A stretch of 64,000 nucleotides of DNA, taken from positions 1 through 64,000 of the forward strand of contig JAHQWK010000022.1 of NCBI GenBank assembly GCA_029856145.1. The letters run 5' to 3'. Below the pieces are notes generated by a model, which made no database searches, was not told the origin of the DNA, and saw nothing but the letters and a program-made list of their open reading frames with translations. Shown in pieces: positions 1 to 64,000 of the stretch. Source of the DNA: Promethearchaeia archaeon (GTDB lineage Archaea > Asgardarchaeota > Lokiarchaeia > Sigyniarchaeales > SOKP01). How positions within the stretch are numbered: position 1 is the first letter of the stretch; every line of letters starts with the position of its first letter. A program made the position numbers and the translations under genes.

Positions 1-737
1 GCATATTCATATCCTTCATGAAGTATATAAAATCCTTTGTTTTCTTCTCCTAATATATAATGTTTAGGGATTTTTACATTATCTATAGCGAAACCACCAC
101 ATGAAATCCCCTCTCTACCTAAATCGTCTATATAGGTAGGAGTAATTCCTTCAGCTGTTAATGGTAAATAAAATGTAGTCATACCTCTTGTCCCACGCTC
201 AGGAGTTTGATGGGCAATTGTAATATGTCCGCCCCCATAATTTGCTGCCTCCCTTACTCCACTAATATACATTTTTTCACCGTTCACAACAAATCCATCT
301 CCATCTGGTTTTATTGTTGTCTTAGTAGCTCCTACATCGGAACCAGCATCACTTTCAGTTGTAGCTATTCCAAGGAACCATTCTCCTGAGACAGTTTTTG
401 GGAATATCTCTTGTTTAGCCTCTTCCGTTCCATATTTGTTTAAAAGAAAACCCCATGATGCAGGAACTAAGTAATAAACGCAAGTAGAACCAGTACAATC
501 TGCTTTTGCTAATTCTTCTGCGATAACACCAGCACTTACAGCATCTAAACCTGGACCACCGTATTTTTCAGACGCAGTACATGTCATAAGTCCTAATTCT
601 GCCATTCCTTTGATGACATCTCTTGGAATTTCTTTAGTTTCTTCCATTTGAAGTGCAATTGGGGCAATTTTACTCTGAGCAAATTCGCGAACACTTTGCT
701 TTATTAATTCTTGTTCTTCTGTAAACTTAAAACTCAT
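1..737 (-). CDS. Acyl-CoA dehydrogenase, N-terminal part (runs off left edge)
   Basis: The minus-strand reading frame starts at ATG 735-737 and stays open to base 1, so the C-terminal part lies outside the window. The translation begins MSFKFTEEQELIKQSVREFA, the usual N-terminal helical start of a FAD acyl-CoA dehydrogenase. It continues through a middle beta domain with TESDAGSDVGATKT, which matches the family's flavin/substrate-binding signature (TEPxAGSD). Such enzymes oxidise acyl-CoA to enoyl-CoA and pass electrons to electron-transfer flavoprotein. The catalytic glutamate lies in the missing part, so the substrate class cannot be judged. A second, divergent family member is at 40234. 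The family is clear; the substrate is unknown. Confidence 0.93.
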   Translation of the reverse strand, partial: MSFKFTEEQELIKQSVREFAQSKIAPIALQMEETKEIPRDVIKGMAELGLMTCTASEKYGGPGLDAVSAGVIAEELAKADCTGSTCVYYLVPASWGFLLNKYGTEEAKQEIFPKTVSGEWFLGIATTESDAGSDVGATKTTIKPDGDGFVVNGEKMYISGVREAANYGGGHITIAHQTPERGTRGMTTFYLPLTAEGITPTYIDDLGREGISCGGFAIDNVKIPKHYILGEENKGFYILHEGYEY

Positions 738-887
738 ATTTCATACCTTATTGATAATTTTTTAAATATATACCTTTAAATTTCAAAAACCTCTTAAATT
801 TTATTGTTAAAATAATGCTCTCTACTATCGTAAAATAGACTCTTTAGATCATCGTAAAACTTATTAATTTAAGAAAAAGACTCAAGA

Positions 888-988
888 GCCTTTGGAGGGA
901 TTTGAACCCTCGATCGTGGCAGAAAGAATCTAAAGACTCTTCCAGTTGCCTTACGAGAGCAATGCTCTACCTACTAAGCTACAAAGGC
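888..988 (-). tRNA. tRNA-Thr(CGT) with about 29-nt insert in the variable region
   Basis: Read on the minus strand, the acceptor stem GCCTTTG pairs with CAAAGGC. The D-stem is GCTT/GAGC, the anticodon stem TTGCT/GGCAA encloses loop CTCGTAA (anticodon CGT, plus-strand bases 953-955), and the T-arm is GAGGG-TTCAAAT-CCCTC. The anticodon loop is complete at 7 nt, but 34 nt (912-945) separate anticodon stem and T-stem where about 5 are expected. The extra sequence folds into a 9-bp hairpin with a TTTA loop next to a GGCA/TGCC helix, resembling a bulge-helix-bulge. I infer a non-canonical intron; the exact splice sites are not resolved. No CCA is encoded. The base after the acceptor stem is T, usual for archaeal tRNA-Thr. 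Confidence 0.88.
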
Positions 989-1165
989 TTAAATGTCAAT
1001 AAAAATATACAAATAAGAATATAAAATACTACAGAATCTAATTTTTTTTAATCTCGGATTTGACAGCTTTCGAATCTTCTTACAGTCTTCTCGAGTTAAT
1101 AAGCTCATGATTGAAATTTTACTTTAATTTATTAAATTATATAAAAATACTATTATTTAAATTTC

Positions 1166-1462
1166 TCAAGGTATGTGATGTGGACAATACCAGAAGAGTG
1201 AATCTGGATCTTGAACAAGATCTCCCATATGATTACCATAAAAAAAACAATTAATAGGGCTCCTATGTAAAGACATAGATAAATCGTGTCTTTGTTTAAG
1301 AATCTCAATCTCTTTTTGATCGTCAGTTGCAAAACTTAGTCTTTTTCTAAGTTCTAATTCCTTTTTCTTATATTCTAAAAGTAGAATTGATCTTAATCCA
1401 CTGCGAATCTTCCTTAATATTGGATCTTTCAATCTATGAGCTTTCAACTTGAGTCTTAACAT
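1166..1462 (-). CDS. Small basic protein of unknown function
   Basis: This 98-residue protein was not recognised. The first 70 residues are rich in Lys, Arg and Leu and look helical. The C-terminal 30 residues are different in character, with aromatic residues and an ending FWYCPHHIP containing one Cys and two His. It stands alone between tRNA-Thr and the ACT-domain gene on the same strand, with short AT-rich gaps on both sides. No Shine-Dalgarno is seen. It is supported mainly by an uninterrupted frame in an otherwise empty stretch, so it could be spurious. Confidence 0.5.
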   Translation of the reverse strand: MLRLKLKAHRLKDPILRKIRSGLRSILLLEYKKKELELRKRLSFATDDQKEIEILKQRHDLSMSLHRSPINCFFYGNHMGDLVQDPDSLFWYCPHHIP

Positions 1463-1526
1463 TGATACTGTTTATATTGTTAATATAATAAAATGGGATG
1501 CGAGATTTAAGGAATATTAATTAAAT

Positions 1527-1934
1527 CTACCGTTCTACTATAGTAAATCCTGTTTTTTGTAAAATATTTACAGCTCCTTCTATTATCGAGTCTTCAACAC
1601 GTAAAATAAGCATTGATTCATCTTTAACTAAAGTAGAATAAAAATAATCAATATTAATCTCATTCTCTCCTAAAGTTTTTGGGATCTCATACAAAGCATT
1701 AGGATGATCATTCAGCCTTAGAGCAATAACCTCTGTTGTAGAAATGAGAAAATCTCTATTTTCTAATATATCAATACATTTTTCTGGATTATCAACTAAA
1801 AGCAAAATCAACCCATATTCACTTGTTTTAGCCACTGTCAAAGCTCGTATAAAAATCTTATTATCCATTAGAAGCTTTATGAAGTTTGCAAGCTCGCCTG
1901 GCCGATCTTCGAGATATACACTAAGCTGAATCAT
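1527..1934 (-). CDS. Tandem ACT-domain protein
   Basis: The frame is open from further upstream, but the start at ATG 1932-1934 is preferred. From there the protein (135 aa) begins MIQLSVYLEDRPGELANFIK, a textbook first strand and helix of an ACT domain, whereas the upstream extension is low-complexity Lys/Ile/Asn and would overlap the divergent gene at 2037. Two ACT repeats are visible: residues 1-65 with EDRPGELA, and 70-135 with the similar ALYEIPKTLGENEINIDYFY. Free-standing ACT pairs usually bind amino acids and act as regulators, and related archaeal genes often accompany acyl-CoA or amino-acid metabolism. It carries no catalytic domain. The ligand is unknown. Confidence 0.85.
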   Translation of the reverse strand: MIQLSVYLEDRPGELANFIKLLMDNKIFIRALTVAKTSEYGLILLLVDNPEKCIDILENRDFLISTTEVIALRLNDHPNALYEIPKTLGENEINIDYFYSTLVKDESMLILRVEDSIIEGAVNILQKTGFTIVER

Positions 1935-2036
1935 TTTTAATATTTTTTTTGAAATTATATTGATGTTAAATTTTAATATTCCCTTTTTTTTAAACTTAGT
2001 AAGAAAATTATTATGAATAAGCGATTTTAATTTAAA

Positions 2037-2798
2037 ATGATGCTTAAGGATTTTTATGATAAACACAAAAATTTTTCTTTTAGAACGTTATCAGAGTATT
2101 ATTTATCTCCGGGAATAAGATGCAAGTTTGATACATTGAAAGATAATATTGGCAGTGATAGATCTTTTTTACGTGGAGTTGATCTTGGCTCATCTGGAAA
2201 TTCTATTCTCTCTTTTTTAGATAATATTAAACATAAATCTTTCTTAGATCTTGCCAGCCTTCCATTAAACCAATATAAAAATGATAATACATTCCATCCC
2301 TTATGTGGTGATCTCGTAAGATTACCCTATAGAGAAGAATCTTTTGATTTTGTGAGTGCTCTTGATGTTTTAGAACATATTAAGAATGATAAATTAGCAA
2401 TATTAGAAATAAGTAGGATTCTAAAGAAAAATGGAATAGTTATAATTACGGTTCCGCACCGGATGAGATATTACTCAACTCAAGATAAAATAATTGGACA
2501 TTTTAGAAGATATGAAATAAACCAAATTATCTCTCATTTCAATAAATTTAACCTAATGAATCTAAAAACCTTTGGTGTATATGGTAGATTGATGTTGATA
2601 GCAGATATTCAATCTACAAATCCAAAAAAAATAGAAGAGAATCTTATAAACTTGAGGAATAAATATGAATCAAATATGATTTTCCGAAAGTTTTGGAATA
2701 TTATAGTCAGAATTCTCTCTAAGTTCATGAAAATAGATGCTAAATATAGTTCTAAACATAGAGTGAGAAATTTAGGCTTAATATTTATAAAGAAATAA
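2037..2798 (+). CDS. Class I SAM-dependent methyltransferase
   Basis: The 253-residue protein has a Rossmann methyltransferase core. FLDLASLPL near residue 65 stands where motif I (DxGxGxG) should be, so the SAM-binding loop is atypical. SFDFVSALDVLEHI near residue 102 is the motif IV region typical of UbiE/Methyltransf_11 enzymes, and RILKKNGIVIITVPHR follows as post-motif strand and turn. The C-terminal third is basic and helical and may hold the substrate site. The gene is divergent from the ACT-domain gene with about 100 bp between starts. The substrate is unknown; family confidence is good, but the unusual motif I could mean altered cofactor binding. Confidence 0.82.
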   Translation: MMLKDFYDKHKNFSFRTLSEYYLSPGIRCKFDTLKDNIGSDRSFLRGVDLGSSGNSILSFLDNIKHKSFLDLASLPLNQYKNDNTFHPLCGDLVRLPYREESFDFVSALDVLEHIKNDKLAILEISRILKKNGIVIITVPHRMRYYSTQDKIIGHFRRYEINQIISHFNKFNLMNLKTFGVYGRLMLIADIQSTNPKKIEENLINLRNKYESNMIFRKFWNIIVRILSKFMKIDAKYSSKHRVRNLGLIFIKK

Positions 2799-2817
2799 GG
2801 TTTTATTCAGAAATCTC

Positions 2818-3213
2818 TTACGAACTTTCTTTTTTCAATTTTTCGAAAAGCTGTTTGTATTCTTCGATATATTTCTCATCATTAGTTTTTTCAATCTTTT
2901 TGAGAAGAACTATTGATTTTGTTAAAATCTCAGATTTTTTTTTGATTTTTTCATAAAATATTATCTTTTGTTCTTGTGAATCCTCCAATTTTAATTTATC
3001 TTCATACTCTTTAATAGAAGTTTTGATTTCTTTCTGAGATTCAATAACAGAGGATGTTAATTGTTTTTTTCTTTGTTCTAATTTAACACAATTATCACAA
3101 ATTAATTCACCCGACTTTAGTTGATCACTTTTAATCATAAAAGGATTTCCACAACGAGCACAAGGTACTAGCTTTAAAACAAATTTGTCGTTGTTAGAAT
3201 CGGGCATGTTCAT
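2818..3213 (-). CDS. Zinc-ribbon plus coiled-coil protein
   Basis: The N-terminus holds one zinc ribbon of two CxxC knuckles, CARCGNPF (about residue 18) and CDNC (about residue 39), spaced as in small nucleic-acid or protein-binding ribbons. The remaining 85 residues are almost entirely Lys, Glu, Ile and Leu in heptad-like order and should form a long coiled coil. It lies convergent to the methyltransferase, 19 bp from its stop. Domain content is clear but function is not; an adaptor role is a guess. A second Met at position 3 is an alternative start. Confidence 0.75.
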   Translation of the reverse strand: MNMPDSNNDKFVLKLVPCARCGNPFMIKSDQLKSGELICDNCVKLEQRKKQLTSSVIESQKEIKTSIKEYEDKLKLEDSQEQKIIFYEKIKKKSEILTKSIVLLKKIEKTNDEKYIEEYKQLFEKLKKESS

Positions 3214-3340
3214 GTTGGAAGTGAATTTAATTTTATAATAATTTATGTATAATTATAATCTTATATTAATAATATATTCTTATTCAATTTAATCCTCAAA
3301 TTTTAGAAAACTAATAATAACTAAAGATATTTCACATTAT

Positions 3341-4138
3341 ATGGATACTGTCGTAGTTATAATATTACTTTTATTTGGTTTATTATTCGGAACTATTAGT
3401 TCTCTAGCGGGCATAGGAGGAGGCGGTTTCTATATGAGTCTTATGATCTTATTACTTGCTATTCCTATTAATGAAGCTCGTGATACATCATCTTTCATTA
3501 TTGTCATTTTTTCTGGTGTAACTTTTATAAACTATTTTAGACAAGGGAAGGTTGACATTAAACTTTCTTTAATATTTGCAGGTTTTGCTTTATTAGGAGG
3601 TATAACATCAACTCTTTTCTTTATTGCATTTCCAATTGATAATACAATTTTAAAAATAGTAATTGCTTCAGTAATACTTGCCTCAGGATTAAATATGATA
3701 CGAAAAGCCTTAAAAACATTTAACTCCCAGAGGTTTAACAATGACAAACAAGAATTTGGTTTCTCATTTGAAACTTTTGAACATAGCTCCAACTTAAACA
3801 AAGGAATTCCTCTATTTTTCTTAGCAGGTTTTATTGCATATTTAACGGGAATAGGGGGTGGAATGCTATTTGTGCCCACTCTTAGTATTATTTTTGAAAT
3901 CCCAATACATTTTGCCACCGCAATATCAAGTGTGATGATATTTTTCATTGGAATTTATAATGCTACGGTGAAAATATTTATTGGAGAAATTCATTATATA
4001 GGGGGCATTTTAATTGCTATTGGAGCTATATTCGGTTCAATAGTAGGGACAAAAGTTTCTGGAAAAATGCCTAAAAGCCACTTACAATTTCTTGTTGCGA
4101 TAGTATTGATGGCATTAGCTATTAGAATGTATTTTTAG
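3341..4138 (+). CDS. TauE/SafE family membrane transporter
   Basis: This is a 265-residue integral membrane protein with about eight hydrophobic spans. It has the two family glycine signatures, SSLAGIGGGGFYM near residue 20 and AYLTGIGGGMLFVPTL near residue 165, which are the internally duplicated half-repeats of the TauE/SafE (formerly DUF81) family. Members export or import sulfur-containing or organic anions such as sulfite, sulfoacetate or taurine-derived products. Length matches the family norm of 250-280. It is monocistronic by spacing (over 100 bp on both sides). The substrate cannot be deduced from context. Confidence 0.92.
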   Translation: MDTVVVIILLLFGLLFGTISSLAGIGGGGFYMSLMILLLAIPINEARDTSSFIIVIFSGVTFINYFRQGKVDIKLSLIFAGFALLGGITSTLFFIAFPIDNTILKIVIASVILASGLNMIRKALKTFNSQRFNNDKQEFGFSFETFEHSSNLNKGIPLFFLAGFIAYLTGIGGGMLFVPTLSIIFEIPIHFATAISSVMIFFIGIYNATVKIFIGEIHYIGGILIAIGAIFGSIVGTKVSGKMPKSHLQFLVAIVLMALAIRMYF

Positions 4139-4245
4139 GATTTGAGTGTTAAAAAATTTATAAATTTTGAATCTTAAATGTTAATTGAAGACTATATAAA
4201 ATTACTATTTCTAAACTAAAATATTTCTAAAAATAGGTAAAGAGA

Positions 4246-4476
4246 ATGGTACAAGTAAAAGATATTGAAAAGCTTATGGATGATTTTATGATAGAACCAG
4301 ATGATACATTTATCGATATAAAACGTTATCTTCTAACCGAATTTGATTGGAAAGTAGATCCTCTGAAGAAATCTCAATTCATGATTAGAGGGATTCCTAT
4401 AGAAGATGATAGAAAATTAAGTGATATTTTAAATTCATTTTTACCCGATGAGGTCATTAATCTTAAAGAAATTTAA
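4246..4476 (+). CDS. Ubiquitin-like beta-grasp small protein without C-terminal GG
   Basis: The 76-residue protein resembles ubiquitin in its middle and end. IEPDDTFIDIKRYL lines up with ubiquitin's VEPSDTIENVKAKI (strand 2 and helix 1), and MIRGIPIEDDRKLSDI with IFAGKQLEDGRTLSDY (strands 3 and 4). A short final strand follows, VINLKEI, without the Gly-Gly needed for conjugation. The N-terminal strand is weakly matched. Ubiquitin-like proteins without GG act as interaction modules. Asgard archaea are known to encode ubiquitin-system proteins, but no E1, E2, E3 or protease homologue lies in this window. The gene is free-standing, 70 bp before a methyltransferase gene. The fold is inferred from pattern only. 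Confidence 0.65.
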   Translation: MVQVKDIEKLMDDFMIEPDDTFIDIKRYLLTEFDWKVDPLKKSQFMIRGIPIEDDRKLSDILNSFLPDEVINLKEI

Positions 4477-4546
4477 ATATGAAAAGTTAATTTAATCTAA
4501 TTTTTTATTAATAATTGTTTTGATATCAAAATAAATTAAACACCTT

Positions 4547-5647
4547 GTGGTGGAATTAATTAAAACTGAAAATAAACGTGAAATTTTTATTAGCAATCAA
4601 ATAAAAAAATTTGCTATAAATGGTCTTTATGGATTTAATACAATTATTTTAATTGGAATGGGTAGACGTTTAGGTATTTTTAATTACTTATATGAAAAAG
4701 CCAAATCATCAACTAGTTCTGGTAAAAATACGGAAGTGACTTTTACACCATTTGAACTCTCTGAAATCCTAAATTTGGATTTTAAATATTTAGATGGTTG
4801 GATTCATTTGGCACTTGAATGTGGTATAATTGTGATCGCAAATTCTGAAAAGAAAATTTTGAAAACAGCTCCTTATGTATATGATTTACTTATAGACCGA
4901 AATAATGAGTCTTATATTGGGGGGACACTCGGTGCGTTCTATTATATGGCTCCAGCTCAGGATATTTTAATAGAAAATTTTAAAACAGGTAAAATATGGA
5001 GTATATTGGATTTACCTGGAGATATTGTGAAAGACCTACAAGAACGAGGAGCAAGGTTTGGAACTTTAGTAGAAAGATTGTTTTCTAAAAAATATGAGAA
5101 TTTCTGTAAAAATATACAAAAAAGAGGTACTATTTTTGAACTAGGATGTGGTTATGGATTTAATCTTGAAACATGGGCAAAAAAGTATGAAAAAGCAAGA
5201 TTTGTAGGGATTGATATCGATCATATTGCTATAGCACATGCAAAAAAATTAATAGATAAAAATAATTGGAATGAAAGGATTGAAATTTTTGAAACAAAAA
5301 TTGATGAATTTACCCGTTCCTTTAAGGAGAAATTTGATTTGATTATATTAAATCAGGTTCTCCACGAAATGAATACTGATAAGAATTATCGAAAAGGTGT
5401 ATTTAAAAATCTATATTCCTTATTGAAGGATGACGGGATTTTACTTATTGGAGAAAGTATGATTCCTGATACTTTTGCTCCAAAAAAGAAATTTCAACTT
5501 TTTGATATCACACATAAGTTTACAGAAGTAAAGGCTTCGCTGTTTTATGATGAAAAAAGCTTCAAAGAATTTATTGACTCAACACCCTTTACAAGAGCGG
5601 AATTTGTAAAAGAGGGGGGCAATAGTATTTGGGTAATTAGAAAGTGA
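4547..5647 (+). CDS. SAM-dependent methyltransferase with N-terminal winged-helix domain
   Basis: The first 130 or so residues are helical and resemble the dimerisation/winged-helix domain of small-molecule O-methyltransferases (RLGIFNYLYEK, FTPFELSEILNL). The catalytic part has motif I IFELGCGYGFNLE (about residue 197), an acidic end of strand 2 in FVGIDIDHIAIAHA, and FDLIILNQVLHEMN (about residue 263). The start is GTG with a second GTG directly after; no ATG or Shine-Dalgarno is nearby, so the start is approximate. Acceptor unknown; related enzymes methylate quinones, polyketides or hydroxylated aromatics. Confidence 0.85.
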   Translation: MVELIKTENKREIFISNQIKKFAINGLYGFNTIILIGMGRRLGIFNYLYEKAKSSTSSGKNTEVTFTPFELSEILNLDFKYLDGWIHLALECGIIVIANSEKKILKTAPYVYDLLIDRNNESYIGGTLGAFYYMAPAQDILIENFKTGKIWSILDLPGDIVKDLQERGARFGTLVERLFSKKYENFCKNIQKRGTIFELGCGYGFNLETWAKKYEKARFVGIDIDHIAIAHAKKLIDKNNWNERIEIFETKIDEFTRSFKEKFDLIILNQVLHEMNTDKNYRKGVFKNLYSLLKDDGILLIGESMIPDTFAPKKKFQLFDITHKFTEVKASLFYDEKSFKEFIDSTPFTRAEFVKEGGNSIWVIRK

Positions 5648-5837
5648 AAATTTGGATTAAAAGATATTAAACAGTAAAAACTCAAAAGGTATTAAATTTT
5701 TTTTTTTTCTAATTTTATTTATTAAATAATGTGTTTATTAAGGATAAATTTAATATGAATAATCTAAAAAATCTTAAATTTCTTTAATAATATTAAAATT
5801 TAACTTAATATCCTAATTTTGAAAGTGACCTTGTTAT

Positions 5838-6653
5838 ATGAGTAAAGGATTTAGACTACTTCGTTTAGAATATATATTTTCTGTTCTTATTCCTTGTTTA
5901 TTATGTATTTATTTGAATGGCTATGATATTATCGCAAATTTATGGATATTAGCAGGATTCGGATTTTATGCTATAACGGGAAATACTCTTAATGATGCAA
6001 TAGACATGAAAGATCCTAATGAAAAAGAAACTCTAAAAAGGGTTAAAGGATACAACAGAAAAGAAATATTAGTTCTTGCTATCGCAAGTTTTTTGTTAGG
6101 AACTATGTGTTTTATGAATCCTATTTTAATTAATCCTATCCTTGGAGTCTATTTAGCAATTATAGTATTTATGGTAATATTCTATTGCCTATTCAAATCT
6201 CTTGTAATAATTAATCACATTATTTTGGGTGTTTCTCATATAATTCTACCATATTTTATGATTAAGATTAATGGTGGAGATGTTTTCATGAATGTTTTTC
6301 CAAATATGGAATTAAATGAATCTCTGATATTAGCAGCTATAATAGCTGTAGCATTTACAGGACAAATGGTTCATGAAATGATTGATGGAGATTCATTAGC
6401 CAAGTTAAAACCAAAAACATCTCGATTGGTAATTTGGGTCGCTTGTATAATTTCATTGAGTATATCAATAATTTCATTTATTATTACACTAGAAATAATA
6501 TTCTTACCGATTGTCTTTTTCCCTTTAGGGATAATGTATATTTATAGAAAACCTCGAACTGATTTAATGGGAAGAACTTCATTAAAAGACATAGGAATTA
6601 TCTTAGGAAATCTTATGCTTTTTTATTTATTAATTTTAATTATAGCTCCATAA
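5838..6653 (+). CDS. UbiA-family prenyltransferase-like membrane protein
   Basis: This 271-residue protein has eight or nine hydrophobic helices. It carries two acidic motifs where UbiA enzymes bind Mg-diphosphate: NDAIDMKDP at 52-60, close to the NDxxDxxxD consensus but with one residue fewer, and HEMIDGD at 179-185 in place of the second DxxxD. UbiA enzymes attach prenyl chains to quinone rings, haem or, in archaea, geranylgeranylglyceryl phosphate. The shifted first motif makes the substrate uncertain. It is followed 115 bp later by the HdrD-like pair, with no firm functional link. Confidence 0.78.
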   Translation: MSKGFRLLRLEYIFSVLIPCLLCIYLNGYDIIANLWILAGFGFYAITGNTLNDAIDMKDPNEKETLKRVKGYNRKEILVLAIASFLLGTMCFMNPILINPILGVYLAIIVFMVIFYCLFKSLVIINHIILGVSHIILPYFMIKINGGDVFMNVFPNMELNESLILAAIIAVAFTGQMVHEMIDGDSLAKLKPKTSRLVIWVACIISLSISIISFIITLEIIFLPIVFFPLGIMYIYRKPRTDLMGRTSLKDIGIILGNLMLFYLLILIIAP

Positions 6654-6767
6654 AGAATAACAATGAATTTCATTTAGATTTAAAAGTTTATATTTATTTC
6701 AGTAGATATAATATAAAGGGATATTAATTTCTAAAAAAACCAAAATAGTATTTGGCGCATTCTGAAA

Positions 6768-8039
6768 ATGGCTAAAATTGAACCAATTGATTTATCTTTT
6801 TTTACTGCTTTTAATGAAGAGGGTTGTACTTTATGTGGAGATTGTTTTCATAAGTGTCCAGTAATGCAACTACCTAGGGATCTTGCTGTTGAAGAAATGA
6901 AGAAATTAATTGCTGGAGAGAAAACTAAAAAAGTCTTAAATAAGTGTCAAAGTTGTTTTTCATGTAATTTTTATTGTCCTGAAGATGCTCATCCTGCCAG
7001 TCTTATCTTACTGCGGTGGAATGAACAATATAAGAAAATAGGCTTGCGAAAAAGAGGAAAATATTTCATGACACTTTACCCTCATTATCCAAATTTTCGA
7101 TCGTATGTTATGGAGCATTTACCCAAGAAAACACAAGAGATTGTTAGGGAATGGGCTTCATTAGAACCACTAAAGGAAGATACTTTAACATATCCAGGTT
7201 GTAATGTAATTACATTTGCAGAACTTACTCAAACAAGTTTTTTCAAAGATTTAGATATAAGAGGAAGATTAGAATATTGTTGTGGTGAAACTTTATTTCG
7301 AACAGGATACAGAAATGAGCTTTTCCAAGTTACTAAAAGATTAGATAAATGGTTTAATACTTTAAAACCAAAGAAACTACTTGTTCTCTGTACTGCTGGC
7401 ACAAATGTCTTCAAAAATGTACTCCCTCATTATGGATTAACATATGAATTTGAAGAAATAAAGTCATATATTCAATTTTTATGGGATAAAATGAAGAATG
7501 GAGAAATTAAAATCAAGCAAAAATTAGGGATGACAGTAACGATACAAGACTCTTGTTATTCTAAGATGTTCGGAGAAGAATATATGGATTTACCTCGTAA
7601 GATTTTAAACGCTATAGGGATTAAAATTATCGAAACTGAGTCATGTAGAGAGAATATGAGATGTTGTGGAATAGGTGCAGGTTTTTCAGTAGATTCTGCC
7701 TATCACCCATTTAAACAAAGATCATCAGCTCTAAGAAATTTTAAAGATTTTAAAAAGACAAAAGCTGATGCGGTATGTGTATATTGTGCGGGATGTTTAG
7801 CAGAATTTATGACAAATAAGAAATTATATTTTAGAAAGCTTAAAGTTTATCATATAATTGAGTTATTACAAATGGCAATTGGAGAAAAACCATCTTTAAC
7901 AAAAGAAGCCAAAAAGAAGAGAGGTAAACATATCTTTTGGGGAATTATTCGAAAGCAAGTCCCCAAAATTTTATCAAAAAAGACTTTTAGATTAGCTGAA
8001 ATTCCTGAGGACCCCCCTAATTATAAGGAGGCATGGTAA
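6768..8039 (+). CDS. HdrD/GlpC-like 4Fe-4S and CCG-domain oxidoreductase subunit
   Basis: This is a 423-residue soluble protein. Two 4Fe-4S motifs sit near the N-terminus, CTLCGDCFHKCP (Cys 20, 23, 26, 30) and CQSCFSCNFYCP (Cys 60, 63, 66, 70). Two CCG domains follow, marked by CCGETLF near residue 167 and CCGIGAGFS near residue 302. This is the architecture of heterodisulfide reductase subunit D, GlpC and lactate-dehydrogenase-linked Fe-S subunits, which bind cysteine-rich non-cubane clusters and reduce disulfides or relay electrons. No haem b partner (HdrE) or flavin subunit is adjacent. It overlaps the next, paralogous gene, so the two are probably co-translated as a heterodimer. Confidence 0.9.
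   Translation: MAKIEPIDLSFFTAFNEEGCTLCGDCFHKCPVMQLPRDLAVEEMKKLIAGEKTKKVLNKCQSCFSCNFYCPEDAHPASLILLRWNEQYKKIGLRKRGKYFMTLYPHYPNFRSYVMEHLPKKTQEIVREWASLEPLKEDTLTYPGCNVITFAELTQTSFFKDLDIRGRLEYCCGETLFRTGYRNELFQVTKRLDKWFNTLKPKKLLVLCTAGTNVFKNVLPHYGLTYEFEEIKSYIQFLWDKMKNGEIKIKQKLGMTVTIQDSCYSKMFGEEYMDLPRKILNAIGIKIIETESCRENMRCCGIGAGFSVDSAYHPFKQRSSALRNFKDFKKTKADAVCVYCAGCLAEFMTNKKLYFRKLKVYHIIELLQMAIGEKPSLTKEAKKKRGKHIFWGIIRKQVPKILSKKTFRLAEIPEDPPNYKEAW
8025..8031 (+). promoter_or_regulatory. Shine-Dalgarno AAGGAGG inside the end of the first HdrD-like gene
   Basis: AAGGAGG at 8025-8031 lies only one base before ATG 8033 but ten bases before ATG 8042. That spacing favours ATG 8042 as the true start of the second HdrD-like gene and suggests translational coupling. 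Confidence 0.7.
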
Positions 8040-8041
8040 AG

Positions 8042-9403
8042 ATGAACAAATCTAAAAGAATTTCGGGTTTTAGAGAAGATCTATGTAATTTGTGTGGTGA
8101 GTGCCTTCATTTATGTCCAGTTTTAAAATTACCTATTGATGAAGCAAAAGAGGAAGTTAAGAATTTAATTGCAGGAAAAGAATCTAGGTATGCACTCACT
8201 CGATGCAATACTTGTTTTTCATGTAATTTATATTGTCCTCAACATGCGAATCCATATAATTTGATTCTTGAACGATGGAATGATTTATATAAAACTCGAG
8301 GGGCACCTCCGTTATATCGCTTTGTTTGCCCTACGGAACAATCTAATATTTGGCAACTTCTCAATGTTTTTTTATCAAATCAGGAAAGAAAATGGATTTA
8401 TAAATGGATGAATTATGTCCCAAAACCAAATGACACACCATTAATGATTGGAAATTATACTCATCTATTTCCATTTATACTCGGGGGAAGCAAATTATTG
8501 GATTACTTTAAGCCTATTGATAGGATTGACCAATGGGAAGGTGCCGCTTATTTATACCAAGGAGGATATTTAGATCTTGTTCAAAGGATCGCTCAAAGAA
8601 CAAAGAATGATTTTGACAGTTGGGGCGTTAAAAAGGTTGTTGCTTGTTTAGATGCTGTTGATTATATATTTAATGAAGTTCATCCTAAAGAAATGGGAGT
8701 AGAGCATGCTCAAGATTTTGTCAATTTTAACCAATGGCTATTAGGTAATATTAATTCTGGTGAAATTCAGTTAAAAAATCAGTTAAATATGGATGTAACC
8801 GTTCATGATAATTGTTATTCTAAAACATTAGGTGGTGCTTATTGGGAGGTTCCTCGAGAATTATTAAAAAAATCCGGATGTCATATTATTGAAATGAAAC
8901 ATAATAGAAAGGATTCACTCTGTTGTGGATTTGGTGCAGGAGCATCATGGGTAAAAAATATTTCAATAATATTTGATATCATATCTCAAGGTTTTAAAAA
9001 ATTCAAAGAAGCCGAAGAAACAGGAGCAAAAGCGTTAATATCTTATTGTGGGGGTTGCATTTATTTATTATGGGCTGCAAAAGAGTTAAAAAGAAGTAAG
9101 ATTGATATTTTTCACCTTATCGAAATTATTAGGATGGCGATGGGAGAAGAATTAAATTATCCTTATGATCATAAAAGAAGAGCATGGGATATAATAGCTA
9201 TTATGACTTATTCTTTATTTCTTTCTATTATTAGGAAAAATTTCTTCATATCTAAGATTACATATGATAAAGAATTAAGTACATTCAAGCCAAAGAAATA
9301 TAGATTACTAACATTAATACGATATACATTTAATCTTTCACTAATTAGATATGTTTTTTCAAAATGTTTCCTAATATTAATGAAGATACTAAAAACAAGG
9401 TAA
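8042..9403 (+). CDS. Second HdrD-like Fe-S protein with degenerate first CCG domain
   Basis: This is a paralogue of the preceding protein. It keeps both 4Fe-4S motifs (CNLCGECLHLCP, CNTCFSCNLYCP) and the second CCG motif (SLCCGFGAGAS). Where the partner has EYCCGETLF, this one reads QWEGAAYLYQ, so the first CCG cysteines are gone and that half probably binds no cluster. The C-terminus adds about 60 basic and hydrophobic residues absent from the partner, which might touch the membrane. The start is set at ATG 8042 by the Shine-Dalgarno spacing; ATG 8033 would add three residues. I infer a heterodimer with one active and one structural non-cubane site. Confidence 0.87.
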   Translation: MNKSKRISGFREDLCNLCGECLHLCPVLKLPIDEAKEEVKNLIAGKESRYALTRCNTCFSCNLYCPQHANPYNLILERWNDLYKTRGAPPLYRFVCPTEQSNIWQLLNVFLSNQERKWIYKWMNYVPKPNDTPLMIGNYTHLFPFILGGSKLLDYFKPIDRIDQWEGAAYLYQGGYLDLVQRIAQRTKNDFDSWGVKKVVACLDAVDYIFNEVHPKEMGVEHAQDFVNFNQWLLGNINSGEIQLKNQLNMDVTVHDNCYSKTLGGAYWEVPRELLKKSGCHIIEMKHNRKDSLCCGFGAGASWVKNISIIFDIISQGFKKFKEAEETGAKALISYCGGCIYLLWAAKELKRSKIDIFHLIEIIRMAMGEELNYPYDHKRRAWDIIAIMTYSLFLSIIRKNFFISKITYDKELSTFKPKKYRLLTLIRYTFNLSLIRYVFSKCFLILMKILKTR

Positions 9404-9415
9404 ATTTTTAGCTCT

Positions 9416-9982
9416 ATGTCTAATAACACATTCATATTTTTAAGGCACGCCGAGACTAAAGTTGATAGCAATATCAAAATATCTCATTGGATACTCACAA
9501 AAAAAGGTAAAAACGATGCTTTTAACATTTCAAAATTAAAATTATTTGATGATGTTGATATCATAATATCTTCAAACGAGGATAAAGCATATCAGACAGC
9601 GTACCCTTTATCAGAAAAACTTCATAAGGAAATAATTCGAGATGAGAACTTAAATGAGATTATTAGAGATCATGGAAGATTTATAAAAAATAAAGAGGAA
9701 TACCTCAAGAATATGAAACTCTGTGTGGAAAATAGGAATCAAAGGTTTAATAATTGGGAAACGGGTAATCACGCATTAGAACGATTTTCCAAAAGAATCG
9801 AAGAAATTGATTCAAAATATTCTAATAAGAAGATCTTAATTGCTGCACATGGAGGAGTAATAAATCTCTACTTTGCTAAAATCTTGGGAGAATTAGACAA
9901 AATATTTGAAAGAATGTTAACTAATACATTTTGTGATTATGGAATAATTCAAAATGGGAAAGTATTAAAAGATATTGCGTAA
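9416..9982 (+). CDS. Histidine phosphatase superfamily protein (RHG motif variant)
   Basis: The 188-residue protein has the phosphoglycerate-mutase-like fold. FLRHAET at residues 9-15 carries the phospho-accepting His and Arg (RHG replaced by RHA, as in many phosphatases), and AAHGGVINLYFA near residue 144 supplies the second catalytic His. The acidic residue usually between them may lie in LNEIIRDHG. It follows the HdrD-like gene by 12 bp and precedes AmrS by 18 bp, so the four genes from 6768 may form one transcript. The substrate is unknown; small phosphorylated metabolites are typical. Confidence 0.85.
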   Translation: MSNNTFIFLRHAETKVDSNIKISHWILTKKGKNDAFNISKLKLFDDVDIIISSNEDKAYQTAYPLSEKLHKEIIRDENLNEIIRDHGRFIKNKEEYLKNMKLCVENRNQRFNNWETGNHALERFSKRIEEIDSKYSNKKILIAAHGGVINLYFAKILGELDKIFERMLTNTFCDYGIIQNGKVLKDIA

Positions 9983-10000
9983 ATTTAATCTTGATATTGG

Positions 10001-11047
10001 ATGAATTCAAAATTCATAAAGAAAGCTAAATACCAGAGAAAAATTGATGATAATTTTTCTCAATGTTTAACCTGTGAAAGAAGGTGTAAAATTGGAAATG
10101 GTAAAACTGGATTCTGTAACACTCGAATTAATAAAGAGGGGGAAATCTATACTATAGTCTATGGTTTAATCCCGGCTATATCTTTTAATCCGATTGAGAA
10201 GAAACCTCTATACCATTTTTATCCAGGAAGTATAGCTTTAACAGTAGGAACCTATGGATGTAATTTCTCTTGTTTTTGGTGTCAAAATCATCACTTATCG
10301 AAGACTAATCCTTTAAGAGCTAGCCAGTTTGCATCATCTGACGAAATTTTATCTCCTAAGAGATTAATTGAAATTGCTTTAAAAAAGAAATGTAAAGGAA
10401 CTTCAATATCATTTAATGAACCCACCTTACTGTTTGAATATTCGTTAGAAGTCTTTAAATTAGCAAAAAAGAATAGTTTATATAACACCTATGTTACAAA
10501 TGGATACATGACAGAGGATGTTTTGAGGGATTTAGTAGAAGCGGGGCTTGATGCAATGAACATAGATATAAAAGGAGATTCTGAGATGGTTCAGAAATAT
10601 TGCGGTGCTGATGTAGAAAATGTATGGAGAAATGCCAAACTAGCCAAGGAATTGGGCGTCCATATTGAAATCACAACGCTATTAATACAAGAATTTAATT
10701 CTAAAGATAAAATTGTTAGAAAAATTGCTGAAAGAATTAATGATGATTTAGGCGAATTAACACCATTTCATATAAGTCGATTCTTTCCTCATTATAAATC
10801 ATCTAAATATGGACTTTTAGAACCAACACCTTTAGAATTTTTATATAATGCTTATAATATAGCAAAGAATGTTGGTTTGAAATATGTATATCTTGGCAAT
10901 TTACCTACTACTGAATGTGATAATACTTATTGTCCTAAATGCTCTAAATTAATTATAAAAAGAAAAATTTTAGGTATTCAAAATTTATATTTAGATACTG
11001 ATGGAAATTGTAAATTTTGTGGATTTCCAATTATGGAATTCGAATAG
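10001..11047 (+). CDS. amrS: AmrS, AmmeMemoRadiSam-system radical SAM enzyme
   Basis: The 348-residue protein begins with a zinc-type cysteine set (CLTCERRCKIGNGKTGFC), then the characteristic YGLIPAISFNPIEKKPLYHF. The radical SAM cluster motif CNFSCFWCQN (CxxxCxxC, about residue 87) follows. The C-terminus has another paired-cysteine module (CPKCSKL and CKFCG). This is the full architecture of AmrS/PflA-like proteins of the AmmeMemoRadiSam system, usually found with AMMECR1 and Memo homologues. Neither partner lies in this window. The reaction is not settled for the family. Assignment to the family is strong. Confidence 0.92.
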   Translation: MNSKFIKKAKYQRKIDDNFSQCLTCERRCKIGNGKTGFCNTRINKEGEIYTIVYGLIPAISFNPIEKKPLYHFYPGSIALTVGTYGCNFSCFWCQNHHLSKTNPLRASQFASSDEILSPKRLIEIALKKKCKGTSISFNEPTLLFEYSLEVFKLAKKNSLYNTYVTNGYMTEDVLRDLVEAGLDAMNIDIKGDSEMVQKYCGADVENVWRNAKLAKELGVHIEITTLLIQEFNSKDKIVRKIAERINDDLGELTPFHISRFFPHYKSSKYGLLEPTPLEFLYNAYNIAKNVGLKYVYLGNLPTTECDNTYCPKCSKLIIKRKILGIQNLYLDTDGNCKFCGFPIMEFE

Positions 11048-11181
11048 TAAAAAGAATTAAAAATGGAAATAGAAGTTTTTTCTAGTTATAATAAAATTCT
11101 TGTATAATTTAATAAAACTAATATAGAGAATCTGCAATTACAAATATTGGACAATAAATTTAATAATAAATTCTTATTTAA

Positions 11182-12405
11182 ATGCCATTAACGCCAAATC
11201 ATCTGGGGCCAGGTATATTATTTGGAATAGTTTTTCTTAGTTTTCTTGATTTACCCACATTTCTTATAGCAAGTGTCATCGTGGACATTGAACCCATCTT
11301 GATTTTATTATTAGGTTTAGACGCTCCACTCCATGGTTTTTTTCATAGCTTTCTTGGAGGTACGATAATTGCTCTTATCCTTACAGGGATAATGACTTTA
11401 TTAAGAAAATTGTTCACTCCTGTTATGTCATTTTTCAAACTTGAACAAGAGAGATCATTTATAAAAATTTTAATGGCTTCTCTACTTGGAATCTATATCC
11501 ATATTTTATTTGATTCTTTAATGCATACGGATATTAAACCTTTTTACCCACTTGATTTTAATCCCTTCCTTGGATATGCTAGTGAACTGGGAGTGTCAGC
11601 AACGAGGATATGTGAATATTCCTTCCTCGCAGGATTAACTGCTTATATCATAAGACTAATTATATATTATTGGAGGAAGCAACTAAGAAGGATTTATATG
11701 GATCCATCAAATAAATTTATGTTGAGGGGTATCAGTCTAATATTAGTGGGAATATTTTTTATTTTTTGGGGGTTTAGCGATATCTTAAGTGTAAAAAGCG
11801 AGATTAGGATAATAATTATGATACTATTATTCATTATGATCCCATTCATAATTCTTGCAATCATATATGATTTTATTGGTATTATTAAAGTCATTCGTAA
11901 GAAAAAAGAACTAGATTTTCTTAACGTAAAAAACTGGATTTATAACTGCGCAGAATGTGGGGCAAAAATCACATTGGAAGTAAAAGTTTGTGATAAATGT
12001 GGAGTAGAAAATGCAATTAGGAGAGCTGCATTGGAGAGTTTGGAGAATCTGGAACATTCGATTGAGGAAAAAAAAGCTAAAATTTTAGAGACACAGCAAT
12101 CTTCTAAAAGGAAAAAGTCGTCTCGGACTAAATACACGGAGGAATTGGAAGCAGAAATCCTGCTAAGGGTAAACCAATTAACTAAAAAAGCAGCGTTGAT
12201 AAAGAAAAGCCTTTTAATAGGAAATACCCGTTATGAAAAAATAGATTGGGTAAGAAAACAATACTATGAAAAGAACAAAAGTATTATAGAGATTGCTGAT
12301 GAGCTGGGCGAAGATATGTTTATCGTTGAAGCCTACATAAATGAAATAAAGAATCAAGAAAAAGATAGAAACAAGCAAGAAGATAAGCATTCATTCATTA
12401 TGTGA
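11182..12405 (+). CDS. Membrane metal-dependent hydrolase-like protein with zinc ribbon and C-terminal helical tail
   Basis: The N-terminal 165 residues are multi-spanning. They carry His/Asp motifs of the YdjM/DUF4184-type predicted membrane hydrolases: VDIEPIL, LHGFFHSFLGG and HILFDSLMHTDIKPFYPL. Two further helices follow near residues 180-235. A soluble tail then has a zinc ribbon (CAECGAKITLEVKVCDKCG, about residues 254-272), a charged Lys/Glu stretch and a helix-turn-helix-like end (KSIIEIADELGEDMFIVEAY). The tail suggests a sensor or tether attached to the membrane enzyme. Hydrolase activity is only predicted for this family. Confidence 0.72.
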   Translation: MPLTPNHLGPGILFGIVFLSFLDLPTFLIASVIVDIEPILILLLGLDAPLHGFFHSFLGGTIIALILTGIMTLLRKLFTPVMSFFKLEQERSFIKILMASLLGIYIHILFDSLMHTDIKPFYPLDFNPFLGYASELGVSATRICEYSFLAGLTAYIIRLIIYYWRKQLRRIYMDPSNKFMLRGISLILVGIFFIFWGFSDILSVKSEIRIIIMILLFIMIPFIILAIIYDFIGIIKVIRKKKELDFLNVKNWIYNCAECGAKITLEVKVCDKCGVENAIRRAALESLENLEHSIEEKKAKILETQQSSKRKKSSRTKYTEELEAEILLRVNQLTKKAALIKKSLLIGNTRYEKIDWVRKQYYEKNKSIIEIADELGEDMFIVEAYINEIKNQEKDRNKQEDKHSFIM

Positions 12406-12583
12406 AAGATGAAATAGGAAAATAACTAATACCACAATATTCTAGGACAAATAGAATAGTAGTTTACACTTCTGAAGGATTTTGAATTTGTGGATTCCCT
12501 ATATATAGGATTTAAAATGCTTAAATATAACTTGTATCAATGATTTCATTAACATTAAATATTTTCTAAAAATAATTCTTAAT

Positions 12584-13417
12584 ATGACTGATTTATTTGC
12601 AGATGTTAATGGAATAAGAATATGCTATGAAATCTTAGGTGAAGGCGAACTTGTTCTACTAGTGCATGGATTAGGAAGTAAGAAAGAAAGTTGGATAGGT
12701 CAATTCAAACCACTTTCAGAACCTTTCAAAGTAATTAGGTTTGATAACCGTGGGGCAGGAAAAAGTGATAGACCTAAAGGAAATTATTCAATGGAAGTTT
12801 TTGCTGATGATATTACTGGCTTAATGGATTACCTAAAAATTGATAAAGCTCACATAATTGGGTGGAGTTTAGGGGGGATGATCGTCCAAAATTTTGTTAT
12901 AAAATATCCAGAACGAGTTAATAAAATGGTTTTAATCAATACAAATTATGGCACTCCTGATGAGTCTGGAGCAGAGGTTTATAAAGATATGCGAATAGCA
13001 AATTTAAAAGCAAAACAAAAAGATCCAGAGCAGGCATTTTGGCAATCAATACGTGCAGATTATCATATAACATTTAGAAAGCAATTGGAAGCTGAACCTT
13101 CTAAAAAATGGCATGGATTGTGGTCAGCAGAGGATTTAATAAAAGAAAGTATGATTAATCCACCAACTATAGAAGATATTGAAGTGCAGGCAAAAGCTGT
13201 TAATACACATCATACATTAGAAAGATTAAGCGAAATCAAAAATGAATCTTTATTAATCACTTCTACTCATGATAGAGTTATACCAACCTCAGTCATGAAA
13301 GAAATGCATGAAAGAATTCCAAATAGTACTCTAAAGATTATAGATAAAGCAGGTCATGGTTCACCTCGATCTAGGGCTCCGGAAATTAACGAAATGATTA
13401 TAGATTTTTTAAAATAG
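12584..13417 (+). CDS. Alpha/beta-hydrolase fold protein
   Basis: The 277-residue protein has the canonical order. The oxyanion loop is HGLGSKKESW (about residue 28), DNRGAGKSDRP follows strand 4, and the nucleophile elbow is GWSLGG (about residue 91). An acid Asp is likely in STHDRVIP near residue 227, and the catalytic His is in AGHGSP near residue 256. All triad members can be placed, so it should be active as an esterase, lipase, lactonase or similar enzyme. It has no signal peptide, so it acts in the cytoplasm. It is a single gene with AT-rich spacers of about 120-180 bp. Confidence 0.9.
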   Translation: MTDLFADVNGIRICYEILGEGELVLLVHGLGSKKESWIGQFKPLSEPFKVIRFDNRGAGKSDRPKGNYSMEVFADDITGLMDYLKIDKAHIIGWSLGGMIVQNFVIKYPERVNKMVLINTNYGTPDESGAEVYKDMRIANLKAKQKDPEQAFWQSIRADYHITFRKQLEAEPSKKWHGLWSAEDLIKESMINPPTIEDIEVQAKAVNTHHTLERLSEIKNESLLITSTHDRVIPTSVMKEMHERIPNSTLKIIDKAGHGSPRSRAPEINEMIIDFLK

Positions 13418-13537
13418 TTTAAAGAATCAAATGATAATTTTTAAAGAATTAACCACTTTTTTTATAATTGGAGATTTTAAAAAGGATTCGAAATTTACCG
13501 ATTTACAATTTAAATAATTTCATTTTTAAACGTCACT

Positions 13538-14824
13538 ATGAAACAAAAAGCTAATAAACTTTTAAAAAGTAAAGAAAATTCTGCTAAAAGAATTAAAACA
13601 AAGTATCCCCAATTAATCGCTTTATGGGCAGGGCTTTTCATTGACATTCTAGGTTTTTATATAATATTCCCTTATTTGCCTTCTCTTATGGAAATTTATA
13701 ATGCTACACCTTTAGTTATTGGATTACTAATTGCTACAAATGCTGTTTTTACACTTTTTTCCGCACCGATATGGGGGCGATTAAGTGATAAATTTGGTAG
13801 AAGACCTATGCTTCTAATCGCTGAAGCTGGAACATGTTCAGCATTTTTAATTTTAGCTTTCTCAAACTCTCTTACGCTACTTTTTGTGGCTCGGATTGTG
13901 GATGGGATTTTCGGTGGTAATTACCCTATTACAAAAGCTATCATTACTGATAGGGTTCCTCCAAAAGATAGGGGACTTCAAATGACAAATGTTGGAGTCT
14001 CTCATACTTTAGCGGGATTAGTAGCGCCTGGGCTAGGAGGAGTTTTATCGCTTTTTCTAATATTTGGTCCAGATTATCCACTTGCACTTTCTGGTTTAGT
14101 TTCAGCTTGTCTTTCTTTTGCAACTATTATTATTACATTTTTCTTTATAAAAGAATCATGGCCAAAATCTAGGCGCGAAAAAGCAGAAAAAGAAGTTAAA
14201 GTAAAACTTAAGTTAGTAAAGAATAAGGATGCTTTATACTTATTAACCCAATTTGCGTTTCATACCTTCTCATTCATAATGTATGTATCAACTTTAGCTA
14301 TATTTATCGGTTTAATATTTGGATTGGATACATTAGGAGTCAGTTTATTACTAATGATATCAGGTGTATCACGTGCTATTGTCCGTTTTACATTGTTTAA
14401 ACCTACAATAAGGATTTTAGGTGAAAAAAAGATGAAGGTTCTTGGTTTGTCTATTTTAGTAGTAGTTTTTATTCTTGTAGGGCTTTTTGGCACATTCTAT
14501 CCAGTAACTTGGATTTTTATTATTCTGATGGTAGTAGCGAGTTATGGGGTTTCATGCGCAAGAGGATTAATGATGAGTAAAGTAACCGAAACAGTCTCTC
14601 CAAAGGAAATGGGAAAAGTAAATGGCTATACAACAACACTAGATTCTCTTGCTCAGATTTTTGGACCATTAATGGGAGCATTTTTATTACAAGAGTTTGA
14701 TCCTTATTTATTCGGATTAGTAATGGGTATTCTCGCATTTGTAGCATTAACGATGTCCTTCAAAAAGATTATACCATATAGAGAGAAAGCACAATTTAAG
14801 GAACTGGATCATTCTTTACAATGA
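13538..14824 (+). CDS. Major facilitator superfamily transporter
   Basis: The 428-residue protein has twelve hydrophobic spans. The loop 2-3 signature is APIWGRLSDKFGRRPML, and a second partial signature lies after the central loop. The N-terminal 25 residues are strongly basic and cytoplasmic. The layout resembles drug/multidrug and sugar efflux members (DHA1-type), but the substrate cannot be told from sequence. It stands between the alpha/beta hydrolase and the hexapeptide-repeat gene on the same strand. Confidence 0.92.
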   Translation: MKQKANKLLKSKENSAKRIKTKYPQLIALWAGLFIDILGFYIIFPYLPSLMEIYNATPLVIGLLIATNAVFTLFSAPIWGRLSDKFGRRPMLLIAEAGTCSAFLILAFSNSLTLLFVARIVDGIFGGNYPITKAIITDRVPPKDRGLQMTNVGVSHTLAGLVAPGLGGVLSLFLIFGPDYPLALSGLVSACLSFATIIITFFFIKESWPKSRREKAEKEVKVKLKLVKNKDALYLLTQFAFHTFSFIMYVSTLAIFIGLIFGLDTLGVSLLLMISGVSRAIVRFTLFKPTIRILGEKKMKVLGLSILVVVFILVGLFGTFYPVTWIFIILMVVASYGVSCARGLMMSKVTETVSPKEMGKVNGYTTTLDSLAQIFGPLMGAFLLQEFDPYLFGLVMGILAFVALTMSFKKIIPYREKAQFKELDHSLQ

Positions 14825-14888
14825 TAGAGAATTAGTGCTAATTTGATGAATGAATAATTTTTTATAATTCATCAATATTAGTTATATT

Positions 14889-15689
14889 ATGGAAGTAGAT
14901 AAAACAGTTAAAGTGAAAGATTCAAGTTTTGAGGAAAAATTAGAAAAAACAGTAGAGCTTCCAGCATTAGATTTTTTTAAAATAAATTTTCTTAGCTTTT
15001 TAGTGCCTCTTTATGTATGCTTAGGTCTTTTTTTAATATTTGAATATGGATTTATAAATCTGTTATCAATACCTCCTCTAATTCATTTATTTACATTACC
15101 CGTTGTTTTTTTAATTCTTTACTATATTTATCTTATTGTTTTAATTGAATTTACAGCATTATGGGCTCGAAGATGGAATAAAAAATCTCCTCCCAAACAA
15201 GGTGTCTTTAGACGAGTACTTGATGATTTGAACAATGAGGAAGGAAAAATGATGAAATACTATCATAAAAGAGGATTTATAATAAAATATCCTATGTGGT
15301 TAACTTCGAAATCACCATTTCCTTGGCTTATTAACCGAACTCTTCGAAAAATTAGTCATAATAGAATTGGTAAAAATGTAATTTATTGTGATTCTTATGT
15401 GGGTTTAGAATTCACTGATATCGGTGATAATTCTTTCTTCTATCCTACAACAGGTCTTTCTAGCCATGCAGTAAATACAATCTTTGGTAAAATTACAATG
15501 ATTGAAATAAAAATAGGGGAGAATAACACATTCTACCCAGGAACAATAATGGGTTGCGGAGCTCTCACTACAGAGGATAATGTTATTTATCCAAATACAG
15601 TTTTACATAAAAACTGGAGAGGAAAACCGGGAAAGTTTTATTACCAAGGCAGTCCTGGGCGACCAATCGATGTAAATGATAAAAATTGA
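14889..15689 (+). CDS. Membrane protein with left-handed beta-helix (hexapeptide) C-terminal domain
   Basis: Of 266 residues, the first part has a polar N-tail and two long hydrophobic helices (about 33-92). The last 120 residues contain hexapeptide-like turns with regular Ile/Val/Leu spacing (RIGKNVIYCDSYVGLEF, KIGENNTFYPGTIMGC, TEDNVIYPNTVL). This is the left-handed beta-helix of LbH acyltransferases and of the C-terminal domains of non-ribosomal-peptide-synthetase-like proteins. It could transfer an acyl group at the inner membrane face or be a scaffold. No substrate clue is visible. Confidence 0.7.
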   Translation: MEVDKTVKVKDSSFEEKLEKTVELPALDFFKINFLSFLVPLYVCLGLFLIFEYGFINLLSIPPLIHLFTLPVVFLILYYIYLIVLIEFTALWARRWNKKSPPKQGVFRRVLDDLNNEEGKMMKYYHKRGFIIKYPMWLTSKSPFPWLINRTLRKISHNRIGKNVIYCDSYVGLEFTDIGDNSFFYPTTGLSSHAVNTIFGKITMIEIKIGENNTFYPGTIMGCGALTTEDNVIYPNTVLHKNWRGKPGKFYYQGSPGRPIDVNDKN

Positions 15690-15779
15690 ATATTATGAAT
15701 TCTCCAAATATTAATATTTTCTTAAATTACATTTACAAATTAATAGTCTTAAAATAATAATTATTTCTTTTGATTTTAA

Positions 15780-17264
15780 TCATCTTTTTGGATATTTTCC
15801 GTGTTTTTGCAAGAATTCTCTATATGAATTAATTTTATCCAAAACAGCCCCCGTTAATTCTAAACTTTCAAATACAGGAACGTTCCGATTTAAGAGTTTT
15901 AGTTTGAATTTATATCGGCTTTCATATTCTTCAAAACCTTCATTAATTTTTAACATGACACAATACATAGGTTTAGTACAGATTCTTTTTGCCTTTGAGA
16001 TATATCTGATGAATTCTTTATTCAAATCCATGTCTTTAAAGCCCATTTCTTCCAATAACTCTTGAAAGCCTCCAAATCTTTCAGGGTCCTTTATAAAAAC
16101 GATTGTTGAGATATTTGGGTCTTTATCTAAAGCTAAAATAGTACGGTAATATATATTAGGTTGTATACCAGCACCACCGAGATCAAGTGGGTTAGTAACA
16201 TTTGTATTTACATCTGGTAAAAATCTTTTCATTTTATTAATTGTATTTACTGTTAAACTAGGTATTTTTAAATTAAATTTTTCTAGAATGTCTATAGCTT
16301 CTATAGTAGAACCTCCTCCGATTCCAATTACTCCTACATTTCGGGTTTCAGGTAAATGTGTCAAATTAAAAGCTGAAGCTAAAGCAGTAAGCTCATTTGA
16401 GTTATTTACTATACAACAACCGGTTTGTTTACCTACGGCTTTCCAAATTTCGTTATTCCCAGCAAGACCGCCAGTATGAGATAGAATTGCTTTTTTTGTT
16501 GCTTCACCATATCCTGCTCTCCAAAGTATTACTGGTTTTCTATTTAAGTTGCATTCCTGTACCTTTTTTAAAAATTTTCTTCCTTGTGTTATAGATCTTA
16601 AATTTTCAATATATAAACCAATAATTTTTGTGTATTCATCATAAAGAAAATATTCTAAAAATTCAGCAGGAGATAAATCTAATGAATTCCCAATTGAGAT
16701 AAATTTAGAAATATAAAGACCATAAGAAACAGCTAATTGAGATAAGTTTTGAGCAATCCCACCAGATTGAAAAACTCCACTAAAATTTCCTGCTTTTTTA
16801 GACTGTTCATATGCAAAATACAACCCCCCTCTTGGATTATAGATCCCTATACAATTAGGACCAATAATTCTAACATTATATTTTCGTGCAATATCTAAAA
16901 GTTGCTTTTCTAGATTCTCATTTCCGACTTCACGAAAACCTGAAGCGAAAACAGTTACAAAAGGTATTCCTTTTTGACCAATTTCTTCCATTAATTTTGG
17001 GCATAATCTAGCTGGAACCGCCAAGATCACGTAATCTATCGGCTCAGAAATCTCAAGAATAGAACTATAAATTTGATATCCATATAGATTCTGACCACTT
17101 AACCGGGGATTAAATAAATATATTGGCCCTTTAAATCGGTTTTTCATACATCTAAGAAAAAAACCTCCACTCCCAGGATCACGACTCACACCAATAATCC
17201 CGATAGCTCTTGGAAAAAATAATTTACTAAAATCTATTGCTTTATTTTCAAACGTATCTAACAT
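15780..17264 (-). CDS. ADP-forming acyl-CoA synthetase alpha-type (CoA-binding/ligase) protein
   Basis: The 494-residue protein has the domain order of the NDP-forming acetyl-CoA synthetase alpha subunit. A CoA-binding Rossmann domain (FPRAIGIIGVSRDPGSGG; VIGPNCIGIYNP) is followed by a succinyl-CoA-ligase-like domain with the phospho-His loop SHTGGLAGNNEIWK near residue 260. A third ligase domain contains TNVTNPLDLGG. These enzymes convert acyl-CoA, ADP and phosphate into free acid, CoA and ATP, a main energy step in peptide- and acid-fermenting archaea. The ATP-grasp beta subunit is not fused and not adjacent, so it must lie elsewhere, or this is a paralogue with another role. Confidence 0.87.
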   Translation of the reverse strand: MLDTFENKAIDFSKLFFPRAIGIIGVSRDPGSGGFFLRCMKNRFKGPIYLFNPRLSGQNLYGYQIYSSILEISEPIDYVILAVPARLCPKLMEEIGQKGIPFVTVFASGFREVGNENLEKQLLDIARKYNVRIIGPNCIGIYNPRGGLYFAYEQSKKAGNFSGVFQSGGIAQNLSQLAVSYGLYISKFISIGNSLDLSPAEFLEYFLYDEYTKIIGLYIENLRSITQGRKFLKKVQECNLNRKPVILWRAGYGEATKKAILSHTGGLAGNNEIWKAVGKQTGCCIVNNSNELTALASAFNLTHLPETRNVGVIGIGGGSTIEAIDILEKFNLKIPSLTVNTINKMKRFLPDVNTNVTNPLDLGGAGIQPNIYYRTILALDKDPNISTIVFIKDPERFGGFQELLEEMGFKDMDLNKEFIRYISKAKRICTKPMYCVMLKINEGFEEYESRYKFKLKLLNRNVPVFESLELTGAVLDKINSYREFLQKHGKYPKR

Positions 17265-17417
17265 AATTGATTATAAAGACCACTATGAATAATTCTACAA
17301 TTTATTAATTAAGTTATGAAAGATTGATTAAAATATTTTATTAAAAATGCAATAGAATCAATCTTCCTTAATATTAAATCGATTAAACAGAAGAAATTCA
17401 AATAATTTACTCTGATT

Positions 17418-18167
17418 TTATTTTCTAATTATTTTTACTGCTTTAGAAACACTGTTTACAATAATTCCATCGACACCCATATTAATGAATCTTTCCATAG
17501 TCTTCCTTGTATTAATTGTGTAAGTAAATACCTTTAAATTGCGCTTATGAGAATATTGTAAAAATTGTTCATCTACATTTTTATATCGAGTGACAATAAT
17601 AGGAAATTCGAAATTAAGTAATTCTTCAATGAGTCTTTTTCTTTTATCCCATTCAGGTATATATTCTTCGTTAATTGGAACAATAGCCGCTAATTCTAAT
17701 TCAGGTTCAATTCTCCTAACTTCTAATAACTCCTCAACAAAGAATGATTGAATTATAGTATTATCTATTACTCCTTCATTTCTCAAAAGGGTTATTACTT
17801 TTTCAGAAATCCCCTTTGCTTTTATTTCACAGAGGAAATTTACTTTTCCCTTCCCAAGTTTTATAACTTCCCATAACTCAGGAACTCTTTCTCCTTCTCC
17901 AAGATCTAATTTTTGTAATTCTTTCAACGTCATTTGATCTATCGTGTTATTAATCCTCATTCTTCTGAGGATATCAACATCATGAATTATCACAAGTGCT
18001 CCATCTTGAGATTGGTGTACGTCGAATTCAATATAATCAGCACCCAATTCAATTGCTTTTTTAAATCCTTTTAATGTGTTTTCAGGAGCCTCATCATATG
18101 CCCCCCTATGACCAATTATTAATGGTTCATTTTCATTTTCATTTTCATTCATAATTATTTCATTCAA
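17418..18167 (-). CDS. Glycerophosphodiester phosphodiesterase family protein (copy 1)
   Basis: The 249-residue TIM-barrel protein has the GDPD catalytic signature: GHRGAYDEAPENTLKGF (general acid/base His and Arg), then IEFDVHQSQDGALVIIHD with the metal-binding Glu/Asp and second His. CEIKAKG follows, holding a further metal ligand. It lacks a signal peptide, so the enzyme is cytosolic. Such enzymes release sn-glycerol-3-phosphate from glycerophosphodiesters; archaeal members may act on archaeal-lipid head-group derivatives. The N-terminus has an Asn/Glu repeat, and Met 6 is an alternative start. It lies 18 bp after its paralogue, so the two are co-transcribed. Confidence 0.92.
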   Translation of the reverse strand: MNEIIMNENENENEPLIIGHRGAYDEAPENTLKGFKKAIELGADYIEFDVHQSQDGALVIIHDVDILRRMRINNTIDQMTLKELQKLDLGEGERVPELWEVIKLGKGKVNFLCEIKAKGISEKVITLLRNEGVIDNTIIQSFFVEELLEVRRIEPELELAAIVPINEEYIPEWDKRKRLIEELLNFEFPIIVTRYKNVDEQFLQYSHKRNLKVFTYTINTRKTMERFINMGVDGIIVNSVSKAVKIIRK

Positions 18168-18185
18168 TCTTTTGATAAAAAAAAC

Positions 18186-18917
18186 TTAATCTGTTTGATT
18201 CAACAATTCTCTAGCTCTGCTAACCTTATTAGTAATAATTCCATCAACACTTAAATTAATCAGTTTCTTTATAGCAGAATCTGAATTGACTGTCCAAGGA
18301 AAGATTTTGACATTATTACCATGAGCCTTAATTACAAATCTTTTATTTACGAGTTTAAAGAATGGATTAATAGCATAAAACTTATTATTAATAGTTACTC
18401 TAATTAATTTTTTTCTTGATAACCAACTTCTTACCCATCCAGTTCGTGTAGGTTCTAACGACGCTAATTTAATTCGTGGTTCTAATTTCTGAATTCTCAA
18501 CAAAACATCATGTTTAAATGAACTAATTATCGTTGATTCAATGATTTCTTCTTCTTTGAGAATATTTACAATCTGTTTGGCAAAACCCCTAGCTTTTACC
18601 TCACAATTCAATCCAATCTTTCCCTTTGCTATTTTAATTAGTTCTTGTAATGTTGGTATTTTCTCACCATCTCCGCAATCGAGCTGCTTTAATTCTTCAA
18701 GAGTCATTTCTTTTATTGATCCTAAATGCCTTGTTGTTCGGAAAGTGTTAGCATCATGCATTATTACAATCTCCCCATCATTAGATTGATGAACATCGAA
18801 TTCAATATAGTCTGCTTTCAATTCTATTGCTTTTTTAAATGCCTTTAAGGTATTTTCAGGTGCCAGATTACTAGCCCCTCTATGAGCAATTATAACCATT
18901 TTTTCTTTGTCATTCAT
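18186..18917 (-). CDS. Glycerophosphodiester phosphodiesterase family protein (copy 2)
   Basis: The 243-residue GDPD protein carries AHRGASNLAPENTLKAF, IEFDVHQSNDGEIVIMHD and CEVKARG, so all catalytic and metal ligands are present. It is clearly a tandem duplicate of the next gene downstream. The two diverge most in the middle, where this copy has a basic stretch (RSWLSRKKLIRVTINNKF), which suggests different substrates or partners. It is the first gene of the pair and faces a 380-bp intergenic region. Confidence 0.92.
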   Translation of the reverse strand: MNDKEKMVIIAHRGASNLAPENTLKAFKKAIELKADYIEFDVHQSNDGEIVIMHDANTFRTTRHLGSIKEMTLEELKQLDCGDGEKIPTLQELIKIAKGKIGLNCEVKARGFAKQIVNILKEEEIIESTIISSFKHDVLLRIQKLEPRIKLASLEPTRTGWVRSWLSRKKLIRVTINNKFYAINPFFKLVNKRFVIKAHGNNVKIFPWTVNSDSAIKKLINLSVDGIITNKVSRARELLNQTD

Positions 18918-19299
18918 TTACTTAGCTGATAATTCTTTTTATCCCCTAGTTAAATAGTATGGTTAATACTAAATTTATATTAATTATTTTTTTTTTGATT
19001 TTTTTATTGTCCAGAATTGCCAATTTCCTAGAATACCCTTTTGTTCAAATAAATATTTGATCAGAAATTATATAGATTTGTTTAATCCATAGGTCCATCT
19101 ACTTAGTTAAAATTTTATTAACGTTAAAACATAAGATTTATATGCGTGAAATGGGAACACATAATACAAATAAAAAGTTAAATTTATAAGGGTTATACTT
19201 TTTTAATACTAACGTAATAAAGATATAACGCTATAAATAACGCAATATACCGATAAGTTTAAATATTAAAAAAAAAGATCTGAGGAGATATCTCAAATT
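18918..19299 (+). other. Divergent intergenic region with repeated TAACG motifs
   Basis: This 382-bp gap separates the GDPD pair (minus) from the TFS-like gene (plus). No coding frame of note was seen. It holds a TTAACGTTAA palindrome at 19118-19127 and three further TAACG copies at 19210, 19226 and 19238. A TATA-like TTTAAATATT follows near 19258-19267, then a purine-rich GAGGAG-type ribosome site before ATG 19300. I read it as the promoter region of the plus-strand gene, perhaps with operator repeats. Confidence 0.45.
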
Positions 19300-19554
19300 A
19301 TGAGATTTTGCGAAGAATGCGGAAATATGTTGGTTCCTAAAGAAGGTAAGCTTTACTGTAAAGCATGTGAAAAAGAATTTGACTTGGATAAATCAAAAAC
19401 AGACGATTATAAAATAATAAAAACGATAAAACACGATGAAAAAGAAAGTGCTCCTATTGTAGTTAAGGAAGTCATTCGAGGAGACAGAATTTCTGGAGAC
19501 GATCGTAAAGCATACGAGGATCTGTTTGAAATTTCTGAAGGAGATAGCTACTAA
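19300..19554 (+). CDS. Short RPB9/TFS-like N-terminal zinc-ribbon protein
   Basis: The 84-residue protein starts MRFCEECGNMLVPKEGKLYC, with the second knuckle CKAC. This is the N-terminal zinc ribbon of archaeal TFS and RPB9 (RNA polymerase subunit M family). Full TFS is about 105-115 residues and ends in a second ribbon with the Asp-Glu hairpin that triggers RNA cleavage. Here that is replaced by a charged tail with no cysteine (VVKEVIRGDRISGDDRKAYEDLF), so cleavage stimulation is not expected. It might bind RNA polymerase as a regulator or be an unrelated ribbon protein. A GAGGAG sequence 9 bases upstream supports the start. Confidence 0.75.
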   Translation: MRFCEECGNMLVPKEGKLYCKACEKEFDLDKSKTDDYKIIKTIKHDEKESAPIVVKEVIRGDRISGDDRKAYEDLFEISEGDSY

Positions 19555-19729
19555 TTAAAGCTTCTTTTAAGGTATAAGATTAGATCACTTATTCTTCCTT
19601 GTTTTTACCTAATTAATTATTTTTAAATTGTGATTGATTATACTTTTAAATTGTTTTAAGAGTAATTAAATTATAATTAGAAAAATAATTTCAAAACATA
19701 AATAACAAAAATATGAAATGTAGATTGAT

Positions 19730-20125
19730 ATGACTGAAGAAAAAAAGACCCGATTACGTGGTTTCGCGGGAATTGTATCTAAACAAGTTGAACCTTTAAA
19801 TGAAAATGAAAAATTTAAACACATGTTTAAAGAAACTGAAGAGAAAGTTCTTTTAAATGCAAAAGATGGAAAGTGGGCTGCGATGCTGATAATAGATAAA
19901 GGTAAGATATATATAGAAGGCATTAAAAATGAACCAAAGGAAAACCTAAAAAAAAAAAATGCTGGATGGAATGGTTTAATTTCCTGTAAAACTGATATGT
20001 TTTTAGAACTTTTAGGAAGTGAAGAAATTTCAATGGGTAAAGTTATTAGAAAAATATTATCAGGAAAAATAAAAATTAGAGGAATTAAGCATGTTTTAGT
20101 TTTACTTAAATTATTTAGTTTATAA
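19730..20125 (+). CDS. SCP2 sterol-carrier-like domain protein
   Basis: This 131-residue single-domain protein fits the SCP2 fold. An early helix and strands (FKETEEKVLLNAKDGKWAAMLIIDKGKIYIEG) are followed by the late LISCKTDMFLELLGSEE and the closing GKVIRKILSGKIKIRG, matching the usual MxGKLKxxGD-type end. SCP2 proteins bind lipids or fatty acyl-CoA. No enzyme is fused. It is convergent with the next gene, and their ends overlap by 6 bp. Plausible roles are acyl-CoA or isoprenoid-lipid carriage. Confidence 0.75.
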   Translation: MTEEKKTRLRGFAGIVSKQVEPLNENEKFKHMFKETEEKVLLNAKDGKWAAMLIIDKGKIYIEGIKNEPKENLKKKNAGWNGLISCKTDMFLELLGSEEISMGKVIRKILSGKIKIRGIKHVLVLLKLFSL

Positions 20126-20551
20126 GTTAAGCTCAAAGGTGTTCGCTAAAAATTTCATTCTCTCTTTTAATTTTTCATCATTTTTTTCATCTTTTAATGA
20201 ATTAAGAATTACATCCTTATCCTTTTCCGCTATGCGGGCTTGAAATAATTCAAGAAATTCTCTTAAAAAAATAATCTTTTTGTATGGATATTTTTGAATT
20301 TTATTAAAATATCCTTCAATAATATAATCAATAGAGGCTTTCTCTTCTTTTTCTTTAGAAATGATTTGTTCTTCAGTCCCTAAGAGCTCTTGTATCACAG
20401 GATTATTGTTTATGATATCTCGGGTTATTTCTTTTAACATATCATTTCTTGGAAGAATTGATAAACTTGAGAGGAATTCTTTCATTTCTGAATTCTTATT
20501 TTCAATTTCTTTAATTATCTCAAGTATTTTTTCTTTATTTCCACTTCCCAT
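20120..20551 (-). CDS. Helical protein of unknown function
   Basis: This 143-residue protein was not recognised. It is rich in Lys, Glu, Ile and Leu and predicted to be nearly all helical, with no cysteine motif, membrane span or catalytic signature. Residues 35-60 (LPRNDMLKEITRDIINNNPVI) resemble no motif I know. It is convergent with the SCP2 gene and divergent from RNase III, and stands alone on its strand. The start at ATG 20549-20551 gives MGSGNKEKILEIIKEI. Confidence 0.6.
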   Translation of the reverse strand: MGSGNKEKILEIIKEIENKNSEMKEFLSSLSILPRNDMLKEITRDIINNNPVIQELLGTEEQIISKEKEEKASIDYIIEGYFNKIQKYPYKKIIFLREFLELFQARIAEKDKDVILNSLKDEKNDEKLKERMKFLANTFELNL

Positions 20552-20668
20552 ATAATATTAAAGACTTGTTTAAATTATAAAATTTTATTTGTATCACACT
20601 TTTTTAAAAATCGATAAAAGTTTCCTCTAAATTTTTAAATTTAACTGAAAATAATAGTAAATTAATAA

Positions 20669-21400
20669 ATGTATGTGATTGATAAAGATAAACTAAGAAA
20701 ATTCCAAGAACTTATAGATTATGAGTTTAGAGACGAAGAACTATTAATTCAAGCTCTAACTACTCCACAATTAGGTAATCTAACAGGAAAGCCTAGTTAC
20801 GATCTTTTAGAAACATTAGGAGACGCCGTAATTAAAATTATATTTATTTTAAAACTGTATCACTTTGGTATAGAAAGCTCAGGCGAAATTACAAAAATAA
20901 AGGCAAGTTTGGAAAGTGATAAAGCTCTCAAAAAGGTCGCAAATAAGATGAAATTGGAAGATTTTATATTTAAAACAGAAAAGCAAAGAATAGTAGGTAC
21001 TCGCATTCTCGCTGATGTTTTTGAAGCAATATGTGGAGCTTTATTTCTTGATTCAGATTATAGCCTAAGGATGGTTGAACAAAAAATTATTGAACCATTT
21101 TATGAAGATTTAGACATTATAGCTCAAAATTCAATTATTTCTAGTAAAAATGAATTATTAGAATTTTTACAACATAAATTTAAAACTTCTATTAATATTG
21201 AACTTGAGTATGAAAAAAGTGGAATCGAGCATGATCTGATCTGGATAGCTAAGAATCCAAAGATTTTGGATAAGTTTACCCAAAATGAATTAATAGATAT
21301 CCCGATAAAATTAAAATCAGGTAAATTTAGAACAAAAAAAGATGCTGAAAAGAGTTTGTTCAATATTATTTTAGATTATTTGAAAAAAAAAGAAATCTAA
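20669..21400 (+). CDS. rnc: Ribonuclease III
   Basis: The 243-residue protein has the two-domain architecture of class 1 RNase III. In the nuclease domain the signature region YDLLETLGDAV gives acidic residues Asp45, Glu48 and Asp52. Glu73 sits where a fourth ligand occurs, and ADVFEAICGALFLD gives Asp116 and Glu119, so the metal centre looks complete. The C-terminal part (about 156-240, SSKNELLEFLQHKFK to GKFRTKKDAEKSLFNIIL) has the helix-strand-helix pattern of a double-stranded RNA-binding domain. The enzyme would cut double-stranded RNA as a homodimer. Most archaea lack RNase III, so its presence is notable. Confidence 0.9.
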   Translation: MYVIDKDKLRKFQELIDYEFRDEELLIQALTTPQLGNLTGKPSYDLLETLGDAVIKIIFILKLYHFGIESSGEITKIKASLESDKALKKVANKMKLEDFIFKTEKQRIVGTRILADVFEAICGALFLDSDYSLRMVEQKIIEPFYEDLDIIAQNSIISSKNELLEFLQHKFKTSINIELEYEKSGIEHDLIWIAKNPKILDKFTQNELIDIPIKLKSGKFRTKKDAEKSLFNIILDYLKKKEI

Positions 21401-21501
21401 ATAATCCCTATCTTATTTCACTTGATATGGAAACCCTTTAGTTCTTATATAATCCTTTCTTACTTAAAAAATAAGAAATTTAGATATAAATAATAAATCC
21501 A

Positions 21502-21726
21502 ATGGAAAATAAACAATTTGTTGGTTATATTTTCATTTTAGTCGCAATTGGGTGTTTCGTGGCTTCTCTGGTACTATCATTCTTTACATATCGGTTTTTG
21601 ACTCTTCAAATAGTATTCCCATCTAATTTGCCAACCATAATTTCTAGGTCAATATTATTCATTGGTTTAATACTGGCTTTTATTATTATGTGTGTGGGGC
21701 TTTTTCTCATAATAAAATTTCGCTAA
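21502..21726 (+). CDS. Small membrane protein, two spans
   Basis: The 74-residue protein has two hydrophobic segments (about 7-29 and 46-70) joined by a short polar turn, with both ends probably cytoplasmic. It belongs to no family I recognise. It lies between RNase III and the large ABC cluster, 245 bp before the ATPase gene, so membership in that cluster is not indicated. Confidence 0.6.
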   Translation: MENKQFVGYIFILVAIGCFVASLVLSFFTYRFLTLQIVFPSNLPTIISRSILFIGLILAFIIMCVGLFLIIKFR

Positions 21727-21731
21727 GAATA

Positions 21732-21770
21732 AAAAAAAATTCTTATAAAAAAAAATTCTAATTTTTTTAT
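21732..21770 (+). terminator. A/T-run repeats, possible terminator
   Basis: Just after the small membrane-protein gene come two blocks of eight or nine A followed by TTCT, and then a run of seven T. AAGAAT and ATTCTT can pair. The T-run fits a U-rich archaeal terminator, separating this gene from the ABC cluster. Confidence 0.35.
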
Positions 21771-21971
21771 AATTCAATAAAGAATACTAGATGTTCTATT
21801 AAATTAGAACCTTAATTTTTAAAAGTTTTTCAAAATTTTCATAACTGTACAAGATTAGTAATCTGAAAAAGTTTATTTTTCCACTTTGATATTATAAAGT
21901 TAAAAAATGAATTAGCAAGAAAAAGAATATTTTTCAGTAAATAGAAAAAATAAGAGTAAAGAGTATTTAAA

Positions 21972-23150
21972 ATGCCTAAATCACCAGTAATAGAAAAAAC
22001 ACCTTTAATGAAGCAATTTGAAGAAGAAACAGGAAAATTAGCAATTTGGAAGGGTGAGATTTCTAAGAATTTTAAAAAGTGGAAAAAAAAGAAACAGCAA
22101 GAAGAAGTAAAAAAAATAAAAGAAGACATGCTCTCCCAATCTCGTATTGAAAAGAAGAAAATGAAAAAGGATGTAAAGGAAGATAAAGTCGGTGGAAAAG
22201 ATTATGATCATTTAATTATGGTGGAAAATCTCCATAAAACATACCTATTAGGTACGACAGCAGTTGCAGCATTAAGGGGTGTTGATTTAACAATAGATAA
22301 TGGAGATTTTATTGATATCATGGGTCCTTCTGGTTCTGGAAAAACGACACTTCTCAATTTAATTGGTGGCCTTGATACCCCAACAAGGGGGAAAATCTTC
22401 TTAGAAGGAACCAATATTTCCATGCTGAACGATAATTCCTTGGCGGAGATAAGACGTGAAAAAATTGGATTCGTTTTTCAATTCTATAACCTTCTCCCTC
22501 AGATGACTGCAATGGAGAATGTCATGGTACCTTTACATTTTTCTGGGAAATTAAGTCGTCGAGGTAAAAGAAAAAAAGCGATGGATCTCTTGAGATTAGT
22601 AGGATTAGATGAAAGGGCACATCATACGCCTTCTGAATTGAGTGGAGGTGAACAGCAAAGGGTTGCTATCGCAAGGGCTTTTGCGAATGACCCCGCTATT
22701 TGCGTTCTTGATGAACCAACAGGTGATTTGGATTCTAAAACGGGGGTTATGGTTTTGAATCTTCTTAGAGATTTAAATAAACGTGGTGCAACTTTTATTG
22801 CTGTGAGTCATGATGCCACTGTGTCAGAATTTGCATCTAGAGTTTTTCACATGAGAGATGGAAAACTTACTCATGAAGGAAAAATTAGCGGTTTGAAAGA
22901 AACTGAGATTATGCAGCTTAAAAGAAGGCAAGAAACAGAAATTAATAAAGAAAAATGTAAGAATAAAATTTTCCAATATCTTTATTCTAACCAGGGTAAA
23001 GTAGAAATTCCAATAAGCGATATTAAAAGTAGTATTCCAAATTCTATAATTATGAATTTACCGGAACACTTTAATGATATACTTCAGGAATTAATTGAAG
23101 AAAACAATATTTTTGGTCGAATTGAAGGAGATTTATTAATTTTAAATTAA
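21972..23150 (+). CDS. ABC transporter ATPase, LolD/MacB type, with N- and C-terminal extensions
   Basis: The 392-residue protein has an ATPase core from about 80 to 310. Walker A is GPSGSGKTT (118-126), the Q-loop is in FVFQFYNLLPQ, the signature is LSGGEQQR (223-230), Walker B is VCVLDEPT-like (CVLDEPT, 244-250) and the H-loop is SHD (279-281). It matches the LolD/MacB/FtsE clade (LPQMTAMENVMVPL). Unusually, about 75 highly charged coiled-coil residues precede the core. The last 65 residues look like a winged-helix module (YLYSNQGKVEIPISDIKSSI). It is the first gene of a co-directional cluster and must power the two permeases downstream. Confidence 0.93.
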   Translation: MPKSPVIEKTPLMKQFEEETGKLAIWKGEISKNFKKWKKKKQQEEVKKIKEDMLSQSRIEKKKMKKDVKEDKVGGKDYDHLIMVENLHKTYLLGTTAVAALRGVDLTIDNGDFIDIMGPSGSGKTTLLNLIGGLDTPTRGKIFLEGTNISMLNDNSLAEIRREKIGFVFQFYNLLPQMTAMENVMVPLHFSGKLSRRGKRKKAMDLLRLVGLDERAHHTPSELSGGEQQRVAIARAFANDPAICVLDEPTGDLDSKTGVMVLNLLRDLNKRGATFIAVSHDATVSEFASRVFHMRDGKLTHEGKISGLKETEIMQLKRRQETEINKEKCKNKIFQYLYSNQGKVEIPISDIKSSIPNSIIMNLPEHFNDILQELIEENNIFGRIEGDLLILN

Positions 23151-23194
23151 AATTCTTTATGAGTTAAATTAAAATCTAAATTACTTTAAGCCAT

Positions 23195-26176
23195 ATGACA
23201 CACATTAAGCTAGTCTTTAAATATGCGTTTCAAGATTTAAAAAAAAAAAAAATTAGAACGTTTTTAGCTATATTTGGAATGCTTATATCTATAGGACTTC
23301 TTACGGTAGTCTTATTTTTATCAGATTCTATTGCTGTGGGTTATGTAAACTATTTATCTATAGATTCTGGAAATCAGGATGCCGTTATCTCCGTAAGACA
23401 TTATGATGGAGAACCTAGTAACAGATCTTCTTATTTTGATTATAATCCAATAATTAACACAGTTCAAGATACATCTGATGCGATAGATAATTTTATTCCA
23501 AGAATGGAAATAAGGGGATATGTTAAGAATCTTTTAACGGATGAGCAGGAATGGGCTACCATCTCAGGAATTAATTTTACTTTAGAGAATAGTATTAATT
23601 TTGGGTCATTTATAAATCCCGATTATGATGAATTATTGGATTTAGATGAATTGCCTTTAGATTATTGTGCCATTTATTATGGATTTAATGATATCATTAA
23701 ATATTCTGAAAATGATACTATCGAAATTGAAATGCGATTAACTCATGGAGATATTACATTATATCGTACAAAGAATCTTACAATAGCTAAAATTTTTGAT
23801 TTTAGATTAAAATGGCCAGCAAGTTATCGTGATAGGAACCTAATTGTAGTTGACATTGAGACAATCTATCAATATTTTGGTTTTGAGGAATTTCAAGGAA
23901 AATGTGATGATTTAATATTAACATTCAAAGATAGTAGTAGTCTTTATGATATTAGAGATTTTGAAAGTTCTAAAATTTTAGTGAAGAATCTCGTCACAGA
24001 TATACAATTAGCAATAGGTATTAATGAGTATAATATAGATTTACCTAAATTGCGCATATTAGGGTCTGCTGAGATGCTAGGCGTATTTATAGTAATAATC
24101 TTCGTTTTTGTGTCAATTGTGGCTATGATGATTTCTGGGGTTCTTATTAATGGGATTTTAAAAACTTCTGTAGAAGAGAGGATTCGAGAATTCGGGATTT
24201 TCAGAACGTTGGGTGCGAATAAGAGATATAATTTAGCTATAGTATTAATGCAAGGCTTTTTATTATGTAATTTGGGGGCTATTTCAGGGATTGTAACAGC
24301 ATTTGTACTTTCTTATTATGTAATTATTCCTTTTGCAAATATTGTTGTTTCACAGAGTATGTTGGGTTTTGCTACAATACCCTTCTCTTTTACGTGGTGG
24401 TCTGTCATTATCTCATATATCATGGGTATTAGTGTAGGAATGATAGTCAGTATTGCTCCAGCTTATAAAGTGATGCGTCTTCAATTAATTGAATCGATTC
24501 ACCCTTATCGCCATGAAGATACATTATATCGTATACAAAAAAAAGCTACAGTCAATTATAAATTAATTCTAACTGGAATAATATTAGCATTTAATGGTGG
24601 TTTTGTCTTTTATGTGATTCCAAGAATTATGGTTTCAAGTGATATGACTCTATTTGCAGGTACATTGATAGCAATTTTATTAATATTTAATATTGGTTTA
24701 ACTCTTGCTGGATTAGGGTTGATCCCCATTATATTAAGGTTGGTAATTGAGTCATTTAGACCACTTGCTAGAAAATTACACAATGTGATAAAGATTTTTG
24801 TTTTTAGATATCAGCGTAGAAATTCAAGTACTATTATCATATTTGCATTGTCTTTCTCATTTGTTATTTTCACTTCCTCTCTTATTAATACATTATCCGC
24901 ACAATCAACTGCTATGACAAAACTAGCATATGGATCAGATCTACTTATTGAAACTACCGGATGGGAAGAACCTGAAGATTCAGGTGGTGGAGGTATTTTT
25001 GGTTCGGTGATTTCTAATGAAAATTTTGGAAATAGTCTCTTAGAATATGAAAAATTACAGACGGCTGATGCTTCTATAAATCCTAATAGAATTCTCACAA
25101 TTGAATTTGAAGAAGATTTAATGACTATAGACGGCATTGAGAAAGTTAGCTCTGTTTTAGCAAAGCCTTATCAATTAACTCAAATTTATGCTGAAGAAAA
25201 TAAAGAATTCAACGCTGAAATTGGAGATTATGCGGGATTATCCACACAAGATATAACATTAATTGGAATTGATGAAGAATATCCTTTCACAGTGAAAAGG
25301 GAGTATATTGAAATGACCTCCGGAAGTATAGACAATTCTTTTAATGAGCTATTTTATAATGTTCAAATCCGCACCTGCATTATTTCTGAAGCAATTGCTT
25401 TAATGATGAATTTATTGGTTGGTGATAATGTACGTATTGTTATTCATAGAGGAGATGAAAGGGAAGTATATCCATTTCTAATTGTTGGATCTGCTAAAAG
25501 CATGCCGGGATTTCCTCAAGAATTTTCGGGATCTAGTATGGGGGCAGAAAGAGGAGGTGTGTTAATCTCTCAAGAAACATACATTGAAATTATGGATATC
25601 CCTCCAATTCCTTATTTGGATTGTATATTTATTAAACTCCGAGAAGATAAGTTATCAGAATCTCATATAATTGAGGAATTGATAGATGAAGCTTACCAGA
25701 CGGAATATAATTATGATATAACCAATCTAGCTAGAAGTGTAGCACAACAAGAATCTGCTTTCCTTGTATTAGATATATTATTTACTCTTATTACTCTTAC
25801 TACTGTATTTATAAGTATTTTTGGATTACTCTCTTCATCATATTCGACTATAATTGAGAGAAAAAAAGAGATTGGCATAATAAGAACATTAGGTCTAAAA
25901 GGGAGAGAAATAAATAGATTATTTATACTGGAATCCTTAATAATTATGATTAGTAGTGGAACCATTGGCATTGCAGTAGGTTGGCTTACAAGTTGGCTGG
26001 TTACAAGCCAGTTAATGGGTACTTTAGCAGGAATGCCAACCGTGTTATTTGTACCTTGGTCTAATATACTCTTAGTTTATGCTCTATCTGTTGTAATGAT
26101 ATTTTTTGGAATGAAAGTGTTATTAAGAAAAGCTAGAAAGCAGAAGATAGTTGAAATTTATAGGGAGACAATTTAA
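23195..26176 (+). CDS. FtsX/MacB-type ABC permease 1 (duplicated, about 10 spans)
   Basis: The 993-residue membrane protein starts with a membrane helix (FLAIFGMLISIGLLTVVLFL, about 23-45). A 240-residue outside domain follows, then an FtsX core of three helices (about 297-430) with VEERIREFGIFRTLGANKR. Two extra helices lie near 455-510, then a second first-helix module, another outside domain of about 290 residues, and a second FtsX core ending in IIERKKEIGIIRTLGLKGRE and YRETI. This duplicated layout resembles LolC/LolE-like and lipoprotein- or peptide-handling type VII ABC permeases, which act mechanically on outside substrates. It lies 44 bp after the ATPase gene. Confidence 0.92.
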   Translation: MTHIKLVFKYAFQDLKKKKIRTFLAIFGMLISIGLLTVVLFLSDSIAVGYVNYLSIDSGNQDAVISVRHYDGEPSNRSSYFDYNPIINTVQDTSDAIDNFIPRMEIRGYVKNLLTDEQEWATISGINFTLENSINFGSFINPDYDELLDLDELPLDYCAIYYGFNDIIKYSENDTIEIEMRLTHGDITLYRTKNLTIAKIFDFRLKWPASYRDRNLIVVDIETIYQYFGFEEFQGKCDDLILTFKDSSSLYDIRDFESSKILVKNLVTDIQLAIGINEYNIDLPKLRILGSAEMLGVFIVIIFVFVSIVAMMISGVLINGILKTSVEERIREFGIFRTLGANKRYNLAIVLMQGFLLCNLGAISGIVTAFVLSYYVIIPFANIVVSQSMLGFATIPFSFTWWSVIISYIMGISVGMIVSIAPAYKVMRLQLIESIHPYRHEDTLYRIQKKATVNYKLILTGIILAFNGGFVFYVIPRIMVSSDMTLFAGTLIAILLIFNIGLTLAGLGLIPIILRLVIESFRPLARKLHNVIKIFVFRYQRRNSSTIIIFALSFSFVIFTSSLINTLSAQSTAMTKLAYGSDLLIETTGWEEPEDSGGGGIFGSVISNENFGNSLLEYEKLQTADASINPNRILTIEFEEDLMTIDGIEKVSSVLAKPYQLTQIYAEENKEFNAEIGDYAGLSTQDITLIGIDEEYPFTVKREYIEMTSGSIDNSFNELFYNVQIRTCIISEAIALMMNLLVGDNVRIVIHRGDEREVYPFLIVGSAKSMPGFPQEFSGSSMGAERGGVLISQETYIEIMDIPPIPYLDCIFIKLREDKLSESHIIEELIDEAYQTEYNYDITNLARSVAQQESAFLVLDILFTLITLTTVFISIFGLLSSSYSTIIERKKEIGIIRTLGLKGREINRLFILESLIIMISSGTIGIAVGWLTSWLVTSQLMGTLAGMPTVLFVPWSNILLVYALSVVMIFFGMKVLLRKARKQKIVEIYRETI

Positions 26177-26183
26177 GGGAGGT
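26177..26183 (+). promoter_or_regulatory. Shine-Dalgarno GGGAGGT before a TTG start
   Basis: GGGAGGT directly follows the permease stop codon and ends seven bases before TTG 26191. It justifies the TTG start, because the following residues form a signal peptide. It also indicates co-transcription with the permease gene. Confidence 0.75.
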
Positions 26184-26190
26184 AAAAATA

Positions 26191-29100
26191 TTGAAAAAAA
26201 ATAAATTGATAATAATATGTGTTTTACTTTTCATGGTTTTTCTTACGCCCTTAAACTTTGTTTTAGAAAACAGCATTAGAAGTATAGATGTAAAAGAAGA
26301 GAATGTAATTGGATCAATTGATTATAATTTAAAAATTTCTGATGTTGCAGGCTCAGATCTTTATGCTGAAAAGATTAATGTATATGTTGCCGGGAATAAA
26401 TCAATAATAAAGCATTCACTCTTTACCAATGATACAAATATTCTTTCTCAATTTGATTCAAAAGATCCAGCTTTCCATAAATGTAATTTGATAATAAGTG
26501 CTTCAAATGGAATCAATCCTGAGATATTTCCACAAATTTTGACTGAGAATGAAATCCCTTCCCAGTATCTTGTAGGTTTTAATAATTTTGTTGGATTTCT
26601 TTTTTATGATGATATTTTGAATACTGAAGATGCTGAAATGAGAGCAGAGAGAGCTTTAGAGATAATTAGAAAAAAATTCAAGATTGATCTTATAATGATT
26701 AATGTGTCAGAACCTAATTTTTTTCCTTTTATTGGATCTTGCCCAAATTGGGAATGTGTTTTTAATGAACTTACGACTAATTTTCCAATGGATGGATATT
26801 GGAAAGCATTGAATATAGATCGCTTAACTACCCAAGAATATACACAAAATTACCATATCTCCTCATCCTTTATGTTACTTAATTCATTAGACTTTTTTGA
26901 AGGAGACTATGATATATCAACAGATCAAGTAAACTTCAATTTAGAATCTCTGGATTTATCTTTCTTAGAAAATTTAGAATTACAGAATCTTGTTGATCAA
27001 TTCGATGCTATATTAGAAAATTATGGAGATATATTTAATGCTACAATTTCTGAAGATGAATTAGAACTATTTATTGAAATCTTTAGCTCATTTACACTTT
27101 CAAACAATTCACACTATACAAGTATTTCAATTCAATATGAAGGATTGGATGAGGGAATACAAAAAGTTGGGAAAAATCAATATGAATTCAATTTATGGGA
27201 TGCATTAGGGTATGATGGGGATCCATTATCTCCAAGTGAAAAAATTTATATAGCATTAACAGGTGCTTTCATGAGTGAAATCGAAATAAATATTTTATGC
27301 ACAGAAATCACTGATGCAACTCCAAAGAATTTTAAATTTAGTGATTACCTTTTAGAACAGATAGGGTTACTTTTTTATCTTGCTGGGATTGATTTTAACA
27401 CTCAAGATCTTAAAGATTATTCATTTGATTTATTTTGGGTTGATAATGATGGAATTAAACGTTCTTATATTAAACCAGTTAATCTACAGGACCCGTCTGA
27501 TATTGTCAATTTTATGCAGCAATTTGGATTTCAAGGTTTTTCTTTTATTCCAACTGGAATTGTAAATCCAATTGAAGATTTTTCAGTAACTTATAATATT
27601 TCTAATTCTGAACCTAATTTATTGCTTAAAAAAGAATTGATTGGAGAAAATGCATCGTATGGGGCATTTCAAAATTTTTCATACTATATATCAACAGAAA
27701 ATGTAGGTAATGTTACTGCGTGGGGCGTACCTACTCCAATTCCCCTTGAACTTAATGATTTTTTCCTTCTTCTTACATTAGGAAATCAACCACTGGCAGA
27801 TCAATTTCAAGATGCTATATGGGAAATAGTTCGTATAGAATACCCAAATCAATATGATTCTTTAGAAGATTTTTTTAATTTTGATGAAGATCCAAGGATT
27901 TTTTATTTTGATTCATTTGGTACGGGAGTTTTCGATTCTTTTTATCCAGATTTACTTAATTTTACAAATTTAACACCTTATAATAAAGATATGGACCATG
28001 TTATCAATATTATTGCTAGTCCTGGAGGGTATCCTCAGTTAATTGCAGCTTTAGCAGCTTTAGGGATTACTACAACTGAACTTAAAGATTATTTTACAAA
28101 TAATTATAGTATATGGAATGATAATAATTGGAAATTAAGCCCAGGAGAAATCTTGTCTTATAAAATTAATAATTATTCAATTACTAATTTAGATTCCTTT
28201 ACTCCTTTTTATATTGATAATTTTACAATTCAATCAATACCAACTACCCCTGAAATTATTTCAGGTACACCTCTCAGTGGAACTACCCCCGAAATGGCTT
28301 TATCTACCGATGATGAGAGTTGGATAATTGGTTCTGTGGAAAAATTCTTAGAACAAAGAGTTGAAATAGATTTTATTTTTAGAAATGATACAAATATCGA
28401 TTTTGCTAATAATACACTAGAGAGAGTCTCTTTTATATTAAGTATCAATGCTTCTATTAACTTAGAAGCATTCAACTTTGAAATTTTTGATTTTAATGTT
28501 GAAGAATTTAAAGATATGACTCCTTATTTAGACAATAATATAAATAATACTTGGAAGTTCTCGATAATTAATCAAAATAAAAATTTAGATTGGCTTTTTT
28601 ATCCATTAGATCAACAAAACTATACTGTAATTTTTAAAATAAATAGTAGAAACTCAGAGCCGTTTAATATCTCAATCAATAATTTAGATATTGAGTTTTC
28701 TGTAAGGGACATCAATTTTAATGATGATTCAGGTTCTAGAGTAGTATATGGTTCTTCATCAGGTAATGTTCAATTTGAAAGATTCTCCAATTCGATACCC
28801 TTATGTACTTATGATGGAGCATCAATTATAGTTAATTCATATTTAAATAATTACAGCTCTAAACCGGGTGAATTAAATACATATCTCATAAATTTTAAGA
28901 ATATTGGTTCCAAAATTGCTAAGAATATAACTATTTCTCTGCTAATTCCGGGTATTATTGATACAATTAACAATTTCACCCTTACAGATAGCAATTTATC
29001 ATATTATTTAGCTGAACTAGCTCCTTCAGAAGAGAAAACAATAAACTTTTCATTTTATACTCCCAATTCAATATCTTTAAGTGAAATTTCAATAATCTAT

Positions 29101-30171
29101 TACAATATAAAAAACATTGAGGGTGGAAATTCTTCTAAAATAGTTAGTTTTACAAATGAAGTTTTTATTTCAGCACCTATAAACTATGAAGATAGCTTCC
29201 CATTTATTAGGACTATTGAAATTAGCTACAATAATTTTGAATCAGAATTGATTAATAATGCTCCTGCTATAGGAGAATCTTTTAATCTTACTGTAAACAT
29301 TAAAAATGTTGGCCCAGAAGGTTTTAGAATACCAGATCTTAACATATCAATGAATGATCAATTTGGTGATTTAAAGAGAGCAGATCATTATACACCATAT
29401 TTTGAAGATATTGCCTTTAACGATTCAATCTCGTTTAACATTACTTTAAAAAAAGTCGGATGGAAAGGATATTATTATCCTCCTATTAATTTTATTGAGA
29501 GTTCAGAAAGTAGAACACTACAGATATCTGCTTCACCATTTAAGATATTAGGGAAAATTAATTTTACAATCATTAAATCTGTAAGTAAAAAACAAATCGA
29601 GATTGGAGATAAAACAATCGTAAGTATAGAAGTGGAAAATACAGGAACAATTAGTATTGAAGATATAAAAGTTAATGATATGATTAGCTTTTCTCAATTA
29701 GATTTCTCTCTAATAGAAGGAAATTTAATTATTTTGATAGATTCCTTAGATCCAGGCGAAAAAGTTGCTTTCAATTATACAATTAAAGGTAAAAGACAAA
29801 CCCTTGTAAGTTTAAAACCAGCAAGTATTGAATTTTACTATTTATATGAAAATGAAGCAATTTCAAATATAGTTACTATAAAAATTATAACTCCAAAATC
29901 AAGACAATTTTTTTATATAGCTTTGCCAATATTAATAGGTCTTGTGATCTTGAGTACTTATTTCTGGCAAATTAAAAAATATAAAAAAAAGAGAAAGGCT
30001 TATGAAAGATCTGAAATGCATATTTTTGAACTTAGCTCAAGGGAATCAATACTCAAGATAGATCATACTTTAAGAGAAAAGTTAAATATCATTTTAAAAC
30101 AATCTAAAGACCAAATCATCAATTCGGATAGAAATGAAGAAATTAATAAAATAATAAAAGACAATGAATAG
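26191..30171 (+). CDS. Giant secreted membrane-anchored protein with Ig/CARDB-like repeats
   Basis: The 1326-residue protein starts at TTG, supported by a Shine-Dalgarno sequence. Residues 1-25 are a signal peptide (KKNKLIIICVLLFMVFLTPL). The bulk is outside the cell and has a great many N-x-S/T sequons, pointing to N-glycosylation. The C-terminal third has CARDB/DUF11-like beta-sandwich repeats, for example NTYLINFKNIGSKIAKNITI and VSIEVENTGTISIEDIKV. A single C-terminal anchor (about 1238-1260) is followed by a basic cytosolic tail of about 65 residues. No catalytic motif was found. Its position between two ABC permease genes suggests a substrate, receptor or periplasmic-adaptor-like part of that machine. 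Confidence 0.85.
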   Translation: MKKNKLIIICVLLFMVFLTPLNFVLENSIRSIDVKEENVIGSIDYNLKISDVAGSDLYAEKINVYVAGNKSIIKHSLFTNDTNILSQFDSKDPAFHKCNLIISASNGINPEIFPQILTENEIPSQYLVGFNNFVGFLFYDDILNTEDAEMRAERALEIIRKKFKIDLIMINVSEPNFFPFIGSCPNWECVFNELTTNFPMDGYWKALNIDRLTTQEYTQNYHISSSFMLLNSLDFFEGDYDISTDQVNFNLESLDLSFLENLELQNLVDQFDAILENYGDIFNATISEDELELFIEIFSSFTLSNNSHYTSISIQYEGLDEGIQKVGKNQYEFNLWDALGYDGDPLSPSEKIYIALTGAFMSEIEINILCTEITDATPKNFKFSDYLLEQIGLLFYLAGIDFNTQDLKDYSFDLFWVDNDGIKRSYIKPVNLQDPSDIVNFMQQFGFQGFSFIPTGIVNPIEDFSVTYNISNSEPNLLLKKELIGENASYGAFQNFSYYISTENVGNVTAWGVPTPIPLELNDFFLLLTLGNQPLADQFQDAIWEIVRIEYPNQYDSLEDFFNFDEDPRIFYFDSFGTGVFDSFYPDLLNFTNLTPYNKDMDHVINIIASPGGYPQLIAALAALGITTTELKDYFTNNYSIWNDNNWKLSPGEILSYKINNYSITNLDSFTPFYIDNFTIQSIPTTPEIISGTPLSGTTPEMALSTDDESWIIGSVEKFLEQRVEIDFIFRNDTNIDFANNTLERVSFILSINASINLEAFNFEIFDFNVEEFKDMTPYLDNNINNTWKFSIINQNKNLDWLFYPLDQQNYTVIFKINSRNSEPFNISINNLDIEFSVRDINFNDDSGSRVVYGSSSGNVQFERFSNSIPLCTYDGASIIVNSYLNNYSSKPGELNTYLINFKNIGSKIAKNITISLLIPGIIDTINNFTLTDSNLSYYLAELAPSEEKTINFSFYTPNSISLSEISIIYYNIKNIEGGNSSKIVSFTNEVFISAPINYEDSFPFIRTIEISYNNFESELINNAPAIGESFNLTVNIKNVGPEGFRIPDLNISMNDQFGDLKRADHYTPYFEDIAFNDSISFNITLKKVGWKGYYYPPINFIESSESRTLQISASPFKILGKINFTIIKSVSKKQIEIGDKTIVSIEVENTGTISIEDIKVNDMISFSQLDFSLIEGNLIILIDSLDPGEKVAFNYTIKGKRQTLVSLKPASIEFYYLYENEAISNIVTIKIITPKSRQFFYIALPILIGLVILSTYFWQIKKYKKKRKAYERSEMHIFELSSRESILKIDHTLREKLNIILKQSKDQIINSDRNEEINKIIKDNE

Positions 30172-30183
30172 AGGGATTTTTAA

Positions 30184-33100
30184 ATGAAAAAAAAACAGAT
30201 ACAATCCATTATTCTATTGATTATTTTAATAATTTCATATACTAGTGTGTTTCATAGCTTCTCCAATTCATCCGATTACTCTACTGAAATCTCAGACACA
30301 CCACAAAACAAAATTAATCCTTTAGTTTCAGGTTTTTATAATAAAAATATTATTGTTTCCTTTAAGAAACAATCATATAATAGTTCTGTTACTTCTCGTT
30401 TTGAATATTACGGAGGAACTATTAAAGAAGAATGGAACAATAAATTCACTTCAATTTCAGGATTTGCTGGTATAATGCCTTTAGAATCGAACAAAACTGC
30501 TTTTCAAAGTGATTTTCCAGATGCTATAATTGAAAATGACGAAATTTTAGAAGCTCAGATGAACTATGCCTCAATTCAGTCTGGTGCTGTTAACTCAACT
30601 TGGTATCTGAATGGGTTAAAAGGAGCTACAGACTCTTCTGTAGCAGTATTAGATACAGGTATCAATCCTAATCATAACTTCTTTCCAGAGGGGTATAGTC
30701 CATCGGATTTAAGTGGAGATATTGTAGGTTGGCAAAACTTTGTGGACACACAACCGATATCCGATGATAATGGACATGGCACTTTAATAGCTTCAATCAT
30801 TTCTGGAACTGCTACAGATTCATATGATTCGAATATTCCTTCATTAATCAAAATCAAAGGTAACTATTCTCACACTGAATTATTTGAAGAATTCTCTACT
30901 CCAGGAAATTATTCGCTAAAAATATTCTCTTTTAATGCCTCAAAAGCGAGTTCAGATATTTTAATTAATTCTTCATGGAAATTGGAAACGCAAGGAATAG
31001 ATAAATTTTGGTTTGAACTATATTATAATGATACGTTAGTTCAATATTCATATAATGAAATTCCTGATCTTTATTACATTATTAACCAAGCTCTCAATCA
31101 AGATAACTTAGGTGTTTATGATTTATATTTGAAATATCATAAATTGCTCCAAAGTAGACCCATTTTTTCTTTCAATAGTATAGTATCTTATTTCCCAGAA
31201 TTTCCAATTGAAAATAGAAATCACTTCACAGGTATTGCGAATGCTACAAAAATAGTTGCCTATAAAATTTTAAATCAATCGGGCAAGGGATATACTTCGG
31301 ATTTAATATCAGCACTCGCAAGTGTAATCGAAAATAGAGAGATTGACCATATCATTAGTGTTTGTTTAAGCATTGGCACTTTAGGAGAAGATGTGACAAC
31401 TGTAAATTCTGTAATAGATGATGTAGTGGAAAGTGGAATACTCGTCGTAATTGCAGCAGGAAATTCTGGTATAGAAGTTTCTGTTTCGTTAAATAAATTA
31501 GCAGAAAATAAAAATGCAATAGTAGTAGGTGCAATAAATGATAAAGATCAAGTTACTTCCTATAGTAGTATGGGAAAGAATATTGAAAATATTATTAAAC
31601 CGGACATTGTTGCTCCTGGTGGTAGTAAAATATCAGGTCATCGTTCAATAATCGGTGCTAGTGATGAGATCGATAAAGCTGCTCCCTCTTATGGAACTTC
31701 AATTGCCACTGCAATTGTATCAGCAGCAGTTAACATATTAATAGAAGCAAGATGGAATACATGGAATCAATGGAATAATCTTGATTTAACAATGTGGGTC
31801 AAATATATTAAAGCAATTTTATTAATGACAGCTTCAGAAACTAATGTTGAAAGAGAGGATGATCCCTCTACATTGAGCGATGAAAGAGAACAATCACCAT
31901 CTTTATCTGTTGCTCCAATGACAACTGGTTTAAAAGATATTCATGAAGGATATGGAAGATTAAATCTTCAGGCTGCTGTTGATGCTTTAATTAAAAATGT
32001 AGAAGAGAATAGTTTAGTGAATGGTCATTTAATAAGTTCTCAAGAAGATCCTCTCGGTACACATGTATTTGCTCGCCAAATTGAATTAAATGAAGATATT
32101 CAATATTCATTTACTTTATCAACAGATGACACAGATGCTGATTTCGATTTATTTTTATTTTCAAATGAATCTAATCAATATGGTGAACCAATTCTTCTAC
32201 AATCATCTAGAAAATGGTATGGTGATTTTGATAATTTCTATTTTACTCCAAAAGATAATCAGACTAACTGTGTTATAATTATTAAAGCAATTGAGGGAAG
32301 TAGCGATTTTACTTTGAATATTTCAACTGTTAATAATCTTTTTAAACCAGAATTAGAAGTAGTTGAAATTAATTATATTGGTGGTTCCAAAAATACAACG
32401 GTTATGAGTCTTCAGGAATATATGGGAGGTGAACCGAAGAAAAATTATACAATTGATAGTTATAGGTTTTATATTGAATATTTCGATAATGATACGTCAA
32501 ATGTCCCACCTCAAGAGGTTTATGTCTCCATTCTAGAATTATCAAAAAATTATACATTAACTCAACTTTATGCACCAGATAATACTTACACTGATGGGGC
32601 AATATTCGTAAGTGACTATATTCAATTTCCGAGATCTGGAATATTTCATTATTTTTTTGTGGCTAGTGACGGTGCTTTTAAAACAAGATATCCAAACACT
32701 AAACAACTTAATATTACAATTGAATTCCCAACAGATAGTATCCAATTCCCAAATTACCATAATTTTAATGATGGAATTGGTAATTGGACATATACTGGTA
32801 CTGGTTGGGAGATAATGTCTCAAAATAATTATTATGATAATAGATCAAGAATATATCAAGATTATTGGTACTCCATGTATTTTGGCACATATCATAATAA
32901 TCCAAAAAATTACTCTTATCAACCTATTAGAATAACTGAGGATCCATATCCAAATGGTTCTTTAATCAGTCCTTTATTCAATTTAACAAATATAGAGCAA
33001 AACCAAAGTCAACCTTATGCAAAATTTGGATTTAGAGTAAGCATCAATACAGGAGATTTTGTTTATTTACAAATTAATCTAAATTGGACCGGTTGGATAA

Positions 33101-35010
33101 CTCTAAAAACTTATACTGATATAGAGCAGGACTGGTTTATGGAAGAAATTAATTTAACCCAATATATTGGAAATTTTGTTCAATTTCGATTCGATACTTC
33201 TCTAGACGATGATTTTGATTCGATAAATTATAAGGGATTTATTTTAGATTATTTTGCGATCATAAATTATACTAATGAAAATTCCCCTGTGATATATTTT
33301 AATTTAAATAATGATATTTCCTCAACCCAAGATTCGAAATACCAGAAATATAGGTTTTCTTTTGAATATTTTGATTTAGATAATAACTATCCTGAATTCG
33401 TCTACTTAGAAATGGATGGTACTAATTATACAATGTACAATATTTATGGTGATTGGAATGCTAGCTCAAATGGCATTGAAGATTGGGGGATTTATTTTAC
33501 CAGATCTATACTATTAGAAGAAACCTCAAACCAATCATTCAGATATCATGTTTCAGATGGTCTACATATAAATTCAAGCCCGTGGTATAATAAAAACAAT
33601 TCACTCTTTAAGTTTATCAACCCAACTCCTTTACAATTCAATGTTTTTAAAGATAATAAGTTCATTGGGTATGAATATTCAAATACAAACTTAGTTGATT
33701 ACTATGTATCAGGAACTCCCCTCCCAAAAGAAGATACTGCTTGGTTTAGAGCAGACAATACATGGCATCCTATAAGCCGTCTTAACCAACCTTATATATA
33801 TGGAGGAATAGGACAAGGTTATGGTGGTTTTGAGCAGGGTTATGGAATAAATTGGGATAGTAATTTAATTACTCGCCCATTACACCTTGGAAGTGAATAT
33901 AAAGTGTATTTTGAATTTGATTATGAAATATCCTTACAAAATGAATACTATCAACCCGAAGATCAGTTAGATAAGTGCATAATTTCAATATCAAAAGATT
34001 TTGGTGAAACATGGATTATCCTTAAAGAATTTACATATGATAATGAGGACCTCTCTGGAAGTAAAAGATTTGATATTTCTCACTATTCTGGAGAAGATAT
34101 AATGATAATGTTCACTTTACATTCAAACAATAATATAATTGGATTGGGATATGGATGGTTACTCTCTAATATTTATCTGGGTTATGATAAATCAACAGAT
34201 TTTATAGCTCCAGAAATAAAAATATTAAGTCCCGAGCCTAACATAAGTATAAATTCAATAATTGCGATTGAAGTAAATATAACTGATAATATTGGATTGG
34301 ATGAGTTAAGAATTTACATACTTCTGAATAATAATAGTGTTGATAGAAGTAAACTTACATATAATAGTAATACAAGTATATTAGAATTTAATTGGAATAC
34401 CGCTAATTTTAATGATGGAACATATGAAATTAGAATAGTGGCTTTTGATAAAGAAGGAAATAAAGCAGAGTCATTCATATATGTTACAGTAAATAATGGG
34501 AGATGGTGGCTTCTATGGGGGCCATATATAATTTTGATAGGGACCATAGCTGCTGTAATGATATCATTATTTGTTATTGCTGAGAAGAAGGGAAAAATTT
34601 GGATTCAGAATATTAAAAATATTCGTGCTGAAAAAATTAGACTTAAAGATATTGATAAAGATCAAGTAATAAAACGAATAGAATTAATCGAACACGAAGA
34701 AGAACTTAAAAAACCTTTAACTTTATATTGTAAATCATGTAGATCCTGGTTTATATCTAACAAATTTGATATAATCTGTCCTATATGTGAGCATGATCAA
34801 ATCTATACTGCATATAACTGCTCAAATTGTGGAAAGTGGTCTTTGAAAGACGAACCAAGAGAAAATTATTATTGTAAAAATAAAAGATGTGAAGGAGTTA
34901 GGTTAGTTAGAAAGGAAAAAGAAGAAATTGAAGAAATTTTGGCTGAGGAAGGTAAATTTCCAAGAGAGTTTAAGAGTAAAAAAAAGAAATTTAGCATTTT
35001 AGATGTGTAA
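30184..35010 (+). CDS. Transmembrane subtilisin-like (S8) protease with cytosolic zinc ribbons
   Basis: The 1608-residue protein has a signal peptide (about 1-27) and an I9-like propeptide (about 50-128). The S8 catalytic residues are Asp157 (AVLDTGINP), His198 (NGHGTLIAS), oxyanion Asn427 (AAGNSG) and Ser506 (GTSIATA), so it should be active. An insert of about 140 residues separates His198 from the next core strand. Residues 600-1435 are outside beta-rich repeats with jelly-roll-like segments and many glycosylation sequons. A membrane helix (about 1440-1465) is followed by a cytosolic tail with two zinc ribbons (CKSC, CPIC, CSNC and CKNKRC). It begins 12 bp after the previous gene and is probably co-translated. 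Confidence 0.92.
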   Translation: MKKKQIQSIILLIILIISYTSVFHSFSNSSDYSTEISDTPQNKINPLVSGFYNKNIIVSFKKQSYNSSVTSRFEYYGGTIKEEWNNKFTSISGFAGIMPLESNKTAFQSDFPDAIIENDEILEAQMNYASIQSGAVNSTWYLNGLKGATDSSVAVLDTGINPNHNFFPEGYSPSDLSGDIVGWQNFVDTQPISDDNGHGTLIASIISGTATDSYDSNIPSLIKIKGNYSHTELFEEFSTPGNYSLKIFSFNASKASSDILINSSWKLETQGIDKFWFELYYNDTLVQYSYNEIPDLYYIINQALNQDNLGVYDLYLKYHKLLQSRPIFSFNSIVSYFPEFPIENRNHFTGIANATKIVAYKILNQSGKGYTSDLISALASVIENREIDHIISVCLSIGTLGEDVTTVNSVIDDVVESGILVVIAAGNSGIEVSVSLNKLAENKNAIVVGAINDKDQVTSYSSMGKNIENIIKPDIVAPGGSKISGHRSIIGASDEIDKAAPSYGTSIATAIVSAAVNILIEARWNTWNQWNNLDLTMWVKYIKAILLMTASETNVEREDDPSTLSDEREQSPSLSVAPMTTGLKDIHEGYGRLNLQAAVDALIKNVEENSLVNGHLISSQEDPLGTHVFARQIELNEDIQYSFTLSTDDTDADFDLFLFSNESNQYGEPILLQSSRKWYGDFDNFYFTPKDNQTNCVIIIKAIEGSSDFTLNISTVNNLFKPELEVVEINYIGGSKNTTVMSLQEYMGGEPKKNYTIDSYRFYIEYFDNDTSNVPPQEVYVSILELSKNYTLTQLYAPDNTYTDGAIFVSDYIQFPRSGIFHYFFVASDGAFKTRYPNTKQLNITIEFPTDSIQFPNYHNFNDGIGNWTYTGTGWEIMSQNNYYDNRSRIYQDYWYSMYFGTYHNNPKNYSYQPIRITEDPYPNGSLISPLFNLTNIEQNQSQPYAKFGFRVSINTGDFVYLQINLNWTGWITLKTYTDIEQDWFMEEINLTQYIGNFVQFRFDTSLDDDFDSINYKGFILDYFAIINYTNENSPVIYFNLNNDISSTQDSKYQKYRFSFEYFDLDNNYPEFVYLEMDGTNYTMYNIYGDWNASSNGIEDWGIYFTRSILLEETSNQSFRYHVSDGLHINSSPWYNKNNSLFKFINPTPLQFNVFKDNKFIGYEYSNTNLVDYYVSGTPLPKEDTAWFRADNTWHPISRLNQPYIYGGIGQGYGGFEQGYGINWDSNLITRPLHLGSEYKVYFEFDYEISLQNEYYQPEDQLDKCIISISKDFGETWIILKEFTYDNEDLSGSKRFDISHYSGEDIMIMFTLHSNNNIIGLGYGWLLSNIYLGYDKSTDFIAPEIKILSPEPNISINSIIAIEVNITDNIGLDELRIYILLNNNSVDRSKLTYNSNTSILEFNWNTANFNDGTYEIRIVAFDKEGNKAESFIYVTVNNGRWWLLWGPYIILIGTIAAVMISLFVIAEKKGKIWIQNIKNIRAEKIRLKDIDKDQVIKRIELIEHEEELKKPLTLYCKSCRSWFISNKFDIICPICEHDQIYTAYNCSNCGKWSLKDEPRENYYCKNKRCEGVRLVRKEKEEIEEILAEEGKFPREFKSKKKKFSILDV

Positions 35011-35024
35011 AAAATAATTAAAAG

Positions 35025-38018
35025 GTGATGATAATAGATTTAAGAAATTTCTTGTATAAACTAAGAAGACGTATAAATCTACAAATTATCAAACATTCCT
35101 TGCTCGATCTCAAACGGGATAAAGCGAAAGCGATTTTTGGAATATGTGGTATCGCAGTTTCATTATTTTTATTAACAACTATTGGAATGTTAAATGATAC
35201 AGTGAATTATAATTATCTTTTATACGTTACATCATCAACAGGAAAATCAGATATTATGATTACACGAACAATACAAACAGATTTAACCTATGATCCTTTC
35301 TATGATGAAGATATTATTGATAATGAATTAATGGATATTGAGGGGGTTCAAAAGTTATTTCCGCGTATTATGATGTTAGTAGAGACCTCTTCAGAAAATA
35401 TTAACACGAGTGGTTCTTTACAATTATATGGTCTTGACTTTATAGAAGAAGCTACAAATGGTAATATAGGAGATTTAATAATAGTAGATGATGAAGGAAA
35501 AGAAACAAATGAGATCTATGATGATGAGCCTAATAATGGGGAATGTATTATATTATGGAACGTTGCACAACTCCTTAACGTAAGTAGAGGAGATAGTATA
35601 AATTTAAAATACCAAACTTATGAATTAAACTTAACTGTAGCTGAAATTTGTATTCAAGCCCTTAAATTCATGCAATTTGAAAATACATTAATCCTTGTTA
35701 ATTTACAACAAGTCCAAAGTTTCCTAAAACGAGAAGGTTTAATAAATTTTATTGTAGGGACTATTAATGATCCTAGATCTGTTTATGATGCTAGTAATTT
35801 GGACTTAACAACTAGAAGGCTTCGAAAAATTGGTTCTAATATACAGGAAAGGTTGGATCTTAATGAATTCACTGTAAGCCTACCAAAATTAGAGGAACTT
35901 GAAGGAGGTGAATTTCTATTAATGACAGTGACAATAATGTTTTGGTTCATCACAATTCTCTCCACTCTTATAACGGGCATTTTAATAAACAGTATTTTAT
36001 CTACTTCAGTTGAAGAAAGAATTAGAGAATTTGGTGTTGTTCGTGTTGTTGGAAGTAGAAAAGCTTATTGTATAAAAATGGTTCTATTTGAAGGGTTGAT
36101 GTTAGGCTTAATTGGATCGATTATTGGAATGATACTTGGATTCACAATGATGAAACCAATTGCACAATCTTTTTTTCCTCTATATGAGTTTCAATTTGCG
36201 TTTACTGAAGTAGAATGGGTTATTCAACCTGATACGCTTATAATGACATTTTCAATAGGAACATTAGTATCATTAGCAGTATCCTTATTACCTGCTCTAA
36301 AAACAGCGAAGTTAGATATTATTAAATCAATTACTCCCTTTCAAACGAAGGAAGAAGGATGGGAAATTAAAAAAGAGGGTAGTATGAATGTTAAAAGTTT
36401 TCTTGCGGGTATTGCGATAGCTACCATTGGAATGATTGTATTTGTCTTGATGCCAAATATTTTTGTTACAGGTGATTTTATGTTAACTTCAGCACTTTTT
36501 ATTGGCTTATTAGCTGCAATTGTAATCGGATTGGTCTTTGCATCCATAGGAATAATCCCTTTAATTCAAAAAATCTTTTTAGGCATAATTTCACCAGCTA
36601 TTAGAAAATATAGTAGTATCATAAATATTTCGATAAAACGATATAGAAGACGTAATACAAGCACTGTGATTATGTTTGCAATTAGTTTTTCTTTTATTTT
36701 CTTTATTACAAGTGTAACTGAAATGGAATCTGAAAATATGAGCCTAAATTTAAGATTTCAATATGGTTCAGATTTAGTTTTAATGAATCAAAATTTCCAT
36801 TCCCCCGAAAGTGCTTTAACACTTGAAATGGTTGAAGAATTAGAAAGCTTGCCGGGAGTAGATGAATTAGCCATTTCTCTCCATAATACATTTGACCTTC
36901 AAGCAACTCTAGCAACAATTTTTGAAATAAGTGAAGGTCAAGTGGGTTTTAGTAGTGATTCCACTGAACAAATGATGACTATGTTTCAATATTTTGGAGA
37001 GGCAGACGATTCAAAATTGAAAACAACAGCGGGAGACATGATGGATTTTGATGTTGTGGAAGCAGGATTTATAGGCATAAATGAAGATTTTGTTGATTTA
37101 ATTGATAAAGCCTTATTAATTTGGAAAAGTGATGGTAGTAACACTGATTATTCCTTTAATGAATTATTCACTCATAATAATACGTGTATTATAGCTAAAT
37201 CCATAGCAGATTATATAGGAGTTAAAGAAGTAGGGGAATATGTTCGTATGACATTTTATAGGCCAGAAGATTATGACAATGGACCATTGGCTCCTGGGAA
37301 TGTCACACTATTTCGGGTTGTTGGAATTTCAGGTGGGATTCCTGGATTTTATAACTTTCGAAGTAATGAAATGTCTGCTAATGGGGGAGGTGTAATGGTT
37401 TCCTTAGAGAATTACATGCGTTTGATGAAAGTCGAAAACTCTGGAGAACCTAACATGATAGTAGATAAAATATTTTTAAACCTAGTTGATAAGACTGAAG
37501 AAAACATCAAAGAGACTAAAGACGATATTAACAATATGTACCAAGAAAAGGATATAATTATTGATGATGCCATTTCTAAAATTAACTTTTTTGAAGCGAT
37601 GACTGAAAGACAATCCTTTCTGATGGAACTGATTTTGACGTTCACCGTAATTATTAGCATTTTTGGTCTTGTAAGTAGTATGTATGCAGTTATATTAGAG
37701 CGAAAATTTGAAATTGGGATACTTAGATCAATGGGGATGAAAACACGGAATGTACGTAATATGTTTTTAATTGAAAGTATGATTACTCTACTTTCTGCGG
37801 GTGTTATGGGCACAATTATTGGGACTTTCACTGCATTTATATTAGAATCTACAATGGCACTTATGACCGAGATGCCAATAATATTTACTATTCCGATGGA
37901 AACCTTATCAAGAGTGTTTATTTTATCAATCTCTTTTGCGTTTTTAGGAACATATGTGATTTTGATCAAATATTTTTATAAAAAGAGTATAATGGATATA
38001 TTTCGTCAAACCTTTTAA
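35025..38018 (+). CDS. FtsX/MacB-type ABC permease 2 (duplicated, about 10 spans)
   Basis: The 997-residue protein has the same layout as the permease at 23195: a first helix, a 220-residue outside domain, and an FtsX core with VEERIREFGVVRVVGSRKA. Extra helices come next, then a second half with ILERKFEIGILRSMGMKTRN, ending in MDIFRQTF. Sequence identity between the two permeases is limited in the outside domains but clear in the cytosolic coupling loops, so they probably form a heterodimer on one ATPase, as LolC and LolE do on LolD. The start may be GTG 35025 or ATG 35028. It is 14 bp after the protease stop. Confidence 0.92.
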   Translation: MMIIDLRNFLYKLRRRINLQIIKHSLLDLKRDKAKAIFGICGIAVSLFLLTTIGMLNDTVNYNYLLYVTSSTGKSDIMITRTIQTDLTYDPFYDEDIIDNELMDIEGVQKLFPRIMMLVETSSENINTSGSLQLYGLDFIEEATNGNIGDLIIVDDEGKETNEIYDDEPNNGECIILWNVAQLLNVSRGDSINLKYQTYELNLTVAEICIQALKFMQFENTLILVNLQQVQSFLKREGLINFIVGTINDPRSVYDASNLDLTTRRLRKIGSNIQERLDLNEFTVSLPKLEELEGGEFLLMTVTIMFWFITILSTLITGILINSILSTSVEERIREFGVVRVVGSRKAYCIKMVLFEGLMLGLIGSIIGMILGFTMMKPIAQSFFPLYEFQFAFTEVEWVIQPDTLIMTFSIGTLVSLAVSLLPALKTAKLDIIKSITPFQTKEEGWEIKKEGSMNVKSFLAGIAIATIGMIVFVLMPNIFVTGDFMLTSALFIGLLAAIVIGLVFASIGIIPLIQKIFLGIISPAIRKYSSIINISIKRYRRRNTSTVIMFAISFSFIFFITSVTEMESENMSLNLRFQYGSDLVLMNQNFHSPESALTLEMVEELESLPGVDELAISLHNTFDLQATLATIFEISEGQVGFSSDSTEQMMTMFQYFGEADDSKLKTTAGDMMDFDVVEAGFIGINEDFVDLIDKALLIWKSDGSNTDYSFNELFTHNNTCIIAKSIADYIGVKEVGEYVRMTFYRPEDYDNGPLAPGNVTLFRVVGISGGIPGFYNFRSNEMSANGGGVMVSLENYMRLMKVENSGEPNMIVDKIFLNLVDKTEENIKETKDDINNMYQEKDIIIDDAISKINFFEAMTERQSFLMELILTFTVIISIFGLVSSMYAVILERKFEIGILRSMGMKTRNVRNMFLIESMITLLSAGVMGTIIGTFTAFILESTMALMTEMPIIFTIPMETLSRVFILSISFAFLGTYVILIKYFYKKSIMDIFRQTF

Positions 38019-38046
38019 AAATTAATTTTCTATCAATTAGGAAATA

Positions 38047-38637
38047 TTAAATGGTATTCTCTTTTAGGAATTTTGTAAATTTCCTCCAAGCTTTTCCTCT
38101 ATGAGAAATTTTATTCTTTTCATCTGTCGTTAATTCAGCAAAAGTACTATCGGGCATAACGTTAGGAAGAAAAATAGGATCAAACCCAAATCCACCTGAA
38201 CCTCTTATAGTTTTTGATACTCTCCCATAAACATCTCCTTCAAATATTAAGTTTTTATCAAGAGGTTTAAAGTAGAGTGCGATAGATGAAGTGAAATGGG
38301 CTTGTGTCTTCTCAAAATCATCTATTAGTCTTAATATTCCTTTATTACCAAGAGTTTTCATAACATATGAGGAATATACTCCTGGAAAACCATTAAGAGG
38401 TGTATCCACGAAAAATCCAGCATCCTCTATGAAATAAGAGCCATTTACTTGTCCTTTTATACTTTCTAATTTGTATAGTGCTATTTCTTTAATAGATTCT
38501 GCTTGAACTTCGATTGTTTTGATATTTTTCTGCTTTAAAACATAATTGAGGTTTTCTTTATTGAAGAAAGCGGAAATCTCGTTATATTTATGTATATTTC
38601 CAGTTATAAAATAAATGATATTTTGATCCATGTTCAT
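38047..38637 (-). CDS. rdgB: XTP/dITP pyrophosphatase (HAM1/RdgB family)
   Basis: The 196-residue protein has the family landmarks FITGNIHKYNEI near the N-terminus (TxNxxKxxE), YFIEDAGFFVDTPLNGFPGVYSS (the conserved EDSGL-type and PGxYS region), GFGFDPIF and SHRGKAWRKF at the end. It removes non-canonical purine nucleotides by hydrolysing XTP, dITP or ITP to the monophosphate and pyrophosphate. Length is normal. Met 3 is an alternative start. It is convergent to the ABC cluster, 28 bp away, and divergent from the ribosomal pair. In many archaea this gene accompanies translation genes. Confidence 0.95.
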   Translation of the reverse strand: MNMDQNIIYFITGNIHKYNEISAFFNKENLNYVLKQKNIKTIEVQAESIKEIALYKLESIKGQVNGSYFIEDAGFFVDTPLNGFPGVYSSYVMKTLGNKGILRLIDDFEKTQAHFTSSIALYFKPLDKNLIFEGDVYGRVSKTIRGSGGFGFDPIFLPNVMPDSTFAELTTDEKNKISHRGKAWRKFTKFLKENTI

Positions 38638-38795
38638 AATTACTATAAGAGCTTAAGATTTATTTAGATATTCGAGTTCAATGAAGATTGAACCATTTGT
38701 AATAATAAACATTCCAAAAGTTTATTTTGTATATTTCTTTATTTATTTTATATTAAATCTTATAAGAACTGCAACATAAGAGGAAGAACGTAAAA

Positions 38796-39254
38796 ATGGC
38801 TCGGATGCATTCAAGAAAGTGTGGAAAATCAGGTAGTACTCGTCCAGCAAGACTAGAAAAACCTACATGGGTGGAACTCTCACCTGAAGAAGTCGAAAAT
38901 GAAGTTGTTAAATTAGCGAGAAGAGGACAATCAAAATCAATGATAGGTACTATAATGAGAGATTCGCGAGGTGTACCATTAGTTAAATTAGTAACTGGTA
39001 AAAAAGTAACTCAAATCCTTGAAGAAAACGAGATTAAAACACCTCTACCTGAAGAACTCGCAAATTTAGTAAGAAAAGCCCTAAGTATCAGAAAACATCT
39101 TGAAACAAATCATAAAGATCTTGAAGCTAAAAAAGGTTTGAATAGAAATGAGAGTAAAATATATCGCTTAATAAAATATTATAAAAAGAAGAAAGTATTA
39201 GCACCTGATTTCAAATATGATCCCGAAAAAATAAGAACATTAGTAGCGAGATAA
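38796..39254 (+). CDS. rps15: Ribosomal protein S15 (uS15), archaeal type
   Basis: The 152-residue protein opens MARMHSRKCGKSGSTRP, the N-terminal extension diagnostic of archaeal and eukaryotic uS15, which bacteria lack. It continues through WVELSPEEVENEVVKLARRG, and the conserved three-helix core ends with IYRLIKYYKKKKVLAPDFKY. It binds the central domain of 16S rRNA early in small-subunit assembly. It is followed 14 bp later by eS1, an archaeal ribosomal pairing. TATA-like sequence about 50 bp upstream (TTTATATTAAATC) probably marks the promoter. Confidence 0.97.
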   Translation: MARMHSRKCGKSGSTRPARLEKPTWVELSPEEVENEVVKLARRGQSKSMIGTIMRDSRGVPLVKLVTGKKVTQILEENEIKTPLPEELANLVRKALSIRKHLETNHKDLEAKKGLNRNESKIYRLIKYYKKKKVLAPDFKYDPEKIRTLVAR

Positions 39255-39256
39255 AT

Positions 39257-39261
39257 GGAGG
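39257..39261 (+). promoter_or_regulatory. Shine-Dalgarno GGAGG fixing a TTG start for eS1
   Basis: GGAGG lies seven bases before TTG 39269. No ATG is near, and the protein family begins at this point, so the TTG start is well supported. Confidence 0.75.
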
Positions 39262-39268
39262 ATTTAAA

Positions 39269-40102
39269 TTGAGTTCAAAAGCAAGGAAAAAAAAACCGAA
39301 AATAAAAAAAGTTTCATTCAAAGATAAAAATTGGTACTCCGTGTTATCGAGTAAAAGCTTTGACTTTAAACCGATTGGAGAAGTTATCGGTTTAGAAGAT
39401 AATTTACTTGGAAGAATACTGGAGACTTTACTATTTGATTTTACACATAAATACTCTGATATCAGTTTGAAATTAAAATTCCGAATCGTGGAAGTTAATA
39501 ACGAAGCAAAAAAGTGTAATAGTATTTTTGTCGGACATCAATATACTAATGATTTTATAAGATCTTTAATTGGCAGGGGAAGTACAAAAATACAATCAAT
39601 TATCAACTTAACTACAAAAGACAATTATATTTTTCGGGTCACGATGATCTGTACCACTATTAAAAGAGCAAGAAGTAGTCAACAAATCTTAATACGGAAA
39701 ATAATAAGAGAAATATTAAGAGAGTTTGCTAAAAGTCTGAATCATGAAAAATTTATTGCAGGGATGATATATAGAGAATTTCAAAGCCAAATTCAACGAG
39801 TAGCTAAGACAATATATCCATTATCTAACGCTGTAATAATTAAGAGCAAGCTTATTTCTATACCTGAAGGAGGGGAAGACAAAGAAATTCCAGATGACCA
39901 ATTTGAGATTGTAGAAGTTGATATAAAGAGATCCAGAAAATCAGAAATAAAAAGAACTGAAAGAATTAATGTAAAAAAGCTATCACGGTCCAAACCTAGA
40001 ACTCGACCCGTTAAGAAAGAAGAACCCCTTCCCACAACAGAAAAAAAAGAAGTTACTAAAGAAGAGAGCCCTTCCATAGAGAAAGAAGAAAAGGAAGCAT
40101 GA
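39269..40102 (+). CDS. rps3ae: Ribosomal protein eS1 (S3Ae) with long charged tail
   Basis: The 277-residue protein has the S3Ae core in residues 1-215: KDKNWYSVLSSKSFDFKPIGE near the N-terminus, the middle FVGHQYTNDFIRSLIGRGSTKI, and IRREILREFAK-like helices before VIIKSKLISIPE. Archaeal S3Ae proteins are usually about 200-230 residues. Here about 60 extra residues rich in Lys, Glu, Arg and Pro follow (from about 218), which should be disordered. eS1 sits at the mRNA exit of the small subunit. The gene is co-transcribed with uS15. Confidence 0.93.
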   Translation: MSSKARKKKPKIKKVSFKDKNWYSVLSSKSFDFKPIGEVIGLEDNLLGRILETLLFDFTHKYSDISLKLKFRIVEVNNEAKKCNSIFVGHQYTNDFIRSLIGRGSTKIQSIINLTTKDNYIFRVTMICTTIKRARSSQQILIRKIIREILREFAKSLNHEKFIAGMIYREFQSQIQRVAKTIYPLSNAVIIKSKLISIPEGGEDKEIPDDQFEIVEVDIKRSRKSEIKRTERINVKKLSRSKPRTRPVKKEEPLPTTEKKEVTKEESPSIEKEEKEA

Positions 40103-40233
40103 GAATAACTTAGACTAAAGAAAGTTTTAATAAGATTCAAGTTTTAAAAGCTAAGAACTTAAATAAATTTCTTATACTGATAGTTATTTTTAATAATCTG
40201 AAAAACTTCTTTTAATCTAATTAACTATTATAA

Positions 40234-41991
40234 ATGGTAGTTATGTCTTCTCAAGAAGGAAATCAGAATAATCCATATAACTTTGATGATTTTTTATTTG
40301 TCAGGGATCATTTTAATTATTATAAAGATGATAAGTTTTTACAAGCTCTTATTAATAAGTATCTCCCTCAAGAAGAGTTTGAAAAAATAGATAAAGATCT
40401 CCGTGCTCTCTCTGATTATGTTTCTTTTAGATTTCGAGATCTTGCTGATAAAGCAAATGAACTTGAAAATAGGGTAAAAGTTACGAAAGTCAAACATTTT
40501 GATGCACATAATCATCGAATTGATCGTATAGAAAGATGTTTAGAGACAAAAATTTTAGAACGAGAAGTGTTTAGCCTTGGCCTTTTTGATCCTACTCGAA
40601 ACTCTGCTTGGAGTAGATTTATCAAAATATTTTTACTCTATGAAAACGGAGAAGCAGGAGTAATGTGTCCCGTAGCGTGTTCTCATGGAGCTGTTGAACT
40701 TATGCAAAAATATGAAGGTACATTGAGCCCTGAAGCAAAAACAATCCTAAAATCCATAAGAGATGGTGAAAATGGAGAATATAAGCTTGGTGCTCAATTT
40801 GTAAGTGAGATTCAGGGAGGAAGTGATGTTCCGGCAAACTTAGTTGAGGCCGTATTTGAAAAAGAGGAAGGTAAAGACGGAATGTCGAATGTATGGAGGC
40901 TTTATGGTCAAAAATTTTTCTGCTCAGCTATTCAGGCAGATTATGCAATTGTTACAGCAAAGCCAAAAAATATGCCATCATCCACTAGAATTGCAGCTTT
41001 TGCAGTACCTTCGTGGTTACCTGGCAATAAAGAAAAAGAAATTAGAAATTCGTACACTATTGATAGATTAAAGCAAAAACTAGGAACTGCAGAATTACCA
41101 ACAGCAGAGATTACTTATGATGGTACTGTAGCCTACCCCGTAGGCCCACTTGAAAAAGGATTAGCAGATATCGTAGGAATTGTTCTTTCGTTATCTAGAC
41201 TTCATGTAGCCTTTGGAATGGCTGCTGGTGCTTTACGAGTTGTAAGAGAAGCGATATTATATTCCCAATTTAGAGCTGCTTTTGGTGTACCAATATCTTC
41301 ATTTCCAATGATGATAAATCAAATAAATGAAATAGACCAATTTGCAAAAAGAACAGCGGCGGCTACCTTTAAAATTTATTCTGAATATATTCATTTTAAT
41401 GAAGAACTTATCAGTGGAATAAGGGAATTAGAGAAAATTAAAGATATCGAGGAATGCAAGCGCCGATTTAGATTACGGGAATTAATAATGCTACAAAAAA
41501 TTGTAGTAGCTGATGAAGCTCCAGCAATGATACGCAAAGCAATTTCATTTTATGGAGGGCATGGTATCATGGAAGATTTTCTTTCATCTCCGCGCTTTCA
41601 TAGAGATGCTATGATTATGGAATTATGGGAGGGGCCTAGAAATGTACTCCTCACTCAAATTCATCGAGATTTTTCAAGAGTAAAAGACTGGTATCCAGCT
41701 GATGATTTTTGTAGAGATTTACTAGAGGGAGCAAATTCAGATATTATTGAAGAATATTCATCAGAATTTAATAGAATAATGTCCCATGATAGTCTTCTAA
41801 GAAATGATGAACAAACCTTAGCAATATGTCAAGATTGGGAAGAATTTTCTAATAAACTTTTCATTGCATACCAAGAACAAGCGTTAAAAGAACTTGATTA
41901 TACTAATAAACCAATGAAATTTTCCAAATTACTCCGTGAACTTAGGAAAAGAGAATCACCTGAATTCCAGGAACAAATAGCAATTCAATGA
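40234..41991 (+). CDS. AidB-like acyl-CoA dehydrogenase family protein
   Basis: At 585 residues the protein is longer than ordinary acyl-CoA dehydrogenases (about 380). It has an extra 90-residue N-terminal region, then PVACSHGAVELM, the FAD-domain motif SEIQGGSDVPANLVEA and GQKFFCSAIQADYAIVTAKP. The C-terminal helical domain has FRAAFGVPISSFPMM and ELWEGPRNVLLTQIHRDF. These features match the AidB/ACAD-like branch, whose members may be flavin-dependent enzymes of unclear substrate. ATG 40243 is an alternative start. It is monocistronic. Base use is like that of neighbouring genes. Confidence 0.9.
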   Translation: MVVMSSQEGNQNNPYNFDDFLFVRDHFNYYKDDKFLQALINKYLPQEEFEKIDKDLRALSDYVSFRFRDLADKANELENRVKVTKVKHFDAHNHRIDRIERCLETKILEREVFSLGLFDPTRNSAWSRFIKIFLLYENGEAGVMCPVACSHGAVELMQKYEGTLSPEAKTILKSIRDGENGEYKLGAQFVSEIQGGSDVPANLVEAVFEKEEGKDGMSNVWRLYGQKFFCSAIQADYAIVTAKPKNMPSSTRIAAFAVPSWLPGNKEKEIRNSYTIDRLKQKLGTAELPTAEITYDGTVAYPVGPLEKGLADIVGIVLSLSRLHVAFGMAAGALRVVREAILYSQFRAAFGVPISSFPMMINQINEIDQFAKRTAAATFKIYSEYIHFNEELISGIRELEKIKDIEECKRRFRLRELIMLQKIVVADEAPAMIRKAISFYGGHGIMEDFLSSPRFHRDAMIMELWEGPRNVLLTQIHRDFSRVKDWYPADDFCRDLLEGANSDIIEEYSSEFNRIMSHDSLLRNDEQTLAICQDWEEFSNKLFIAYQEQALKELDYTNKPMKFSKLLRELRKRESPEFQEQIAIQ

Positions 41992-42015
41992 AAATAGAGA
42001 TCCATAAATGTAAAT

Positions 42016-43308
42016 TTAAAATTGATTGATTTCTTTTTTTATATTTCCATTGGAATCTTGATAATAAAGTGAATTTGAAGGCACATCTTCATTGATTAAT
42101 GTGTGCGCTCCGATAATAGAATTTTCACCTATCTTTTTACCACACATTATACTTGCATTGATTCCTGTCTGGGAATTAGGTCCAATTATTGCTCCTAATT
42201 TTCTTCTGCCAGAATCAACTAACTTTTTGTTAATTTTCATTTTTATATTTTTATTATCAAATCTCAAGTTTGATATTTTAGTACCTGCCCCTAGGTTAAT
42301 ATTTTCGCATAAAATAGAATCACCTACATAATTAAAATGTGGGACGGAAGTATTAGACAAAATTATTGAATTCTTTACTTCAGACATTCCAATATGGCAA
42401 TTATTTTCAATCGAAGTATATGGACGTATAAAAGCATTTGGTCCTATGACATTTTTTTCTCCTATATAACATGGGCCTTGAATACAAGAACCTGATTTAA
42501 CAGTAGTTCCTTTTCCTATATAGACATTTCCTTGAATTTTGACATTTTCTTCGATTTCTCCAAAGATCTGATTTTTTTTACCGTCTAAAAGAAACTTATT
42601 TGCCTCAAACAGTTGCCATGGTAATCCAATATCGTTCCAGAAATAGTTATTTATATTACAACCGATGATTTTTCCCCCAAATTCATTTATTAGTATTTGC
42701 ATAGAATCCGTAAATTCATATTCATTCCTAATGGATTTTTGGGTTCTTTCTATAGCTTTAAAAATCGATTGTTTAAATATATATATTCCTGCATTTGCTA
42801 AATTTCCCGCATTTTGTTTAGGAAGAGGTTTTTCTATTATTTTTTCAACTAAATCTTTAGAATTCAATTTGATAATCCCATAATCTTGTGGATTATCTAC
42901 TTTCAGTAATGTGATTAATCCTTCATAATTATTTTCCCTATATTTCTGTAAGATAACTCGAAAGATTTCAGGATCGATAAATAAATCACCATACATCATC
43001 AAAAAATCTTCGTCTTTAATAAAATCTTTCGCATAACCTGCTGCGTGAGCAGTTCCTAAATATTCTTCTTGAGTGATATATTCAATTTTCACTTTTAATT
43101 GGTGTGATGCTTTTTCAAAGTATTCCTTAATTATTTCTTTTTTATATCCAACAATAAGTAAAAATTGATCTATTCCCACATTTTTAAGTCCCAAAATAGT
43201 ATGTTCTAAAAGAGGTTTTCCTAATAATGGTATCATTGGTTTAGGTCTTGATGAGGTTATTGGCCTTAGCCTCTTTCCTTCTCCTGCGGCTAGTATTACG
43301 GCTTTCAT
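42016..43308 (-). CDS. Bifunctional sugar-1-phosphate nucleotidyltransferase/acyltransferase-like (archaeal GlmU type)
   Basis: The 430-residue protein has an N-terminal nucleotidyltransferase domain (LAAGEGKRLRPITSSRPKPM at 6-25). Acidic metal sites are in MMYGDLFIDPEIF and FWNDIGLPWQLF. From about residue 235 a left-handed beta-helix follows (NVYIGKGTTVKSGSCIQGPCYIGEKNVI and more). This is the architecture of archaeal GlmU and glucose-1-phosphate thymidylyltransferases with an LbH tail, which make UDP-GlcNAc or dTDP-glucose for glycans. An acetyltransferase function for the tail is possible but not shown. It could feed the surface glycoproteins encoded upstream. Confidence 0.9.
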   Translation of the reverse strand: MKAVILAAGEGKRLRPITSSRPKPMIPLLGKPLLEHTILGLKNVGIDQFLLIVGYKKEIIKEYFEKASHQLKVKIEYITQEEYLGTAHAAGYAKDFIKDEDFLMMYGDLFIDPEIFRVILQKYRENNYEGLITLLKVDNPQDYGIIKLNSKDLVEKIIEKPLPKQNAGNLANAGIYIFKQSIFKAIERTQKSIRNEYEFTDSMQILINEFGGKIIGCNINNYFWNDIGLPWQLFEANKFLLDGKKNQIFGEIEENVKIQGNVYIGKGTTVKSGSCIQGPCYIGEKNVIGPNAFIRPYTSIENNCHIGMSEVKNSIILSNTSVPHFNYVGDSILCENINLGAGTKISNLRFDNKNIKMKINKKLVDSGRRKLGAIIGPNSQTGINASIMCGKKIGENSIIGAHTLINEDVPSNSLYYQDSNGNIKKEINQF

Positions 43309-43333
43309 AAAAACGATTTAATAATATATATAT

Positions 43334-44242
43334 TTAATTTATTTTGTCAAAATCTTTTACAACTTCATCAAGATAGTATTTCAAATGTTTAAAAGGTCTT
43401 AAATTTCCCGCAAATTCTTCTCTAAAAGCAGAATCTAAAGATAATTTAGATTTCAATTGTTTAAAAATTGCTTTTACTTTATAAAAATTACCAGTAGCGA
43501 TAAAATCTACTGAATAACCATTAATGCTTCCAAATAATATAATTTTCTTATTATTATTTTCTTGAACACTTTCAGTATCTTCTATATGTATTTCTTTAAT
43601 TTTTGTTTTAGTACGAATTAGGGTGTTCATTGAAATTGTAGCTAATTTAGCAGACAAATCTGAGCTATATAATTCAATATTTTCAATAGTTTCATCTCTA
43701 TTTAAATTTGTTAAAAGATTAATATCAAAAAGTTGAGAAACAATTGGTAATCCTTGAGCAGATATCCCCGCATACAATATCGCATTTTGTCCATTCTTAA
43801 TAGATTTTTCATAAATAATTTCTTCTTCTAAGGGGTCTAAATATTTATCTCTTAGATATTCTGTAATCAGTTTAATAACGTCCTTAAAAGTAGGTTCTTC
43901 GGAAGAAAATTTCAATCTATCTAAATCATTATATTGAACTTGAACCTGTTTACAGAAGTCTTTTAACATTTTAAAAGATTCTGTTGATCCTACACTAAAA
44001 TTGCCAATACTACAGAAGAATAAATTTTGACCAGCATTCGTAACCATATGTTCAACAATAATCCTTTCTGTACCAAACTTTTTATGCTTTAAACAAATTT
44101 TCCTCAAACGCCAGGTATTTCTGGGATTTATACTGCGTAGCAGCTTCTCTGTAAATAGAATGATCTCAAAAGCATTGTATTTTTTTTCATCTGAACAATA
44201 AAGAATATCATTCTCTAAGATAATACTGAAAGAAGAGATCAT
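43334..44242 (-). CDS. Predicted double longin/roadblock-domain protein
   Basis: The 302-residue protein shows no enzyme motif, but its strand-helix order suggests two longin/roadblock domains. Domain 1 (about 1-110) has two opening strands, SFSIILENDILYCSDE, a helix EIILFTEKLLRSI, three strands and a closing helix. Domain 2 (about 150-285) starts NAILYAGISAQGLPIVSQL, then has a long helix with SDLSAKLATISMNTLI and strands ending in FIATGNFYKVKAIFKQL. Such proteins are abundant in Lokiarchaea and are thought to work with small GTPases. It starts 25 bp upstream of the GlmU-like gene on the same strand, so they may be co-transcribed. The fold is inferred by eye. Confidence 0.55.
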   Translation of the reverse strand: MISSFSIILENDILYCSDEKKYNAFEIILFTEKLLRSINPRNTWRLRKICLKHKKFGTERIIVEHMVTNAGQNLFFCSIGNFSVGSTESFKMLKDFCKQVQVQYNDLDRLKFSSEEPTFKDVIKLITEYLRDKYLDPLEEEIIYEKSIKNGQNAILYAGISAQGLPIVSQLFDINLLTNLNRDETIENIELYSSDLSAKLATISMNTLIRTKTKIKEIHIEDTESVQENNNKKIILFGSINGYSVDFIATGNFYKVKAIFKQLKSKLSLDSAFREEFAGNLRPFKHLKYYLDEVVKDFDKIN

Positions 44243-44440
44243 AAGGGAAAATTTTAAATTAGTAGAAGATCAATTAATTATCTCTTATTATAGTAAAAAT
44301 TATCTGATATATTAAGTTTTTTTGATTTAATTTGATAAAAAATGCATTAATTCTTGAAGATTATGAAGATTAAAACTATAAGTATAAATTTTATTAGAAT
44401 TAAATAATTACAAACTTAAACATCATTATTCAACTAAAAA

Positions 44441-45247
44441 ATGGATACACTACAACCAATAGAGAAAGAAAGTATTAGAAATGCTTCTGAGTTGCTCTTC
44501 AATTCAAAATATGCAATTGTATTAACCGGAGCAGGAATTTCAACAGAATCTGGAATTCCAGACTTTAGAGGAGAAAGTGGAATTTGGAAAAAATACAAAC
44601 CTAAGATATATGGAAGCATTCAATCCTTCTTAAAGGATCCATCAAAATTTTGGAAAATGGCTGAAGAAATTGCTCCAACTTTATTTAATGCTGAACCAAA
44701 CCCTGGCCATTATGCTATTGCAGATCTTGAAAAATTAAATATAATTAAAGCCATTATTACTCAAAATATTGATGAATTACATCAAAAAGCAGGAAATGTT
44801 ATTGTATATGAAGTACATGGAAATATTAATAGATTTACCTGCTTGGGATGTCGTGCAAGCTACACAAAAGAACAACTTCTGCGTAAATTAAAAAAAGAAA
44901 AAAATTTACCTCCAGGATGCAATTATTGTGGTGCTCCTTTAAAACCTTCTGTAGTGCTATTTGGAGAAAGTCTACCTAATTTTGAAAAATATATGTCAAT
45001 AGATATAGCTAAAAAGTCAGATGTCATGTTAATAGCAGGCTCTTCCCTCACAGTGACACCAGTATGTGATTTGCCTCTTTATACTCTGAGTGAAGGGGGG
45101 AAAATAATTATAGTGAATGATGAGCCAACATATTTAGATGAACGTGCGGAAATTGTTATCAATAATAAAACTGAAACCATTTTACCATTGATTGTGGAAG
45201 AAATCAAGAAAATTAAAGCAGAGCATGAATCAAAAACTCATAATTGA
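44441..45247 (+). CDS. Sir2-family NAD-dependent protein deacylase
   Basis: The 268-residue protein has all sirtuin landmarks: GAGISTESGIPDFRG (30-44), TQNIDELHQKAG (107-118), catalytic His126 in YEVHGN, zinc cysteines 134, 137, 160 and 163, VVLFGESLP (171-179) and AGSSLTV. It removes acyl groups from lysine using NAD+. The Arg/Tyr pair typical of desuccinylases (class III) is not evident, so ordinary deacetylation is likely. Candidate targets include chromatin proteins, and a histone gene lies 3.5 kb away, though that link is only inference. It is 37 bp before the radical SAM gene. Confidence 0.95.
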   Translation: MDTLQPIEKESIRNASELLFNSKYAIVLTGAGISTESGIPDFRGESGIWKKYKPKIYGSIQSFLKDPSKFWKMAEEIAPTLFNAEPNPGHYAIADLEKLNIIKAIITQNIDELHQKAGNVIVYEVHGNINRFTCLGCRASYTKEQLLRKLKKEKNLPPGCNYCGAPLKPSVVLFGESLPNFEKYMSIDIAKKSDVMLIAGSSLTVTPVCDLPLYTLSEGGKIIIVNDEPTYLDERAEIVINNKTETILPLIVEEIKKIKAEHESKTHN

Positions 45248-45284
45248 TTGATTTTTTATAAATTATTTTTAAAGTTTTTTTTAT

Positions 45285-46874
45285 ATGATTACAGAGAATA
45301 TTATAATTAAAGATTGGCGAAAAATTGATTTTTCTTTTGGATTAATTTACCCTAATGTATATAAAATCGGTATGTCTTCATACTCTATTAGACTTCTCTA
45401 TTTCCTAATAAATTCATTTGAAAATATTGCTTGTGAACGTATTTTTTTACCTAGAAATATAAAGTTGAGATTTCCTGCTTCGAAAGATTATTCTTCGAAA
45501 AATCTTTTACGATCCCTTGAAAATAAAATATTGCCAGAAGAATTTGATATCTTAGGTTTCTCAATACATTTTGAGAATGATTTTAAAAACATATTATGGA
45601 TATTAGAAAAAGCTGAGATCCCTTTAACTTCTCAAGAGCGTTATAACGTTTTAATTAAAGATAATGCTCAATTTCCAATTATAATAGGAGGAGGGCCCGC
45701 AGTCACCTCAAATCCAATCACGTTAAGTGATTATTTTGATATTTTGTTTATTGGTGATGCAGAGGAAAGTTTAAAATCATTTTTTAAAATCTTTCAAACT
45801 TATAAAAAAGAAGATTTAAATTTTAGAGAATTTTTAGAGAGAGTTAGATTAATAGAAGGAATTTATATACCTACACTTAACAATAGAGCTAAAAGAGCAA
45901 TTCTTAAAAATCTTGATGATTCGTCTACTCCTATTTTTCAACTGATATCCAAATCATCTGAAGAAAAATCAATTTTTGAGAGCAATTTTTTTCTTGAAAT
46001 CAATAGGGGATGTCCTTATCAATGTAAATTTTGTATCTCTTCTTTTCATAATTCTCCATTCAGAAACAGAAGTTATGATAACATTAAGCACGCTGTTGAA
46101 GATGGAATAAAATATTCTGATTTCGAAACAATAAGCCTTATAGGTTCCTGCGTTTCATCACACCCTAAATTTAAGGAGATTTGTGAGCATATAATTAACA
46201 ATGGAAAAAGATTAACAATTCCTTCAATTCGGATTGAGCATCTAAATATGGATATAATTCATATTTTAGAAAAAGCAAACATCAAAACTATTACTATTGC
46301 TCCGGAAACTGGTTCTGAAAGTTTGAGATTTGCACTCGGAAAGATGATACCTAATGAAAAAATTATTTCAGTTTTAACTCAAATAAGAGATTCTCAAATT
46401 AAAAATGTAAAATTATACTTTTTAATAGGTTTACCAGAGGAGAAGGAAGAAAATATTGATGATATTATTAATTTATTAAAATTATTTGATGATTTAGATT
46501 TTGAAAAAAACGCCTTACGAGTAAATATTAATCCATTTGTTCCAAAACTTAATACTCCTTATGAAAAAGAAGTATTTTTTTATTTAAAAGAAAATTTGCA
46601 TGATTTGATAAAAAAATATCAAAAATTGGAAAGAGAATTGAAAAATTTAAGCTCAATAAAGCTCAAATTTAAAAATGTCAAGTATATCATTAAGAATGCT
46701 AGACTTCAAACTATTATTTCTTTAGGAAATCAACAAATTTCAGATCTACTTTTAAACTATTATACCAATGGAGCTATACTTAGTTCACTTGAAAAAGCTG
46801 AAAAAGAATTAAATTTCTCTATCAATGATTACCTATTGAAAATCAAAGAATGTTATACTCCTTGGATAATCTAA
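45285..46874 (+). CDS. Radical SAM protein with B12-binding-like N-terminal domain
   Basis: In this 529-residue protein, the N-terminal 190 residues form a Rossmann-type domain with LIYPNVYKIGMSSYSIRLLY, GFSIHFENDF and IIGGGPAVTSNPITL. This resembles B12-binding domains of B12/radical SAM proteins, though no DxHxxG cobalamin ligand is seen. The radical SAM cluster motif is CPYQCKFCIS (CxxxCxxC), with later IAPETGSESLRFALGK and FLIGLPEEKEENI as SAM-contact and barrel strands. The reaction is unknown; the closest families are YgiQ-like or methylthiotransferase-like. It follows the sirtuin closely and may share its transcript. Confidence 0.88.
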   Translation: MITENIIIKDWRKIDFSFGLIYPNVYKIGMSSYSIRLLYFLINSFENIACERIFLPRNIKLRFPASKDYSSKNLLRSLENKILPEEFDILGFSIHFENDFKNILWILEKAEIPLTSQERYNVLIKDNAQFPIIIGGGPAVTSNPITLSDYFDILFIGDAEESLKSFFKIFQTYKKEDLNFREFLERVRLIEGIYIPTLNNRAKRAILKNLDDSSTPIFQLISKSSEEKSIFESNFFLEINRGCPYQCKFCISSFHNSPFRNRSYDNIKHAVEDGIKYSDFETISLIGSCVSSHPKFKEICEHIINNGKRLTIPSIRIEHLNMDIIHILEKANIKTITIAPETGSESLRFALGKMIPNEKIISVLTQIRDSQIKNVKLYFLIGLPEEKEENIDDIINLLKLFDDLDFEKNALRVNINPFVPKLNTPYEKEVFFYLKENLHDLIKKYQKLERELKNLSSIKLKFKNVKYIIKNARLQTIISLGNQQISDLLLNYYTNGAILSSLEKAEKELNFSINDYLLKIKECYTPWII

Positions 46875-46908
46875 ATTGATGATAAATAAAATAAAAATAA
46901 AAAAAAAA

Positions 46909-47412
46909 TTAATCAATTTTTTTAAAGACCTTTTTAACTGCTCCACAAACAGGGCAATTATCAGGTGGTTCTCCTTCGTGAGTGTATCCACAGACGGGAC
47001 ATATATATATATCATTTTTTTCTAAATCTTTACCCTTTCCTATCGATTCAAGAGCAGCACTATACAGTTTATGATGAATCTTTTCTACTTCATTGGCATA
47101 ATTAAATGTTCTCTCTGCAGCTTTGTTTCCCTCGTTCTTAGCAGCTTCAAGGAACTCAGGATACATTTTTGTAAATTCATAATGCTCACCTTCTACTGCT
47201 GCTTGTATATTTTCTTTTGTAGATTTAACTCCTCCAAGAACTCTAAGATGATTATGAGCATGAACTGTTTCTGCGGCAGCAGCAGCTCTAAAAACTTTTG
47301 CTACTTGAGGGAAACCTTCTTTATCGGCTTGTTCAGCAAAAGCTAAATATTTACGATTTGCTTGTGATTCTCCCGCAAATGCTTCTTTTAATCCTTCTTC
47401 TGTTTTTGACAT
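46909..47412 (-). CDS. rbr: Rubrerythrin
   Basis: The 167-residue protein has an N-terminal ferritin-like diiron four-helix domain (FAGESQANRKYLAFAEQA; AAETVHAHNHL; EGEHYEFTKMYPEF; NEVEKIHHKLY), providing the expected Glu and His ligands. A C-terminal rubredoxin domain carries CPVCGYTHEGEPPDNCPVCG. It detoxifies hydrogen peroxide with NAD(P)H-derived electrons in anaerobes. Length and motif order are normal. It has an AT-rich upstream region of about 150 bp and is monocistronic. It implies an anaerobic host that meets occasional oxidative stress. Confidence 0.97.
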   Translation of the reverse strand: MSKTEEGLKEAFAGESQANRKYLAFAEQADKEGFPQVAKVFRAAAAAETVHAHNHLRVLGGVKSTKENIQAAVEGEHYEFTKMYPEFLEAAKNEGNKAAERTFNYANEVEKIHHKLYSAALESIGKGKDLEKNDIYICPVCGYTHEGEPPDNCPVCGAVKKVFKKID

Positions 47413-47564
47413 AAACCTTCACTTTAATGATAATTGTATGTTAGAATTATTTTTCGATATTTTTTAACTTGGTTTTTATAAATCATAAATTAGGTTTAAA
47501 ATAAAATATGTCTTAACAATTTAAAAATTTAAAACATTAACAAAATATCTAAATCTTTGTTTTA

Positions 47565-48365
47565 TTAACTTGAAAGTAGATTTTTAACAGAATCTACAAT
47601 TCGAGTTAAATAGTGTTCAGCTACTCCAAATCTTACATGAGAATTAAAAACTAAAATTATGAAATATTTATTTTGAACATATTCTGAAAAGATGAATCTA
47701 TTATCTTTAAAAGTATAGAAGAGTTTTAATATTGAATTATTATAGATTTTAACACGAAATTCAACCTCTTTTAAAAAATTCTTCAAATAAGCTTTGTTAT
47801 ATGGGGCGTATAACACTTTTCCTCTATCAGTTAAAAGAATAGCTCCGTCAATTTCATCAATTAATATTAATTCTTTCATGTATTCAATAATTTGCTCTTC
47901 GGTTTTTAAATTGAACTCATTACTGAAGGCATCTTCAATAGTTTCCTCGATAATTTCATTAAATACACCGTCATATACGATTTGTTTATTAATATTAATC
48001 TTTTTTTTACGCATATATATGGTAAGTCGTTTATTGATTTTATTTACAGCTTCCTCCAAGAAGATTTCATTTTCAATTGTATCGCATAAAATATTGTAAT
48101 TTAGAGCGCCTTTTTCAAAAATGACAAATTTTACATCACCCATTTCTATTGTTTTGAATTTTTTTCCAATCATTTCCTTAGAAAAAGACATCAAGGCAGT
48201 AATAAAGGGAGAAACTAAGTTTTTCTCTACTTGAAAATAATCTGTAAAATTTTTGCCAAAAAAACAAATACCAGATCTATTAAATATAAATAAATTGTGA
48301 ATATTTGTATTATCATAAGATCTTTTGATCATTGAGGGTAAAGATATTCGATCTTGTATTCCCAT
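47565..48365 (-). CDS. Predicted longin/roadblock-domain regulatory protein
   Basis: The 266-residue protein was not recognised by motif, but its layout suggests two roadblock/longin-type domains. The first (about 20-105) has IHNLFIFNRSGICFFGKNF, a helix LVSPFITALMSFSKEM, and strands KTIEMGDVKFVIFEKGALNY. The second (about 165-265) has IDGAILLTDRGKVLYAP, then strands FRVKIYNNSILKLFYTF, YFIILVFNSHVRFG and a closing helix. The opening phrase of each domain recalls MglB/roadblock proteins (DxGxxL-type). These are Ras-family partners expanded in Asgard archaea. It is monocistronic between rubrerythrin and the histone gene. Confidence 0.6.
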   Translation of the reverse strand: MGIQDRISLPSMIKRSYDNTNIHNLFIFNRSGICFFGKNFTDYFQVEKNLVSPFITALMSFSKEMIGKKFKTIEMGDVKFVIFEKGALNYNILCDTIENEIFLEEAVNKINKRLTIYMRKKKININKQIVYDGVFNEIIEETIEDAFSNEFNLKTEEQIIEYMKELILIDEIDGAILLTDRGKVLYAPYNKAYLKNFLKEVEFRVKIYNNSILKLFYTFKDNRFIFSEYVQNKYFIILVFNSHVRFGVAEHYLTRIVDSVKNLLSS

Positions 48366-48766
48366 GAGATAAAATTAAAAAATAACTATAAAAAGAACAG
48401 ACTTTTATGTTTTATACCGTTTTTAAAAAATTTATTTCATGTAGCTTGGTTTTTTCTCAATATAGTATAGAAAATAATCAATCAAACGGGTGATTATATG
48501 TTTTTATTAAAAAGTACCTAATCTTTTAATTAAATCTTTTATTTCCAATTTGGAATTTAAAAGATCTTACTAAATTTATCATCAATTTTAAAATATAGGC
48601 CAGTTTTTACATTATTTTGGATTTACAAAAATTGTATTTAGAAGGTTGTTATTCATCGTTTAAGATAATTTAACCTTAAAGTTTAAAAATAAGGAAGACG
48701 GAATAATAATTAAATTACATAATTTATTTAAAACATTTTTAAATCATTATAGGAGGAATAAAAAAA
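48366..48766 (+). other. 400-bp intergenic region upstream of histone with two inverted repeats
   Basis: No coding frame of note was seen. It contains a 7-bp hairpin at 48474-48497 (ATAATCA/TGATTAT) and a longer interrupted hairpin at 48534-48565 (ATCTTTT with AAAAGAT, closing on TTCCA/TGGAA). An AT-rich promoter tract follows, then AGGAGG. The hairpins could be a terminator, a leader structure or a small RNA. Confidence 0.45.
48751..48756 (+). promoter_or_regulatory. Perfect Shine-Dalgarno AGGAGG of the histone gene
   Basis: AGGAGG ends ten bases before ATG 48767 and fixes the start. It contrasts with most genes in the window, which lack any such site, and fits an abundant protein. Confidence 0.75.
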
Positions 48767-48964
48767 ATGGCTAAAAAAGCAGCTGTTGATGCTCTTTTTG
48801 TGAAAAGTAAAGTCCGAGAATATATTAAAGGTAAGGGTTGCAACACAAGTGGAGATTTGATTGATGGCCCAGCACTTAATAATGCAATCATTGATGTTCT
48901 CAACAAAGCTATCGCAAGAGCTAAAGCTAATAACCGAAAAACGGTCCAAGAGAAGGATCTATAA
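48767..48964 (+). CDS. Archaeal histone, short type
   Basis: The 65-residue protein is a single histone fold. A short helix 1 (DALFVKSKVREYIKGKG) leads to loop 1, then long helix 2 (DGPALNNAIIDVLNKAIARAKANN), the conserved RKTV loop 2 and the closing EKDL. It ends early: only a stub of helix 3 remains, whereas HMfB-type histones are about 69 residues with a full helix 3. The wording (SKVREYIK, ARAKAN-RKTV) resembles the short histones seen in Bdellovibrio and some archaea more than HMfB. It binds DNA as a dimer; how far it multimerises is unclear. Confidence 0.88.
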   Translation: MAKKAAVDALFVKSKVREYIKGKGCNTSGDLIDGPALNNAIIDVLNKAIARAKANNRKTVQEKDL

Positions 48965-48979
48965 ACTTCTCGCCTTAAG

Positions 48980-48998
48980 ATTTATTTTTTTTTTTTTC
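48980..48998 (+). terminator. U-rich tract after the histone gene
   Basis: Fourteen consecutive T residues begin about 20 bases after the histone stop codon. Long U-tracts are the main archaeal termination signal, so this probably ends the histone transcript. Confidence 0.6.
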
Positions 48999-49118
48999 AT
49001 ACTTTATTTTCTATCAATATTTCTATTTCCAAATAAAAATTACAAATTTTATACTCCATTTATGTTTAAATTATTAAAAGGAGATGTTCTATGTACGAAC
49101 ACACAACCCACAAATAGT

Positions 49119-49200
49119 AAATAAAGAATAAAAATTCCAAACCAAATCGCCTTATACCTTATTTTCTTTCTTGAGAAAATGGAATTTTTTATTCTTATTT
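49119..49200. terminator. Long inverted repeat between convergent histone and nikR genes
   Basis: The arms 49124-49139 and 49180-49196 are complementary over 16 bp with one bulged base, and similarity continues a few bases outward. The loop itself contains TTTTCT/AGAAAA. T-rich arms on both strands and a place 30 bp after the nikR stop codon suggest a bidirectional terminator, mainly for nikR. Confidence 0.5.
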
Positions 49201-49225
49201 CTCTCCTTTTTTCATGGCTATTATT

Positions 49226-49738
49226 TTATTTTTCAGCAAAATCTTTATCAATTATAAAGAATCCTATTGATAATATGCTTTTTAATCTCTGAAGATCATC
49301 TTTCAATTTTTTTACACGTTCAAATGATCCTGATACAGCTATAATTTCTAGACATTTTTCATATTCTAAATGTACGTGCATTGTAGAAATAATAATGTCA
49401 TGAAAATGATGTTGAATATCATTTTTTAAGATTTCATCTGTTTGTTGAACATTTGCATAAATTGATCTTGAGCTATAATCATGATTGTGTTCAAAATCAT
49501 GTGATTCTTCATGAGAGTGCTGATGATTAAGATCAATATGTTCATGAGCCATTATTATTGCTATACAGCCTATTACGTTTTCTGAAACTACAGAGATATT
49601 TTCTTCTTGTATCATAAAAAGATACATAGCTTTCCTAATAGCATCAGATCTAGAAATTCCTAATTTATTTCTAAATTCCTCAAATTTATCATAGAGCTCT
49701 TGAGGAAGAGAAATTGTAAAACGTTTATATTCTTCCAT
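49226..49738 (-). CDS. nikR: NikR-like nickel-responsive regulator with His-rich insert
   Basis: The protein is 170 residues when begun at ATG 49736-49738 (MEEYKRFTISLPQELYDKF); an upstream TTG would add three residues. Residues 1-45 are a ribbon-helix-helix DNA-binding domain. The C-terminal part is the ACT-like nickel-binding domain with HHFHDIIISTMHVHLEYEKCLEI, giving the His-His-His-Cys nickel site. Between them lies an unusual His-rich insert (HEHIDLNHQHSHEESHDFEH) of about 25 residues absent from E. coli NikR. It probably represses nickel uptake or use genes when nickel is plentiful. It is 34 bp after the gene at 49782 on the same strand, in a nickel-cofactor region. Confidence 0.9.
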   Translation of the reverse strand: MEEYKRFTISLPQELYDKFEEFRNKLGISRSDAIRKAMYLFMIQEENISVVSENVIGCIAIIMAHEHIDLNHQHSHEESHDFEHNHDYSSRSIYANVQQTDEILKNDIQHHFHDIIISTMHVHLEYEKCLEIIAVSGSFERVKKLKDDLQRLKSILSIGFFIIDKDFAEK

Positions 49739-49781
49739 TTTCAACAACTAGAAAGGTATAAAATTGTAGTTAAAAAAAAAA

Positions 49782-50516
49782 TTATTTTCTCATAAGGATC
49801 GCAATTGGTACACTTGCTTCACGCCACTGAGCAATTTTTCCAGAATATTCGAGGTCTAATTTCACCCTACCATGATCTCCAATGATAATCATTAATGAAT
49901 TTTGCCTTAGTTGTTTATAATTACCTAGAATCCATTTATCTGTTCTATTTATTAATTTTTCAATTAAATCTTCTGGAGTTCTTTGTCTTAACCGTTGTTG
50001 TTGTTTATGTAAATTCTCAAAATCTAAATAATGCATCCATGAAAGGTCATGTGTATTAATAACTTTCGCTGATTCAACCCAAGTACTCATATCAGTATCT
50101 TTTGCAATAGATTTTGTTCCCCCATCATATCTTTCTATATCTTTTTGTCTTCCAATTAAACAAGATGATTTCCCCCCATTATTTATAGCTTTTAAGAGAT
50201 GGAATCCATTAGGTTCAACTTCAAAACCACCATAAATTAATTGATGTAGTACTCCTAAAGTATAAGGGTTTTTAGTGCTAAGTAATAGCATTACTTCTGA
50301 GTTGGCAATCATAAATTGTGGTTTTAAATAAGTGATTTCAAAAAGACCAAAATTATCTATTAAATTTATGCTAATACGCTCGATTCCTTGATACAAATCT
50401 AAAATATCTGGGATTGCTTCTGGAATAGTGTTATGAGGGGGGTCAATATTTAGTAATTTTAGCAAAGTTCCCGGTAATTGGGTAAGGTAAGCCTTAAGAG
50501 TTTGCAGTTCTGACAT
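49782..50516 (-). CDS. Alkaline-phosphatase-superfamily-like protein, unknown function
   Basis: The 244-residue protein shows weak but ordered signs of the alkaline phosphatase/phosphodiesterase fold. RISINLIDNFGLFE is where the first metal-binding Asp lies, NTHDLSWMHYLDF is a later metal site, and IIIGDHGRVK near the end matches the Asp-His pair of the superfamily (SDHG). The protein is shorter than most members. Its start is 130 bp from the divergent larC start, and it precedes nikR on its strand, so a role in nickel-pincer or nucleotide chemistry is possible. No substrate can be named. Confidence 0.6.
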   Translation of the reverse strand: MSELQTLKAYLTQLPGTLLKLLNIDPPHNTIPEAIPDILDLYQGIERISINLIDNFGLFEITYLKPQFMIANSEVMLLLSTKNPYTLGVLHQLIYGGFEVEPNGFHLLKAINNGGKSSCLIGRQKDIERYDGGTKSIAKDTDMSTWVESAKVINTHDLSWMHYLDFENLHKQQQRLRQRTPEDLIEKLINRTDKWILGNYKQLRQNSLMIIIGDHGRVKLDLEYSGKIAQWREASVPIAILMRK

Positions 50517-50646
50517 ATCTGTGTTTTAAATTTGAAAATATAATTTATTTTTAATAATTCTTAATATTATTAAAAAGATAATATACTTATAAAATTGTTA
50601 TCACATTAAATATTGAGTCATATACCAATTTTGAAATAATGATAAA

Positions 50647-51930
50647 ATGAGAATACTATATATTGATTTACTTAATTCTGGGATTTCAGGTGATATGTTT
50701 CTTGCAGGTCTTTTAGGGTTAGTTCCAGAACCTAATGTAATTTTACATGAATTACAAGATTTGAAAAATTGGCTTCCCAATGTTACAAAATTAGATATTG
50801 AATTAATTTATACGGAACGTAGTGGAATTCAATTGAATCAATTAAAAATTGATATAAAAGAAACAAAAGATCACAGAACAGCGAAAACTTTACAGAAGTC
50901 TTTGAATAATTTTCTTTTGAATTCTAAAATATCTGATTCAGCAAAGAATTATGCTAATAACGTTTTAAAGTCCTTGATTCAAGCTGAAGCAGATGTTCAT
51001 GGTGAATTAATTGAGAAGATTCATTTACATGAACTGAGTTCAGTTGATACATTTATAGATATTATAGGTATAGCGACTGCTCTTGATAGGATTAATGGTT
51101 TTAACAAAGGATTAAGAATTTCTTGTGGTAAAATACCTTTAGGTGCGGGTAAAGTTAAAACAAAACATGGGATCTTAGCCATTCCAGCCCCAGCTACTTT
51201 AAAGATTTTAGAAAAATCAAACCTAATAACATTTGGAGGACCAATAGAATCTGAACTAGTTACTCCAACAGGAGCAGCATTGTTAGCAAACTTAGAACCC
51301 CAAGTTCTTCAATATCCCGCAGAGATGAAAATTATAAAATCAGTATATAGCACGGGACAAAAGAAATTTGATAATTTCTCTAATGTGTTACGATTAATTT
51401 ATGGTGAAGATAGAGGATTAAGTTTATCTAATTCAAGCCACCCCTTACAAAAGTATGTTGAACAAGTTTCTGTATTAGAAACTGATGTTGATGATGTATC
51501 TGGTGAAATTCTTGGAAATTTTATCACTACATTTGAAAAAGAAGACATACTCGATATTCAAATATTCCCAAGTATAACGAAAAAAAATAGACCTGGCCAT
51601 ATTATAAAAGTTCTTTGTTATCCTGAGCAAATTTTTAAGTTAATTGAAAAAATTGTACATGAATTAGGAACATTGGGAGTAAGATTTAACATAATTAACA
51701 GAGTTTGTATTAGTAGGAAAATTGAAAGGAGAAGTATTGAAATAAATGAAAAAACTTATGAAATAGATTATAAAATTTCATTTATTCAATCGGATAAAGG
51801 ATTAGAAATCGTTAACATTAAGCCAGAATATAAGGATCTTAAAAAAATAAGTGAAGATACTGGTTCAACTATAAAAAAGGTTCAGTTGATAGTTAATGCA
51901 GAGATAAAACAAATCTATAATAACTTATAG
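50647..51930 (+). CDS. larC: LarC, nickel-pincer cofactor nickel insertase
   Basis: The 427-residue protein starts MRILYIDLLNSGISGDMFLAG, the DUF111 signature (usually DxxxGxSGDMxLAAL). It continues through IHLHELSSVDTFIDIIG, GAGKVKTKHGILAIPAPATL and GPIESELVTPTGAALLANL. The C-terminal part (from about 275, VLETDVDDVSGEILG) is the second LarC domain, here fused as in the full-length enzyme. LarC inserts nickel into pyridinium-bis-thiocarboxylate mononucleotide in a CTP-dependent way. LarB lies at 53668 on the other strand; LarE and a racemase user (LarA) are not in this window. Confidence 0.95.
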   Translation: MRILYIDLLNSGISGDMFLAGLLGLVPEPNVILHELQDLKNWLPNVTKLDIELIYTERSGIQLNQLKIDIKETKDHRTAKTLQKSLNNFLLNSKISDSAKNYANNVLKSLIQAEADVHGELIEKIHLHELSSVDTFIDIIGIATALDRINGFNKGLRISCGKIPLGAGKVKTKHGILAIPAPATLKILEKSNLITFGGPIESELVTPTGAALLANLEPQVLQYPAEMKIIKSVYSTGQKKFDNFSNVLRLIYGEDRGLSLSNSSHPLQKYVEQVSVLETDVDDVSGEILGNFITTFEKEDILDIQIFPSITKKNRPGHIIKVLCYPEQIFKLIEKIVHELGTLGVRFNIINRVCISRKIERRSIEINEKTYEIDYKISFIQSDKGLEIVNIKPEYKDLKKISEDTGSTIKKVQLIVNAEIKQIYNNL

Positions 51931-52008
51931 AAACATCTGATAAAATTTTAGTAGAAATAAAAATAAGAAAAAAAAATAGTTAGAAAATGAGTTCCCTAAT
52001 TGTACTAT

Positions 52009-52551
52009 TTAATATTTATCAACATTAAACTTATGTAATATATACTCGTCTTCAACCATTTCTTTTGAAAATTCTTTTAATCTCTTAATTTCTCTCTCAA
52101 TTTCTTTGATTTTTATTAATTTACCCAAATCCTGAAAAACTTCTGAGGCTTCTTGGAATGCTTCAACACTTTTATCAAAATTCCCGGATACCTCAAGATC
52201 TTCAGCAAAAAATACTAAACCTTCAGCTGTTTCTAATTTTTTACCGAGTTTCTTCTGAATTTTTAATGATTGATAGTGATATTTCATACTTTCAGTGTAT
52301 TGTTTAAAAAGAGAGTAAGTTCTTCCTAATGCTCTTAAAACTAGTGCTTCTTCTTCAGGTAAATTATTTTCTCTGCAATGATTTAGAATAGTTTCTAAAA
52401 ATTGAATATATTCTGGTTTATTTTTTATTTGTGAACGATCAATGCGTTCCATTGCTTTTTCATAGTTTTCTAAAGTTTTAATGATGTCACCATCTTCAAA
52501 AAACTTTTTAGATTTTTCAAAAAGTTCAACATGATCGATAGATGCGACCAT
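52009..52551 (-). CDS. Tetratricopeptide-repeat protein
   Basis: The 180-residue all-helical protein has three or four TPR-like helix pairs: SKKFFEDGDIIKTLENYEKAM, LVLRALGRTYSLFKQYTESMKYH and EGLVFFAEDLEVSGNFDKSVEAFQEASEVF. Each shows the small-residue and aromatic pattern of TPRs, and the last helix is charged. It is a probable protein-interaction scaffold. The gene is convergent with larC, 78 bp from its stop. No partner can be inferred. Confidence 0.82.
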   Translation of the reverse strand: MVASIDHVELFEKSKKFFEDGDIIKTLENYEKAMERIDRSQIKNKPEYIQFLETILNHCRENNLPEEEALVLRALGRTYSLFKQYTESMKYHYQSLKIQKKLGKKLETAEGLVFFAEDLEVSGNFDKSVEAFQEASEVFQDLGKLIKIKEIEREIKRLKEFSKEMVEDEYILHKFNVDKY

Positions 52552-52831
52552 CGGGGTCTCAACTAATTCTTCTTAGAATGTTTTTTTAGATATTGATATA
52601 ATTAATTCAAAAATAAGTTCAATGTTTATTATATTAATATACCTATTTATACTTATCTATCTTAAATTTGAGAATTTTCAAGATATCGAAAAGGCGAATT
52701 TCTCGTTATTGAAAAGGGATAAAATTTTGAATAATTGAGTCCTTCACTTTAAGTAAAAAAATTCATTAAACGTTTAGATATTTAATTAATAATGTGTTTA
52801 ATGAAAAGAAAAAAAATTAGAGTTAAAAATC

Positions 52832-53506
52832 CTAAAAATTGATTATTCCTGCGATACCTAGAGGCAAAAAGATACATAAAAGCCCAATACCTATAGCATA
52901 GATTATCCCAACTACTTTCAATTTTGACTTTCTCTCTGGTAAATCATGCACATAAAATGCTATTACAAAGAAATGAAAGTATCCTATTAAAAAAATTAGG
53001 ATTGGATTATACCAATGCCACCATGGATACACCCATATTAAATAATTTCCCACATTCAAGAAAATTTCCACAATTAGGCAGAATAGAGTAAAACCGATTG
53101 CCATAGCCCATCGATTAGGAAGTCCAAGTATTTTTTTTTTTTTATCCTCTGGTAAAAACTTTGCAAAAACAATTCCAGCGATAGAAAACATAAAAGCAAT
53201 TTCAATATTCCATCCAATTAATATAATATAAGCACTTGCTCCAGGCGTAGTCCAAAAAGCAGAGTAATTGGAAAAAGCGAAAACGAGTCCATTCCATATT
53301 TCATTAATTAAATCCAAGCCTAATACTGTTAACCCCGCATATACTGTATTCCAATTTCCCGTTTCTCTCGCATTTTTAATTTCTACACTATAAATATATA
53401 ATACTATAGCGAGTAGTGGAATAACATACCATCCTAATTCCGAATTTAATAGACGAAGATTGGCTAGAGCTTCTAATGAAGCTGGTGTTGGTGTCATAAA
53501 TTTCAC
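52832..53506 (-). CDS. Six-span membrane protein of unknown function
   Basis: The 224-residue protein has about six hydrophobic helices, a cytosolic DKKKKILGLPNRW loop and aromatic-rich outside segments (WVYPWWHWYNP). Many Trp and a few His residues in the membrane (LIWVYPWWHW, GYFHFFVIAFYVHD) might bind a ligand or metal, but I recognise no family. It is preceded by a 280-bp gap holding only AT-rich sequence. It is upstream of larB but on the same strand with 160 bp between, so a nickel-transport role is conceivable but unproven. Confidence 0.65.
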   Translation of the reverse strand: MKFMTPTPASLEALANLRLLNSELGWYVIPLLAIVLYIYSVEIKNARETGNWNTVYAGLTVLGLDLINEIWNGLVFAFSNYSAFWTTPGASAYIILIGWNIEIAFMFSIAGIVFAKFLPEDKKKKILGLPNRWAMAIGFTLFCLIVEIFLNVGNYLIWVYPWWHWYNPILIFLIGYFHFFVIAFYVHDLPERKSKLKVVGIIYAIGIGLLCIFLPLGIAGIINF

Positions 53507-53667
53507 TTTTAATTAATATTTATATTTTTTATGATTAATTAAAAGAAATTTAAACCCGAATATTTATATATTTTTTCTAGTTGAATTTAAACTAAAATGA
53601 GAAGACTCACATTGTATGATATTATCAATCTTAAGGATTTTATAGCATTTTTAAATGCAAAGAAACA

Positions 53668-54447
53668 TTATTCAGCAATTTTATTAGCAATTATAGCGGC
53701 GGAAGCTCCTGCTCCAAATCCATTATCAATATTCACAACTAATAATCCGGGTGAACAGGATTGTAGCATAGTGATTAGTGCTCCTTTCCCTTTTTCACCT
53801 ATACCATACCCACTCGAAATTGGAACGCCTATTACTAGAACATCAACAAGCGCCGCAACCACACCCGGGAGTGTTCCTTCCATACCCGCGCAAACAATGA
53901 TCACATGTACCCCATTTTTTATCATATTACTTAATGGTGTAAAAATTCGATGGATACCCGCAATCCCTACATCATAACTCGAGATAACTTTGCAACCCAT
54001 AATTTTTACAATTACCTCTGCCTCAACTGCAGTTGGTATATCAGAACTCCCTGCTGTAATAATTCCAACAATTCCTCCTTTGTTCACAAAACTATAAGAA
54101 AATTCTTTAATAACAATGATTTTTCCTAATTCATTTATGTCAATTATGTAATCTTTATTATTGCCAAAGGTTTCCAGGATTAGGGTTTTTTGTTTCTCAC
54201 TATAACGAGAAATTATTGCAAATTTTTTAGTTTTCAGAAATTGGGAAACTATATTTGTTATCATTTGAGGAGTTTTATTTTGAGCATAAATTACTTCGGG
54301 CGTACCAGTTCTAGTCTTACGAAAAACGTCTAATTTTGCTAAATCGCCTACCTCTTCAATCAAATTTGCCTTTAACAATTTCTCAGCATCTTCTAAGGAA
54401 ATTTCCTTTTCAAGTAATTTTAAAAGAATATTTTTAATTTCACTCAT
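53668..54447 (-). CDS. larB: LarB, nickel-pincer cofactor biosynthesis carboxylase
   Basis: The 259-residue protein has a LarB-specific N-terminal helical part (LLEKEISLEDAEKLLK; FRKTRTGTPEVIYAQNKTP). A PurE-like C-terminal domain has IVGIITAGSSDIPTAVEA, GCKVISSYDVGIAGIHR and VCAGMEGTLPGVVAALVDV, matching the AIR-carboxylase-like fold. LarB carboxylates nicotinic acid adenine dinucleotide at C5 and hydrolyses the phosphoanhydride, the first step towards the nickel-pincer nucleotide. LarC is 1.7 kb away on the opposite strand. Length is normal (about 250). Confidence 0.95.
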   Translation of the reverse strand: MSEIKNILLKLLEKEISLEDAEKLLKANLIEEVGDLAKLDVFRKTRTGTPEVIYAQNKTPQMITNIVSQFLKTKKFAIISRYSEKQKTLILETFGNNKDYIIDINELGKIIVIKEFSYSFVNKGGIVGIITAGSSDIPTAVEAEVIVKIMGCKVISSYDVGIAGIHRIFTPLSNMIKNGVHVIIVCAGMEGTLPGVVAALVDVLVIGVPISSGYGIGEKGKGALITMLQSCSPGLLVVNIDNGFGAGASAAIIANKIAE

Positions 54448-54604
54448 TTAGCATATCCTTTGCTAAATTATGATTCTATTAAAATCATTAAATAAACATA
54501 AATTTTGTAGTTTACTAATTTTAGAAAAAAGATAATAATTACTCAAAATAATTATAAATTACTATTCAATCAATTTTAAATCCTAAGTTAAAGTGAAGAA
54601 ACAT

Positions 54605-55828
54605 ATGAAAATTGACTATACATCTTTCAAGGATGTAAAATTAACTGGTAAAAAAATCTTAATGCGTGTTGATATCAACTCCAGCATAGATTTAGAGAAA
54701 ATGGAGATCAGAGATTCTCCTCGAATTCGTGCTCTTGTCCCAGCCTTAAATGAATATTTTAAGAAGAGTGCTGTCATTATATTAGCCCATCAATCGCGTC
54801 CAGGAAAAGATGATTTCACAGATTTAGATATACACGCCAGAGAAATAGAAAAACATCTTGGCCGACCAGTAAAATTTGTTAAAGATATATTTGGAGAACA
54901 AGCCATTCAAGCAATTAAAGATCTCAAACCTGGAGATGTGTTGGTCCTCAATAATGTTCGAAAATTTGAAGGAGAAATGAAAAATTATAAAGATTTCTCT
55001 GAGGCAGAAAACACTGAAATGGTCAAAACTTTATTTCCTTTAGTTGATTATGTAATTGTTGATGCTTTTGGAGCGGCTCATCGCGCTCACGCATCAATCG
55101 TAGGATGGCCTAAAATGATGGCGGGACCTATAACCGATAAAGAATTAGATGCTTTGAAAAAAATAATGCAAGAACCTGAAAAACCTATGGCTATGCTAAT
55201 TGGAGGGGCTAAAGCAATAGATAAATTTAAAGCAATGAAATATAATTTTGATAATGAAAAATTAGATTATGCTCTTTGTTCAGGACTAACCGCAATCTTA
55301 ATATTTGAGGCTTTAGGTAAAAATATGGGAGAACCAAACCATAAAATAATAGCTGAAGATTTAGAAGCAAATAAAGATATGATAATAGAGACATATGAGA
55401 AATATAGTGATAAAATTATTCTCCCCCAAGATTTAATCATAGATGATAATGGTAATAGAAAAACCATTGAAATCGATGAAGCTGGTACTTATAACACAAC
55501 AACAGGAGATATTGGCCAGAAAACTGTGGATAAATTTAATGAAATTCTGATGAAATGCAAAACTATTATTGCAAATGGTCCACCGGGTATATTTGAAAAG
55601 GACGTTTTTAGAAAAGCCACAAATGAAATCGTAGACACTATGGTAGCCGCTACAAAGAAAAACAAGGCACTTACGATAATTGGTGGCGGTGAAATGGGTG
55701 CTGCTGCTTCAATGGCAGGAAAAGCAGATGATGTTTCCTTCATATCAACCGCAGGCGGAGCAATGTTAGAAATTCTTTCTGGAAAAGATTTACCAATGAT
55801 TAGAGCTTTGCGTGAAAAAAAAGCATAA
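54605..55828 (+). CDS. pgk: Phosphoglycerate kinase
   Basis: The protein has 407 residues from ATG 54605; GTG 54593 would add four. Landmarks are ILMRVDINSSID (the substrate-binding RVDxN motif), ILAHQSRPGKDDF, VDAFGAAHRAHASIVG, and MLIGGAKAIDKFKAM in the C-terminal nucleotide domain. ANGPPGIFE and the closing TIIGGGEMGAA loop follow. It transfers phosphate between 1,3-bisphosphoglycerate and ADP in glycolysis and gluconeogenesis. The sequence is of the divergent archaeal type. An AT-rich promoter lies upstream and no Shine-Dalgarno is seen. Confidence 0.95.
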   Translation: MKIDYTSFKDVKLTGKKILMRVDINSSIDLEKMEIRDSPRIRALVPALNEYFKKSAVIILAHQSRPGKDDFTDLDIHAREIEKHLGRPVKFVKDIFGEQAIQAIKDLKPGDVLVLNNVRKFEGEMKNYKDFSEAENTEMVKTLFPLVDYVIVDAFGAAHRAHASIVGWPKMMAGPITDKELDALKKIMQEPEKPMAMLIGGAKAIDKFKAMKYNFDNEKLDYALCSGLTAILIFEALGKNMGEPNHKIIAEDLEANKDMIIETYEKYSDKIILPQDLIIDDNGNRKTIEIDEAGTYNTTTGDIGQKTVDKFNEILMKCKTIIANGPPGIFEKDVFRKATNEIVDTMVAATKKNKALTIIGGGEMGAAASMAGKADDVSFISTAGGAMLEILSGKDLPMIRALREKKA

Positions 55829-55837
55829 AAAGTTATT

Positions 55838-55856
55838 ATTTTTATTTTTTTATTTC
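55838..55856 (+). terminator. T-rich tract after pgk
   Basis: A nearly continuous T-tract lies 10-25 bases after the pgk stop codon, followed by the short palindrome ATTTTCGAAAAT. It is consistent with a U-rich archaeal terminator. Confidence 0.4.
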
Positions 55857-55963
55857 ATTTTCGAAAATAAGCGATTGCATTAGAAATTAGCAATTTTTAA
55901 TAAAATATTTATTTTTTATTAACATAAATTACATATTACTGGTTTCAGTAGATATTTAAAAAA

Positions 55964-56064
55964 GGGCCAGTGATCTAGTGGTATATACCACAATTGAGTA
56001 TTGTGGTAGTCTAAGATGCCCGCTTGACGTGCGGGAAATCGGGAGTTCAATTCTCCCCTGGCCC
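55964..56064 (+). tRNA. tRNA-Val(GAC) with about 27-nt insert in the D-loop
   Basis: The acceptor GGGCCAG pairs with CTGGCCC. The D-stem is ATCT/AGAT, the anticodon stem CCCGC/GCGGG encloses loop TTGACGT (anticodon GAC at 56026-56028), and the T-arm is GGGAG-TTCAATT-CTCCC. The D-loop has 37 nt (55977-56013) where 8-11 are usual. Its extra part forms a perfect 8-bp hairpin, ACCACAAT/ATTGTGGT (55987-56007). The 5' exon can also pair with it, since GTGGTATATACCAC is a palindrome. I infer a non-canonical intron in the D-loop. No CCA is encoded. Confidence 0.88.
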
Positions 56065-56088
56065 ATAGAAAAATAGAAGGAAAAAATT

Positions 56089-56568
56089 ATGCCAATAAGA
56101 ATTAGATGGACGTCAAAGGAATATTTTGGTTCCCTACTACTTTTATTAGGAATGAGTGGAATATCCCAATTATATTTTATTTATATAGGTCAATATTTCC
56201 TAGCTTTGGGAAATCATATTATAGCAATCTTAATCCCAATTGGAATTTGGGTGGCATTATTCTATGCTACTCTTATTATTTTTGAAAGTTATGCCCAAGT
56301 TGAGAGAAGAGAGAAATTAAGAAGTAGATTTCGTAAAGCAATAAGTAAGAGTTCAAAATTAAAGAAATTTTTAGATTTTCCAATTACAAAACCTTTACTG
56401 ATAGTTTTTATCCTTTTTAATATCTTCTTCTTCAGTACATTCTTTATCTCTGTATTATTCCTAAATAATTCTATGGCATTTCTAACAGCAGAAATTCTAA
56501 GTGCGATATTTTGCCTACTTGTTGCGAATTTAATAGAGAGAAATTATGGTCGAGTTAGGAGAATTTAA
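56089..56568 (+). CDS. Four-span membrane protein of unknown function
   Basis: The 159-residue protein has about four hydrophobic helices (about 14-33, 39-66, 102-124 and 128-148) and a strongly basic cytosolic loop in the middle (RREKLRSRFRKAISKSSKLKK). It belongs to no family I recognise. It begins 24 bp after tRNA-Val, preceded by an AGAAGGA-type purine stretch. It may be read through from the tRNA promoter or have its own. Confidence 0.62.
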   Translation: MPIRIRWTSKEYFGSLLLLLGMSGISQLYFIYIGQYFLALGNHIIAILIPIGIWVALFYATLIIFESYAQVERREKLRSRFRKAISKSSKLKKFLDFPITKPLLIVFILFNIFFFSTFFISVLFLNNSMAFLTAEILSAIFCLLVANLIERNYGRVRRI

Positions 56569-56718
56569 GATTATACTCTAACTTAAACTTGGCTTAATTA
56601 TAAAACAAATTTATTAAGTGATAATACAACATTTATTATAGAAATATAAGATTGTGATAAAACAAATATAACTATTGGTCAAATATATATTCAATAATAT
56701 TTATATTCTAATTTGAAT

Positions 56719-57567
56719 ATGGCGAGAATTGAAATTCGGTGTCCTATCTGCTCGAAATGGGATCATATAGAGATTTCAGATGATGCTACAAAAAATGTTT
56801 CAAAAGGACTCCTAGCAATCAATATAGCTGCTGGCATGATATGTGAGCATTCATTTATCGCATATGTAGACAAAAACTTAATTGTAAGAGATTGCTTAGT
56901 AGCAGATTTTAAGATTGAGCTTCCTGAAGGTGAAACTAGTGAGAGAACTGAAGATTTAATCATTCCCGAAACAGATATTATTAAGTTTGATTTAATTAAG
57001 CTAAATATCCCTGACACGTTAATGACATATGTATTTAGAGCAATTTTTCTTGGAAAGAAATCATTAATTCTTTCGGATCAAGAGTTCCTTTATAATTATA
57101 TAATTAATTTCTTTCAGTATATTACACAGAATTCGTTTGAATTTGATTTAAAAATAATTTCTGAAATGGATTATAAAAAAAATAAAAATGAATTTGAAGA
57201 TTATCTCATCTTTAAAAATCGGGAAGTTATTAGAGATAAAAATAAAGTAATTAATCCAAAAGGCTTAGAGATCGAGCGTTCTATCGTTCAAAAGTTCGTC
57301 GCGGAGTATGATTTAATGGCGGGGCTAATTATACTAAGAAACGAGATAAATAAAGCATATGAGTTTTCTAATTCTATTCTTAAATTTATTGAAAATTATA
57401 AAGGAAAACCTTTAACATCAAAAATAATAATTAATCATCTCTCAGAAAAGCATAACGAAAAAATAGTAATGCCTTATTTAACTTTTTTAATTGATATTGT
57501 TAGTCATTATTTTAAAGCTGATATCCCTAAGATCGGAGGAGTTTCTGATCTCTTAGGATTATTATGA
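56719..57567 (+). CDS. Asgard-type protein with N-terminal CPxC knuckle, unknown function
   Basis: The 282-residue protein starts MARIEIRCPICSKW at ATG 56719; an upstream TTG would add two residues. One knuckle, CPIC, sits at residues 8-11. A later Cys-His pair (ICEHSF) and a further Cys (RDCL) may complete a small zinc site, followed by strands ending FKIELP. The remaining two-thirds is helical and lacks known motifs. The N-terminal combination of zinc knuckle and EHSFIAYVDKNLIVRD recurs, in my recollection, in Lokiarchaeal proteins of unknown role, which is only an impression. It has its own AT-rich promoter region. Confidence 0.65.
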   Translation: MARIEIRCPICSKWDHIEISDDATKNVSKGLLAINIAAGMICEHSFIAYVDKNLIVRDCLVADFKIELPEGETSERTEDLIIPETDIIKFDLIKLNIPDTLMTYVFRAIFLGKKSLILSDQEFLYNYIINFFQYITQNSFEFDLKIISEMDYKKNKNEFEDYLIFKNREVIRDKNKVINPKGLEIERSIVQKFVAEYDLMAGLIILRNEINKAYEFSNSILKFIENYKGKPLTSKIIINHLSEKHNEKIVMPYLTFLIDIVSHYFKADIPKIGGVSDLLGLL

Positions 57568-57686
57568 TAAAGCCGCAAAAAAAATAGAATCCTTGATCCA
57601 TCCCCTAGAGTTTTTATATTGATTTTTCGTTTTTAATTAGATTTGGACAGTAATGTTAATAAGTTACAATTGAATTATAACTATTT

Positions 57687-58241
57687 ATGAATGAAAAAAC
57701 AAATAGAAACTACTTACTATTAGAACTTATTTATATTCCTGTGTTTTTTCTTATGGTGTTTTTCATTTTAGCCACTTCATTTATTCTTTTATTATCTTTA
57801 TCAGACTTTTCTATATTAATCCTCTTTTTCCCTATGTCAAGTGTGGTATCTTTAACCATTTATTACTTCAAGTCAAAAAACCCTGTTGAAAGCCTCAATC
57901 GCCTAATTTTAATCGATGCTATTATCTTTGTTCTTTATCTGACGTTGTTCATGGTATTAATATTGGTAATGATTGATCCACTAAGGTACTTTTTGTTTAA
58001 CTTTGTAGTGCTGTCAACATTATATCGTTTTTATCATTTTCTTTTAATCCCTTTAATTAGTGTTATTTCAGTAACATATTATTACCTAAAAATAAATAAT
58101 CCTGTCAGAGGTAAAATTTTATATATAATATTAATAACCAAAACCTCAATAATCATAATATTTTTCGTAGGGTATTTTCTATTGAATTGGTCAGTTCCAT
58201 TTTTTCAAGATGTTTATAACGGTCTTCCAGATTTTGATTGA
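57687..58241 (+). CDS. Five-span membrane protein of unknown function
   Basis: The 184-residue, very hydrophobic protein has about five membrane helices and short loops. Two similar loop phrases, YYFKSKNPVESLNRLI and YYLKINNPVRGKILYI, suggest an internal repeat of about 65-70 residues, each following a helix. No motif points to transport or catalysis. The start is ATG 57687 without a Shine-Dalgarno. It is followed by a 274-bp spacer containing hairpins. Confidence 0.62.
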   Translation: MNEKTNRNYLLLELIYIPVFFLMVFFILATSFILLLSLSDFSILILFFPMSSVVSLTIYYFKSKNPVESLNRLILIDAIIFVLYLTLFMVLILVMIDPLRYFLFNFVVLSTLYRFYHFLLIPLISVISVTYYYLKINNPVRGKILYIILITKTSIIIIFFVGYFLLNWSVPFFQDVYNGLPDFD

Positions 58242-58300
58242 AAAATTTATTTTCTAAAACTTATAGACTAAAATTTTTGAGAGCTTCTTCTTATACTACC

Positions 58301-58318
58301 CTCTCTTCATTTAGAGAG
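58301..58318 (+). terminator. Hairpin CTCTCT/AGAGAG with T-rich tail
   Basis: A 6-bp stem with a 6-nt loop is followed by TTATTATTTAATT. It lies about 60 bases after the membrane-protein stop codon and is a candidate terminator for that gene. Confidence 0.4.
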
Positions 58319-58366
58319 TTATTATTTAATTCTGTTACTTGATAACTAAAAAAAAGTTAATATTTT

Positions 58367-58386
58367 CGTGAAACAGACCTTTCACG
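58367..58386 (+). terminator. Perfect 7-bp hairpin followed by T-run
   Basis: CGTGAAA pairs with TTTCACG around the loop CAGACC, followed by TTGTTTT. It is either a second terminator or an operator-like inverted repeat about 130 bp before the enoyl-CoA hydratase gene. Confidence 0.4.
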
Positions 58387-58515
58387 TTGTTTTATATATA
58401 CCAAGAGAATCCCTCAATATTACCCAAGAAATATCACTTTAGAAATTTTATAACTCAATTTGAAATTTTCTCAGTATAAAAAAACTTTAATAATAATATT
58501 ATTGAAACTTAATTT

Positions 58516-59349
58516 ATGGAATTTAAACAACTTATATTTGAAGAGAAAGAAAAAGTAGCGTGGATTACTCTTAATCGGCCTGAAGTATTAAATGCGTTAA
58601 GTATGCAGCTTTCAGACGAGATAGTATATGCTATTGAAAAAATCCGCAAATCAACAAAATTAAAATTTCTTGTAATAAAAGGTGCAGGTGATAATTTCTG
58701 TGTGGGAGATGATATCACCGAAATGTTACAATGGGGTAACGCTAATGATATAACTCGCCGCGTTCGCTATTATCAAAATATGGCAAATCAATTAGAAGAA
58801 TTAGATAAAATTACGATCTCTGCTGTTGATGGTTATGCTGTTGGAGGTGGACTGGAAATTACGATGGCATGTGATTTTGTTATTGCTACTGAGAGAGCTA
58901 AATGGGGTATGCCTGAAGTTGATGTTGGCATCACTCCTGGTTGGGGAGGGACTACACGCCTAGCACGACTGATAGGTAGACGCAGAGCTAAGGAAATAAA
59001 TTTAATAGGTGCATTACATTCAGCAAAAAGAGCTGTTGAATGGAATTTATGGAATCGTGTTGTTTCTAATGATCAGCTTGATTCAGAAGTTGAAAAATTA
59101 CTAGAAGTCTTAAGTTCGAAGAATCAGCAAGGTATGCGTCAATTAAAATTTATAATTAATCGTGGAGTTGAGTGTGATTTATATACTGCACAAGGATTTG
59201 AAGTATTGTCTGGTGCATTAACTGGGGCTGTTAGTGGAATGTGGCAAGTTAAAGATGCAGACAAGGGAGCAGGTGTGATGGGATTTTCTAAAAAGAATGA
59301 ACTTTGGAATAAACGACGAAGTTTAGCGAAAGATTTTTGGGCAGATTAG
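58516..59349 (+). CDS. Enoyl-CoA hydratase/isomerase (crotonase) family protein
   Basis: The 277-residue protein starts with WITLNRPEVLNALSMQL. The oxyanion-hole region is VIKGAGDNFCVGDDITEML, followed by AVDGYAVGGGLEITMACDFVIA. The glutamate of GGGLE and that of WGMPEVDVGITPGWGG occupy the two catalytic positions of true hydratases, so hydration of trans-2-enoyl-CoA is likely. It works next to the acyl-CoA dehydrogenases of this window in fatty- or amino-acid breakdown. A short GNAT-like reading frame continues directly after its stop codon. Confidence 0.95.
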   Translation: MEFKQLIFEEKEKVAWITLNRPEVLNALSMQLSDEIVYAIEKIRKSTKLKFLVIKGAGDNFCVGDDITEMLQWGNANDITRRVRYYQNMANQLEELDKITISAVDGYAVGGGLEITMACDFVIATERAKWGMPEVDVGITPGWGGTTRLARLIGRRRAKEINLIGALHSAKRAVEWNLWNRVVSNDQLDSEVEKLLEVLSSKNQQGMRQLKFIINRGVECDLYTAQGFEVLSGALTGAVSGMWQVKDADKGAGVMGFSKKNELWNKRRSLAKDFWAD

Positions 59350-59460
59350 TTCAAAATTGCTACATTGATTTCTAGTGATATGGGTTGCAAAGTATATAAA
59401 AGAATTGGATTCAACGCATATTGCGATTTCGATATGTACGAATGGTCGTCAAATAAAAAA
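59350..59460 (+). pseudogene. C-terminal remnant of a GNAT acetyltransferase
   Basis: Directly after the crotonase TAG, and in the same frame, the sequence reads ATLISSDMGCKVYKRIGF, followed by CDFDMYEW. This is the classic end of GNAT N-acetyltransferases (A-x-L-x-A-S-x-x-G-x-x-V-Y-x-x-x-G-F). The acetyl-CoA-binding core upstream is missing and no start codon precedes it, so it is a decayed fragment of about 35 codons. The frame then runs into the 3' end of the convergent MBL-fold gene before its stop at 59530. I infer a deletion that fused the gene's tail to the crotonase end. Confidence 0.6.
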
Positions 59461-59473
59461 AAATTTAATGTAT

Positions 59474-60490
59474 TTATAGGTGAAACTCAGTTCCAACTAT
59501 GCCAAATGTATGAGATGGATGCCTTGACATAATTTTATTAAACTCAAATCCAGTGCAATGCATTCCACATGTTATTTCTGGATTCAATCCTTCTATAATT
59601 CGAACTGATTCTTCTATGTCTTCAGTTTTTTCCCATTCCTTATGAAATCCACCGATTATAGCATAAATTTTGTTAATCCCCGTTAATTTTTGCCCATGTT
59701 TTATGGTATTTACAATTCCTGTATGTCCACATCCCGTAATTACCACAAGTCCTTTATCTTTTACATTAATATAGATTGAGATTTCGTCTCTAAATGTATT
59801 TTTTTCAAATTCTTTTCTACTTTTCATTAAGTAGAACCCTTTCGTAAGTTCTCTTTCATCAAATATTTCGATTTCTCCACTTGTAGTAATTCCTGATGTT
59901 AGTTTTATTGGTTTATTTGTCTCTATAATTTTAAGATTATTTTGATTAACTAAGTTTTCGATTATAGTTTTGTTCATTGAAGGCAATTTGATACTATAAA
60001 TAAATTTGTTTTCTTTCTGTAAATCACGGAACTTTTCTGTTAAAACTTCAGGTGAATAAAATGCATGACCTGATTTTGGAACCAAAATCATGTTTTGGTT
60101 AAAGGAATTTGGTGTCAATATTAATTCACAGCTTTCTTTTAATTTAGGAAGGACATTCATTAAACCACCATAATGATCGACATGCCCGTGACTTAATATT
60201 AATTTGTCATAATCCTTGAAATCTATGCTCATAGCTTCTGCGTTCATAATTATTGAATTCTTTGGCCCTCCTGCATCTAAAAGATATTTTTTTATTTCTT
60301 CTCCTTGTTTTATTTCTATACTTATAGCAAGACCATGCTCGGCTATATATTTACTTCCGTTTGTATGGGGTTGTATAATTTTTCCTTCAAATTTTTCATC
60401 GGTCAATAAAGTTGAAATAGATGTATTTGTTGTCAAAATTTTAATCGTTAAATTACCACTTTCAATACCATCTGATATATCTATATTCAT
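59474..60490 (-). CDS. MBL-fold metallohydrolase (COG1237 type)
   Basis: The 338-residue protein has the metallo-beta-lactamase fold with SHGHVDHYGGL (HxHxDH) near residue 100, a glycine-rich VVITGCGHTGIVNTI containing the next His ligand, and GMHCTGFEF near the end. The order and length resemble COG1237 proteins, which include archaeal enzymes annotated as beta-ribofuranosylaminobenzene phosphate synthase-like or dihydropterin-related hydrolases. The true substrate is unknown. The N-terminus has no signal peptide. Its 3' end is antisense to the GNAT remnant. A tRNA-Gly gene lies immediately upstream. Confidence 0.88.
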   Translation of the reverse strand: MNIDISDGIESGNLTIKILTTNTSISTLLTDEKFEGKIIQPHTNGSKYIAEHGLAISIEIKQGEEIKKYLLDAGGPKNSIIMNAEAMSIDFKDYDKLILSHGHVDHYGGLMNVLPKLKESCELILTPNSFNQNMILVPKSGHAFYSPEVLTEKFRDLQKENKFIYSIKLPSMNKTIIENLVNQNNLKIIETNKPIKLTSGITTSGEIEIFDERELTKGFYLMKSRKEFEKNTFRDEISIYINVKDKGLVVITGCGHTGIVNTIKHGQKLTGINKIYAIIGGFHKEWEKTEDIEESVRIIEGLNPEITCGMHCTGFEFNKIMSRHPSHTFGIVGTEFHL

Positions 60491-60527
60491 ATTGGACGCC
60501 TTATTTTTAAATTAATAGTTTAAAAAT

Positions 60528-60628
60528 GCGCCCTCCGGGATCCTCCCGAGAAATCGAATTGATTCCAAGTATTGAACCCGGGTCGCCAGGTTGGCAACCT
60601 GGCATACTTACCACTATACTAAGAGCGC
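60528..60628 (-). tRNA. tRNA-Gly(GCC) with about 30-nt insert in the T-loop
   Basis: Read on the minus strand, the acceptor GCGCTCT pairs with AGGGCGC. The D-stem is GTAT/GTAT with G-T pairs, and the anticodon stem CCAGG/CCTGG encloses TTGCCAA (anticodon GCC, plus-strand 593-595 of the 60-kb block). The T-stem is CCGGG/CCCGG. The T-loop should have 7 nt but holds 37 (60540-60576). It starts with the expected TTCAA and ends with AT, and the intervening sequence folds into a hairpin GGAATC/GATTTC. I infer an intron within the T-loop. No CCA is encoded and the next base is A. Confidence 0.88.
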
Positions 60629-60709
60629 AATTTTAATAATAATAAGAATATTTTTAAAAATTAAAATTTAATGATTCCTAAGAAAAATAATTAGTATAGG
60701 AAAAGGAAT

Positions 60710-61594
60710 TTAAACTTCTTTTTTTAAATCAACTGAAACGTCCATGGTGTCAGTAATTCCAAGTTTCTTTGCCTTAATTAAAATATAGTTGTTTCTCTTT
60801 TCTTTAATCATATCCAATATTATTAAAGCAGGAATACTAGGAATAATCATAATAATTGGAAAGGGGATAAACATTATCAGAGCAATGATAAATAGTGGAA
60901 GATTATTACCAGCTGCTATAAAAAAGATAATGATAAAGTTAACGTAAGATATTATAACAGATACTCCGGCATATCCCTTTAAAAACTGTTCATACCATCT
61001 TCCTATAGATCTAATTTCAAGAGGTTTATTTGTTTCATTTAGTATCGATTTATTTGAATATAATATCCCTGAATCCATTAAAAACCAGGTTGGAGAAAAT
61101 ATTAGATTAGTGAATATGAACGTAAAGATTAATAATATAACAAAAGCAACAGTATACTGATCAGGAGTTAAATCTTCTGGAGAAACACTAAAATTTCCAA
61201 GAGTAAAACGAACAGTATCAGGATTTAATAAAAGTAGTGAGATATTTATTGCCATTAATGAAGCAAACAGACCTTGAGAAGTAAATTTAAATTTCTCATA
61301 ATCTGGTTTCAAATATATTCCGTATTGATATCGATTTCTAAATGTTTTTGTATGTAGATATAGAAATAATGGAGTAAACAAATATCCTCCAATCAATGTA
61401 CCAATTATTGATGCTAAAGGTAAGAACATAATAGAAATAAATCCAATTTCCAACCCTGCATCTCTGAAGGGAATAAGAGGTGATAAATTTTGACCATAAC
61501 CTAAAATTCTTGACATTGAAAAAGAAATAACCACCCAGAATAGGCAGTAAACACAAAAAATAATAAGAGATTTTTTATATTTTGAATTTTTCAT
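60710..61594 (-). CDS. Multi-spanning membrane protein of unknown function
   Basis: The 294-residue protein has six or seven hydrophobic helices, a long polar central region (RNRYQYGIYLKPDYEKFKF) and a charged C-terminus. A GGAGG Shine-Dalgarno at 61602-61606 ends seven bases before its ATG, which fixes the start. It follows the PfkB kinase gene by 32 bp on the same strand, so the two are probably co-transcribed and, being downstream of the small GTPase, might share a transcript with it. No family was recognised. Confidence 0.68.
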   Translation of the reverse strand: MKNSKYKKSLIIFCVYCLFWVVISFSMSRILGYGQNLSPLIPFRDAGLEIGFISIMFLPLASIIGTLIGGYLFTPLFLYLHTKTFRNRYQYGIYLKPDYEKFKFTSQGLFASLMAINISLLLLNPDTVRFTLGNFSVSPEDLTPDQYTVAFVILLIFTFIFTNLIFSPTWFLMDSGILYSNKSILNETNKPLEIRSIGRWYEQFLKGYAGVSVIISYVNFIIIFFIAAGNNLPLFIIALIMFIPFPIIMIIPSIPALIILDMIKEKRNNYILIKAKKLGITDTMDVSVDLKKEV

Positions 61595-61601
61595 AAAAAA
61601 T

Positions 61602-61606
61602 CCTCC
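61602..61606 (-). promoter_or_regulatory. Shine-Dalgarno GGAGG of the membrane-protein gene
   Basis: On the minus strand GGAGG ends seven bases before the ATG at 61592-61594, supporting that start and coupling to the upstream kinase gene. Confidence 0.7.
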
Positions 61607-61626
61607 ATTTTAATTTTTTATATAAT

Positions 61627-62640
61627 TTATATGATCTCTGAAATAACTTGTTTTATGGTATTATTATTTACAAAGGTTTCAAGTTCTTGAACGCTATTAG
61701 GTAATCCTTCTCTAACACCTATTTCTTTACTTTCTAAGAAACTCATCGCTGTCGCCATTTTTGATGTTTTTTCAAGAGAAAAATTGTTTAAACGAGAGAT
61801 TAAGATTCCAGCTAAGAAAGCATCACCTGCTCCTGTTGTATCTTCAACTTTTCCAGCACTATAAACGCCGCTGTTTATAATTATCTTGCCATCCGATATA
61901 ATTGAACCATTAGGACCATCCGTTATAGAAATCAGTTTTATTCCCATATCTAAGAAATCCTTAATCATAAGAGTTTTTTTACTTTCACCAGTAAACTCTT
62001 GAGCTTCTTCTAAATTCATAGATACAACATCAGAATTAGAAATCAGGACCTTTGCCCAATTTGGGGCATTTTTAATTATTGACATACTCGGAGCTGCAAA
62101 GACTATTCCTCCCTTATTTTTTGTAAGAGTAATTGATTTCTCTATAGCTTTACACGCATCCTCAGTAGTTAAAGATGTCCAAGCAAATGCTTTAATATTA
62201 TTAAATAATTCTTCATTAACGTCTGAAGGTTTTAAGAGATTATTGGCACCTTTATAGGCAAGAATGCTTCGATCTTTTCCCCACGGGGTTTTTAGTATAA
62301 TTGATAATGCCGTAGTATCTTTGTCAGTCTGAATTACTTGAGAGAGATCTACACCACGTTTTTTCAAATCTGTCAGACAAATTTCTGCTGAAAAATCATT
62401 ACCCATCACCCCAATATATGCACTTTTTAATCCTAACATAGAGCAATTTGCCGCGATATTAGCACCTGAACCTCCTGGTACAAATCTAACGTTCTTAACA
62501 TTCAATTTACGAGAATATTCAATAGCAGTATACTTTTTTATGATCTCTTTATCAAATAATTCAAAGCGTAAGATATCATCGATATCAATTATGATATCTA
62601 AAGTATTGCTTCCAATCGTAATTAATTCCGGAAAATTCAT
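61627..62640 (-). CDS. PfkB-family carbohydrate/nucleoside kinase
   Basis: The protein is 337 residues from ATG 62638-62640 (MNFPELITIGSNTLDIIIDI); GTG 62649 would add three. It has the ribokinase fold with the substrate loop VPGGSGANIAANCSMLG, SAYIGVMGNDF, and the C-terminal anion hole and catalytic base in EDTTGAGDAFLAGIL (the Asp of GAGD). Members phosphorylate ribose, fructose, nucleosides or similar sugars with ATP or ADP. It is 130 bp after the small GTPase gene on the same strand and 32 bp before the membrane-protein gene. The substrate is not evident. Confidence 0.93.
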   Translation of the reverse strand: MNFPELITIGSNTLDIIIDIDDILRFELFDKEIIKKYTAIEYSRKLNVKNVRFVPGGSGANIAANCSMLGLKSAYIGVMGNDFSAEICLTDLKKRGVDLSQVIQTDKDTTALSIILKTPWGKDRSILAYKGANNLLKPSDVNEELFNNIKAFAWTSLTTEDACKAIEKSITLTKNKGGIVFAAPSMSIIKNAPNWAKVLISNSDVVSMNLEEAQEFTGESKKTLMIKDFLDMGIKLISITDGPNGSIISDGKIIINSGVYSAGKVEDTTGAGDAFLAGILISRLNNFSLEKTSKMATAMSFLESKEIGVREGLPNSVQELETFVNNNTIKQVISEII

Positions 62641-62692
62641 AATTATCACTAAATAAATACATAAATTTGATATATAGAATAAGTTTAAAATA

Positions 62693-62722
62693 GAAAATAG
62701 TCTTTTAATAATTTTGCTAAGA
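62693..62722. repeat. 30-bp intergenic repeat, copy 1
   Basis: This 30-bp stretch recurs at 63449-63478 with only two mismatches (positions 9 and 18 of the repeat). It lies about 55-85 bases after the GTPase stop codon and 50-80 bases before the PfkB start. Read on the gene strand it ends in a T-rich run, so it could be a terminator or a shared control element. Confidence 0.6.
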
Positions 62723-62778
62723 ATGGATTTTTATAGAATTTAAAGTATAGCCTAATAATTATTTCTCTTTACTTGATC

Positions 62779-63330
62779 TTATAGTCTTTCTTTATTATTG
62801 TTAATAATATTTCCCATTTTCTTTATCATGCGATGTGTAAGTTCGAGAAAAGCAATTTCAACATTTTCTCCTGTTTTCGCTGAGGTTTCAATATATAAAC
62901 AACCTTCGTTCTTTGCATATTCTTCTACTTCATTTCTATCTATAATCTGACCAATTTCAGGTATTAAATCGGATTTATTGCCTATAATCACTTTAGGTAT
63001 GTCATCATTTAATATACTACGCATTTCTGAAAGCCAAGTTTTCATGCTTGAAAATGTATGTTGTCTTGAAAGATCAAATCCAAGCAATGCACCAAATGCA
63101 CCTTCATAAAAGCTACGATGGAGAAATTTGAATCTTTCTTGGCCGCCTATATCCCATATGTGGAGTTTTGCAAATTTTGATGGCTCATATTCCAAAGTTT
63201 TCGTTAAGAAATCAACGCCTATCGTCAATTTGTACTTCAAATCAAATTCGTTATGCACAAATCTATTTAGTAGACTCGTTTTACCTACAGCAGCGGGTCC
63301 GACAATAATAACTTTAAAGGATAATTCCAT
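62779..63330 (-). CDS. Ras-superfamily small GTPase (Rab-like)
   Basis: The 183-residue protein is a complete small GTPase: G1 GPAAVGKTS (11-19), G2 Thr36 in YKLTIGVDF, G3 WDIGGQERF (59-67) with the catalytic Gln, G4 GNKSDL (117-122) and G5 ETSAKTG (148-154). The WDIGGQERF and TIGVDF wording resembles Rab/Ran more than Arf. There is no C-terminal cysteine (it ends NNNKERL), so it is not prenylated, and no N-terminal myristoylation glycine. Such GTPases are expanded in Asgard archaea and may act with roadblock/longin proteins. It is 183 bp downstream of the ESCRT-III gene on the same strand. Confidence 0.96.
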   Translation of the reverse strand: MELSFKVIIVGPAAVGKTSLLNRFVHNEFDLKYKLTIGVDFLTKTLEYEPSKFAKLHIWDIGGQERFKFLHRSFYEGAFGALLGFDLSRQHTFSSMKTWLSEMRSILNDDIPKVIIGNKSDLIPEIGQIIDRNEVEEYAKNEGCLYIETSAKTGENVEIAFLELTHRMIKKMGNIINNNKERL

Positions 63331-63448
63331 TTTGCTTTCAATAAGTTTAGAATTAGATTAATAGTGATTGATTATCTTTTTAAATTTAATCAAAAGTGAA
63401 CTTTCATATATAGTAATATCAAAAATTATAAGAAAATTCGATAAAAAA

Positions 63449-63478
63449 GAAAATAGCCTTTTAATTATTTTGCTAAGA
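63449..63478. repeat. 30-bp intergenic repeat, copy 2
   Basis: This is the second copy of the repeat at 62693-62722, 28 of 30 bases identical. It lies 35-65 bases after the ESCRT-III stop codon and 120-150 bases before the GTPase start, the same relative place as copy 1. Confidence 0.6.
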
Positions 63479-63513
63479 TGTACTTCTCAGAGAAGGAAAA
63501 AAAAATAATTCAT

Positions 63514-64000
63514 TTATTCATCTGATTTAAGACGATTTAACTCTTTCTCTAATTCGGCTATTTTTTCATCAGAACCGGCACTAGGTAATGCTACACCCAT
63601 TTCCACTTGGATTTCAGCATCTATTTCACCCAGAACATCCTTAATATCCGTATCAGTAACTGCTGTGTCAACCATTATATCGCTTATTCCATCGGTTGTG
63701 ATTTCCTCTGTAACCGCAAAATCTTCCATATCTACTCCAATCGAGGTCATTAATTCCGTAAGTTGTGGTATAGATAACTGATTCTTTAATGCACCTAGAC
63801 TTACTGCAATCCCCTTCATTACTTCAGCAACATCTTTTACCGCTGTGGCTTGTTCTAATTTAAATACCATTCCTTCAAGGTTAGTTCTGAATAAATCTAT
63901 CGCCCTGGCCTGTTTTTTTACTTGGAGATAGTTTCTCGCGTGAAATTCTGAACCTTGCATATCACCTTGCTTTCGAAGATTTACAGCTTTATCTCTAGCT
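63514..64000 (-). CDS. ESCRT-III (Vps2/24/46, Snf7-superfamily) protein, N-terminus beyond window
   Basis: The frame is open through the window's right edge, adding ARDKAVNLRKQGD before the internal Met at 63960, so at least 161 residues are present and the N-terminus is missing. The sequence KQARAIDLFRTNLEGMVFKLE is the Vps2/CHMP1-type helix 2. It is followed by VKDVAEVMKGIAVSLGALK and LTELMTSIGVDMEDF, then an acidic linker and a final helix EKIAELEKELNRLK that resembles the MIT-interacting motif recognised by Vps4. ESCRT-III filaments constrict and cut membranes. In Asgard genomes it is usually near vps4, which may lie just outside. Confidence 0.95.
   Translation of the reverse strand, partial: ARDKAVNLRKQGDMQGSEFHARNYLQVKKQARAIDLFRTNLEGMVFKLEQATAVKDVAEVMKGIAVSLGALKNQLSIPQLTELMTSIGVDMEDFAVTEEITTDGISDIMVDTAVTDTDIKDVLGEIDAEIQVEMGVALPSAGSDEKIAELEKELNRLKSDE

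What the first reader, a model, noticed from the sequence alone, without database searches (positions are those of the whole stretch)
21972..38018. Five-gene envelope machine: one ABC ATPase, two FtsX-type permeases, a giant surface protein and a transmembrane subtilase
Seen: five adjacent genes on one strand with gaps of 12-44 bp. The two permeases share the duplicated FtsX layout, and between them sit a 1326-residue anchored glycoprotein-like protein and a 1608-residue S8 protease with intact Asp157, His198 and Ser506. Known: type VII ABC systems (LolCDE, MacB, FtsEX, BceAB) use mechanical transmission to act on outside lipoproteins, peptides or hydrolases; FtsEX activates hydrolases. Inference: the heterodimeric permease may gate or activate the protease, or release or mature surface proteins, giving an archaeal system analogous to LolCDE or FtsEX combined with a sheddase.
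Basis: partly seen in the sequence, partly recalled or inferred. Interest (0 to 1): 0.75.

Follow-up and report, generated by a model that had tools for sequence, protein, structure and literature searches.

The report
Asgard surface-protein ABC machine, optional protease
Lokiarchaeia-type archaea (relatives of the eukaryote ancestor) carry a conserved gene set for an ATP-driven membrane machine built from two sister transporters that share one motor, with a large surface protein and a protease partner that some lineages have inactivated or lost, so protein cutting cannot be its core job.

Summary
ATPase, permease, 1326-aa anchored exoprotein (EXO), 1608-aa membrane-anchored subtilase and permease lie on one strand with gaps of 12-44 bp. 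The same order occurs in 22 other genomes of the order Promethearchaeales, between different neighbours in different families. (1) Each permease is a complete 10-helix YbbP-type pseudodimer with two coupling helices; the predicted PERM2 fold matches E. coli YbbP end to end. A LolCE-like obligate heterodimer is therefore unlikely. PERM1 and PERM2 are sister clades whose outside Asgard relatives are mostly simple ATPase+permease pairs. (2) The core is ATPase-PERM1-EXO-PERM2. The subtilase is accessory: absent in the Sigynarchaeum family, cleanly missing in one same-family genome (G023), and catalytically dead (D157G, H198L/Q, N427D, propeptide lost) in three genomes. The dead domain is still under purifying selection and keeps all eight cysteines of a cytosolic double zinc ribbon. 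Best reading: a type VII ABC machine that mechanically works on a lineage-specific surface protein, onto which a protease was recruited, kept in one clade only as a scaffold. Substrate and contacts are untested. Novelty: new variant of a known kind.

The parts
21972..23150 (+). LolD/MacB/FtsE-type ABC ATPase, 392 aa, with an N-terminal extension and a C-terminal domain after the nucleotide-binding domain
   Evidence: ABC_tran 1.5e-35; LolD model 8.5e-71 but below its cut-off; Walker A, signature and Walker B motifs conserved in aligned homologues
22944..23147 (+). C-terminal domain of the ATPase (residues about 325-392), winged-helix-like at best
   Evidence: weak F-93_WHD match, E=0.056, sub-threshold; aligned across f1-f3
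23195..26176 (+). PERM1: YbbP-type duplicated FtsX permease, 10 TM, two extracytoplasmic domains
   Evidence: two FtsX stretches; 10 TM and two coupling helices; sister clade of PERM2
24158..24229 (+). PERM1 coupling helix 1 (residues 322-345)
   Evidence: EERIREFGxxRxLG-like motif conserved in f1-f4
25838..25909 (+). PERM1 coupling helix 2 (residues 882-905)
   Evidence: ERxxEIGIxRTLG-like motif conserved
26191..30171 (+). EXO: type I membrane exoprotein, 1326 aa, 32 NxS/T sequons, constant partner of the cassette
   Evidence: full-length homologues only in this order; N-terminal hydrophobic segment 1-29 and C-terminal TM 1237-1261
26278..28830 (+). EXO residues 30-880, region of unknown fold
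   Evidence: AF2 pLDDT 80, pTM 0.70; no Foldseek PDB match below E=1e-3
29575..29850 (+). TRAP-beta/DUF11-like Ig domain next to the membrane in EXO
   Evidence: PF05753 in 24 of 24 homologues, best 4.6e-19; the only PF05753 match in this genome at E<=1e-3
30184..35010 (+). PROT: membrane-anchored S8 subtilase, 1608 aa, accessory part
   Evidence: Peptidase_S8 2.6e-39; present in f1-f3, absent in f4 and G023
30331..30555 (+). propeptide-like segment of the protease (residues about 50-124), lost in the dead copies
30562..31983 (+). S8 catalytic region (residues about 127-600) with D157, H198, N427, S506
34504..34590 (+). protease C-terminal TM (residues 1441-1469)
   Evidence: hydropathy
34729..34890 (+). 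cytosolic double zinc-ribbon-like tail, 8 Cys (residues 1516-1569)
   Evidence: all 8 Cys present in all 45 homologues that reach it, dead copies included
35025..38018 (+). PERM2: YbbP-type duplicated FtsX permease, 10 TM
   Evidence: AF2 model; Foldseek top hits 9ge6/9ge7 YbbP, E=1.6e-17 and 3.6e-15
35994..36068 (+). PERM2 coupling helix 1 (residues 324-348)
37680..37751 (+). PERM2 coupling helix 2 (residues 886-909)

Best explanation
The cassette encodes a type VII (mechanotransmission) ABC machine of Promethearchaeales. One ATPase homodimer drives two sister YbbP-type permeases, most likely as two separate 2:1 complexes (ATPase2:PERM1 and ATPase2:PERM2). ATP-driven movement of their MacB/LolC-like extracytoplasmic domains acts on the large anchored exoprotein EXO, the constant partner. 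The subtilase is an accessory recruited to this core. It is held in the membrane with its zinc-ribbon tail facing the cytosol. Where its triad is intact it probably processes proteins handled by the machine; in one clade it survives only as a pseudoprotease, so its shared role is binding or scaffolding. Shown by sequence: gene order, permease architecture, duplication history, and absence or inactivation of the protease. Inferred: stoichiometry, contacts, direction of force, and substrate.
For: Conserved cassette. 10 TM plus four conserved coupling helices and a YbbP fold match for PERM2; YbbAP-TesA is 2:1:1 with 10 TM and coupling helices at TM2-3 and TM8-9 (PMC12646458). PERM1 and PERM2 are sister clades; outside Asgard relatives are mostly two-gene ATPase+permease units. 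EXO stays when the protease is absent: L113, L114, L115, L226. Dead protease triad and lost propeptide in L106, L107 and L110, one clade at 100/100, under purifying selection. Zinc cysteines invariant.
Against: No physical contact between any of the products was tested. EXO region 30-880 has no recognisable fold, so what the machine does to it is unknown. Two YbbP-type units could still pair with each other. Nine genomes of the same genus or family that are at least 90% complete lack the cassette, so it is not essential.
Confidence: 0.5

Rival explanations
1. One reading: a heterodimeric permease gates or activates the protease (FtsEX-like) so that it sheds or matures surface proteins, EXO being substrate or adaptor.
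For: Intact triad in 44 of 47 operon proteases read; stable linkage of the protease in f1-f3; extracytoplasmic hydrolase partners or their activators are known for type VII systems (FtsEX-EnvC, YbbAP-TesA; PMC7668044, PMC12646458).
Against: Each permease is a full pseudodimer. The protease is absent in f4 and G023 and catalytically dead in three genomes while both permeases and EXO remain.
Confidence: 0.17
2. A lipid or lipoprotein extractor (YbbAP- or LolCDE-like) that pulls hydrophobic cargo from the outer leaflet and hands it to EXO.
For: Closest fold is YbbP, then MacB and LolC/E; the ATPase is nearest to the LolD model, though below its cut-off.
Against: No lipid-binding or lipoprotein-chaperone fold was recognised in EXO 30-880; lipoprotein biosynthesis genes were not examined.
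Confidence: 0.22
3. Two independent YbbAP-like transporters plus a co-transcribed EXO and protease that are ordinary surface proteins with no physical link.
For: Stand-alone membrane-anchored S8 paralogues exist in the same genome; ATPase+permease pairs without exoprotein exist in other Asgard lineages.
Against: EXO stays between the two permeases in all four families despite changed flanks; genomes at least 90% complete that lack EXO lack the permeases too.
Confidence: 0.11

Closest known systems
YbbAP-TesA (E. coli type VII ABC, PDB 9GE6-9GE8)
   Same: 10-TM duplicated FtsX permease with two extracytoplasmic domains, coupling helices TM2-3 and TM8-9, LolD-like ATPase, an extracytoplasmic hydrolase partner in most lineages
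   Different: Two sister permeases per cassette; the hydrolase is an anchored subtilase, not the esterase TesA, and is dispensable; a 1326-aa anchored exoprotein; ATPase with extra terminal domains
BceAB-BceS
   Same: 10-TM single-chain permease with a membrane-anchored partner protein
   Different: BceB has one large extracytoplasmic domain, the partner is a histidine kinase, and it works in antibiotic sensing (PMC12646458)
LolCDE
   Same: ATPase resemblance to LolD; LolC/E-like half domains
   Different: LolC and LolE are 4-TM half permeases that must pair; here each permease is a fused pair; no LolA-like gene in the cassette
FtsEX-EnvC
   Same: A type VII ABC drives an extracytoplasmic partner; EnvC itself activates amidases rather than cutting, an analogue for the dead protease
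   Different: FtsX is a 4-TM protein acting as a dimer; no subtilase; cell-division context
MacAB
   Same: MacB_PCD-like extracytoplasmic domain in PERM1; mechanotransmission fold
   Different: ATPase and permease are fused in MacB; no MacA-like adaptor here

Membership tests
Type VII (MacB/LolCDE/FtsEX) ABC superfamily | FtsX-type permease core with MacB-like extracytoplasmic domain and LolD/FtsE-like ATPase | tested here: met
   FtsX 1.1e-30 and 7.7e-31; MacB_PCD 3.8e-7 in PERM1; ABC_tran 1.5e-35; Foldseek hits are YbbP, MacB, LolC/E, BceB
YbbAP-like (10-TM duplicated permease) | 10 TM from two FtsX units plus a 2-TM linker, two extracytoplasmic domains, coupling helices at TM2-3 and TM8-9 | tested here: met
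   topology reference PMC12646458
YbbAP-TesA | TesA esterase as the bound partner | tested here: not met
   Only an S8 subtilase is in the cassette, and it is absent in some lineages
YbbAP-like (10-TM duplicated permease) | 2 ATPase : 1 permease stoichiometry | not testable with these tools
   no complex prediction or biochemistry available here
LolCDE | two distinct 4-TM half permeases forming an obligate heterodimer | tested here: not met
   both permeases have 10 TM and two coupling helices
LolCDE | ATPase above the curated LolD cut-off | tested here: not met
   238 bits against a cut-off of 307.75
FtsEX | 4-TM FtsX with FtsE | tested here: not met
   FtsE model 207.8 bits against 264.85; 10-TM permeases
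Peptidase S8 (subtilase) | Asp-His-Ser triad and oxyanion Asn in the S8 fold | tested here: met
   D157, H198, N427, S506 in this window; 44 of 47 operon proteases read; not met in L106, L107, L110
TRAP-beta (PF05753) | small protein of about 180 aa with one Ig-like domain and one TM, in the translocon | tested here: not met
   EXO carries a PF05753 domain above the cut-off but is a 1326-aa protein in an ABC operon

The most novel reading that the evidence does not exclude
A previously undescribed Asgard machine in which duplication of a YbbAP-like transporter and capture of a lineage-specific surface protein produced a paired force generator for a surface protein. A subtilase was later captured and, in one clade, converted into a pseudoprotease that keeps working as a structural or regulatory subunit through its zinc-ribbon tail.
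Probability: 0.35. Interest if true: 0.75.

Novelty: new variant of a known kind. Interest (0 to 1): 0.57.

Why it matters
In the papers I could search I found no description of this system, though the library is incomplete. Type VII ABC machines are defined by their partners, and here nature has run a partner series: two genes, four genes, five genes, pseudoprotease, and protease loss. That series separates the core from the accessory and says which partner to test first (EXO). The organisms are Lokiarchaeia-type Asgard archaea, whose cell-surface biology bears on eukaryote origins, and the exoprotein has a TRAP-beta-like domain that could mislead surveys of Asgard translocon proteins.

Tried and rejected
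Heterodimeric LolCE-like permease: rejected on topology and coupling helices. Protease as the reason for the second permease: rejected, because both permeases persist without it. A loss-of-protease signature in EXO: 18 columns differ, but most differences follow phylogeny and show no clear cleavage site. Small ORF 21502-21726 upstream as a sixth member: no conserved homologue at the fetched loci. PDB fold for EXO 30-880: no match below E=1e-3. Flanking genes as functional partners: in f1 they are an RNase III-domain protein, Ham1 and ribosomal proteins, and they are not shared with f2-f4. Literature searches for an Asgard FtsX/subtilase system found none; two further look-ups failed on their format.

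Full report
OBSERVATION. Upstream lies a 571-bp interval without an ORF of 100 aa or more; downstream a convergent Ham1-family gene ends 28 bp away. In relatives several internal junctions overlap by 1-4 bp, which argues for one transcription unit.

DISTRIBUTION. The exoprotein EXO has strong matches in 58 of 79 genomes of the order searched (my count from the list, E of 2.6e-21 or better). Outside the order only its membrane-proximal Ig domain matches. Named GTDB records are Candidatus Lokiarchaeota MAGs, Prometheoarchaeum sp., Harpocratesius repetitus and Sigynarchaeum springense. The complete five-gene order, same strand, is read in this window and in 22 other genomes (L093-L111, L119, L235, L236). 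In L109 and L110 one gene is split, probably by a frameshift. Flanking genes are shared within family f1 but differ in f2, f3 and f4, so linkage is held at the level of the cassette. Genomes without EXO that are at least 90% complete also lack both permeases, for example G004, G017, G021, G022 and G029, all 98-99% complete. The cassette is therefore present or absent as a unit and is not essential.

PERMEASES. Each has two FtsX stretches, 10 predicted TM segments and two coupling helices, all four conserved across f1-f4. The PERM2 model (pLDDT 73, pTM 0.60) aligns over its full length with E. coli YbbP as the top two PDB hits, E=1.6e-17 and 3.6e-15, ahead of MacB, LolC/E and BceB. TM-scores are modest (0.46-0.59), with 11% identity. 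YbbAP-TesA is 2:1:1 with exactly this topology (PMC12646458). Each permease should therefore bind an ATPase dimer on its own; this is inference from homology. A PERM1 model was not predicted; its topology rests on sequence.

HISTORY. In a tree with other Asgard permeases, PERM1 and PERM2 are sister clades (99 and 98 SH-aLRT, joined at 100), and both include f4 as the first branch. Most outside relatives sit beside a single ATPase with no exoprotein or protease (loci L237-L247; in two the ATPase is divergent and in one the permease is split). The simplest story is an ATPase+permease pair, then permease duplication with capture of EXO before f4 split off, then gain of the subtilase in the ancestor of f1-f3. 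Loss of the subtilase in f4 is the alternative for the last step. The tree used a quick search and some long branches, so the order of early events is provisional.

PROTEASE. This window has D157, H198, N427 and S506. Of 47 operon proteases whose triad could be read, 44 are intact (my count after removing a duplicate row, a stand-alone paralogue and a fragment). Three are not: G040 and G044 (G, L, D, S) and G048 (G, Q, D, S), from three separate genomes, forming one clade at 100/100. The same three lack the propeptide-like segment. In the G040/G044 pair the dead S8 region has pN 0.18 against saturated pS 0.76 and is no less conserved than the rest of the protein. It is maintained as a pseudoprotease and is not decaying. 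G040, 91% complete, shows no other close family member at E<=1e-40. In G023 (f1) EXO and PERM2 are 3 bp apart with no protease between them and none elsewhere at the thresholds used, while the f1 downstream flank is retained. In f4 EXO and PERM2 are likewise adjacent. So proteolysis is not the shared function. What is invariant in every copy that reaches it is the set of eight cysteines of the cytosolic tail (45 of 45).

EXOPROTEIN. It has an N-terminal hydrophobic segment, a C-terminal TM and 32 NxS/T sequons. Residues 30-880 model at pLDDT 80 but match nothing in the PDB below E=1e-3. CARDB and TRAP_beta/DUF11 Ig-like domains follow. Asgard TRAP subunits are known (PMC11417166, PMC10307638), but here the PF05753 domain sits in a 1326-aa ABC partner.

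MECHANISM. Best reading, 0.5: type VII mechanotransmission acting on EXO, with the subtilase as a recruited accessory. Lipid or lipoprotein extraction, 0.22. Unlinked co-transcription, 0.11. No tool here could test contacts, substrate or activity; the experiments listed would decide.

COMPARISON AND VERDICT. By fold the permeases are YbbAP-like type VII; LolCDE and FtsEX membership fails on topology and on curated score cut-offs. The combination of two sister YbbP-type permeases, one ATPase, a lineage-specific exoprotein and a subtilase ranging from active to dead to absent was not found in the searched literature. I rate it a new variant of a known kind.

Noticed in passing
window 29575-29850: The only PF05753 (TRAP-beta) match in this genome lies inside the ABC exoprotein; Pfam-based surveys could score it as a translocon subunit. 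Short 190-219 aa proteins in other Asgard genomes match the same domain.
   Followed up: partly
L124 10469-13366 and L125 9162-11006 (G003): In a one-contig genome the cassette is broken: EXO is truncated after about residue 937, and the protease C-terminal half with PERM2 lies about 1.5 Mb away. Rearrangement or misassembly.
   Followed up: no
L122 1669-10246 (own genome C17): Two divergent stand-alone membrane-anchored S8 proteins; one has a single zinc-ribbon-like cytosolic tail, so this kind of tail is not unique to the cassette.
   Followed up: partly
L123 6453-12292 (own genome C25): Another type VII system: a 1397-aa duplicated FtsX permease followed by two different ATPase genes.
   Followed up: no
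L113 2708-3985, L115 4842-6191, L116 1007-2302: In f4 a conserved protein with a VWA domain (weak Ssl1/Tfb4 similarity) and a RING-like zinc region follows PERM2 on the same strand.
   Followed up: partly
L232 2124-7466 (G022): 1780-aa PQQ/beta-propeller surface protein with a weak match to EXO residues about 659-833, next to a distant ATPase, in a genome that lacks the cassette.
   Followed up: no
window 20669-21400: An RNase III-domain protein (9e-18) upstream of the cassette, conserved in f1.
   Followed up: no
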